A DNA stretch of 42,323 nt from Clostridiales bacterium. Lineage in GTDB: Bacteria; Bacillota; Clostridia; Christensenellales; DTU072. Shown here in pieces: positions 1-42,323 of the stretch. The notes beneath the pieces are model-generated. The model ran no database searches. It was not told the origin of the DNA and saw nothing but the letters and a program-made list of their open reading frames with translations. The translations under genes and the position numbers were made by a program. Location of the stretch: positions 1 to 42,323 of the forward strand of contig JAAZLE010000014.1 of assembly GCA_012799455.1 (NCBI GenBank), given 5' to 3'. The first letter of the stretch is position 1; each line of letters begins with the position of its first letter.

Positions 1-1545
1 CCCTTGTTCTTCAGTTATTTTACCATCCCCTACATTAGCCCTAACTGCTAATATTTCCATTATCCTACTGTGCCTTTTTTCGGTTAAATCCCAGAACAAG
101 AATGGAATAATACTTAGTATTCCGCTTGGAATGGCAATAAGTGATGTCCACATAATTATTGGCGATGTAACCTTATCAGTTTGGTATAATACCTCCGTGT
201 TTTTCCCATTAAAACCAAAAGCTTCATAAATTGCGGGATTAATAAAAGCCGTACCTAGCCCAACTATAGTTAGTAAAACAAATGATAGTTGTCCCATAAA
301 TCCCTCTATTCTTTGCCCTGTTTTATATTGTTGATAGTCATTAATCATGGCACTAAGAGCAGGTTGTATTACCACAGTTGCGCCATTAAATAGTGTGATT
401 AACAATATAAAAACATACATGACATATGGCGTTACAGCTGTTGGCACACTTGCAGCCAAAACAACAGGCACGGTGAATATAGCACATAAAGTATTAATTG
501 CAATTACAACCTTTTTCTTCCCAAATTTATTAATAAGCATTGGGGCTAATATCATACCTGGCACGCATGCGCTTCCTGCAAGTGTGACTAAAATTGATTG
601 CGCCCAAGGAGCATCTTTATAATAATACGTAGCAATCCATACCACATATGCAGTCGCAGCCATTCTAAAAACACCAAGTATGGTTGATATTGTATTAATC
701 CAAAAATATTTATTTCTCGAAGCACTCTTTATCCCTTCGACAAACTTTACCTTGTTTACAGTTGCTCTTTTTTGTACAAACCTCTCTTTTACACCAAAAA
801 CGGTTAGTAAAGCAAGAGCCAAGCACATAGCTGCCATTATGGGCAGTATAACTTGCATAGAACGAATGTCATTTATGCCAGCCATTACTACTTCGCCTGC
901 TTCATTTTTAGTACTGTATAGCAAATTAGCTAAAAGCGGAAATAGTATCGTAACGATTGATGGACCTAGCGAATATATGACTGAACCTATGGACATTAAA
1001 TTTGTTCTTTCTTTATGACTTGGCGAAATAACTAAGACAAGGTTATTATACGCGTTACTGTACAGGGTAATAAAAAACTGCATGATGTTGAAAATAATTG
1101 TAAATGCCACAAGCATAACAACATAATTATCTATTAGTGCATAAGGAATAAAGACTAGCGCTAGCATAGAAAGCATAATCGGTATCGGCAACCATATCAG
1201 CCAGGGTCTAAACTTACCAAATCTAGAGTTTGTGTTATCAATAATAACACTAAGCAGTGGTGATCTTAACAAAGAAAACACACTGGTTGCAAGACCTATA
1301 ATTGTCATGTCCCAAATATCAACTCCTAGCGCAACTGCTATGTACATACCTGCTGCGAGTGATAAATATGTAGGTATTACTGATACACCAAACACACCCA
1401 TACCACCTACACAATAAGCGGCAAACTCTCTAAAACTTAAAAAATTACCCTTTGGCGGCCTATCCCAATGTGAGAAAATGTATTTCAAAACATAAATGAC
1501 CTTTTCAAAAATATTTGAACCCTTTTTGTTATCTGCTTTTTGCAT
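1..1545 (-). CDS. GPH-family (MelB-like) MFS sugar:cation symporter, truncated at left window edge
   Basis: Manual minus-strand translation from ATG at 1545 (MQKADNKKGSNIFEKVIYVLKYIFSHWDRPPKGNFLSFREFAAY...) is open to base 1 with many hydrophobic helices; contains NTNSRFGKFRPW, a typical GPH loop motif. Absent from the ORF track because it has no stop in the window. Confidence 0.85.
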   Translation of the reverse strand, partial: MQKADNKKGSNIFEKVIYVLKYIFSHWDRPPKGNFLSFREFAAYCVGGMGVFGVSVIPTYLSLAAGMYIAVALGVDIWDMTIIGLATSVFSLLRSPLLSVIIDNTNSRFGKFRPWLIWLPIPIMLSMLALVFIPYALIDNYVVMLVAFTIIFNIMQFFITLYSNAYNNLVLVISPSHKERTNLMSIGSVIYSLGPSIVTILFPLLANLLYSTKNEAGEVVMAGINDIRSMQVILPIMAAMCLALALLTVFGVKERFVQKRATVNKVKFVEGIKSASRNKYFWINTISTILGVFRMAATAYVVWIATYYYKDAPWAQSILVTLAGSACVPGMILAPMLINKFGKKKVVIAINTLCAIFTVPVVLAASVPTAVTPYVMYVFILLITLFNGATVVIQPALSAMINDYQQYKTGQRIEGFMGQLSFVLLTIVGLGTAFINPAIYEAFGFNGKNTEVLYQTDKVTSPIIMWTSLIAIPSGILSIIPFLFWDLTEKRHSRIMEILAVRANVGDGKITEEQG

Positions 1546-1560
1546 TGCTTTCTCCCATGA

Positions 1561-2748
1561 CTAAATATATTTTTTAAGTATTTTCTCACTTTCAACCAGC
1601 ATTCTTATTAAGTGGAATGGCCCTTTATATGTATGTCCCTTGCATGCAGGTTCGGTTGGGCGTCCATCTCTTCTAAGGTACCCATACCACTCCCCAAATT
1701 CTGGATCGGCAAAGTGTTTATTAGCATATTCATAAAACTCTTTAAACATTGATAAGTATTTCTCATCTCCAGTGTAATCATAGAATTTAATAGTAGCAGT
1801 AATTGCTTCTGTATGCACCCACCATAATTTCATATCATGTTCATATGCTTCAACTGGCTTCCCTTCTATATCTTTAAAGTATAGTATTCCCCCAAACTCT
1901 TCATCTTTTCCGAAATTATATGCTTTTATAAAGATATCTTCTGCTTGTTTTAAGAGTTCTCTATCCCCTAATAAATGGGCCGTATCTGCTAAAAACCAGG
2001 ATAATTCTATGCTATGTCCCGGATTTACAATTCTTCCAGTGGCACTATCAAAATAAAAAGAACCATCTACTAATCTTCCTTCTAACATAAGGCCTGTTTT
2101 CTCATGCCGAAATGTAAAAATGTCTTTAATCAATTGTTTTGCAATGCATGCATACTTCTCTTTATTTACGCTATCAATTTCAATTAACACATTTGTTATG
2201 TTCAGAAGAATCATCGGCCCTCCAAGAGCTCTTGTTTCTCTTGTCTCCGCAATTGTCTTTGGAGTAATTTTGTATGGGTCGCTTGCTGGATCGGCATACA
2301 TGCTCATCAAAAAATCATAGTACTTTCTAGCCTGAAAAAGCGCCTCATCATCCTTTTTTACCTTGTATTGTAAAATCTTAATTAAAACATAAAAGCACTC
2401 TGAGAAAAAATATCTTCTTTTACGAAGAGGTTTGCCCTCTGCAGTTACAGTAAAATACATTCTCCCGTCTTGTTGATCTATACAGTGCTCATCTAAAAAT
2501 TTGGAGCAACTATCTGCTATTTCCATCCAAGACGAATTATAACCATATTCGTTTATTAAGTTGTAGTATGTATAACCCGTTCTGCCTTGCATCCACACAC
2601 CTTTGTCTGTAGAGTAAATATTACCATTTCTGTCTAGGCAGGTATAAATACCTCCATTCTTATTATCTGCACCATACTTAATCCAAAATGGCGCAACATC
2701 ATTAAATAGCGTATTTTTCACATGTTGATATAAGTTTGCAATTTCCAT
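1561..2748 (-). CDS. N-acylglucosamine 2-epimerase (AGE/RnBP) family sugar epimerase
   Basis: 395 aa ORF; AGE-family alpha/alpha-barrel motifs (GVWMQGRTGYTYYNL, PGHSIELSWFLADTAH, KLWWVHTEAITATIKFY). SD AGAGGGG just upstream of ATG. Confidence 0.85.
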   Translation of the reverse strand: MEIANLYQHVKNTLFNDVAPFWIKYGADNKNGGIYTCLDRNGNIYSTDKGVWMQGRTGYTYYNLINEYGYNSSWMEIADSCSKFLDEHCIDQQDGRMYFTVTAEGKPLRKRRYFFSECFYVLIKILQYKVKKDDEALFQARKYYDFLMSMYADPASDPYKITPKTIAETRETRALGGPMILLNITNVLIEIDSVNKEKYACIAKQLIKDIFTFRHEKTGLMLEGRLVDGSFYFDSATGRIVNPGHSIELSWFLADTAHLLGDRELLKQAEDIFIKAYNFGKDEEFGGILYFKDIEGKPVEAYEHDMKLWWVHTEAITATIKFYDYTGDEKYLSMFKEFYEYANKHFADPEFGEWYGYLRRDGRPTEPACKGHTYKGPFHLIRMLVESEKILKKYI

Positions 2749-2870
2749 TTCCCCTCTTTTATTCCCCCATACTTAATCCAAAATGGCGCAACATCATTAA
2801 ATAGCGTATTTTTCACATGTTGATATAAGTTTGCAATTTCCATTTCCCCTCTTTTATTCCCCCATACTTA
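2672..2870. repeat. Perfect 95-bp tandem duplication (about 2.1 copies) covering the SD, start codon and first ~26 codons of the AGE-family gene
   Basis: 2672-2766 and 2767-2861 are identical by eye, followed by a 9-bp partial third copy (ccatactta, 2862-2870). Confidence 0.93.
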
Positions 2871-3121
2871 CATTACTTAGTATTCATACTACATAAGTAG
2901 TAATAACATAACAAAGCAATTGTACCATTTGAACTCAAAGTTGTAAATACGTGCATAATATTGTATAATTTTAAAAAAGTTAGTTTTTGTTTAAGCAACA
3001 GATCAAACTACCCTTGCATAATAATCACACCAATTATATTTAACTTTTATCAACGAATAGTTTAAGCATTATACTACACGCTCGCTATTACTCGAATTTT
3101 TGTAAATTGAGGAGAATAAGT

Positions 3122-4717
3122 ATGGATAAGAATTTAGAAAAGGACAATACTTCCAATTATATTGAATCAAAACCAAATAATGATTATTGCTCAAATGGGA
3201 ACCTTGACAATGTAGAACAGACACCCAATAGTACAAAAAGCAAGAAACAAAAACACAAAGAAGTTAAAGACTCAGATTATGCTAATAAGACTGTTTTAGA
3301 TGAAACAAAGTACCTAACAAAAGCCAACGTTTTTAGTTTTGCTGCAGGAGGACTTGGGCAGAATTTAATTATTGGGATAGTCAATTCTTATATATTATTC
3401 TTCTTAACAGATATCGCACAAATTGGGCTAGCAGCAACATCTACACTAATGTTAGCAGCTAGATTATTCGATGCTTTTAATGATCCCATTATGGGCACAA
3501 TCGCTGATAGAACAAATACTAAATATGGAAAACTTAGACCTTACTTAGCTATAGCTCCTATGCCCTTACTTTTCTTAACCGTTGCTCTATATTTGCCACC
3601 ACAATGGCTACCAGACTCTACAAGACTTGCTTATTACTGCATCATTTATGTACTGTGGGGGATATTCTATACAGTTGGCGATATACCTTTTTGGGGCATG
3701 CCCTCTGCCATGACGCCTAACCCTAAGGAGCGCTCAAATTTTATTACCTTTTCTCGTTTATTCCATTCAATCGGAGGTGCACTACCGACAATACTACTTC
3801 CCATATTTTCCTTATTTTTCGGAGAAAAACAGCCTATGTCGTACTTTACTATGGCAATATTAGCAGGTGTTATTGGTGCATCTTTGTTTCAACTAGTGTT
3901 TTTTGGATCAAAAGAACGAGTAAAAAGCAATATCCCAACTCCTTCTGTGGCTCAAATGTTTAAAGAATTATTTACTAACAAACCTCTTTTAGTTACGGTA
4001 GCCGCAAATATTGCTGCTTTCGCAAGGGCAATACCTATATCTGCAGGACTTTATTTAAGTAATTATTTATTGATTGGAGTCCCAACCGGCTTAGGTCAAT
4101 CTATGGTTAATACCTTAATGGTTGCAGGATTTGGTGTATCTGGATTCTTAGGTATGTTAACTACCCCGTTTTTCACTAAAAGGTTTGAATATAGGAAATT
4201 ATATATGCTTTCATGTATCGTGGGAGCAGCTTCAATGGGTTTACTCACTCTGCTTGCATTTACAATTGGTCCTTATATGATATTATTTATCTTAGGTTTT
4301 TTTGTTATGGGTCTGCCTTTTGGACTAGTAACCAATTTAAACTACTCCATGATCGCAGAAAGTATGGATTATGCAGAATGGATGTCAGGTAGAAGAACAG
4401 AAGGAATCAGTGCTTCTATGCAAACATTTATGAATAAAATGATGACAACCTTCCAAAATTTTATGATCCCACTAATGCTTGCCATATTCAAATACACCGA
4501 GCCAATTGGCGTTAATGATACTCCTGAACAATCACCCTTAACAAAACTGGGTCTTACACTTCTTGCGACAGTTTTACCTTTACTCGCGTGGGTAGTCAAT
4601 TTCTTTATAATAATGTTCTATCCACTACATGGAGACTATAGAGCAAATATGTATAAGGAATTAGCTGAAAAACGCGAAGCTGCGGGACTTACAATTGCGC
4701 CCGATCCAGAAAATTGA
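3122..4717 (+). CDS. GPH-family MFS sugar:cation symporter
   Basis: ORF 3107-4717; preferred start ATG 3122 preceded by GAGGAG. Motif DRTNTKYGKLRPYL; about 12 hydrophobic segments; ~60-aa polar N-terminal extension. Confidence 0.85.
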   Translation: MDKNLEKDNTSNYIESKPNNDYCSNGNLDNVEQTPNSTKSKKQKHKEVKDSDYANKTVLDETKYLTKANVFSFAAGGLGQNLIIGIVNSYILFFLTDIAQIGLAATSTLMLAARLFDAFNDPIMGTIADRTNTKYGKLRPYLAIAPMPLLFLTVALYLPPQWLPDSTRLAYYCIIYVLWGIFYTVGDIPFWGMPSAMTPNPKERSNFITFSRLFHSIGGALPTILLPIFSLFFGEKQPMSYFTMAILAGVIGASLFQLVFFGSKERVKSNIPTPSVAQMFKELFTNKPLLVTVAANIAAFARAIPISAGLYLSNYLLIGVPTGLGQSMVNTLMVAGFGVSGFLGMLTTPFFTKRFEYRKLYMLSCIVGAASMGLLTLLAFTIGPYMILFILGFFVMGLPFGLVTNLNYSMIAESMDYAEWMSGRRTEGISASMQTFMNKMMTTFQNFMIPLMLAIFKYTEPIGVNDTPEQSPLTKLGLTLLATVLPLLAWVVNFFIIMFYPLHGDYRANMYKELAEKREAAGLTIAPDPEN

Positions 4718-4722
4718 TTAAA

Positions 4723-4762
4723 CAAAAAGAGGGTTCTGTAGAAACACAACCCTCTTTTTTTA
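4723..4762. terminator. Rho-independent terminator (A/T-flanked, possibly bidirectional)
   Basis: aaaaagagggttctgtagaaacacaaccctctttttttat: GAGGGTT/AACCCTC stem with T-run, between convergent genes. Confidence 0.85.
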
Positions 4763-4781
4763 TAATTTAAACTTTTAATTA

Positions 4782-6161
4782 TTAGTCTACCTTTGGTATA
4801 GTTTCAAACCCTTTTTGCAGGTCTTCTTCAGTTAGTATAGAATCAACCATTTCTCCGGAGTTATACATCCTATATGCACTCATATCAAAATGTCCAGTTC
4901 CCGTTAAACCAAATATAATGGTTTTTTCCTCACCTGTCTCTTTGCATTTTTCTGCTTCAATTATAGTAGCACGAATGGCATGTGCACTTTCTGGTGCAGG
5001 TAGAATTCCTTCTGTACGTGAAAACAGTGAGGCTGCTTCAAAAACTTCTTTTTGTCCTACCGACGTTGCCTCAATATAACCATCTGCGTACAATTTACTA
5101 ATAATTGGACTCATGCCATGGAATCTTAGACCACCTGCATGTATGGGAGATGGGATAAAGCCATTTCCAATAGTATACATTTTTAAAAGTGGTGTAATTT
5201 TTCCTGTATCACCAAAATCATATGCATACTTACCTCTTGTAAGAGATGGGCAAGATGCAGGTTCAACCGCGATTATTCTAATATCGTTTTTGCCTTGAAT
5301 CTTCTCACCTACAAATGGTCCAATTAATCCACCTAAGTTACTGCCACCACCAGCGCATCCGATAATAATATCTGGTTTAATCCCATATTTTTCGCAGGCT
5401 GTTTTTACTTCTAATCCAATTATGGACTGGTGAAGTAAAACGTAGTCTAGAACACTTCCTAATGCATACTTACATTTATCTCTTGTTGCACATACTTCTA
5501 TAGCCTCAGAAATTGCACAGCCTAATGATCCCGTTGTCCCAGGTTTTTCTTCGGAAATTTTTCTTCCTACATTAGTTACCATTGATGGAGAGGGTGTCAC
5601 TTCTGCGCCATATGTTTTCATAACTTCAACTCTGTCCGGCTTTTGCATTGCACTTCCTTTAACCATAAAAACATCTAATTTAATATCAAAAAATGAACAA
5701 GCCATTGCTAACGCTGTTCCCCATTGTCCAGCACCAGTTTCTGTCGTTATTGATGTTAATCCCTGCTCTTTAGCATAATAAGCTTGTGCTATAGCTGAAT
5801 TTAACTTATGTGAACCCGATGTATTATTTCCTTCAAACTTGTAATAAATTTTAGCAGGAGTACCTAATGCCTTCTCTAAAAATGTTGCTCTAACTAACGG
5901 AGATGGTCTTACCATTTTGTAGAAGTTTAACACCTCTTCTGGTATGTCAATATACCTATCCGTTTCGTTAAGTTCTTGCTTTACAAGTTCTGTAATAAAA
6001 ATACCACAAAGTTCCTCAAATGTTACAGGCTTCAATGTAGCCGGATTTAAAAAGGGTGCGTGTTGTTCTTTCATATCTGCCTTAACGTTATACCATTGTT
6101 TAGGAAGCTCCGCTTCAGACAAATAGATTTTGATTGGAATGTTGTTTTTTTCGTTTGCCAT
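4782..6161 (-). CDS. TrpB2-type tryptophan synthase beta chain-like PLP enzyme
   Basis: MANEKNNIPIKIYLSEAELPKQWYNVKADM...; PLP lysine motif GSHKLNSA, GCAGGGSNLGG. Start at 6161 chosen because the ORF-track extension to 6281 reads through the T-box leader. Confidence 0.88.
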   Translation of the reverse strand: MANEKNNIPIKIYLSEAELPKQWYNVKADMKEQHAPFLNPATLKPVTFEELCGIFITELVKQELNETDRYIDIPEEVLNFYKMVRPSPLVRATFLEKALGTPAKIYYKFEGNNTSGSHKLNSAIAQAYYAKEQGLTSITTETGAGQWGTALAMACSFFDIKLDVFMVKGSAMQKPDRVEVMKTYGAEVTPSPSMVTNVGRKISEEKPGTTGSLGCAISEAIEVCATRDKCKYALGSVLDYVLLHQSIIGLEVKTACEKYGIKPDIIIGCAGGGSNLGGLIGPFVGEKIQGKNDIRIIAVEPASCPSLTRGKYAYDFGDTGKITPLLKMYTIGNGFIPSPIHAGGLRFHGMSPIISKLYADGYIEATSVGQKEVFEAASLFSRTEGILPAPESAHAIRATIIEAEKCKETGEEKTIIFGLTGTGHFDMSAYRMYNSGEMVDSILTEEDLQKGFETIPKVD

Positions 6162-6203
6162 AATTATTACCTCCTTAATGGCTATATTCGTTATTTTTTT
6201 ATA

Positions 6204-6247
6204 TAAAAAAACACGGCGAGTTTCGTTTGGGACGAACTTCGCCGTGG
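6204..6247 (-). terminator. Intrinsic terminator of the T-box leader
   Basis: CACGGCGAAGTTCGT..ACGAAACTCGCCGTG hairpin followed by T-run on the minus strand. Confidence 0.88.
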
Positions 6248-6470
6248 TGCCACCCAATTTCACAGGTTTCCCTGCCTTCATTGTAGGATACTATCATACC
6301 CCCTCTCTGTTACGGGAGAACCCGTCAATCACTACTTTACTTCAATTTCGCAACTGCCCTCAACAGTCCATTCATATACCCTCTGTCCCCTTGTCGCACC
6401 AACCCAAGTCTCTCTCATCACCGATAAAGTATACTACTACTCTGTCTCAACGGTTTTTTATTGTTAGACT
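6204..6470 (-). ncRNA. T-box leader RNA with UGG (Trp) specifier
   Basis: Minus strand: AGAGAG / GGTTGGTG distal-loop region, specifier context GAA-TGG-ACT (TGG at 6370-6368), antiterminator TGGGTGGCACCACGG (contains UGGNACC), then terminator GGCGAAGTTCGTCCCAAACGAAACTCGCCGTGTTTTTTT. The downstream gene is Trp-related. Confidence 0.93.
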
Positions 6471-6586
6471 TAATGATACACTAGCGTTTTTTGAATGTCA
6501 ACAATAAATTTTTAGTTTATTACACTAAATTGATAAATTGTCTAATCTTTGTCATTGTGGTCTTTTAGCCAGTTTTTTTAAACCTT

Positions 6587-7456
6587 TTATTTTTTATTAC
6601 CTTTATTTCTAGTACGTTTTTCCTCTTTTTTCTTAAGCATCATTATGTATCCATTTGGATTGTTAGGAATACTTTCTTTATGTTCTTGATATTGAGGTAA
6701 GCAAGGTAAAAGTGATTTTATAAGAGCTGAAATGTTTTTAACATTATAGTTTTCAGGAACAAAATCACTAAACTGCTTTTTCATTTTTGATGCAATTAAG
6801 CTATATAGAGCAACACCGTTTTCCTCCATTGCATCTTCTATTATAACCTTGAGAGCTTCCATCTGTTCAGTTGGCAAAGCAAACTTTTTAGATTTAGTCT
6901 TGCTTTTCTGGGGCTCTCTTTCTTTAGCTTTAGCATCCCCATTGGTGCAAACAACCTTGTCTCCCGCTTCCTTTTCCGTACTTTCATTGATAGACTCGCC
7001 AAGATATATAAACTCACTAAACGCATTAACAAACTCTTTAATCGCCTTTCTTTCGCCCATGCCGATAACTTCTTTTCCGTGCGCTTTTAGTTCTTGTGCA
7101 AGACGGGTAAAATCGCTATCATTACTAACTATACAAAACGTATTAATGAAAGGCTTTTCATACAATATTTTCATAGCTTCTATTGTTAAAGCTATATCTG
7201 AAGTGTTTTTGCCACTTACATGACTAAACGATTGTACACCAGTCAACGAATATTTGCTTGCTTCCTTCCTCCACCCTTCGATTTGTACCGCTCTATTATA
7301 TTGCGCCATCTTCGCGCCCGTAATTCTTGTCCAATCAGACACAATTGCCTTTACATGAACTGTGCCTTTTTTCTCCATAGTGTCTATAATCTGACCTACG
7401 TTTTTATAACTAATATTTTCTGCATCTATTAGTATTGCAATTTTATTATCTTCCAT
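6587..7456 (-). CDS. NYN-domain (LabA/DUF88-like) putative RNase with C-terminal OST-HTH/LOTUS-like domain
   Basis: N-terminal KIAILIDAENISYKN, FCIVSNDSDFTRLAQELKAHGKEVIGMG; C-terminal ALKVIIEDAMEENGVALYSLIASKMKKQFSDFVPENYNVKNISALIKSL resembles OST-HTH. Confidence 0.82.
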   Translation of the reverse strand: MEDNKIAILIDAENISYKNVGQIIDTMEKKGTVHVKAIVSDWTRITGAKMAQYNRAVQIEGWRKEASKYSLTGVQSFSHVSGKNTSDIALTIEAMKILYEKPFINTFCIVSNDSDFTRLAQELKAHGKEVIGMGERKAIKEFVNAFSEFIYLGESINESTEKEAGDKVVCTNGDAKAKEREPQKSKTKSKKFALPTEQMEALKVIIEDAMEENGVALYSLIASKMKKQFSDFVPENYNVKNISALIKSLLPCLPQYQEHKESIPNNPNGYIMMLKKKEEKRTRNKGNKK

Positions 7457-7465
7457 TTTTCTCCT

Positions 7466-8395
7466 TTATTTCTTGACATCTTTCTTAAGTGCTTTCTTAT
7501 TTGGTTTATCCTTTTTCTCTTTTACCCTATCATAATCAGCAACTTTTATTATTTCTTCACCATCTTTAATTTCATAACCCAGTATATAGCCAGATGCAAT
7601 CATATCCTTTAAAATCTTTTGAAACTCTGGCTTCATTTTCCTCTTAGCAAAGACCATTAATTCTGAAACCGTTTTAACTTCATTGCTTTCCACTTTTTTT
7701 ACAATACTGTGTTTTCTTTTTAACTCAATAGATAAAACTACTGCTCCTATAAAAAACATTACACAAAGCATACCACCTGCTAATCTATATGTAGAGAGAA
7801 ATGCTGCAAGCATAGCGGCAAGAGGACATAATATAATTAAAATACCAATCAAGAATAGATCCAATTTAAACGTTTTTCGAGGTCCGTAATTAGCACTAAT
7901 ATTTACTATTTCTCCCGAGTATAGTTTGTTTGTTCTTTCTTGTTCTTTTTCTCTTGCATCTCTTTTTTCTTCAAGTTTAGCTAGGTATACTTCATATTTA
8001 GCTTCTAATTCCTTTTTGACATAGTCAGGAGCTAGCATCATTACCTTTTTAAAATCCCTACTATACCCGTTATCTTCGCAAAGATAATTATCAAGCAATC
8101 TACATCTGCAAGTCCCCCACCAACCCCGGTAATCGTTTGGGTCTAAATTGATTGCTTTAGCAAAACTTTCAAATGCGCCTGCATAGTCTTGTACTTCTAA
8201 AAACGCCTCCCCTCTCGCTATATGTTCAGTATTGTCTTTATTTACTTGTATAGGAAATACCTTATCATCATTCGCAGATACGTCATGGATATAAATTTCT
8301 TTACGACCACACTTTGGACAGGTCGCACTCTTCCCTCCCGCATCTAGGTATAGTGGAGTTCCACAATCATCACATCTATAATCTGTTTTTGACAT
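7466..8395 (-). CDS. Zinc-ribbon, TPR-like, two-TM protein of unknown function
   Basis: YRCDDCGTPLYLDAGGKSATCPKCGRKE zinc ribbon; TPR-like AFESFAKAINLDPNDYRGWWG; hydrophobic FLIGILIILCPLAAMLAAFL. Confidence 0.7.
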   Translation of the reverse strand: MSKTDYRCDDCGTPLYLDAGGKSATCPKCGRKEIYIHDVSANDDKVFPIQVNKDNTEHIARGEAFLEVQDYAGAFESFAKAINLDPNDYRGWWGTCRCRLLDNYLCEDNGYSRDFKKVMMLAPDYVKKELEAKYEVYLAKLEEKRDAREKEQERTNKLYSGEIVNISANYGPRKTFKLDLFLIGILIILCPLAAMLAAFLSTYRLAGGMLCVMFFIGAVVLSIELKRKHSIVKKVESNEVKTVSELMVFAKRKMKPEFQKILKDMIASGYILGYEIKDGEEIIKVADYDRVKEKKDKPNKKALKKDVKK

Positions 8396-8433
8396 AGCGC
8401 CCTCCTATCTTTGCCTTAGACTAACCTTAACAT

Positions 8434-10809
8434 TTATCTCTGTTTGCTCTTGAATACATCTTCAGCAATTTTAACACTTGCTAATGCATCCTTTGCATAA
8501 TAATCTGCTCCTATTTCATTTGCATATTCGGGTGTTAAAACCGCACCTCCGACCATTATTTTACAGTCTGTTTTTTCTCTTAACTTCTCAATGGTTTTTC
8601 TCATATTGTCTACTGTAGTTGTCATTAAAGCTGAAAGTCCTACTAACTTAACACCATATTTAATAGTAACATCCACTACCTTATCTATTTTAGCATCTCT
8701 ACCAAGATCTATTATCTCATATCCATAATTTTCAAGTACAACTTTAACAATGTTTTTGCCAATGTCATGGATATCTCCCTCTACTGTTGCAAGTATAATT
8801 TCACCTTTCTTTTCCACAGTTATACCAGAACTACTTATAGAAGTGTTTATCACATTAAATGCCGCTTTAGCGCTTTCGGCACTGGATAATAACTGGGGTA
8901 AAAATATAGTTCCTTTTTCAAAATCTTCACCAATTTTATCCAATGCTGGCATCAATATATTGCTAACAACATCAAGAGGTGCCATCCCATCCTTTAATAA
9001 TGTTTCTGTCTTTTCTATTGCTTCTTTGGACAGGCCCTTTATAACTGCTTGCTCTAAAGACAATTTGCGATTATCCTGAGAGGGCGTTTCTTTATTTTCA
9101 TAAACACCAAATTTAGCAATGTATTTCTCGCAATTTTCATCCTTACCAGCTAGTGCTAAAAATGAATAATAAACACTCATCATTGCATCGCTAGTAGGGT
9201 CTATAATCCCTGCGTTAAGACCTTTTGAAAGCACTTGAGCAAAAAATACTGCATTAATATTTTGTCGATTTGGTAAACCAAACGATATGTTTGAGACTCC
9301 TAAGACTGTTTTTACATCTAATCGGTTCTTAGCAACATCGATTATTTCAAGTACAGTTTTTGCATTATTAGGTCCTGTGCTAATAGTCATTGCCAGCGGA
9401 TCTATTAAGAGTTTTTCTTTTCCTATCCCATAAGAATCAGCCGTATCAACTAGCGTCTTTGCAACCTTTATCCTACCCTCAACTGTCTCATCTATTCCCT
9501 TCTCATCTAAGGTCAAACCTACTATCATCGCTCCGTATTTTTTTGCTAAAGGAAATACCTCCTTCATGCTTTCAAGCTTACCATTAACAGAGTTAATTAA
9601 GGGGACACCATTGTATATGCGTAGCGCTTTTTCTAATGCTTCTACATTTGACGTATCGATTTGTAATGGTAAATCAGTTACCGACTGAACACTCATAACT
9701 GCTTTTGATAACATCTCTACTTCGTCTACCCCCGGAAGACCAACATTTACATCCAAAATGTGTGCTCCTGCTTCTATTTGTCTTACAGCTTCAGACTTAA
9801 CATACTCCATGTCATCATTACGAAGGGCTTCCTTCAATAGTTTTTTACCTGTTGGATTAATGCGTTCGCCTATCACTAGAGGAGCATTTTCAAAATTAAC
9901 TGTTTTTCCATATGATGATATTTTTGAAAAAACCTTCTTCTCGATTGGCTTGATACTTGCTGTCTTTTTTATGTTAAATAATTTAGCTATATAACTAGGC
10001 GTAGTTCCGCAACAACCACCTATTAAGTGTGCGCCTTCTTCTACACCTTGTTTCATTAGTCTAGCAAACTCATCAGAGGTTATATCATATTGTAATTTCC
10101 CATTTACTATTACTGGCATTCCCGCATTTGGTTTTATCATAATTGGTAAGTTTGTAAATTGACGTAATTTTTTAACCCACCCAATCATTTTATTGGGACC
10201 AAACCCACAATTTAAACCTATAACATCAACAGATAGGCCCTCCAACAGTGTAGCTACAGTTTCAATATCACCGCCAGTCAAAGTCTTTCCCGTATCATCT
10301 AAAGTAACGCTTGCAATAATTGGTAAATCCGAATTTTCTTTTGCAGCAAGTATTGCTGCCTTCATTTCATATAAATCAGACATAGTTTCAATCATAATAA
10401 GATCGACACCTTTTCCGGCTACTACAATTTCTTCGAAAACCTTATATGCATCTTCAAAACTAAGATCCCCTATTGGCTTCATTAGTTTGCCTGTTGGACC
10501 TATGTCTAATGCAACATACGAACCTTTTTTCTTATCCGCTGCTTTTCTTGCTATCTTTACAGCTTGTTTTATATACTCAGTTGTCCTTTCTTGAAACTTA
10601 AAAAAATTGGCACCAAATGTATTTGTTAAAATGATGTCAGCACCACTTTCCAAATATCTAGTGTGCAACTCTTCAATGACCTCAGGTTTTTTAAAACACC
10701 AAGTCTCAGGAAGTTCACCTGCTCCTAATCCATAAAAAGTTTGAAGAGCTGTGCCACAAGCCCCATCTAAAACCAGTATTTCTTTGCCTATTCTATTTCT
10801 AATATCCAT
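8434..10809 (-). CDS. metH: Cobalamin-dependent methionine synthase (Hcy, pterin and B12 modules; no C-terminal reactivation domain)
   Basis: Zn-binding GGCCGTTP, pterin-binding VIGERINPTGKK, B12 motif VEGDIHDIGKNIV; ends after the B12 domain at 791 aa. Confidence 0.92.
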   Translation of the reverse strand: MDIRNRIGKEILVLDGACGTALQTFYGLGAGELPETWCFKKPEVIEELHTRYLESGADIILTNTFGANFFKFQERTTEYIKQAVKIARKAADKKKGSYVALDIGPTGKLMKPIGDLSFEDAYKVFEEIVVAGKGVDLIMIETMSDLYEMKAAILAAKENSDLPIIASVTLDDTGKTLTGGDIETVATLLEGLSVDVIGLNCGFGPNKMIGWVKKLRQFTNLPIMIKPNAGMPVIVNGKLQYDITSDEFARLMKQGVEEGAHLIGGCCGTTPSYIAKLFNIKKTASIKPIEKKVFSKISSYGKTVNFENAPLVIGERINPTGKKLLKEALRNDDMEYVKSEAVRQIEAGAHILDVNVGLPGVDEVEMLSKAVMSVQSVTDLPLQIDTSNVEALEKALRIYNGVPLINSVNGKLESMKEVFPLAKKYGAMIVGLTLDEKGIDETVEGRIKVAKTLVDTADSYGIGKEKLLIDPLAMTISTGPNNAKTVLEIIDVAKNRLDVKTVLGVSNISFGLPNRQNINAVFFAQVLSKGLNAGIIDPTSDAMMSVYYSFLALAGKDENCEKYIAKFGVYENKETPSQDNRKLSLEQAVIKGLSKEAIEKTETLLKDGMAPLDVVSNILMPALDKIGEDFEKGTIFLPQLLSSAESAKAAFNVINTSISSSGITVEKKGEIILATVEGDIHDIGKNIVKVVLENYGYEIIDLGRDAKIDKVVDVTIKYGVKLVGLSALMTTTVDNMRKTIEKLREKTDCKIMVGGAVLTPEYANEIGADYYAKDALASVKIAEDVFKSKQR

Positions 10810-10878
10810 AATTACCCAACTGATATCTACATAAACTCTCTGTCATTTATTAAATATTGACTTACACTAACTGGTTAA

Positions 10879-11745
10879 CTATTTAAGTAGCGATGAAATA
10901 TTATTGTAAATACTTCTTGCTACATCGGGTCTGTTCATAGTGTACAAGTGAATGTTATTAAAACCATTAGCAATTAAATCAACTATTTGATGCGTTGCAT
11001 ATGCAATACCAGCTTGTTTTAAAGATTCATCATCATTTGCATATTTTTCAACAATCATTCTAAAACTTTGTGGAAACGCAGTAGCATTTAATTCACACAT
11101 TTTATTTGCCATTCTACTATTTAAGATGGGCATAATACCTGCAACTATAGGCACATCAATCCCACTTCTTAGTAGCTTGTACATGTATGTATATAGAATG
11201 TTATTATCAAAAAACATTTGAGTCGTTAAAAACTCACAGCCATTATTGATTTTAATTTTAATATTTTCAATATCATCCTCTAACGTTTTTGAATCCGGAT
11301 GACCTTCTGGATAGCATGCTCCACCAATACAAAATGTACCTCTATCTTTAATTTCCTTCATTAAATCAGAAGCATATCTGTATCCATCTTGCCTTGGAAA
11401 ATCCATCCCTTCAGGAATGTCTCCTCTAAGTGCTAATATATTATGTATTCCTGAATCTTCTAACGAATCAAGTACGCTTGCTACCTTTTTTCTATCACTA
11501 CTGACACAAGTCATATGAGCAAGCGCTGTTATATTATTAACTAATTGCACTTCTTTTGCCATTTCGATTGTGTTGTCGCTATTTTCACCCGTTGAACCGT
11601 AAGTGACACTAATAAAAGATGGATCTAAAGAAGCTAGTTCTTTGATTATGTTTTTAGCCCCTGTTAACTCCATACCTCTTTTGGGCGGGAATATTTCTAG
11701 AGAAAAGGAAACTTTATTTTTATTTAAAATATCGGAAATTTTCAT
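10879..11745 (-). CDS. metF: Methylenetetrahydrofolate reductase
   Basis: FSLEIFPPKRG, FISVTYGSTGE, ALRGDIPEGMDFP, EFLTTQMFFDN motifs. Confidence 0.93.
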   Translation of the reverse strand: MKISDILNKNKVSFSLEIFPPKRGMELTGAKNIIKELASLDPSFISVTYGSTGENSDNTIEMAKEVQLVNNITALAHMTCVSSDRKKVASVLDSLEDSGIHNILALRGDIPEGMDFPRQDGYRYASDLMKEIKDRGTFCIGGACYPEGHPDSKTLEDDIENIKIKINNGCEFLTTQMFFDNNILYTYMYKLLRSGIDVPIVAGIMPILNSRMANKMCELNATAFPQSFRMIVEKYANDDESLKQAGIAYATHQIVDLIANGFNNIHLYTMNRPDVARSIYNNISSLLK

Positions 11746-11820
11746 TTTGCCCCTTTTTCAAAACTAACATTCACACTGTCTGCGAATTGTTAACCTTATC
11801 ATTTACACTAATATGCGCAA

Positions 11821-11849
11821 ATTATAACAAAATATTAAAATATAATCAA
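11821..11849 (-). promoter_or_regulatory. Candidate sigma-A-type promoter for metF-metH run
   Basis: Minus strand TTGATT - 17 nt - TATAAT. Confidence 0.5.
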
Positions 11850-12114
11850 TTATACTACTATGACAGCATGTATTATATATGTACCTTTGCCATCCTTAAT
11901 TCTTAACATTACCCCCCACTAATTTACGGGCCTATTATTGTAGCCATATCTACTAAATATCAATCTTTTAAGCCTTTAAATTAAACAACTCTTATCACAT
12001 TCGTCAAAACATTCTCGCGTGCCAATCTAAATCAGTATAATTAAAATATACAAAAAATATTTATTATTTACGCACATATTGTTATAATTAACTAACAAAC
12101 GGGAGGACGTAAAA

Positions 12115-13467
12115 ATGCGAATTATTATTGTCGGAGCAGGAAATGCAGGTACCGAACTCATTGAGAGTTTATCGTTTGAAAACCATAATGTTGTCGTTAT
12201 AGACAAAAAGCACGATCTTGTTGAAGAACTTGTCAACCTATACGATGTTAAAGGTATCTGCGGTAACGGTGCTACAAAAGAAGTATTAGAAGAAGCTAAT
12301 GTTAAAAATGCTGACATAATAATTGCCTGCACACATAATGATGAGTTAAACATACTATGCTGCCTTCTTGCCAAGAACTTTGGGGCAAAAGAAACGATAG
12401 CGCGAGTTAGAAACCCTGAGTATTTTAATCTTTTTAATGATGATGACACTCCACTTTCAATGATGATAAATCCAGCTGAAGATGTAGCGGATGAGATTTT
12501 TAGATCTTTAAGATACCAACAAGCTATTAAAATCGATCCTTTTGCTGACGGTAAAATTGAAATGATGGAACTTAGAGTTGAAGAAGGTAGCATTTGGGCA
12601 AATAAACGCCTTATGGATTTGCCTGCAGTGTTCGATCAAAAAATTCTTGTATCAGCTATTGAACGCGATAGCGACATAATAATACCTGATGGTAAAGCGG
12701 TTCTTCTACCTGACGATAAAATTTATGTTATTGCCCCGACTAAAACCATAAGCAAACTGTCCAGGAGATTAAATTTCGTAAAGGGCGCTAAAAAAGTTAT
12801 GATTATTGGTGGCTCAGACATCGCTAAGTATTTAGCAAAAAATCTTGCAAGAATTGACGCAACGGTAAAAATCATTGAAAGAAACAGACTTCGTTGTATT
12901 TCCTTAGACGAAGAACTCCCCCATGCAGAAATTATACATGGCGATGGTACTGATCATAAGCTTGTTATGGATGAAGGAATGGCAGAATGCGATGTAGTTA
13001 TATCTCTATGTTCATTAGACGAGCAAAATATTATAATATCTCTTTTTGCACTGTCTTTAGGAGTTAAAAAGGTCATTACAAAAATAGACCAACCATCCTA
13101 CTACAACATGCTCGCAGAAAGCGGATTAGACAGTATTGTATCGTTAAGAAAGTCTACAGCTGAACATATTATCAAATATGTACGAAGCAAACAAAATGTC
13201 ACCGGAAGTAAAGTTAATAGACTATACAATATTGTCAACTCTCAAGCAGAAGCCATCGAGTTCATTGTATCTCCCACATTCACGCAACTTTCTGTCCCGT
13301 TAAAAGATTTAAAAGTAATTCCTAACATTTTAATCGGTGCTATAGTAAGAAACAAAGAATTAATAATTCCAGGCGGTATGGATACAATTGAAGTTGGAGA
13401 CACCGTTATAGTTGTATCTAAAGTTAGAGAAGAGCCGCTTGATGACTTAAATGACATACTGGCATAA
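12115..13467 (+). CDS. trkA: Trk system potassium uptake protein TrkA (two RCK_N/RCK_C units)
   Basis: MRIIIVGAGNAGTELIESL, internal repeat KKVMIIGGSDIAKYLAKNL; followed by trkH. Confidence 0.93.
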   Translation: MRIIIVGAGNAGTELIESLSFENHNVVVIDKKHDLVEELVNLYDVKGICGNGATKEVLEEANVKNADIIIACTHNDELNILCCLLAKNFGAKETIARVRNPEYFNLFNDDDTPLSMMINPAEDVADEIFRSLRYQQAIKIDPFADGKIEMMELRVEEGSIWANKRLMDLPAVFDQKILVSAIERDSDIIIPDGKAVLLPDDKIYVIAPTKTISKLSRRLNFVKGAKKVMIIGGSDIAKYLAKNLARIDATVKIIERNRLRCISLDEELPHAEIIHGDGTDHKLVMDEGMAECDVVISLCSLDEQNIIISLFALSLGVKKVITKIDQPSYYNMLAESGLDSIVSLRKSTAEHIIKYVRSKQNVTGSKVNRLYNIVNSQAEAIEFIVSPTFTQLSVPLKDLKVIPNILIGAIVRNKELIIPGGMDTIEVGDTVIVVSKVREEPLDDLNDILA

Positions 13468-13554
13468 CTAACAAAAATTGCCACTGATGACTTAAACGAT
13501 ATATTGGCATAACTAACAAAAGCCCTAAATGATACACTAGCATAACTAACAAAG
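13441..13554 (+). repeat. Three degenerate tandem copies of the trkA 3' terminus including its stop codon
   Basis: gatgacttaaatgacatactggcataactaacaaaa (13441), gatgacttaaacgatatattggcataactaacaaaa (13486), ctaaatgatacactagcataactaacaaag (about 13525); spacings 45 and 33 bp, both multiples of 3. Confidence 0.88.
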
Positions 13555-13593
13555 GTAGAAGCAAAACATGCTAACGAAGGATAACTATATAAA

Positions 13594-15060
13594 ATGAACT
13601 TTAGAATGGCAGCATATGTACTAGGAGTAATAAGCATAATCATGGCAATAGCCTTGCTTGTTCCACTTTTCATGGCGCTAGGCTTTGCAGAAGCAGGGCT
13701 ACCTATTTGGTATGCTGTTTCCATTTCTATATTTCTTGCAGTAGGCATTCCCTTAGTCATTAAAAAACCAAAAAACAGCCTTTTAAATGCAAAAGGTGGC
13801 TTTATTACCGTTTCTCTTGCTTGGATATGGGTATCTTTAATAACAGCTATGCCTTTTTCGCTAAGTGGCGTGCTACCAAACTACTTTGATGCGTTATTCG
13901 AAACCGTATCAGGCTTTACAACAACAGGCGCCACCGTTTTAACTTCTATAGAATCAGTACCAAAAAGCCTACTATTTTTAAGAAGTTATACTCATTGGCT
14001 AGGCGGAATGGGTATCTTAGTAATGCTAGTTGCAATTTTACCTAAAGTTGATACCTCATTAGTCCAAGCATATAAAGCAGAAGTCCCTGGCATGACGTTT
14101 GGTAAAATAGTAAGCAAACTAAAATATACGGCGCGCATTTTATATGCAATATATATAGTACTAACTATAGCTCTCTTCATCATGTTAGTTATAGGAAAAA
14201 TGAATCCATTTGATGCAATTATTCATACTTTTTCAGCTGCTGCAACTGGCGGATTTTCAAATTACTCATTGAGTATAGGAGCATATAATAATCTATATTA
14301 CGAAATTGTCATTCTAATATTTTTGTTATTATTTGGCATGAATTTCGAAGTGTATTTTTTAACTTTAGTTGGACATTTTAGAGCGGCTCTTAAAAAAGAA
14401 GAGTTGTGGGGATATTTAGGCATATTTGGTGTTGCAACCGTTTTAATTACCTTCATCTTATTCCTAGGCAAAGTATACGCTACATTTGGAGAATCGCTGC
14501 GCTTTGGATCATTCCAAGTAGTTTCTATCATGACTACTACTGGATTTGCTACAGCAGATTTTACTAAGTGGCCAGCAGCAGCGCAAACACTTCTAGTTTT
14601 ACTTATGGTAATTGGCGGGTCTTCTTCAAGTACCGCTGGAGGCTTAAAAGTGTCTAGGTTTATCATACTATTGAAGGTTGCTATGCGTGACATAAGAAAA
14701 AAGATATCGCCACACACTATTAAAAACATAAAATACGACGGTAAAATTATATCTGATGACACAACTAATTCAGTATTATCATACTTTTTCTTATTTACAC
14801 TAATCTTATTTACATCTATAGTTTTAGTTGCATTAACCACTCCACTAAAAGAAAATGGGACTCTAGTAACCCATGTCACTGCTGTGATCACCTGTTTTGC
14901 AAACTCAGGTCCTGGGCTAGAACTCGTTGGCCCTTACGGTAACTACGCATTCTACTCCAACCTATCTAAAATAATTCTTTCTTTCAACATGTTGCTTGGC
15001 AGGTTAGAAATATATCCACTACTTTTCTTATTCTATCCTAAAGCATGGAAAAAATATTAA
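13594..15060 (+). CDS. trkH: Trk system potassium transporter TrkH
   Basis: FETVSGFTTTGATVL, GGMGILVMLVAILP, TTTGFATADFTKWP, GGSSSSTAGGLKVSR. Confidence 0.93.
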   Translation: MNFRMAAYVLGVISIIMAIALLVPLFMALGFAEAGLPIWYAVSISIFLAVGIPLVIKKPKNSLLNAKGGFITVSLAWIWVSLITAMPFSLSGVLPNYFDALFETVSGFTTTGATVLTSIESVPKSLLFLRSYTHWLGGMGILVMLVAILPKVDTSLVQAYKAEVPGMTFGKIVSKLKYTARILYAIYIVLTIALFIMLVIGKMNPFDAIIHTFSAAATGGFSNYSLSIGAYNNLYYEIVILIFLLLFGMNFEVYFLTLVGHFRAALKKEELWGYLGIFGVATVLITFILFLGKVYATFGESLRFGSFQVVSIMTTTGFATADFTKWPAAAQTLLVLLMVIGGSSSSTAGGLKVSRFIILLKVAMRDIRKKISPHTIKNIKYDGKIISDDTTNSVLSYFFLFTLILFTSIVLVALTTPLKENGTLVTHVTAVITCFANSGPGLELVGPYGNYAFYSNLSKIILSFNMLLGRLEIYPLLFLFYPKAWKKY

Positions 15061-15129
15061 TACCTTTTGAAATCTCTATTATCCACTAATAAAAAGTTTT
15101 TTGATAATTTAGAAAGTGAAGTTCATGCA

Positions 15130-16653
15130 TTAAACCTGCTCGGAAGAGACACTTGCAGGCTCAATGCTCTCGCCACCTTTTTCAATTTTTTCTGATTTAG
15201 CCTCAAGTTCAGCAACAATTTGATTATACTTTTTCTTTGTCAAAGGATAAAAACATAAAATGATTATCATTATAAGACCACTTGCTGCAGAAATTATACT
15301 TGTTGCATTGAACCATAACGTTGCAGTTTGTTGTTGAGCTTCAGAAAGAATTATGACATTTTCATAATTTTTAGGCTCGAACCCTATACTTCTTTGCCAA
15401 AACCAAGTTACAAGCATAAGAACTAGAGAAATTAGACCAGGAAGTGAAAATAGTAAACTTTGCATATGTCCTTCTAAGCGTTTACCTGTTTTATGCTGTT
15501 GGAAGTCAGCTATTTCGCCTAACATAATAGGTATCAACAAATATGTGGGGTTTATAGCTGAAAGGAAAAATAGTATTGTTATGGTAACCGCAGAAGGCAT
15601 GCCAATCGGTATATTTTGATATCCAAACAGTCCTAAAAACCCAAATGAAACAACACTAGAAACAGTAAATAATATTATAATTGCATTTTTATTAAGTTTT
15701 CTAGTTACTATTGGAAGAAGGAACATAGCAACCGTTGAGGCAAAGCCAATTATTGTCATAACAACCCCTGAAATTTGCATAGCTTGGGTGGTTGTTTCTG
15801 CAAATCTAAACTGAATTATTAATATAGTAAATTGACGACAAAACTCTCTTAAAGAACCAAACGAAAGAGCTAAAAAGAGAATAATTAAAGGCTTGTTTTT
15901 AAGCATCATCTTAATAGCGACGCTGAACTTCACTTTTTCTTCTTTATCTTTATCTTTAAGTTCGTAAACTCTTTCTTTAACTCTGAGTATAAATAAAACC
16001 AAAATAGTACCAATAGTAACTGCTATAATGCCAATGATTCTAATTCCCATATACTCCATTCCCTTCGCAGCAAAATGGGCTCTAATGGGCCCTGCGATTA
16101 TCTGAAGGACACTTGGCGCGAATCCAAAAATAAGTCCAATTGGGGTCATCATATCAGCACGCTCCTGCGAAACAGGAGTAGTTACAGATGGCATAGTCTG
16201 ATACATATTATTGTTGAAGTTCATCAACACAAAAAATGGAACACAAGTACAATATGCATAAATAATGCGCATGTTTTCCTCGCCGATTTGAGGAATCCAA
16301 GTAACAAGCACAGCAAATAAAGATAAAAGTGGGAGCGAAAATAAAATAAACGGCTTATATCTCCCAAACTTTGTATTTGTTCTTTCCATTATGTTGCCTA
16401 TAAATGGTTGAATTAGCAAATTAATAACCATGCCTAAAATCATGATTAAATAGGCGTGAATTACATCAATATGATAAAAGTATGGAATAAACGAAATCGT
16501 TGCGACGTAGTACACCGAGCTAGAAATAAAACTAATGCCCAGAGCATAAAGCCCAAAATTACCCATTTCTTTTATCGTTAAACACCTTCCTTCTGGAGGC
16601 GTTTTCCACATTGATTTAATCTTCTTAAAAACACCCTTAACGTCTATTTTCAT
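15130..16653 (-). CDS. GPH-family MFS sugar:cation symporter
   Basis: 507 aa; MERTNTKFGRYKPFILFSLP motif; about 12 hydrophobic segments. Confidence 0.85.
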   Translation of the reverse strand: MKIDVKGVFKKIKSMWKTPPEGRCLTIKEMGNFGLYALGISFISSSVYYVATISFIPYFYHIDVIHAYLIMILGMVINLLIQPFIGNIMERTNTKFGRYKPFILFSLPLLSLFAVLVTWIPQIGEENMRIIYAYCTCVPFFVLMNFNNNMYQTMPSVTTPVSQERADMMTPIGLIFGFAPSVLQIIAGPIRAHFAAKGMEYMGIRIIGIIAVTIGTILVLFILRVKERVYELKDKDKEEKVKFSVAIKMMLKNKPLIILFLALSFGSLREFCRQFTILIIQFRFAETTTQAMQISGVVMTIIGFASTVAMFLLPIVTRKLNKNAIIILFTVSSVVSFGFLGLFGYQNIPIGMPSAVTITILFFLSAINPTYLLIPIMLGEIADFQQHKTGKRLEGHMQSLLFSLPGLISLVLMLVTWFWQRSIGFEPKNYENVIILSEAQQQTATLWFNATSIISAASGLIMIIILCFYPLTKKKYNQIVAELEAKSEKIEKGGESIEPASVSSEQV

Positions 16654-16679
16654 CTCGCTTATCTTCCTCTTTATTGTTG

Positions 16680-17429
16680 TTACTTATTTTGTTGAACAAA
16701 CACATCTCTGCCATGTTTGCAAATTGGACAAATTATATCATCAGGGATAGGCCCATAGTGAACATATGCACAAACTGTACAGTAGTATGATTCTTTACTA
16801 ACATCTTCTTTTATTGAAGTATCTTCTTTTTTCTCTTCTGCGTATGGAGCAAAAAAACTTTTATCTTTTTTACATATAGGACAAATAAAATCGTCTGGTA
16901 TTGGTCCTTCGTGTATATACCCACATATAGTACAAATATATGCCTCTTTTTTAGCTTGATCTTTTTTCTTAAGCAGGTTAGCGCGATAGTATGCGTATGT
17001 CATAGCAACTTCGTCTTTAAAAACTACTTTATCAGTTGCTTCGCACACAAACATGGTGTGAGACCCCATATCTATTTCTTCGATAACTTTTAAATCAAAG
17101 TAACCAATTATGCCTTTTATGGGCACTAAACACCCATTATTGGTGCTAGCAGCATCTATGCCGTCAAACTTATTTACCTCCCTTCCACTTCTCATCCCAA
17201 ATCCTTGAATCAAATCTATTGTGGCATCATTTCCAATAACAGCACACGAACAAAAGCCAGTCTTTTGTACCATACTATGAGTATAAGTTAACTTATTAAC
17301 TGTTATGCTAAGTTTCTCTGGATTTGAGGTTTGTTGAGCAAGCGTATTGATAATACAAGCATTGTATTTATCTCCATCCCTTGCAGAAAGCACATACAAT
17401 CCATATGTGATTTTAAAAAGTAAATTCAT
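16680..17429 (-). CDS. Flavin reductase-domain protein with two C-terminal rubredoxin-like modules (Hrb-like)
   Basis: N-terminal flavin-reductase fold (KITYGLYVLSARDGDKYNACIINTLAQQTSNPEKLSITVNK); two CxxC...CPIC modules: YICTICGYIHEGPIPDDFICPICKK and YYCTVCAYVHYGPIPDDIICPICKH. Confidence 0.88.
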   Translation of the reverse strand: MNLLFKITYGLYVLSARDGDKYNACIINTLAQQTSNPEKLSITVNKLTYTHSMVQKTGFCSCAVIGNDATIDLIQGFGMRSGREVNKFDGIDAASTNNGCLVPIKGIIGYFDLKVIEEIDMGSHTMFVCEATDKVVFKDEVAMTYAYYRANLLKKKDQAKKEAYICTICGYIHEGPIPDDFICPICKKDKSFFAPYAEEKKEDTSIKEDVSKESYYCTVCAYVHYGPIPDDIICPICKHGRDVFVQQNK

Positions 17430-17502
17430 ATATTTTCTCCCTTATCTATCCAAAATTATTAACCAAATTATACCATTACTAGAACCATATTGCACCACCA
17501 CT

Positions 17503-18159
17503 TTAGTGAGCTAGTAAAAACTTTTCTAACTCGCTGACTGTACTAACAATATAGTTTGGTTTATATTCTTCAAACTCTTCTTTTGAACCATATCCGTATA
17601 GGACAGCAATAGAATCTATCCCTAGGGTTTTTGCGCCAATAACATCATGTTTTCTATCACCTATCATCAAATACTTAGTTAGTTCCTTGTCTCCTATAAA
17701 CTCAATAGCTCTTTTTATGACATCGCTTTTCTTATGGTCAATCTCGTTCATTTCCGCCCCAAATATTCCCTTAAAATATTTTGCAATGCCAAAGTGCTCT
17801 AAAATGATGTTTGCATAATATAAAGGTTTAGATGTTGCAACTAGCATGGTTTTTCCTAACTTTTCTACGTTTTTCAACAAGTCTTCCATGCCTTCATATA
17901 CCTCATTTTCCAACGCTCCTTTGGCAGTATAATATTCTCTATACTTAGAACGAGCTTCTAGCGCTTCTTCTTCAGTAAAACCATAAAGTTGCATAAAGCC
18001 TTCGATAAGTGGCGGACCTATAAAAGCCTCTAGCTTATTGAGGTTATTTTCAACTATGCCCGCACATTTTAATGCATATTGTACAGCTTTAGTAATCCCC
18101 TCTCTAGGTTCAGTAAGTGTTCCATCTAAATCAAAAAGTAAAATATCATATTTTCTCAT
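17503..18159 (-). CDS. HAD-family phosphatase (phosphoglycolate phosphatase-like)
   Basis: MRKYDILLFDLDGTLTEPREG; preferred start 18159 preceded by GAGGTGG on the minus strand; MIGDRKHDVIGA motif. Confidence 0.88.
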   Translation of the reverse strand: MRKYDILLFDLDGTLTEPREGITKAVQYALKCAGIVENNLNKLEAFIGPPLIEGFMQLYGFTEEEALEARSKYREYYTAKGALENEVYEGMEDLLKNVEKLGKTMLVATSKPLYYANIILEHFGIAKYFKGIFGAEMNEIDHKKSDVIKRAIEFIGDKELTKYLMIGDRKHDVIGAKTLGIDSIAVLYGYGSKEEFEEYKPNYIVSTVSELEKFLLAH

Positions 18160-18393
18160 ACATCCACCTCGGAGAGATTTTACCATACTATCTAACTTCT
18201 GCGCTAGCATATGGCTAGTTAACTCGTCATTATAAAAAATCAAAGGCCAGTAACTATCTGAACTTAACAATCATAAACGTGCTAACTATTACATAAATTA
18301 CAAAAAATAATAGATAGTATTTCTATCAAAAGTTTACATTTACGTAGCTATTGTAGTATTATTTACTTAAATTGAAACAGACAGGAGAACCAC

Positions 18394-19644
18394 ATGAAAC
18401 AAGACTTAATAGCAATTATAGACCTTGGGAGAGATGATAATGCAGAACTTGCTCGTGAAATACGCAGTTTAGGTGTTTATAGCGAGGTATATCCTCAAGA
18501 AACAACCATAGAGCACATACAGTCTAGAGGTGTGCTAAAAGGATTTATATTTAACGGTTCTGAAATTGATGTTAATGACCTTCCTTTTCATAAAAACTAT
18601 GTAACTACGGCCCCTTATACTACCAAGGAAGCACTTAACTCATCTAAAGCCTTAAATTCCTTTGTTTTTAATACATGTGGTGCGAGTAAAACATGGAATG
18701 CAGATAATTTCATAGATGACCAAGTTGCCTTAATCCGCAAAGCTGTTGGTAAAGAAAAAGTTTTGCTTGCTCTTTCTGGCGGTGTTGACAGTTCAGTAGT
18801 AGCTGCCTTACTAATAAAAGCAATTGGCGGTGAAAACGTAATATGTGTACACGTTAATAATGGACTTATGAGAAAGGGAGAATCTGAAGCAGTTATAGAT
18901 GTTTTTTCTAACTACTTGAAGGATAATCTAATCTACATTGATGCAACTGATAGATTTTTAAATAAACTTGTTGGCGTTAGTGATCCTGAAACAAAACGTA
19001 AGATTATTGGCAACGAGTTCATTTATATCTTTGAAGAAGAAGCTAAAAAGCACAAAGATATAAAGTTTTTAGGTCAAGGAACCATATATTCAGATGTTAT
19101 TGAAAGTGGTACCAAGGCTGGAAAAGCAATTAAAGCTCACCATAATGTAGGCGGTCTTCCTGAAGATCTTTCATTCACCCTAGTTGAGCCTATAAAGTAC
19201 CTGTTTAAAGATGAAGTTAGAGCTTGTGGAAAAGCTTTAGGTCTTCCAGACGAAATGGTATATAGACAACCATTCCCAGGTCCAGGGCTTGGTGTCCGTT
19301 GCCTGGGCGCAATAACCCGTGATCGACTAGAAAGTCTTAGAGAAGCAGATGCAATCCTAAGAGAAGAGTTTGCAAAAACTGGCCTATCTAAAAAGGTATG
19401 GCAATATTTTATTGCGATTCCAGATATGAAAACAGTTGGAGTTAGGAACAAAAGCCGTTCAATGGGATTTGTAGCAATCATTCGTGCAGTGAACACTACC
19501 GACGCAATGACCGCAACGATTGAGCACATTGACTATCAAATCCTAGATCGCATAACCCAAAGAATCATAACCGAGGTCCCCACCATTAACCGCGTCTGCT
19601 ACGACCTCACCCCAAAGCCCACCGGCACAATAGAATGGGAGTAA
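18394..19644 (+). CDS. guaA: GMP synthase ATP-PPase and dimerization domains with a shortened N-terminal GATase remnant
   Basis: LLALSGGVDSSVVAALL, VHVNNGLMRKGESE, RQPFPGPGLGVRCLG, DLTPKPTGTIEWE; N-terminus (IAIIDLGRDDNAELAREIRSLGVYSEVYP) is GATase-like but lacks the catalytic Cys nucleophile segment. Confidence 0.9.
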   Translation: MKQDLIAIIDLGRDDNAELAREIRSLGVYSEVYPQETTIEHIQSRGVLKGFIFNGSEIDVNDLPFHKNYVTTAPYTTKEALNSSKALNSFVFNTCGASKTWNADNFIDDQVALIRKAVGKEKVLLALSGGVDSSVVAALLIKAIGGENVICVHVNNGLMRKGESEAVIDVFSNYLKDNLIYIDATDRFLNKLVGVSDPETKRKIIGNEFIYIFEEEAKKHKDIKFLGQGTIYSDVIESGTKAGKAIKAHHNVGGLPEDLSFTLVEPIKYLFKDEVRACGKALGLPDEMVYRQPFPGPGLGVRCLGAITRDRLESLREADAILREEFAKTGLSKKVWQYFIAIPDMKTVGVRNKSRSMGFVAIIRAVNTTDAMTATIEHIDYQILDRITQRIITEVPTINRVCYDLTPKPTGTIEWE

Positions 19645-19715
19645 AACAGTATTAATTACCCTACCATATCGTTTGTATTAATAAAAACCGTGACAGGTCT
19701 TTTCTCAAATGGAGG

Positions 19716-19737
19716 CTAGCACAGAACTAGCACAGAA
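19716..19737 (+). repeat. Perfect 11-bp tandem duplication (ctagcacagaa x2) between GGAGG and the annotated ATG
   Basis: ggagg|ctagcacagaa|ctagcacagaa|ATG read directly at 19711-19740. Confidence 0.95.
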
Positions 19738-20700
19738 ATGGATTATCAGAAACTACTAAAGATTAGTGATGCCTGGTTGAAATACGCAATCCTTCTCAAC
19801 TTGGACCATAAACCTGATGATTTCATTGCAATACAAAACATGGCACTAGCTGATGACAGAATAAGAAGATATCTTTCTGATATTACATCTTTTCATGATA
19901 ATCTAGTAACGAATCATAAAAACCCCGATTTACCCATACATAAATTATTGTTCCTACTAGATCTCGGATTTAATACGGACGTTCCCGAAATAAGCGAAGC
20001 TATACAGCAAATACTTAAATATAAAGATGAAAATGGCGTATATATGTCCAAAACCAATATCCCAAAACATTTTGGCGGCACTGGCGAAGACGTATTTAGT
20101 TGGTGTTTATGCGACGCCCCATTACTTTTACTTGCTCTACTAAAGGCAGGCGTTAATTATAATCAACTTATAAAACCTGGTGTTGATTACTTGGCATCTT
20201 TATGGCAAAAAAATGGGTTCCCCTGCACTGTATCCCCTGAACTAGGAAAATTCCGCGGTCCTGGTAAGAAAGATGATTGCTGCCCATATGCAACACTCAT
20301 AATGACCGACTTATTATCTTATATACCAGAATATAGAAATTCGCAAGTTGCTATTTCCTCTGTTAATTCTCTACTTAGCCTATGGGAAAATAGCCTAAAC
20401 CAACACCCATATATGTTTTTTATGGGTACAGATTTCCGCAAACTTAAAGCCCCTTCAATCTGGTATGATATTGTAAGCGTAACGGGAGTTCTAAGCAAAT
20501 ATTCATTTGTCCAAAAAGATAAACGTTTTATCGAAATGGTTGAAGTTATTGAAGGTAAAAAAGATAAAGATGGTCTTTTTACACCCGAATCAGTATATCA
20601 AAAACTGAAAGATTGGGATTTTGGACAGAAAAAATCACCATCTCCCTACTTAACATATCTTTGTTATCAAATTTTTGAAAGAAGTAACTATGCCTTTTGA
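19738..20700 (+). CDS. Hypothetical protein, possibly a prenyltransferase/squalene-cyclase-type alpha/alpha fold
   Basis: 320 aa ORF; helical repeat pattern with KDENGVYMSK and WQKNGFPCTVSPELGKFRGPGKKDDCCPYATLIMTDLLS, similar to alpha/alpha toroid repeats. Confidence 0.6.
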   Translation: MDYQKLLKISDAWLKYAILLNLDHKPDDFIAIQNMALADDRIRRYLSDITSFHDNLVTNHKNPDLPIHKLLFLLDLGFNTDVPEISEAIQQILKYKDENGVYMSKTNIPKHFGGTGEDVFSWCLCDAPLLLLALLKAGVNYNQLIKPGVDYLASLWQKNGFPCTVSPELGKFRGPGKKDDCCPYATLIMTDLLSYIPEYRNSQVAISSVNSLLSLWENSLNQHPYMFFMGTDFRKLKAPSIWYDIVSVTGVLSKYSFVQKDKRFIEMVEVIEGKKDKDGLFTPESVYQKLKDWDFGQKKSPSPYLTYLCYQIFERSNYAF

Positions 20701-20719
20701 AATGTATCACTTAATAAAA

Positions 20720-21232
20720 CTATAAAATCTTAACAATACGTTCTTTATATGTTGGTTTATTATTTTCAAATATTGTTTCCATAATGCTTATATAAGATGC
20801 TTTTATATCTATTTTAGGAGCCTTGACTAAAATATTTGTATTGATACGTGCTTTTCGTGCAATGGTAATATGAGCACTAAAATTCTTTCGGTCAAAAGGT
20901 ATATTTGCCTTTTCAAGATTGGATCTTACAAGGCTTGCTAATTCTTTTAATTTGCTTTCATTGTCTATTCCAAGCCAAAGAATCTTACCGCTTGGGGTAT
21001 TAAAATAACCTAAGCGATTTGTGGAGATTTCAAAAGGTTTAAACTCTATATTTTCAATTGCTTTTTTAACACACTCTAATCTATTGGTTTCTCCTATAAA
21101 GACTAGTGTTATATGCGCGTTGTCAGGGTCTATAAAATTTGCCTGAATATTTTCTTTTTTCAAGCTCGTTATATATTCTCTAATCTGCTGCCTGTTTTCT
21201 ACGCTTAAATTAATTGAAATAAAAAGTCTCAT
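20720..21232 (-). CDS. thpR: RNA 2',3'-cyclic phosphodiesterase (2H/LigT family)
   Basis: MRLFISINLS...; two HxT motifs (AHITLVFIG and AHITIARKA). Confidence 0.9.
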   Translation of the reverse strand: MRLFISINLSVENRQQIREYITSLKKENIQANFIDPDNAHITLVFIGETNRLECVKKAIENIEFKPFEISTNRLGYFNTPSGKILWLGIDNESKLKELASLVRSNLEKANIPFDRKNFSAHITIARKARINTNILVKAPKIDIKASYISIMETIFENNKPTYKERIVKIL

Positions 21233-21868
21233 CTAAATATTAATTACCTTGGTGGTTGATGCGATAAAATCAACAATAAAAAGCTCACCTTTACTAAGAG
21301 TTTTTTCTCCACTTAGAAGTTTAGCCATTTGTGAAACTTGTATTGATGCAATTAGTGAAGGTACAAAACTAAGGGTTTTCCCAGGTTTTATTTCTTCACC
21401 ACTATAAAGTTTTGAGATTGTTTTTTCCCCTGGCCTCACAACTGCAACATGACCGTACATGCCATCAATTGCGCCATGGATAATAGGCACATTATATAAT
21501 TCGCCAAACCTTTCGAGTAGCAATCTAGACGCTATATTATCCGTTGCGTCAATAACACAATCCACATCCTTAATTAACTCAAAATATTCCTCATTAAAAA
21601 AACCTGTTACCGCGATAGCTTCGGTAACTCCCACTTCATTACAACTTTCAGCCGCAACTTCGGCCTTATTCTTTCCAAGTGTTTGTTTTTTGCAATATAA
21701 TTGCCGGTCAATGTTTGATTGACTAAATAAATCACCATCAAAAACAAAAATTTTAGCAAGCCCAAGTCTAGATGCAAGCCCTATTATGTACCCACCTAAT
21801 CCACCGGCACCTATAACTGCTATGGTTTTATCACTAATTTTTAATTTTATATCTTCAATCGATTCCAC
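21233..21868 (-). CDS. ThiF/MoeB/HesA-family E1-like adenylyltransferase
   Basis: TIAVIGAGGLGGYIIGLASRLG, DGDLFSQSNIDRQLYC, VIDATDNIASRLLLE. Confidence 0.9.
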   Translation of the reverse strand: MESIEDIKLKISDKTIAVIGAGGLGGYIIGLASRLGLAKIFVFDGDLFSQSNIDRQLYCKKQTLGKNKAEVAAESCNEVGVTEAIAVTGFFNEEYFELIKDVDCVIDATDNIASRLLLERFGELYNVPIIHGAIDGMYGHVAVVRPGEKTISKLYSGEEIKPGKTLSFVPSLIASIQVSQMAKLLSGEKTLSKGELFIVDFIASTTKVINI

Positions 21869-21895
21869 TTATCTTACTATCATAAAGTTTTTAAG

Positions 21896-22144
21896 TTATC
21901 CACCAGATGCGGGACTCATTATAAACACCTCATCCCCTGGATTTAATTTAGTTCGATATTTTTTTAGGTCCATAAAATTCTTCCCATTGACAAGAATGAT
22001 AGAATTTTTTAATTCTTTTACCGTATAAAATGAATTATAATGATGAAGTTTCTTTAGCAAATCGTTGATGTCTTTGGCGTCCGTTTCCCACTCCGCCATG
22101 CCATAGTTAAGTCTATATAAGCCAAAAAACTCTACTTTTATCAT
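21896..22144 (-). CDS. MoaD/ThiS-family ubiquitin-like sulfur carrier
   Basis: 82 aa, ends LNPGDEVFIMSPASGG with C-terminal Gly-Gly; located between AOR and ThiF-like genes. Confidence 0.88.
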   Translation of the reverse strand: MIKVEFFGLYRLNYGMAEWETDAKDINDLLKKLHHYNSFYTVKELKNSIILVNGKNFMDLKKYRTKLNPGDEVFIMSPASGG

Positions 22145-22161
22145 TATATTAACCCCAAATA

Positions 22162-24180
22162 CTAAACTTCTTTCTTAGCTTTTTCTTTTACCTTTTTCTC
22201 TTTTTTAGGTTTAGGCGGTATGACTTTTATTTCACCTTGAATTTCAAGAGGTCTCTCCGCAATTACATCTAAGTCTTTCTCTCTAATGCGGTAATATTTC
22301 AAAGTGCGTTTTTTGATACTACCATTTTTGTCCCATCCTCTTGCACGGTAGAACTGCTTCCTTAGTTTTTCTAAAGGCACTCTACTCTTCGGATTATCTG
22401 GTATTTGTAAATCTTCAACTAGCCTCTTTGGCAGTTTATCATCCTTTGAATCTATTCCGAGCCTAGCGTTTATACTTCTTTCTAAGTTAAAGCCTCTTGA
22501 ACCAAATTTTAAAAACTCACCAATATTCATTCTCATGCCTGTTGCATATTTGATCATAGCAGCATGAGGAACCATTGCAGAAATATTTACCTGCAGTAGT
22601 CCTGGCCACCTGTTAACAAGTCCAATTACAGGCCCTAAGTATGGGAATACTTTATTTACGAGTCTTGTTACAAAAGAGTTAGGTTTACTGTATAAAAACC
22701 CAGGGAACACTGCATATGTTGTGAACAAGCAACTTCCTCCAGCTGATGCAGCCTCCATAACGTTTTGTAAAAATATCGATAGTTGCGCCTTCCCATGAGT
22801 CGTATATGGATTAATTGTTAGCCCTAGTCCCTCTAAAACAACCATATACCCTGCGTTTAAGTGGCAACCGCCCCTATTACCTACGGCATATCCAAGACCT
22901 TGTCCAATAGCACCACGTGGTTCATATGCAGCAAACTCCATACCTTTTGCATTCATACAAAATTCTTCGCCACCATATTTTTGGGAAAGAAACCTACTAC
23001 CATTTGCCATCTGGTCTGCTTCTTGAGTACTTCTATGTGCTATATCATGAAAAACTTGAGATATATTATCTATCTTACCGAACTCAACTCCACTATTCCA
23101 CATACCTTTCTCATTAAGTTCCATAGCAAACGCAAGAGTGCCAGCTGCAGATATAACGTCCATTCCTAGCTCATCTAATTCGTAATTCCATTTAATGATA
23201 CTTTCTAAATCGCTGTTCATGATGTTTGCTCCAAGCAATCCTAGAGCTTCAACTTCTGGACCTTTAACTTGCTTCCCATCAACCTCGCAAACACGCCCAC
23301 ACTGTATTGGACAAGTTATACAGCCCTTGTTTTTAACTAAATGCTTTTCAGCAAGCTCTTCTCCACTGATACTTCTAAACTCATCAAATTGACCTGCGCT
23401 AAAGTTTTTTGTTGCAAGAATGTGTTTTTGTTGCATTGAAGCGAGAAGTGCTGCCGTTCCAAGCCTAGGTAACTGCTCTCCCGTAATAGGATGCTTCGTT
23501 AAATATTGCGTCCAGCTTTTTCTTAATTTAGCAAACTTATCTGTATTATATATCGGTATTTTAAACTTTCCATCGGCAACAACTGCTTTCAAGTTTTTAC
23601 TACCCATGACAGCACCCATTCCACCACGTCCTGCTGCACGTTCCTCGCTAACTACACAGGCATATCTTACTAAGTTCTCACCTGCTGGTCCTATAACCAT
23701 TTTGCCTAATCTTTTATTTCCTAATAGCTCTTGTGTTTCACCTGTAGTTTTTCCTTTTAAAAACTCTGCATCTTTAAAACTAATTTGATCTTCTAAAATT
23801 TCAACATATGTTAATTTTTCGCTTTTACCTACAATTATCGCGGCATCATATCCAGCACTTTTAAGTTTCATACCAAAATTGCCACCACAGTTACTCGATG
23901 TTAAAATGCCAGTCAAAGGAGAAATTGCACTTATGTTAAACCTAGAACTGCATGGAGCCATAGTTCCTGTCAATGGGCAGTTAGTAATTACTAGAGGGTT
24001 TTCTGGTGATAATGGATCCATTGGACCTTTAACAAAGTCATTAATAATTCTAGCGGCTAAAACTTTGCCTCCTAAAAACAGCCTACGGTCTCTATCATTA
24101 ATTGGGTATTCTTCTACCTTTTGAGTAGTTAAATCAATTTTAATTACCTTGCCAGTATATCCACCATACTTTGTTGCCAT
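22162..24180 (-). CDS. Aldehyde:ferredoxin oxidoreductase family tungstoenzyme
   Basis: MATKYGGYTGKVIKIDLTTQKVEEYP, RAAGRGGMGAVMGSKNLKA, CITCPIQCGRVCEVDG. Confidence 0.93.
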   Translation of the reverse strand: MATKYGGYTGKVIKIDLTTQKVEEYPINDRDRRLFLGGKVLAARIINDFVKGPMDPLSPENPLVITNCPLTGTMAPCSSRFNISAISPLTGILTSSNCGGNFGMKLKSAGYDAAIIVGKSEKLTYVEILEDQISFKDAEFLKGKTTGETQELLGNKRLGKMVIGPAGENLVRYACVVSEERAAGRGGMGAVMGSKNLKAVVADGKFKIPIYNTDKFAKLRKSWTQYLTKHPITGEQLPRLGTAALLASMQQKHILATKNFSAGQFDEFRSISGEELAEKHLVKNKGCITCPIQCGRVCEVDGKQVKGPEVEALGLLGANIMNSDLESIIKWNYELDELGMDVISAAGTLAFAMELNEKGMWNSGVEFGKIDNISQVFHDIAHRSTQEADQMANGSRFLSQKYGGEEFCMNAKGMEFAAYEPRGAIGQGLGYAVGNRGGCHLNAGYMVVLEGLGLTINPYTTHGKAQLSIFLQNVMEAASAGGSCLFTTYAVFPGFLYSKPNSFVTRLVNKVFPYLGPVIGLVNRWPGLLQVNISAMVPHAAMIKYATGMRMNIGEFLKFGSRGFNLERSINARLGIDSKDDKLPKRLVEDLQIPDNPKSRVPLEKLRKQFYRARGWDKNGSIKKRTLKYYRIREKDLDVIAERPLEIQGEIKVIPPKPKKEKKVKEKAKKEV

Positions 24181-24242
24181 ATTAATCCTCCTTAAAAATA
24201 AGGTTTATTTAAATAATATCTTACTTATTGTAGTATATAATA

Positions 24243-24274
24243 AAAAAGAACTGGATTCAATATTACCAGTTCCA
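24243..24274 (-). terminator. Rho-independent terminator after hisE
   Basis: Minus strand GGAACTGG-taatattgaat-CCAGTTC-TTTTTT. Confidence 0.83.
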
Positions 24275-24329
24275 TTATTTAATATAAGACATCATGCAAA
24301 ATGCTTGATTAGCTATTAAACGACTATCC

Positions 24330-24656
24330 TTATGAGTCCTTGTTTGTTACATGTATTTTTTTCAGATTTAATTGTTTTTGAGTTCTTTTAACTAGCTCTT
24401 CTTCGATGTCCTCAACCCCTACTCCTAGTTCAACTAACATGACTAAAATATGATAAATAAGATCGCATGTCTCATTAACTATATCTTCTCTATTCTCGTT
24501 TTTAGCTGCTATAACCATCTCTGTGCATTCTTCTCCACACTTTTTAAGTATTTTATCGATGCCTTTTTCAAAAAGATAACAGGTGTACGACCCCTCTATT
24601 TTATCTTCTTTTCTTTGCTCTATCACAGCAAAAAGATCTTTAATTGTGTTTCCCAT
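24330..24656 (-). CDS. hisE: Phosphoribosyl-ATP pyrophosphatase
   Basis: SYTCYLFEKGIDKILKKCGEECTEMVIAAKN...; his operon context. Confidence 0.92.
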   Translation of the reverse strand: MGNTIKDLFAVIEQRKEDKIEGSYTCYLFEKGIDKILKKCGEECTEMVIAAKNENREDIVNETCDLIYHILVMLVELGVGVEDIEEELVKRTQKQLNLKKIHVTNKDS

Positions 24657-24668
24657 AATTCACTCCTA

Positions 24669-24983
24669 TTATTTTATCTTATTGAAGAAACAGGACATAG
24701 CGCCCGTATGACAAGCAACACCAGTTTGCTCTACAAAAACTAACAATGTATCATCATCACAATCTGCATATATTTCTATTATTTTTTGCACATGTCCCGA
24801 TGTTTCTCCTTTTTTCCAAATCTGTTTTCTTGATCTGCTATAAAAATGTGTATATCCCGTAGATAGTGATAAATTAAAACTTTCCTCGTTCATATATGCC
24901 AACATTAAAACGTCTTTAGTTTTTGCATCTTGAACGATGGTTGGTACTAATTCTAATTTTTTAAATAAATGTGAATAATCCAT
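24669..24983 (-). CDS. hisI: Phosphoribosyl-AMP cyclohydrolase
   Basis: [62 protein letters not shown]. Confidence 0.93.
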
Positions 24984-24996
24984 AAAACTCCCCTAT

Positions 24997-25710
24997 CTAT
25001 TCTTTTGAAACTTTTATGGCTTCTTCTAGCGAAAGAGTATTTGCATAAAGGCTTTTCCCGCAAATCGCACCATAAATATTTAACTCTTTTAATTTCTTAA
25101 TGTCCTCTATATCTTTCACTCCACCACTAGATATAATGTTGTATTTATAAATATTTTGTATCTCAATTATATCTTTTGTATTGACTCCAGCTAACGTGCC
25201 ATCTTTTGAAATGTCTGTATAAGTTATATATTTGACGCCCATATCTTGAAGGTCTTTGATGTAATCTAAGTAATTTAAACCACTGTCTACATGCCATCCA
25301 TCTGTTTTAACTTTCCCGTCTCTAGCGTCAACACCCACTATTATCTTATCTTGATGGTTAGTAAGTGCCTTACGCAAAAACCCTGGATTAGTGACCGCTG
25401 CGGTTCCAATAACTACCTTATCAACGCCAGCATTAAGACATCTTTCCACACACTCAAGACTACGAATACCACCACCTACATCTATTTTAATAGGGTATTC
25501 ACATAGCTTTTCAATTATTGTAAAGTTTTCACTTTCTTCGCCTCTTGCAGCATTTAAATCAACCAGATGCAAATGTGTCGCACCTTTCGAAATAAATCTT
25601 TCCACTGTTTCGTAAGGGTCATCAGCCACCTGCTTAGCAGTACTATATTCCCCTTGATAAAGCCTAACACATTTCCCATTTAACAAATCAATCGCTGGAA
25701 ATATAATCAT
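24997..25710 (-). CDS. hisA: HisA, ProFAR isomerase
   Basis: IIFPAIDLLNGKCVRLYQG, DVGGGIRS, TDISKDGTLAGVN. Confidence 0.93.
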   Translation of the reverse strand: MIIFPAIDLLNGKCVRLYQGEYSTAKQVADDPYETVERFISKGATHLHLVDLNAARGEESENFTIIEKLCEYPIKIDVGGGIRSLECVERCLNAGVDKVVIGTAAVTNPGFLRKALTNHQDKIIVGVDARDGKVKTDGWHVDSGLNYLDYIKDLQDMGVKYITYTDISKDGTLAGVNTKDIIEIQNIYKYNIISSGGVKDIEDIKKLKELNIYGAICGKSLYANTLSLEEAIKVSKE

Positions 25711-25743
25711 TTTCTCTCCCTTAGTTCCTTTAATAAATCGTTT

Positions 25744-26322
25744 CTAAATTACGCCTTTGGACGAAGGTATTTTATCACCTTTTACTGTAAGAGCTTCTCT
25801 TAAGCAACGTGCGCACGCTTTGAACAATGCCTCTATTTTATGGTGATCATTTTCACCAGCTAAAAGCTTCATATGCATGGTAATTCCAGCATTCATAGCT
25901 AGTGCTCTAAAAAACTCTGGTGTTGCGTCAACTTCATAATCTCCACAATTTTTGTATGCAAAATCAGCTTCAAAGGCTAGAAAGCCTCTCCCTGAAATAT
26001 CTATTGCAGCAAACCCTAGAGCCTCATCCATTGGTAAAAAGCAATCTGCAAACCTTGTTATTCCCTTCCCATCGCCTATAGCTTGTCTTATCGCCTGCCC
26101 TAAAACTATACCAGTATCTTCCACCGTGTGATGGCAATCAACCTCTATATCACCATCAACTTCTAAAGTTATATCAAAACCCGCATGTGTTCCTAGAGCG
26201 GTAATCATATGGTCAAAAAAACCAATACGTGTCTTTGACTTAACCTTCCCGCTTCCGTCTATATTGATATATAGCGAAATATTTGTTTCCTTTGTCTTTC
26301 TTTCTATTTCAAAAACTCTCAT
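25744..26322 (-). CDS. hisB: Imidazoleglycerol-phosphate dehydratase
   Basis: MRVFEIERKTKETNISLYINIDG, GFFDHMITALGTHAGFDI, DCHHTVEDTGI; preferred start 26322 with SD GGAGGAATT. Confidence 0.93.
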   Translation of the reverse strand: MRVFEIERKTKETNISLYINIDGSGKVKSKTRIGFFDHMITALGTHAGFDITLEVDGDIEVDCHHTVEDTGIVLGQAIRQAIGDGKGITRFADCFLPMDEALGFAAIDISGRGFLAFEADFAYKNCGDYEVDATPEFFRALAMNAGITMHMKLLAGENDHHKIEALFKACARCLREALTVKGDKIPSSKGVI

Positions 26323-26332
26323 AATTCCTCCA

Positions 26333-27412
26333 CTAGTAATTATTGTTTTTTTCCACATTTTTCAATTTAAATATTGCATCCATTACTGCCATATTTTCAG
26401 CTTCGTTTCCAACCGATATCCTTAAAGCATTGTCCGACTTGAAACACCTTATAGCAATACCCATTTGAAGTAAAGCTTCATATATTTCTACCGCCTTTTC
26501 CGTTTTAATGTATATGAAATTAGCATTAGATTGATATGCTTTAAACTCGCTCCCTAAAAGACTTTTTATGCCTTTAAATTTGCAATATAACTCGTCTCTA
26601 AACCGTAGTATTTCCTTTATTACTTCCTGATATTTTTTTGCATTTGAAAGCAATATACATCCAAACTTTTGGGATACTGAATTAACATTATAGGGAGCCT
26701 TAACCTTTTTTAATATATCAGTAAGGTTAGCATTAGAAATAGCAAAACCCAGCCTTAATGAAGCAGCCGCAAAGGCTTTACTGAGAGTTCTTAAGACTAT
26801 GGTATTTGGTAATTTATCTATCTCTTCTATAATACTTTGATTTGAAAAATCCATATATGCTTCATCAATAACCATCAAACAATCTACACTATTAACTAGT
26901 CTTATAATTTCAGACTTTTTAATCACTTCGCCTGTAGGGTTGCACGGATTAGAAAGTATAACTAAGTTAGGTTTTTCTACCTTTATGGTGTTTATAATAT
27001 CGTCCACTTTAGGAGTAACTCCTATATCTGTTTTAAGCACCACATTTTTAGTCCTTCTTAAATCAGCATAAAATCTATACATAGAAAAATCTGGAGATAA
27101 TGTAAGCACAGTATCGCCGTCTTTTAAAAACGCTTCAACTATTAAATTAATTAGCTCATCAGAACCGTTCCCAGCCACGACATTAGCTCTATCGACATTA
27201 AAACACTTTGCAAACTTTTCACATAATTCCACTGCAAAAGGATCGGGATACCTATTAAAATTAATTTCATCTAAGGCATCTTTAAATTGCTCTACTATTT
27301 CTTTTGGTATTTTGAAGTAAGATTCGTTAGCATCTACCCTTATGTTATATGAACCTTTAAGTGGCTCATATGGCTGCATGTCTAATAATCTTTTCTCAAT
27401 TTTATAACTCAC
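26333..27412 (-). CDS. hisC: Histidinol-phosphate aminotransferase
   Basis: VDANESYFKIP, FNRYPDPFAVEL, NPCNPTGEVI, RTLSKAFAAASLRLGFA. Confidence 0.93.
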   Translation of the reverse strand: MSYKIEKRLLDMQPYEPLKGSYNIRVDANESYFKIPKEIVEQFKDALDEINFNRYPDPFAVELCEKFAKCFNVDRANVVAGNGSDELINLIVEAFLKDGDTVLTLSPDFSMYRFYADLRRTKNVVLKTDIGVTPKVDDIINTIKVEKPNLVILSNPCNPTGEVIKKSEIIRLVNSVDCLMVIDEAYMDFSNQSIIEEIDKLPNTIVLRTLSKAFAAASLRLGFAISNANLTDILKKVKAPYNVNSVSQKFGCILLSNAKKYQEVIKEILRFRDELYCKFKGIKSLLGSEFKAYQSNANFIYIKTEKAVEIYEALLQMGIAIRCFKSDNALRISVGNEAENMAVMDAIFKLKNVEKNNNY

Positions 27413-27425
27413 TTATATTCCCTCT

Positions 27426-28706
27426 TTACTTGTTTATTCTTACTCTAACCGCATTTGCGTGTGCTGTCAGCCCTTCTCGTGTTGCAAAATTGATAATATT
27501 ATCTGCATCGCTTGAAAGCATTGACCTACTATACGAAGCGTATTGAATCTTTTTTATAAAACTATCTACTGATAGAGGAGAGAAAAACCTTGCTGAACCA
27601 CCTGTTGGCAATACATGATTTGTTCCAGCTAAATAGTCACCAACAGCCTCTGGAGTATATTCCCCTAAAAATACTGACCCTGCATGATCAACTAGTTCTA
27701 ATAGTTCCTCAGGTTTATTCGTCATCAACTCTAGATGTTCAGGTGCGATATAATTAGCAATCTTGACACATTCTTCAATGGTTTGACATATGATTATGCC
27801 ACCACAATCCTTTAATGATGCTAACATTATATCTTTTCTTTCTAATTTTGCAGTTTGCTTTTCAAGTTCTTCTTTAACTTTATTTGCAAGTGTTTCCGAG
27901 TCTGTTAAAAGTATAGAAGATGCCAGTTTATCATGTTCTGCCTGAGATAATAAATCAGCAGCAACAAATTTAGGATTGGCATCTTTATCTGCAACGATTG
28001 TTATCTCTGACGGCCCTGCTATCATATCGATATCGCATTCACCAAATACCATTTTTTTAGCTGTAGCAACAAATATATTTCCAGGACCAACAATTTTATC
28101 TACCTTCGGGATAGTTTCTGTCCCATACGCTAATGCTCCAATTGCCTGTGCTCCTCCTACTGCATATAATGCATCTACATCCGCTACAAATGCAGCAGCT
28201 AAAACATCTTTATTTACTCCATCTTTTGTGGGAGGAGTTACAATAACTATCTCTTTAACACCAGCTATTTTAGCAGGAATAGCATTCATAAGCACCGAAG
28301 ATGGGTATGCTGCAGTTCCCCCAGGAACATACAAACCTACACTACCTAATGGTCTTATTAATTGACCTAAGTTTCGCCCCGCTTCTTCATGTTTAATTGG
28401 GCTTTGTAGTTGTAAAGTATGAAATTCTGTAATACGACTAACCGCCTTTAAGAGTACTTCCTTAAACTTATCATCGAGTGAAGTAAACGCTTCTTGAAAA
28501 TGTTTGTTTTCATATTTTTTAATCTCATCTGTTCCATCAAACTTTTTACCATATTTGGAAACAGCCTTATCCCCATTTTGTTTTACATCAGCAAGAATGT
28601 TTTTTACAACATCATCCACATTTGCACCTGGTGCTAAAGTCTTTTCACGAATGCTTTTCAAAAACTCAAACTCTCTTTTACCATCTGCTTTAATAACGCT
28701 AATCAT
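27426..28706 (-). CDS. hisD: Histidinol dehydrogenase
   Basis: GLYVPGGTAAYPSSVLMNAIPA, KIVGPGNIFVATAKK, AGPSEITIVAD, GGSARFFSPLSVDSF. Confidence 0.94.
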   Translation of the reverse strand: MISVIKADGKREFEFLKSIREKTLAPGANVDDVVKNILADVKQNGDKAVSKYGKKFDGTDEIKKYENKHFQEAFTSLDDKFKEVLLKAVSRITEFHTLQLQSPIKHEEAGRNLGQLIRPLGSVGLYVPGGTAAYPSSVLMNAIPAKIAGVKEIVIVTPPTKDGVNKDVLAAAFVADVDALYAVGGAQAIGALAYGTETIPKVDKIVGPGNIFVATAKKMVFGECDIDMIAGPSEITIVADKDANPKFVAADLLSQAEHDKLASSILLTDSETLANKVKEELEKQTAKLERKDIMLASLKDCGGIIICQTIEECVKIANYIAPEHLELMTNKPEELLELVDHAGSVFLGEYTPEAVGDYLAGTNHVLPTGGSARFFSPLSVDSFIKKIQYASYSRSMLSSDADNIINFATREGLTAHANAVRVRINK

Positions 28707-28815
28707 ATAATATCACCTTTCTATGCAAGTATGTCTTTTACTCCGTCCCTTGTTATAATACTCATTACTAATTATATATTAATATCAAAAAATTGACCAT
28801 AATACACAACTATCT

Positions 28816-29436
28816 TTAAACCACAGGATCTGTTAATTTAGCACAAAAATCAAATATTTCTGCCTTTTTTGTTTTTAAACTGACTGGATTCGATATTAAT
28901 CTAGCAGAAATATCCGCTAAATACTCTGCAACGACCAAACCATTTTCTTTTAATGTCATTCCCGTTTCTACAATATCTACAATTCCATCGGCTAAATCAA
29001 GCAGCGGTGCTAGCTCTACGGAGCCTTCAATCTTAATGATATCTACTGGCATATTTTTATTTTCAAAAAACTGTTTTGTAACCTCTGGATATTTAGTGGC
29101 TATGGTCTTTATTCCGTAACCTGAATAAAAATTAACGCCAGCTATTGTAGCTAGTGCAAACTTACATTCTCCAAATGGTAATGCAGCAATTTCATTTACC
29201 GGTCTATTCATTTCCATTAAGGTGTCTTTACCTACTATGCCTACATCACTTATGCCCCGTTCTACATATGTAACTACGTCTGCAGCTTTAGCAAATACAA
29301 ACCTATATTTATTGTCAATTTCTATTATTAATTTTCTTCCTTTGTCGATTAGTTCTGTACAATCTATACCTGAAGCTTCTAACAACTTAATTGTGCTTTT
29401 CTCTAATCTTCCCTTAGTTAATGCTATATTAATCAT
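28816..29436 (-). CDS. hisG: ATP phosphoribosyltransferase, short-form catalytic subunit
   Basis: INIALTKGRLEKSTIKLLEASG, GISDVGIVGKDTL, GIVDIVETGMTLKENGL. Confidence 0.93.
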   Translation of the reverse strand: MINIALTKGRLEKSTIKLLEASGIDCTELIDKGRKLIIEIDNKYRFVFAKAADVVTYVERGISDVGIVGKDTLMEMNRPVNEIAALPFGECKFALATIAGVNFYSGYGIKTIATKYPEVTKQFFENKNMPVDIIKIEGSVELAPLLDLADGIVDIVETGMTLKENGLVVAEYLADISARLISNPVSLKTKKAEIFDFCAKLTDPVV

Positions 29437-29448
29437 AATTATTAATCC

Positions 29449-30630
29449 TTATATTTCCCTTTCTTCAAGTTTATTATTTTCAACTATCACTATCTTCTTT
29501 GCTTTTATCGCTTTAGCCCATGTTATAGTTTCTTCTAAAGTGTCACAGATTGAACTAACAAAGCTATACCCTTTTTCTATGTACTGTTTTACCACTTCTA
29601 AACTCATGGGATTTACCATTTTATCTGAAGAATAAATAACAATCTTTGGCTTTTCAGTTTCTATCTTTTCTTTTTTAAGCACATCTATTGTTTCATTAAT
29701 ATTGAAAGCAAAACCTATGGCTGGAATATCCAGTGAGTAATCAGAATACAATGTGTCGTATCTGCCACCAGACATCACCTCCATACCCTTTCCTTTTACA
29801 AAACCCCTGAATACTAAGCCTGTATAATATTGAACATCTTGAACTACTGAAAAATCAAATATTATATTTTCTGCACATCCTGCGTTGTCTAAAGCTAAAT
29901 ACAACTCTTCAATTTCTTTGATGGCTAACAATGCTTCTTTGTCTTGCAACTCTTTTTTAGCCTCTAATAATATTTCTTTACCTCCAAACAATTTGCTCAC
30001 TGTCTTTAAGACGGCACCATCTTTGCCCATTTGATTTGCTAAACTTTCTATGTCAGGAAAGTTCTTGATAGCAAGTGCTTGCTTTGCTTCATTTTTAAGG
30101 TTGGAAAATGAGTTTAACACACTGGTAATCACTCCCATATGCCCTATTTCTAAATAAAAGTCAGAACCGAATAGTTCTTTCATGCATTTGATAGCCAATA
30201 TTAAAATTTCTAAATCAGACCTAAATCCACTTGCACCAATTAGCTCTACGCCCATTTGTAAAATCTCATCAAACTTTTTGTTGAATCTTACATTCCTTTT
30301 GAAAACAGGCTGGCTATAAAAAAGCTTAATTGGAAGCACAAATTCTTTAAGTCGCGATGCAAATAGTCTTGCTATAGGTTTTGTTGAGTCCGGTCTCATT
30401 GTAATAAGTCTACCACTTCCATCTGTAAGAGTATAAAGTTCATTTTGAGACATCTTACCTATACCATCGGAAAACACATCATAAAATTCTAAACTTGTGG
30501 TCATTACCTCATCATAACCAAAGTCTTCAAATATCTTTCTAAGTGAATTTTCGGTTCCTCTTCTAATTTTACATTCTCTAAAAAGATAATCTCTTGTTCC
30601 TTCCGGAGTTACTTTATCATATTTTTTCAT
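29449..30630 (-). CDS. hisZ: ATP phosphoribosyltransferase regulatory subunit (HisRS-like)
   Basis: TPEGTRDYLFRECKIRRG, TMRPDSTKPIARL, YYTGLVFRGFVKGKGMEVMSGGRYDTL; next to short-form hisG. Confidence 0.92.
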   Translation of the reverse strand: MKKYDKVTPEGTRDYLFRECKIRRGTENSLRKIFEDFGYDEVMTTSLEFYDVFSDGIGKMSQNELYTLTDGSGRLITMRPDSTKPIARLFASRLKEFVLPIKLFYSQPVFKRNVRFNKKFDEILQMGVELIGASGFRSDLEILILAIKCMKELFGSDFYLEIGHMGVITSVLNSFSNLKNEAKQALAIKNFPDIESLANQMGKDGAVLKTVSKLFGGKEILLEAKKELQDKEALLAIKEIEELYLALDNAGCAENIIFDFSVVQDVQYYTGLVFRGFVKGKGMEVMSGGRYDTLYSDYSLDIPAIGFAFNINETIDVLKKEKIETEKPKIVIYSSDKMVNPMSLEVVKQYIEKGYSFVSSICDTLEETITWAKAIKAKKIVIVENNKLEEREI

Positions 30631-30764
30631 TTCTTCTCCTTTATCACACTAGCGCACTAAAGTAAAAAGATATTAACACACTAGTATATCTAAGTCAACA
30701 ATATATACAACATATTTTAAATTTAATTTCTTTATTAATAATGGGATTATTCCATTTCATCACA

Positions 30765-30805
30765 AAAAAAGACTAATCCGTCCGAATCAGTCTCTTTTAA
30801 TATTG
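30765..30805 (-). terminator. Rho-independent terminator after the ADP-ribosylglycohydrolase gene
   Basis: Minus strand agactgattcggacggattagtctttttttg: imperfect hairpin plus T-run. Confidence 0.75.
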
Positions 30806-30819
30806 AATTCCAACTAGTT

Positions 30820-31635
30820 CTAAATCAGATAACTTCTGTTTATCCTATCAGTTTTTCTAAACTCGTACAATATGTCTAATAAGTCCTTTGGCAAATAGCT
30901 TTCTGCTTTCTTTACGATTTGCTCATTGATTCCAGGGAATAAATAATATGCTTCGGCTATTGAGCCAGCAATTGCAGTAAGAGTATCAGCGTCTCCACCG
31001 ACAGAAATCGCGTTTTGAATGCAATCTATAAAGTTTGTTGATTCTAAAAATGCAACGATAGCAACTGGCACTGTTCCTTGACAGCTTTCATCAAACTTAT
31101 ACTTCGGTCTGATTTGATCCAAAGTAAAATCAAGATTATATTTGAGTTTTTTCGTTACAAACTCCTTTATCTCGCCTTTGCTTGCCCCTTTCCTGCAAAG
31201 AAAAATAATAGTTGAAACAGCCACTGCTCCTCTAATCCCTTCTGGATGATTATGTGATACCGCAGTTACCTTTTTAGCTAAATCAACTGCCTGCTCTATG
31301 CTGTTTGCAAACCATCCAGCAGCACTCACTCTCATTGCAGCCCCATTACCATAACTATTATATGGTTTAGGATTTTCTTCATGTAGCCAAGTAATAAAAT
31401 TTACACCATAATCTGATGGATATTTTCTGCCAAAATATTGCATCCAATAGATGGCTTTTTCTGACAAGTCCGAATAATCAGGTTTACTATCTAGTAAAGC
31501 CTTCGCAACAGCAATGGTCATAATTGTATCGTCTGTAAACCTAGTTCCTTCATCAAACCATTTAAAATCTTTGCTTTTGAAATTAGAATACTCGTACTTT
31601 GAACCCACAATATCGCCTATTATTGCTCCTATCAT
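30820..31635 (-). CDS. ADP-ribosylglycohydrolase (DraG-like) family protein
   Basis: MIGAIIGDIVGSKYE, FTDDTIMTIAVAKALLD, SVGGDADTLTAIAGSIAEAYY; preferred start 31635 with SD GAGGGGG. Confidence 0.9.
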   Translation of the reverse strand: MIGAIIGDIVGSKYEYSNFKSKDFKWFDEGTRFTDDTIMTIAVAKALLDSKPDYSDLSEKAIYWMQYFGRKYPSDYGVNFITWLHEENPKPYNSYGNGAAMRVSAAGWFANSIEQAVDLAKKVTAVSHNHPEGIRGAVAVSTIIFLCRKGASKGEIKEFVTKKLKYNLDFTLDQIRPKYKFDESCQGTVPVAIVAFLESTNFIDCIQNAISVGGDADTLTAIAGSIAEAYYLFPGINEQIVKKAESYLPKDLLDILYEFRKTDRINRSYLI

Positions 31636-31734
31636 ATAATCCCCCTCAGCACACTTATTTGACATAAAAAATAGCACTATAACAGTGCATTAAGTGACAT
31701 CTACAAGCGTCTTTTGACTTAAACTTCTTGATTT

Positions 31735-31763
31735 ATTATATATCGAAATGCTTATTTTGTCAA
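31735..31763 (-). promoter_or_regulatory. Perfect-consensus sigma-A-type promoter for the ADP-ribosylglycohydrolase gene
   Basis: Minus strand TTGACA - 17 nt (aaataagcatttcgata) - TATAAT. Confidence 0.85.
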
Positions 31764-31780
31764 TTATTCATAGCAGTCCT

Positions 31781-31898
31781 ACCCGCCAGCCTCTTGTATA
31801 AAATAAAAAGACCCTGAAACCAAGGTCTTTTCAAATATGCTCAACACATTATGACATGTCGGCTCGGGCAACAATAATCTGACCCGCCAGATACAAGA
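31781..31898 (-). ncRNA. Orphan structured intergenic element containing a terminator-like hairpin; strand tentative
   Basis: 9-bp direct repeat ACCCGCCAG (31781-31789, 31882-31890), 8-bp inverted repeat TCTTGTAT/ATACAAGA (31792-31799, 31891-31898), local hairpin ATCTG-ACCCGC-CAGAT (31877-31892), terminator-like hairpin at 31805-31831. Confidence 0.5.
31804..31832. terminator. Terminator-like hairpin
   Basis: aaaaagaccctgaaaccaaggtcttttc: AAAAGACC/GGTCTTTT stem; minus strand continues ttttta. Confidence 0.7.
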
Positions 31899-32143
31899 AC
31901 TTAACATTACATTTGTAATATACCAAAATCTATACCTAAATTGCAATTTCCTAAATTAATTTATGATTATTTATTCGTATTCTTAGGTTTATTTGGTTTA
32001 TTAATTATGACATAAATCTTATTTTCACTAACACAAATTGTATTATTGATTAATTAATAGTGGCAACTATCACTGTTTCGGTATTGTTACATGCCTTTTA
32101 TTTTAGTATAATTTATGAAACAAAGAAGAATTCGGAGGAGATA

Positions 32144-33394
32144 ATGAAAATTAGTAAAGAAATTAAAGACCAAGCTGTGGACTACTCAATGAAGTGTATT
32201 ACCCATATTTGCGAGACCATTGGTCCAAGGGAATCAGGCATGCCAGCCGAGCTTGAGTGTCAAAAATATGTACAAAATGAATTAGAGAAAAACAATTGGG
32301 TTGATTCAACTGCAATCGAACCTTTCAAAATGGCAAGATATGGACTACTTTCTTTTGCCCCAGTCATAGGCTTTTTGATGGTAGTAGCCGCCCTTATTCA
32401 AGTTATAGCTCATGCCATAGGTGGTAACACCTTTTCTATAGTTGCAAATGTAATCTTTATTTTGTTTTCAGCGCTATCTCTTATAATTGCCTTTTTCCAG
32501 TTTTTACTTTATAAACAATTTTTAGACGTGTTTTTACCAAAACTAGAATCTCACAACCTAATTGCTAAAATTAATCCTACGGGAGAAATAAAGCGGCGTA
32601 TTGTAATAAGTGGGCATGCAGATTCTGCCTATGAATTCACCTTTATGAGAATACATCAAACTCTTATGGTTGTAGTTATAGCAATCAATATAGTTTTCTT
32701 ACTAATTGGCGTAGGAATATCCATATTTAACTTAATTGAAAGGCCAAACACTCCCCATCTTTGGGCCCTTATTTTATTTGCTATTATGGGTTCTTTTTTT
32801 GTTACTTTCTTCTTCCTGTTCAATTTTAAAGAAGTTGTTCCAGGAGCAAATGATAATCTAACAGGAGTTTTTTTAGCGGTATCAGTTGCTCGATGCATGA
32901 AAGAAGCAAACATACAATTAGAAAACACCGAGGTGCAAATTTTAATAACTGGTTCTGAAGAAGCAGGTCTTAGAGGTGCTAACGCATGGGCAAAAAAATA
33001 CAAGCCAATTTATGATGCCGAAGGAGTAGAAACTGTGTTTGTTGCTTTCGATACAATGCATGATTATGACTGGATGACAATATATGAAAGAGAAATGAGT
33101 GGTATAACTAAAAACTCTGCACGTGCAATAAAACTTATTGATAGAGCGGCAGAAGAAATGGGAATCAAATTGCCCCATGGCACTGTTCCCGCAGGCGCTT
33201 CGGATGCAGCTGCTGTTTCTATGAATAAAATGCATGCTGTTGCTATTGCCGCACAAAACCCACATGGCACTAGATATTACCATAATAGAAGAGATAATCA
33301 ACATGATTTAAAGCCTGAGACCTTTGCTTATGGCTTAGATATTGCACTAAAAACCATAGAGGTATTTGATAAAGAAGGACTTCCTGAAGCATAA
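32144..33394 (+). CDS. M28-family membrane-associated metallopeptidase
   Basis: Start 32144 with GGAGGAG SD; zinc-site motifs GHADSAYEF, GANDNLTG, GSEEAGLRGANAWA, HGTRYYHNRRDNQHDL; hydrophobic segments in the N-terminal half. Confidence 0.87.
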   Translation: MKISKEIKDQAVDYSMKCITHICETIGPRESGMPAELECQKYVQNELEKNNWVDSTAIEPFKMARYGLLSFAPVIGFLMVVAALIQVIAHAIGGNTFSIVANVIFILFSALSLIIAFFQFLLYKQFLDVFLPKLESHNLIAKINPTGEIKRRIVISGHADSAYEFTFMRIHQTLMVVVIAINIVFLLIGVGISIFNLIERPNTPHLWALILFAIMGSFFVTFFFLFNFKEVVPGANDNLTGVFLAVSVARCMKEANIQLENTEVQILITGSEEAGLRGANAWAKKYKPIYDAEGVETVFVAFDTMHDYDWMTIYEREMSGITKNSARAIKLIDRAAEEMGIKLPHGTVPAGASDAAAVSMNKMHAVAIAAQNPHGTRYYHNRRDNQHDLKPETFAYGLDIALKTIEVFDKEGLPEA

Positions 33395-33536
33395 GTTTGT
33401 GGAACTTAGTCACATTAACTGCCAGCTCAAGTATAAACCATATGTTTAGTCTTTACTTTACGCCTTAAGACCTTTAAACTAAAAGTATAAATTTTCTCAA
33501 AGAGTGAGATTAAATACATGATAAGGAGTGATAAAA

Positions 33537-33695
33537 ATGGATAAGTATTTATGTGAAGTATGTGGCTATGTTTATGATGAAGCGGATGGAGATCCAGATA
33601 ATGGCGTGGATGCAGGAACTGTTTGGGAAGATGTCCCTGAAGATTGGGTTTGCCCCATCTGCGGTGTAGGAAAAGAAGATTTTTCTAAAATGTAG
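33537..33695 (+). CDS. Rubredoxin (52 aa)
   Basis: Manual translation [60 protein letters not shown]. Not in the ORF track (too short). Confidence 0.96.
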
Positions 33696-33701
33696 TTATC
33701 T

Positions 33702-33730
33702 AAGAGGAGCTGGATGGCTCCTCTTTTTTA
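33702..33730 (+). terminator. Rho-independent terminator after rubredoxin
   Basis: aagaggagctggatggctcctctttttta. Confidence 0.85.
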
Positions 33731-33829
33731 TATAAATTCATACTAGTTACCGGAACTGTTTTAGTGTAAAATATAAATAGATGCATTAGCACCCCACTTT
33801 GATGTGGTTTTATCTTATCGGAGGTAAGT

Positions 33830-35716
33830 ATGGCTAAACAAAAGACAAAAGAGTTAATTTCCGATCCAATTGAAGCCCAAAGAGTAAAAACATTTAATAG
33901 GAACAAGTGGTTTTTCTCCTTAGGAGGAATAGGCAGAGATATGTCTTACCAATTAGTTTCCGCATTTTTACTCACCTATGTTCAGTTTGGAGTTTCGCTA
34001 GAACTAGCACAATTTACAACACTTAGTCTCATCATAGGTGTGGGTGGCAGAATCTGGGATGCCATTAATGACCCGCTTATGGGTGCAATCATTGATGGCT
34101 CACATCTTAAATGGGGTAAATTTAAACCATGGATATTAATTGGCGCTATCAGTTGTGGCGCTATCATCCTACTCATGTTTAATTTGCGAGTATGGACAGG
34201 ATGGGATTTTGTTATTTTCATGGTTGTTGTATACCTACTATGGGAAACTACGTTTACAATGAATGATATTGGCTATTGGGCAATGCTTCCTTCCCTATCT
34301 TCGAAAGAAAAAGAGCGAAATCAAGTAACAATGCTAACCGTTGTTTTTGCAGGGCTTGGAGCGTTTATCGGTCAAGGATTAGTAATTTTCTTCACGCCAG
34401 GTAATGTTGTAAAAGGATATTCTATCATTTCTGCTGTTATAGTAGCTGCCTTTATCGGCTGTCAGCTATTTACAGTTTTAGGCGTAAAAGAAACTCCTAG
34501 AGAAGAAACTGAAAAAGAAGCTAAAATCTCGCTTCGTAAGATGTTAAAGACCATTAAAAACAACGACCAATTGCTCTGGATGACCCTATCACTTATGCTA
34601 TATAGCACTGGTTCTGGTCTCTTGGTAGCGCTTGCTTATAACTTATATTACTTAGAAGTTGGATATGATAATAAAGCCTTTTACTTTATAATTATTTTTG
34701 GTATTTGTAGCATTGTTGCAAACGCTGTTTATCCTAAACTTGCAGAAAGACTTGGACGTAAAAAACTGCAATTAATTAGCGCATTAGTTGCAATCATTGG
34801 ATATGCTGGACTTGGATTAATTGGATGGTTCCCAAACATCCTGCCCTTCACAATAGTAACCATGAGCTTATTTGGACTACTTGTCTTTTTAGGGCAAACA
34901 CTTTTCTACATGGCAACCATAATTAATATGACTAACTGTGTGGAATACAATGCGTATAAGCAAGGGGAACGAAATGAAGCTGTGGTATCTACACTTAGAC
35001 CTTTTGTTGCTAAATTTTCATCTGCAATGATTTATGGCATTGTGACCCTTGTTTTAGCAGTGTCTGGCGTTTTTGTTTTAAGCCAAAACATCTCTCACAT
35101 GGAATCACAAAAAAGTTTCCTGGCAGGAATGGATACTGCTACCGAACAAACTACATACATACAAAATGTTAATGGATATATAGCGACATACAACGCAAGT
35201 GCTGATAAAGAAGCTGTTGTTACCCAGTTAGAAGCACAAATTGTAAATGATGATATGTCTAAATATCAGGTTAAAGCGGATCAGATTAAAGCTCTTGGGG
35301 ATTGTGTGATTTATAGAACAACAATCATCGATGAAAAAGCAGGAGAACCAGAAAAACTAGGTTTCTTAAAAGACATAACCGCAGAACAACTTAAAACTGA
35401 TGTAGGGAACACAAAATACGTTTACACAATGGAGATATATAAGGAAGGTTCCTTCAATGCAGCTAATGTCAACTTCAAAGATCAAGGCTCTATTGGCATG
35501 CGCCTATGGCTAAGGGTTGCTGTTTGTGGACTGCCTATACTATTAATTGCCCTAGCCCTACTCGTCCAAAACAGAAAGTTCAAAATAGATGAAAAGTATT
35601 ATCAACATATGCTTAAAGTTCTAGAGGATAGAGATCCTGACCTTAGTTACCTAGACATAGAACTACCAAGCGATGATGAAGATGAATACGATTATGATTC
35701 AAGGTACTTTTATTAG
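33830..35716 (+). CDS. GPH-family MFS transporter with large extra domain before the last TM helix
   Basis: SD CGGAGG; MFS body (INDPLMGAIIDGSHLKWGKFKPWILIG); about 120-residue polar insert from SQNISHMESQKS to FKDQGSIG, followed by one more TM helix. Confidence 0.85.
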   Translation: MAKQKTKELISDPIEAQRVKTFNRNKWFFSLGGIGRDMSYQLVSAFLLTYVQFGVSLELAQFTTLSLIIGVGGRIWDAINDPLMGAIIDGSHLKWGKFKPWILIGAISCGAIILLMFNLRVWTGWDFVIFMVVVYLLWETTFTMNDIGYWAMLPSLSSKEKERNQVTMLTVVFAGLGAFIGQGLVIFFTPGNVVKGYSIISAVIVAAFIGCQLFTVLGVKETPREETEKEAKISLRKMLKTIKNNDQLLWMTLSLMLYSTGSGLLVALAYNLYYLEVGYDNKAFYFIIIFGICSIVANAVYPKLAERLGRKKLQLISALVAIIGYAGLGLIGWFPNILPFTIVTMSLFGLLVFLGQTLFYMATIINMTNCVEYNAYKQGERNEAVVSTLRPFVAKFSSAMIYGIVTLVLAVSGVFVLSQNISHMESQKSFLAGMDTATEQTTYIQNVNGYIATYNASADKEAVVTQLEAQIVNDDMSKYQVKADQIKALGDCVIYRTTIIDEKAGEPEKLGFLKDITAEQLKTDVGNTKYVYTMEIYKEGSFNAANVNFKDQGSIGMRLWLRVAVCGLPILLIALALLVQNRKFKIDEKYYQHMLKVLEDRDPDLSYLDIELPSDDEDEYDYDSRYFY

Positions 35717-35743
35717 CCTGTAGTATTTAAATTAAAAGACGTT

Positions 35744-35777
35744 GAGAAGCAGGTGCAAAAACCTGCTTCTCTTTTTT
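35744..35777 (+). terminator. Rho-independent terminator
   Basis: gagaagcaggtgcaaaaacctgcttctctttttt. Confidence 0.9.
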
Positions 35778-35826
35778 ACCCCTTGCCCATACTAAAAAAC
35801 CATCTCTCCTAAACCATATAGAATTA

Positions 35827-35885
35827 TTGACATATGCCAGAAATAGTGTATAATGGAATTAATGGCATATGCCAGAAATAATGTA
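35827..35885 (+). promoter_or_regulatory. Promoter with duplicated palindromic operator
   Basis: TTGACA (35827) -16 nt- TATAAT (35849); 22-bp direct repeats gacatatgccagaaatagtgta (35829-35850) and ggcatatgccagaaataatgta (35864-35885), centred on CATATG / GGCATATGCC. Confidence 0.8.
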
Positions 35886-35901
35886 AAAGGAGGTATTTAT
35901 T

Positions 35902-36165
35902 ATGCCAAGAATGGATGGAACTGGCCCAATGGGCACTGGTAAAATGATGGGAAGAGGCCTTGGTCCCTGCAATAATGGCGAGGCGTTTGTAGGAAGAGGC
36001 GTAAACTGCCGTAGCGGTAGAAGACGCTGCTTAGGACAAGGACTAGGCAGAGGACTTGCTTTAAACAGAAGTTCTAATAAAACTCAAAAAGATTTACTAC
36101 AGGACGAAAAGAACTTGTTACAAAACCGCATAAACGTAATTGATAAACAATTAAAAGATCTATAA
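35902..36165 (+). CDS. DUF5320-like small Gly/Arg/Cys-rich protein
   Basis: MPRMDGTGPMGTGKMMGRGLGPCNNG N-terminus plus C-terminal coiled-coil-like helix; SD AAAGGAGG. Confidence 0.8.
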   Translation: MPRMDGTGPMGTGKMMGRGLGPCNNGEAFVGRGVNCRSGRRRCLGQGLGRGLALNRSSNKTQKDLLQDEKNLLQNRINVIDKQLKDL

Positions 36166-36185
36166 AAAGTTAGGAGTTAGTTTGT

Positions 36186-36557
36186 ATGGCTAGACCAATG
36201 AAAAGAAGAAGGATCTGTGGCCTTCCTGTAAACAAAAGATTCGGGCCTCTCGATGCTGGTTTTAATACTGATAACTGCATAAATATGCAACTTGATGAGT
36301 ATGAAACTATACGCCTTATTGATTTAGAGGGACTTAACCAAGAAGAATGTGCAAAACAAATGAGTGTTGCACGCAGTACCGTACAGGCTATATACATTTC
36401 TGCACGTAAAAAACTAGCCGAATCTTTAGTAAACGGTAATGTTTTGTTAATTGAAGGCGGTGAATATCGCCTATGTGATGGAACCGGCGAAGGTGCTAAC
36501 TGCGGGCGCGGTGGTTGCCATAGACAAGGCGGAGGAAGGCATAGAAACTGGCAATAA
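36186..36557 (+). CDS. DUF134-family putative HTH DNA-binding regulator
   Basis: MARPMKRRRICGLPVNKRFGPL..., LDEYETIRLIDLEGLNQEECAKQMSVARSTVQAIYISARKKLAESL. Confidence 0.88.
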   Translation: MARPMKRRRICGLPVNKRFGPLDAGFNTDNCINMQLDEYETIRLIDLEGLNQEECAKQMSVARSTVQAIYISARKKLAESLVNGNVLLIEGGEYRLCDGTGEGANCGRGGCHRQGGGRHRNWQ

Positions 36558-36661
36558 TTTCTACTGCCCTATTTATACTAATACGAATAAAAACATAAAA
36601 AATATTACTAACCATATCTACTGGTTAAATTCAAACGACATTATTAATAGGAGGAAATATT

Positions 36662-37027
36662 ATGAAAATAGCAATTCCAGTCATTAACAAAGATTTAAAT
36701 TCAAATATAGATGCATCTTTTGGACGCACTAATTACTTTTTGTTTTATAACACAGAAACAAAAGAAAGTGTTTTCGTTGAAAATACTGCAAAAGATAGTA
36801 CTGGCGGTGCGGGTATAAAAGCTGCCCAAACTATAGTAGATAACGGCGCTGACACGATAATCGCTACACGATTAGGTCAAAATGCTGCTTATGTTTTACA
36901 AAATGCAAAGATTAAAATCTACAAAGCTATCAATGGTTCCGTCAATGATAATATTGATGCACTTGAAAAAGACAAGCTTGATACTCTAGATAATTTTCAC
37001 AAAGGATTTCACGGTAGAGGAAAATAA
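36662..37027 (+). CDS. NifX/NifB-associated (dinitrogenase iron-molybdenum cofactor biosynthesis) family protein
   Basis: MKIAIPVINKDLNSNIDASFGRTNYFLFYNTETKESVFVENTAKDSTGGAGIKAAQTIVDNGADTIIATRLGQNA. Confidence 0.88.
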   Translation: MKIAIPVINKDLNSNIDASFGRTNYFLFYNTETKESVFVENTAKDSTGGAGIKAAQTIVDNGADTIIATRLGQNAAYVLQNAKIKIYKAINGSVNDNIDALEKDKLDTLDNFHKGFHGRGK

Positions 37028-37033
37028 GCACAT

Positions 37034-37894
37034 ATGAAAATTGCCGTTTTAAGTGGTAAAGGAGGCACAGGGAAAACTCTTGTATCAGTAAACTTAGCGT
37101 CTGTAGCTAGGTCCGCTACTTACATAGATTGTGATGTAGAAGAGCCTAATGGCCATTTGTTTTTTAAGCCTACTATACTGTCTGAAGAGAATGTTTTTGT
37201 AAAGATTCCAAAACTTGATCCCAGTCTATGCACTGGGTGTCGAAAATGCATTGATTTTTGCAAATTTAATGCCCTTGCATACGTCAATAACAAACCACTA
37301 GTTTTTGACGAGGTTTGTCATTCTTGTGGAGGGTGTGTGTTGGTTTGCCCAGAACAAGCCTTTAGCGAAACCGACAAGCTTATTGGTAAAGTAAAGATAG
37401 GCAAGTCCAAAAAAGTAGATGTTTATACTGGAATATTAAACATCGGAGAAGCTACGGGGATTCCTATCATCAACAATTTATTAGCGAATAAAGAAACAAC
37501 TATAGAAAAACCAGTTGTTATTGACTGTCCACCAGGTAGTGCATGCATTGTTATGGAAAGCATCAAAGATGCTGATTATTGCGTTCTGGTTGCCGAGCCT
37601 ACATTGTTTGGTGTACATAACCTAAATATGGTATATGAACTCGTTACATTATTTAAAAAACCATTTGGTGTGGTATTAAATAAGTGCTTAGATGACGAAA
37701 ATCCCTCTAAACTATTTTGCCTAGAAAAAAACATTAAGATTTTAGCCGAAATACCTTTCGACCCTGAACTTGGAAAACTAAACTCCGAAGCGAAAATTGT
37801 GGCTGAGAAAAGCAATAAGTATCATGACCTTTTCTCTTCTTTACTAAATACAATTACAAAAGAGGTGTTATATGAAACAACTACTAATTCTTAG
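37034..37894 (+). CDS. MinD/Mrp-like P-loop ATPase with inserted 2x[4Fe-4S] ferredoxin domain
   Basis: LSGKGGTGKTLVSVNLA; CTGCRKCIDFC and CHSCGGCVLVCP. Confidence 0.9.
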   Translation: MKIAVLSGKGGTGKTLVSVNLASVARSATYIDCDVEEPNGHLFFKPTILSEENVFVKIPKLDPSLCTGCRKCIDFCKFNALAYVNNKPLVFDEVCHSCGGCVLVCPEQAFSETDKLIGKVKIGKSKKVDVYTGILNIGEATGIPIINNLLANKETTIEKPVVIDCPPGSACIVMESIKDADYCVLVAEPTLFGVHNLNMVYELVTLFKKPFGVVLNKCLDDENPSKLFCLEKNIKILAEIPFDPELGKLNSEAKIVAEKSNKYHDLFSSLLNTITKEVLYETTTNS

Positions 37895-38735
37895 TGGAAA
37901 AGGAGGTACAGGCAAAACCACAATAGCAAGCGCATTCATCAAGCTTGGGACTGTAAAAACCTATGCTGACTGCGACGTCGATGCCCCTAACTTACACCTT
38001 ATAACCAAATGGGAAACATCTCCGCAAAAAGAAGATTACTACGGGCTTGATAAAGCATATATTAACGAAGATTTATGTATTAAGTGTAATCAATGTGTTT
38101 TAAACTGTCGTTTTAACGCTATTGAAACTAACGAATCTTACAAAGTAAATCCTTTTTCTTGTGAAGGATGTAGCGTTTGTGAGCATGTTTGCCCTACTGG
38201 AGCTATAACCATGGTTCCTTCTGTAGATGGGGAAATGACGCTTTACTCTCGTGATGACGAAGTTTTCTCGACCGCTGAGCTTAATATGGGAAGTGGAACG
38301 TCTGGGCTACTCGTTACAGAAGTAAAAAAGAGAATGCACTCAGCTTCAAAAGACGTGGATTTAGCAATTATAGACGGGTCTCCTGGTATTGGCTGCCCTG
38401 TCATTGCTTCTTTAAATGGTGTCGATATGGTTTTAATTGTTGCAGAACCTTCGATTTCCGGAATTAACGATATGGAGAGAATTATTCTAACTGCCAGGCA
38501 TTTTGATATCAAGGTAGCAGTATGTATTAATAAGTATGATATTAATCTTGAAAAATCTCAGAAAATCGAAACCTTTTGCAAAAACGAAAACTTGCCGTTT
38601 GTAGGCAAAATACCATATGACTCAAGCGCAGTAAAGGCTATAAATAATGGACAAACAATTGTAGACATTGATTGTATATCCGGAAGCGCCGTTAAGACAG
38701 TTTATGAAAAAACCATAAATTTATTATTAAACTAA
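37872..38735 (+). CDS. MinD/Mrp-like P-loop ATPase with inserted 2x[4Fe-4S] ferredoxin domain (paralog)
   Basis: LSGKGGTGKTTIASAF; CIKCNQCVLNC and CEGCSVCEHVCP; start overlaps the preceding gene. Confidence 0.9.
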   Translation: MKQLLILSGKGGTGKTTIASAFIKLGTVKTYADCDVDAPNLHLITKWETSPQKEDYYGLDKAYINEDLCIKCNQCVLNCRFNAIETNESYKVNPFSCEGCSVCEHVCPTGAITMVPSVDGEMTLYSRDDEVFSTAELNMGSGTSGLLVTEVKKRMHSASKDVDLAIIDGSPGIGCPVIASLNGVDMVLIVAEPSISGINDMERIILTARHFDIKVAVCINKYDINLEKSQKIETFCKNENLPFVGKIPYDSSAVKAINNGQTIVDIDCISGSAVKTVYEKTINLLLN

Positions 38736-38775
38736 AAAAAGCAATTACCCATTAATGGAGTAGTTGCTTTTTCTT
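38734..38775. terminator. Rho-independent terminator between convergent genes, possibly bidirectional
   Basis: aaaaaaagcaattacccattaatggagtagttgctttttctt. Confidence 0.8.
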
Positions 38776-38816
38776 CTTAATTATTCTCTACTATTAAAAT
38801 AATTTTTATTCTCACT

Positions 38817-40369
38817 TTACCCGAACGTACTTATTTTCTTTTGCATATTCTCGCTTAGTCCCTGTATTTCAAACTCAACAGCACCGCTTGTATGGGCATG
38901 TCTACATTTAGCTATTCTATCACTTGCTGTTGCATCAAGTTCTTTAGCTTCTGATAAGTCTATAGTAATTTGTTTTATATGTGGCATTACTGATGAGGGT
39001 GAAATATATTTAATTAACTTATCAATATTAAACACATATAAAGGCCCAGACACTTTAACAACCATTTTATCATGATCTACTTCTTTATTAACATTTAACT
39101 TTAATTTGTAATTAGGTATATTCAATAAAGCAACTACAACCATTCCTCCTAAAACTCCCCAAACTAAATCTTTGTATATAGTGAGAGCGCATGTGGCTAG
39201 TAATATAATTGCTTCCTTATACGAATACTTAAGTACTTTGAAAAACAAAGGAAAATTACACATTCTTATTGCAACAGAAATTAAAATGGCTGCAAATACA
39301 GTTAGTGGAATAAACTTTATAACGTCCATTAAGGTTAAATATAGGATTAAAATAAATAGAGCGTGTATCATGCCAGAGATGGATGATTTTGCGCCCGCGT
39401 TAATATTGGCAGAAGTTCTTGCAAGTGCGGCTGTTGCAGGTAGCCCACCAAGACATACTGACGCAATATTTGCAACACCTTGCCCCAATAGTTCTTGATT
39501 AGGATTATGCTTAGTCCTTGTCATACTATCAGCAACTGTTGCAGATAGTAGGCTCTCCATTGCGCCCAGCATAGCTATAACCAAAGAGGGAACAATTAGC
39601 TTACCAAAATTAAGCTCTCCAAATCCGGCAAATATATAGGATAAAACTCTGCTTTGATTGTACCGTATTTGCTGCCAATAGTTTGAACAATTTCTTGATT
39701 ACCAGTTGTCTTTTCTATAATTAGGTTTATCCCTGTACAAACTATTATTGCTATTATCGCAGCTGGAATTTTTCTATTTATCTTGTTTAAAACTAATATT
39801 ATAATTAGAGCAAAAATCCCAATTAAAAAAGTTACATAATTAAACTCGCGGATGTTTTGACCGTATGATATTAGTTTGGGGATAAGTTCAGCCCCACTAG
39901 CAGAATCTAAACCAAACAAGTCTTTTAACTGCCCTACAAATATCGTTATTCCTACGCAGGTTGTAAACCCTACAACTATAGAATGAGGAATATAGTTTAT
40001 TATCTTTCCTGTTCTTGTAATGCCTAGAATTATCATCCATATGCCTGCAAAAATTGTAGCAACTTGTAATCCTAATAAACCAATAGCGGGGTCTGATAAA
40101 TAACCAAAAACAATTGCCACAAAAACTGGTGTCGGACCACCAATTTGGAATCTACCACCACCTAAAAAAGAAATCAGGAATCCAGCTACAATTGCTGTGA
40201 TTATACCTATTTGCACGCCATTAGTAGATATGTGTTCTGGCATGCTTTGTATACCTACAGCAATAGACAAAGGTAGTGCTATAATGGCTACCAAAAGTCC
40301 AGCCATTATATCATTACCAATGTATTTTTTCTTATAGTCTTTGAAGAAAATAAAAAGATCTGGTTTCAT
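38817..40369 (-). pseudogene. SulP-family anion permease with STAS domain, interrupted by a 1-nt frameshift
   Basis: N-terminal ORF 39596-40369 (MKPDLFIFFKDYKKKYIGNDIMAGLLVAIIALPLSIAVGI...) and C-terminal ORF 38817-39584 (MLGAMESLLSATVADSMTRTKHNPNQELLGQG..., STAS) are the two halves of one SulP protein in adjacent frames. Confidence 0.87.
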
Positions 40370-40459
40370 GAAATCCCCACCCCCACCCACCTTACGGTTG
40401 AATCTATAACATTTATATTAAATACTAAATCACAAAAGAAATAAAGCGGAATAATTGTA

Positions 40460-41536
40460 TTATTTTATCTCATTACAGATTAATTCGGCCATTTTCTTAC
40501 ATCCCACAGGCTCTGTATCGTTGTCTAAAATATCTCTAGTTCTATGCCCTTTTTTGAGAACTATATCAACAGCCTTCTCTATTGCTTCTGCTTCTTTTAT
40601 TAACCCAAATGAATCCCTTAACATCATTGCAAGAGATAGTATCGTTGCAATTGGATTTGCTATGTCTTTTCCAGCGATATCAGGTGCTGAGCCATGTATA
40701 GGTTCATACATTCCTCTGCCACTTTCTCCTAGTGAAGATGAAGGCATTAAGCCAATAGAACCAACTATTTGAGCTGCTTCATCAGAAATAATATCACCAA
40801 ACATATTGTTAGCTATTATCACATCAAATTGCCTTGGGTTTTTAACAAGCTGCATTGCCATATTATCAACTAGCACATCAACCACTGTAACTTCTGGATA
40901 TTCTTTTGCAACCCTATGAATAACCTCCCTCCAAAGCCTGGAGCTTTCAAGCACATTTGCCTTGTCGACATTAGCAACTTTTTTGCTTCTATTCATAGCC
41001 ATTTTAAATGCAACATGAGCTATCCTTTCTACTTCCATCACACTATACATTTCTGTATCATATGCAACTTGCCCATTAGGTCCACCATCTCTTCTTCCTC
41101 TTTCGCCAAAATATATCCCACCTGTTAGCTCACGCACAATAACCATATCAATACCCTTATCGGTTATTTCTTTTTTGAGCGGGCTTGCATTTTTGAATTC
41201 TGAATATAGCTTTGCAGGCCTTATATTCGCAAACAAACCAAGCTCTTTTCTAAGAGCAAGAAGTGCTCTTTCGGGTCTAATATTACCAGGTAAAGTATCC
41301 CATTTAGGACCTCCTACAGCTCCGAGCAGTACGCTATCTGAGTCTAAGCAAGTTTTTAACGCCTCATCTGTTAATGGGATTCCATACTTATCTATGCTTA
41401 TCCCACCCGCATCTACAAAATCATAACTAAATGTATGAGAATATACTTCTCCAATCTTATCTAAAACCTTTAACGCCCCTGTAACTATCTCAGGACCTAT
41501 ACCATCACCTTTAATAACTGCTAATTTAATATTCAT
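40460..41536 (-). CDS. leuB: 3-isopropylmalate dehydrogenase
   Basis: [56 protein letters not shown]. Confidence 0.95.
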
Positions 41537-41551
41537 TTTATTTCCTCTTCT

Positions 41552-42028
41552 TTAGTTGTTCTTCATTGATGGAAGCAATCCACCTTTTCCAATAATATTT
41601 TTTAGAAACTCTGGGAATGGAGGGAATGTTCCTTCTACACCAGTTGTTAAGTTTTTAATGACACCAGTATCAAAGTTAACTTCTACCATATCTCCTTCAT
41701 TAATGTCTCCATCATATTCCACAATAGCTAGCCCTGTGTTAATTGAGTTTCTATAAAATATGCGTGCAAAACTTTTTGCTATTACACAAGCAATGCCACT
41801 TTCCTTAATTGCTATTGGAGCATGCTCTCTAGAAGAACCACAACCGAAGTTGTAACCTCCTACCATGATATCGCCTTTTTGAACCCTTTTGACAAAGGTC
41901 TTATCTATATCTTCCATACAATGGCTTGCCAGTTCTTTAGGGTCAGATGTATTTAGATATCTTGCTGGTATTATTACATCCGTATCTACGTTATCACCAT
42001 ATTTAATAACTTTTCCTGTAATTTTCAT
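41552..42028 (-). CDS. leuD: 3-isopropylmalate dehydratase small subunit
   Basis: [50 protein letters not shown]. Confidence 0.94.
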
Positions 42029-42051
42029 ATCTATCTCCTTTAATCAATATT

Positions 42052-42323
42052 TTATAATCCCACTGGGCTTGTTATTTTCCCTGTAATTGCCGAAGCTGCT
42101 GCAACTTCTGGACTACATAAATAAACCTCACTTTCCGGATGACCCATACGACCTACAAAGTTTCTATTTGTTGTCGCTAAAGATCTTTCACCTTTTGCAA
42201 GTATTCCCATATGACCACCCAAACATGGGCCGCATGTTGGTGTGGAAACAGCACATCCTGCATCTACAAAAATCTTAGTTAATCCATTCGTTGCCATATC
42301 TAAGAATATTTTTTGAGTAGCAG
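42052..42323 (-). CDS. leuC: 3-isopropylmalate dehydratase large subunit, C-terminal part (truncated at right window edge)
   Basis: [57 protein letters not shown]; continuous to the window end. Confidence 0.93.

Follow-up and report, generated by a model that had tools for sequence, protein, structure and literature searches.

A terminator without a gene in a divergent intergenic gap of a Clostridiales genome: a candidate species-restricted small RNA

Introduction

The gap between the ADP-ribosylglycohydrolase gene and the M28-family peptidase gene of this Clostridiales contig is 505 bp long and lies between divergent genes, so that neither flanking gene terminates in it. A sequence-only reading had seen on its minus strand a dense array of RNA-like features, and had proposed a candidate small RNA or cis-regulatory RNA. 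The question raised by this locus is which of these features is real, and what a structured RNA would be doing in such a place. All of the letters quoted in that reading were found on the minus strand when both strands were read, and the element is, as had been claimed, enriched in GC relative to its surroundings (41% vs 30% for the whole gap). The features are collected in Table 1; the window referred to below is the whole 42,323 nt stretch of DNA that was analysed.

Table 1. Features of the intergenic gap and its flanks, with the evidence for each
Feature	Position	Strand	Evidence or remark
ADP-ribosylglycohydrolase gene (PF03747)	30820..31638	minus	Flanking gene; E 8.3e-35
Perfect consensus promoter TTGACA-17-TATAAT	31735..31763	minus	12/12 matches; reads into ADP-ribosylglycohydrolase gene
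CTGGCGGGT copy 2	31781..31789	minus	Repeat search; outside putative transcript
Closing-stem 3' arm ATACAAGA	31792..31799	minus	Past U-tract of terminator
Putative non-coding transcript, about 110 nt	31800..31910	minus	Predicted from promoter-like site and terminator
Intrinsic terminator hairpin UGAAAAGACCUUG-GUUU-CAGGGUCUUUUUA	31804..31833	minus	13-bp stem, -15.2 kcal/mol; recovered by two scans
Second hairpin GCCGACAUGU-CAUA-AUGUGUUGAGC	31839..31863	minus	In minimum-energy fold; stability no higher than shuffles
Candidate H-type pseudoknot	31865..31892	minus	Sequence; comparable motif in 0.8% of shuffles
CTGGCGGGT copy 1	31882..31890	minus	Repeat search
Closing-stem 5' arm TCTTGTAT	31891..31898	minus	8-bp inverted pair
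Weak promoter-like site TTGCAA-18-TATATT	31917..31946	minus	9/12 consensus matches; TG precedes -10
M28-family peptidase gene (PF04389)	32144..33394	plus	Flanking gene; E 3.4e-17

Results and Discussion

An orphan intrinsic terminator

The hairpin that had been described as terminator-like is a genuine intrinsic terminator, as judged by its stem energy, its U-tract and its recovery in two scans. UUUU follows directly after the hairpin at 31803-31800, the U-tract as a whole extending over about 31808-31800, and the terminator taken alone folds with a z of -5.0 relative to shuffles. The plus-strand version of the hairpin is weaker (-9.7) and has a poor U-tract. The terminator scan found eight strong terminators in the window, and the other seven span -12.6 to -19.1 kcal/mol, which includes the energy of this one; seven of the eight sit 2-45 nt past a same-strand stop codon, one of these seven belonging to a small rubredoxin gene. 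The terminator at 31833-31804 is the only one without the stop codon of a same-strand gene in the 45 nt before it, and the nearest same-strand gene of at least 100 aa is more than 4 kb upstream. The terminator and its orphan position are the solid feature of the element. Since a strong terminator is present without a gene, minus-strand transcription from within the gap, present or past, would have ended there, and an intrinsic terminator that is independent of any coding gene is as expected of an intergenic small RNA gene.

Several other features of this kind were seen in the window. The rubredoxin gene (33537-33695, plus strand) encodes 52 aa with two CxxC motifs and is lost from ORF lists that require at least 60 aa; its terminator begins 7 nt past the stop codon. 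Segments 4725-4758 and 38736-38772 are bidirectional terminators, each common to a convergent gene pair. A weak terminator-like hairpin (31674-31688, minus strand; -4.9 kcal/mol, with 8 T in the following 10 bases) is located in the leader of the ADP-ribosylglycohydrolase gene, just upstream of the ribosome-binding site.

Coding potential, known families and mobile elements

Stop-to-stop frames of 26 and 58 codons and an ATG frame of 42 codons run over the element. The codon usage of all three resembles that of wrong frames and falls below 99% of real gene pieces, in a test that is weak for so few codons; the neighbouring rubredoxin gene scores as a gene in the same test. No Pfam match above the cut-off was found for the frames, and the 42-aa frame gave weak protein matches without DNA similarity, so that a small protein gene was rejected. 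With the reservation that codon usage is a weak guide at such lengths, the absence of a protein-coding frame is also what an intergenic small RNA gene would show.

The statement that the element matches no known RNA family is borne out by an Rfam scan, in which nothing reached the gathering score and just chance matches to three unrelated families (E 3.7-8) were returned; a known family, such as might mark a cis-acting RNA, is thereby ruled out. The sole Rfam match in the window is a T-box leader (RF00230) at 6225-6459 on the minus strand, scoring 106.7 bits where the gathering score is 93. A repeat or mobile element was rejected because blastn finds a single copy in the organism's own genome, and a MITE-like repeat on the same grounds and from the lack of a flanking duplication. 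Phage and plasmid searches gave no matches, which removes an origin of either kind, and two exact patterns searched for in viral contigs were likewise without a match.

Promoters and a candidate small RNA

The weak promoter TTGCAA-18-TATATT that had been proposed upstream is present, and RNA from it would begin near 31910, but it is not distinctive in this AT-rich gap, where such sites are common (10 promoter-like sites in 901 bp vs 5.2 +/- 2.3 in shuffles). The perfect consensus promoter TTGACA-17-TATAAT just downstream of the element had been overlooked. Its position between the terminator and the ADP-ribosylglycohydrolase gene argues against a dependence of this gene on read-through.

The reading that we tentatively favour, at close to an even chance, is that the element is a stand-alone non-coding unit on the minus strand, most probably a small RNA of some 110 nt that is restricted to this species. 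It is consistent with the strength of the terminator in sequence, energy and U-tract, with its weaker form on the opposite strand, with its being the one orphan among eight, and with the divergent flanks, the non-coding frames and the consensus promoter of the next gene. Counting against it are the lack of conservation found in the genus, family and order, a 5' domain that is no stabler than its shuffles, and the weakness of the upstream promoter-like site. Of the original proposal, the small RNA is thus reasonable, given an orphan terminator in a divergent gap without coding frame or known family, whereas the fold drawn for it is unsupported.

From the promoter-like site and the terminator we infer the start site and the extent of such a transcript; any function that it might have is likewise an inference. 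Minus-strand transcription would start inside the divergent gap, either near 31910 or from a site at 32066-32037, and the RNA would end at the terminator, just short of the consensus promoter that reads into the ADP-ribosylglycohydrolase gene. Its function, if any, would most likely be base-pairing in trans through its unstructured 5' region together with the G-rich GCGGGU loop; as a by-product, the unit might keep stray transcripts from reaching the strong promoter downstream.

Conservation of the element and of its gene neighbourhood

No homologues of the element were found in 394 related genomes, and blastn against 198 relatives gave nothing but short terminator-like or chance pieces; no conservation was found at the genus, family or order level, the genus being represented by three genomes. 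Matches to a covariance model of the whole element (R1; E 0.02-0.9) were rejected, since the four that were aligned agree through their own terminators and in little else. Those to a model of the 5' domain (R2; E 0.03-0.06, counted per genome) occur in 5 of the 394 other genomes, no more than is expected by chance, and no terminator follows the best of them (L195). A relaxed pseudoknot pattern has four other matches in the 394 genomes, with GC-rich and unrelated linkers. We note that covariance models built on a single sequence would miss strongly diverged relatives and that, with one sequence only, missing covariation is not evidence against structure.

The element was not found upstream of the homologous ADP-ribosylglycohydrolase gene in genomes G001, G002 and G007, the G001 contigs stopping near both flanking genes so that its gap is only partly visible, nor was anything similar found by an alignment scan within 2 kb at 80 loci of more distant ADP-ribosylglycohydrolase homologues. 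G002, which is of the same genus, retains the order hisG-hisZ-ADP-ribosylglycohydrolase ... M28 but lacks the element at the syntenic locus, where a 6.7-kb block of other genes lies between the last two (L072, 3844-10226); from their translations the products of this block were named by eye as signal-peptidase-like, secreted repeat-like, glycoside-hydrolase-like and HEAT-type proteins. The gap between the ADP-ribosylglycohydrolase and M28 genes is thus a place where genes have been gained or lost within the genus.

This raises the alternative that a minus-strand gene formerly ended at the terminator and has since been deleted or has decayed, leaving at most an insulator, and the lack of a conserved signal in the remainder of the element would fit such a history. 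However, there is no recognizable gene remnant in the gap, and comparison of the gap with the G002 block at the DNA level and in six-frame protein translation gave chance pieces only, so that the gap as a decay product of that particular block was rejected. We regard a leftover of a lost gene as doubtful, and keep it in consideration because the gap gains or loses genes within the genus.

A second alternative is that the element is a riboswitch-like leader attenuator of the ADP-ribosylglycohydrolase gene, its 5' domain sensing a signal and controlling formation of the terminator. The element and this gene share a strand, with the element upstream; the GGGUC within repeat copy 1 is able to pair with GACCU in the 5' arm of the terminator (-7.5 kcal/mol), and repeat copy 2 pairs with GCCCGAGCC more strongly than copy 1 does (-15.8 vs -10.8). 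Nevertheless, the 13-bp terminator is much stronger than a 5-bp anti-terminator, a promoter belonging to the gene itself lies past the terminator, and no Rfam family is matched. Linkage to the same downstream gene, which a cis-acting RNA should retain, is seen neither in G001, G002 and G007 nor at the 80 other loci, and this absence likewise argues that the gene is independent of read-through; the conserved aptamer of a riboswitch has no counterpart here, where a single sequence without a homologue is available. An attenuator, the third reading that fits the observations beside the small RNA and the leftover terminator, therefore appears quite unlikely.

Repeats, proposed closing stem and candidate pseudoknot

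The fold as first drawn was one structured unit with TCTTGTAT/ATACAAGA as its closing stem, a pseudoknot inside and a second repeat copy outside that stem. Its letters are all present, and the copies of the 9-bp direct repeat are indeed 101 bp apart, with coordinates that agree (31781-31789/31882-31890). What had been missed is that AUACAAGA (31799-31792) and the second CTGGCGGGT (31789-31781) are both 3' of the terminator U-tract. RNA that ends at the terminator would for this reason contain neither, and the 3' arm and second repeat could act solely in read-through RNA.

Chance frequencies were obtained from dinucleotide-preserving shuffles of the 135-nt element and from real 135-nt pieces of similar GC; as the features tested were picked post hoc from the sequence, these frequencies should be taken as leads rather than as proof. 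Repeats of 9 bp are present in 3.4% of the shuffles and 6.8% of the real pieces, 8-bp inverted repeats in 5.5% and 11.8%, and H-type pseudoknots comparable to the candidate in 0.8% of each, with the 9-bp and 8-bp repeats occurring jointly in 0.15% of the shuffles. When the whole 505-bp gap is shuffled the 9-bp repeat is found in 70% and the 8-bp inverted repeat in 98% of cases, so that both are expected.

The two ACCCGCCAG copies might alternatively be binding sites of a regulator of the divergent promoters, with RNA folding incidental. This 9-mer is found only four times in the 1.62-Mb genome, two of them in the element, with 0.04 expected in the window; but when all 9-mers are counted, as above, 3.4% of the shuffles contain a repeat of this length, the remaining two genomic copies occur singly, and the sequence is neither palindromic nor conserved. 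We consider regulator sites very improbable.

The candidate pseudoknot would have a first stem AUCUG/CAGAU (31892-31888/31881-31877) of -3.4 kcal/mol and a second, CGGGU/GCCCG (31886-31882/31869-31865), of -6.1 kcal/mol, each evaluated singly, as the fold program does not score pseudoknots. Its loops are 1, 0 and 7 nt long, lengths that are workable in H-type pseudoknots. The 141-nt fold has a lower energy than all of 200 shuffles (200/200; z -4.1), which together with the rarity of the pseudoknot (about 1% of shuffles) would favour a structured RNA of the kind drawn. This signal, however, comes from the terminator plus the closing stem, the latter spanning the terminator; the 5' domain alone has a z of -0.5, and there are no homologues on which covariation could be shown. 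Most of the drawn elements are thus near chance, and we give little credence to a pseudoknot RNA closed by this stem. A lineage-specific pseudoknot RNA in which two CUGGCGGGU copies flanking the terminator compete for GCCCGAGCC, forming a new self-competing switch ahead of the ADP-ribosylglycohydrolase gene, seems extremely improbable. There is a caution in this, in that a striking hand-drawn fold was reduced on testing to one ordinary terminator and a set of near-chance features.

Comparison with known systems

H-type pseudoknot riboswitches include the preQ1, SAM-II and fluoride classes, and on paper the element could likewise form a small pseudoknot ahead of its terminator, although, unlike these, it has no Rfam match at the gathering score. 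The terminator also resembles the 5' terminators and attenuators surveyed by Naville and Gautheret (PMC2965389) in lying upstream of a same-strand gene, but about 165 nt, with a consensus promoter among them, separate it from the start codon, and it has no conserved linkage to the gene, which is regarded there as the main clue, short of experiment, to a cis element (PMC2965389). In that survey 2.2% of predicted 5' terminators coincided with annotated small RNAs (PMC2965389).

The small RNA that we favour can be compared with the terminator-ended intergenic small RNAs of Firmicutes, for example those of Clostridium acetobutylicum, where predictions have in part been validated (PMC3879012). Species-specific small RNAs may escape methods that depend on conservation (PMC3879012), and the lack of homologues therefore does not exclude one here. 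The candidate differs from these RNAs in being predicted from sequence, with a weak promoter and no conservation, and would at most add one, as yet unproven, case to a common class. Should it be transcribed, the candidate would extend the species-restricted small RNAs of a little-studied clostridial lineage by one, and would be of interest chiefly for the light it casts on the origin of such RNAs at sites of gene turnover; with the Firmicutes examples (PMC3879012) it shares an intergenic position, short length, non-coding character, an intrinsic terminator and a promoter-like site upstream.
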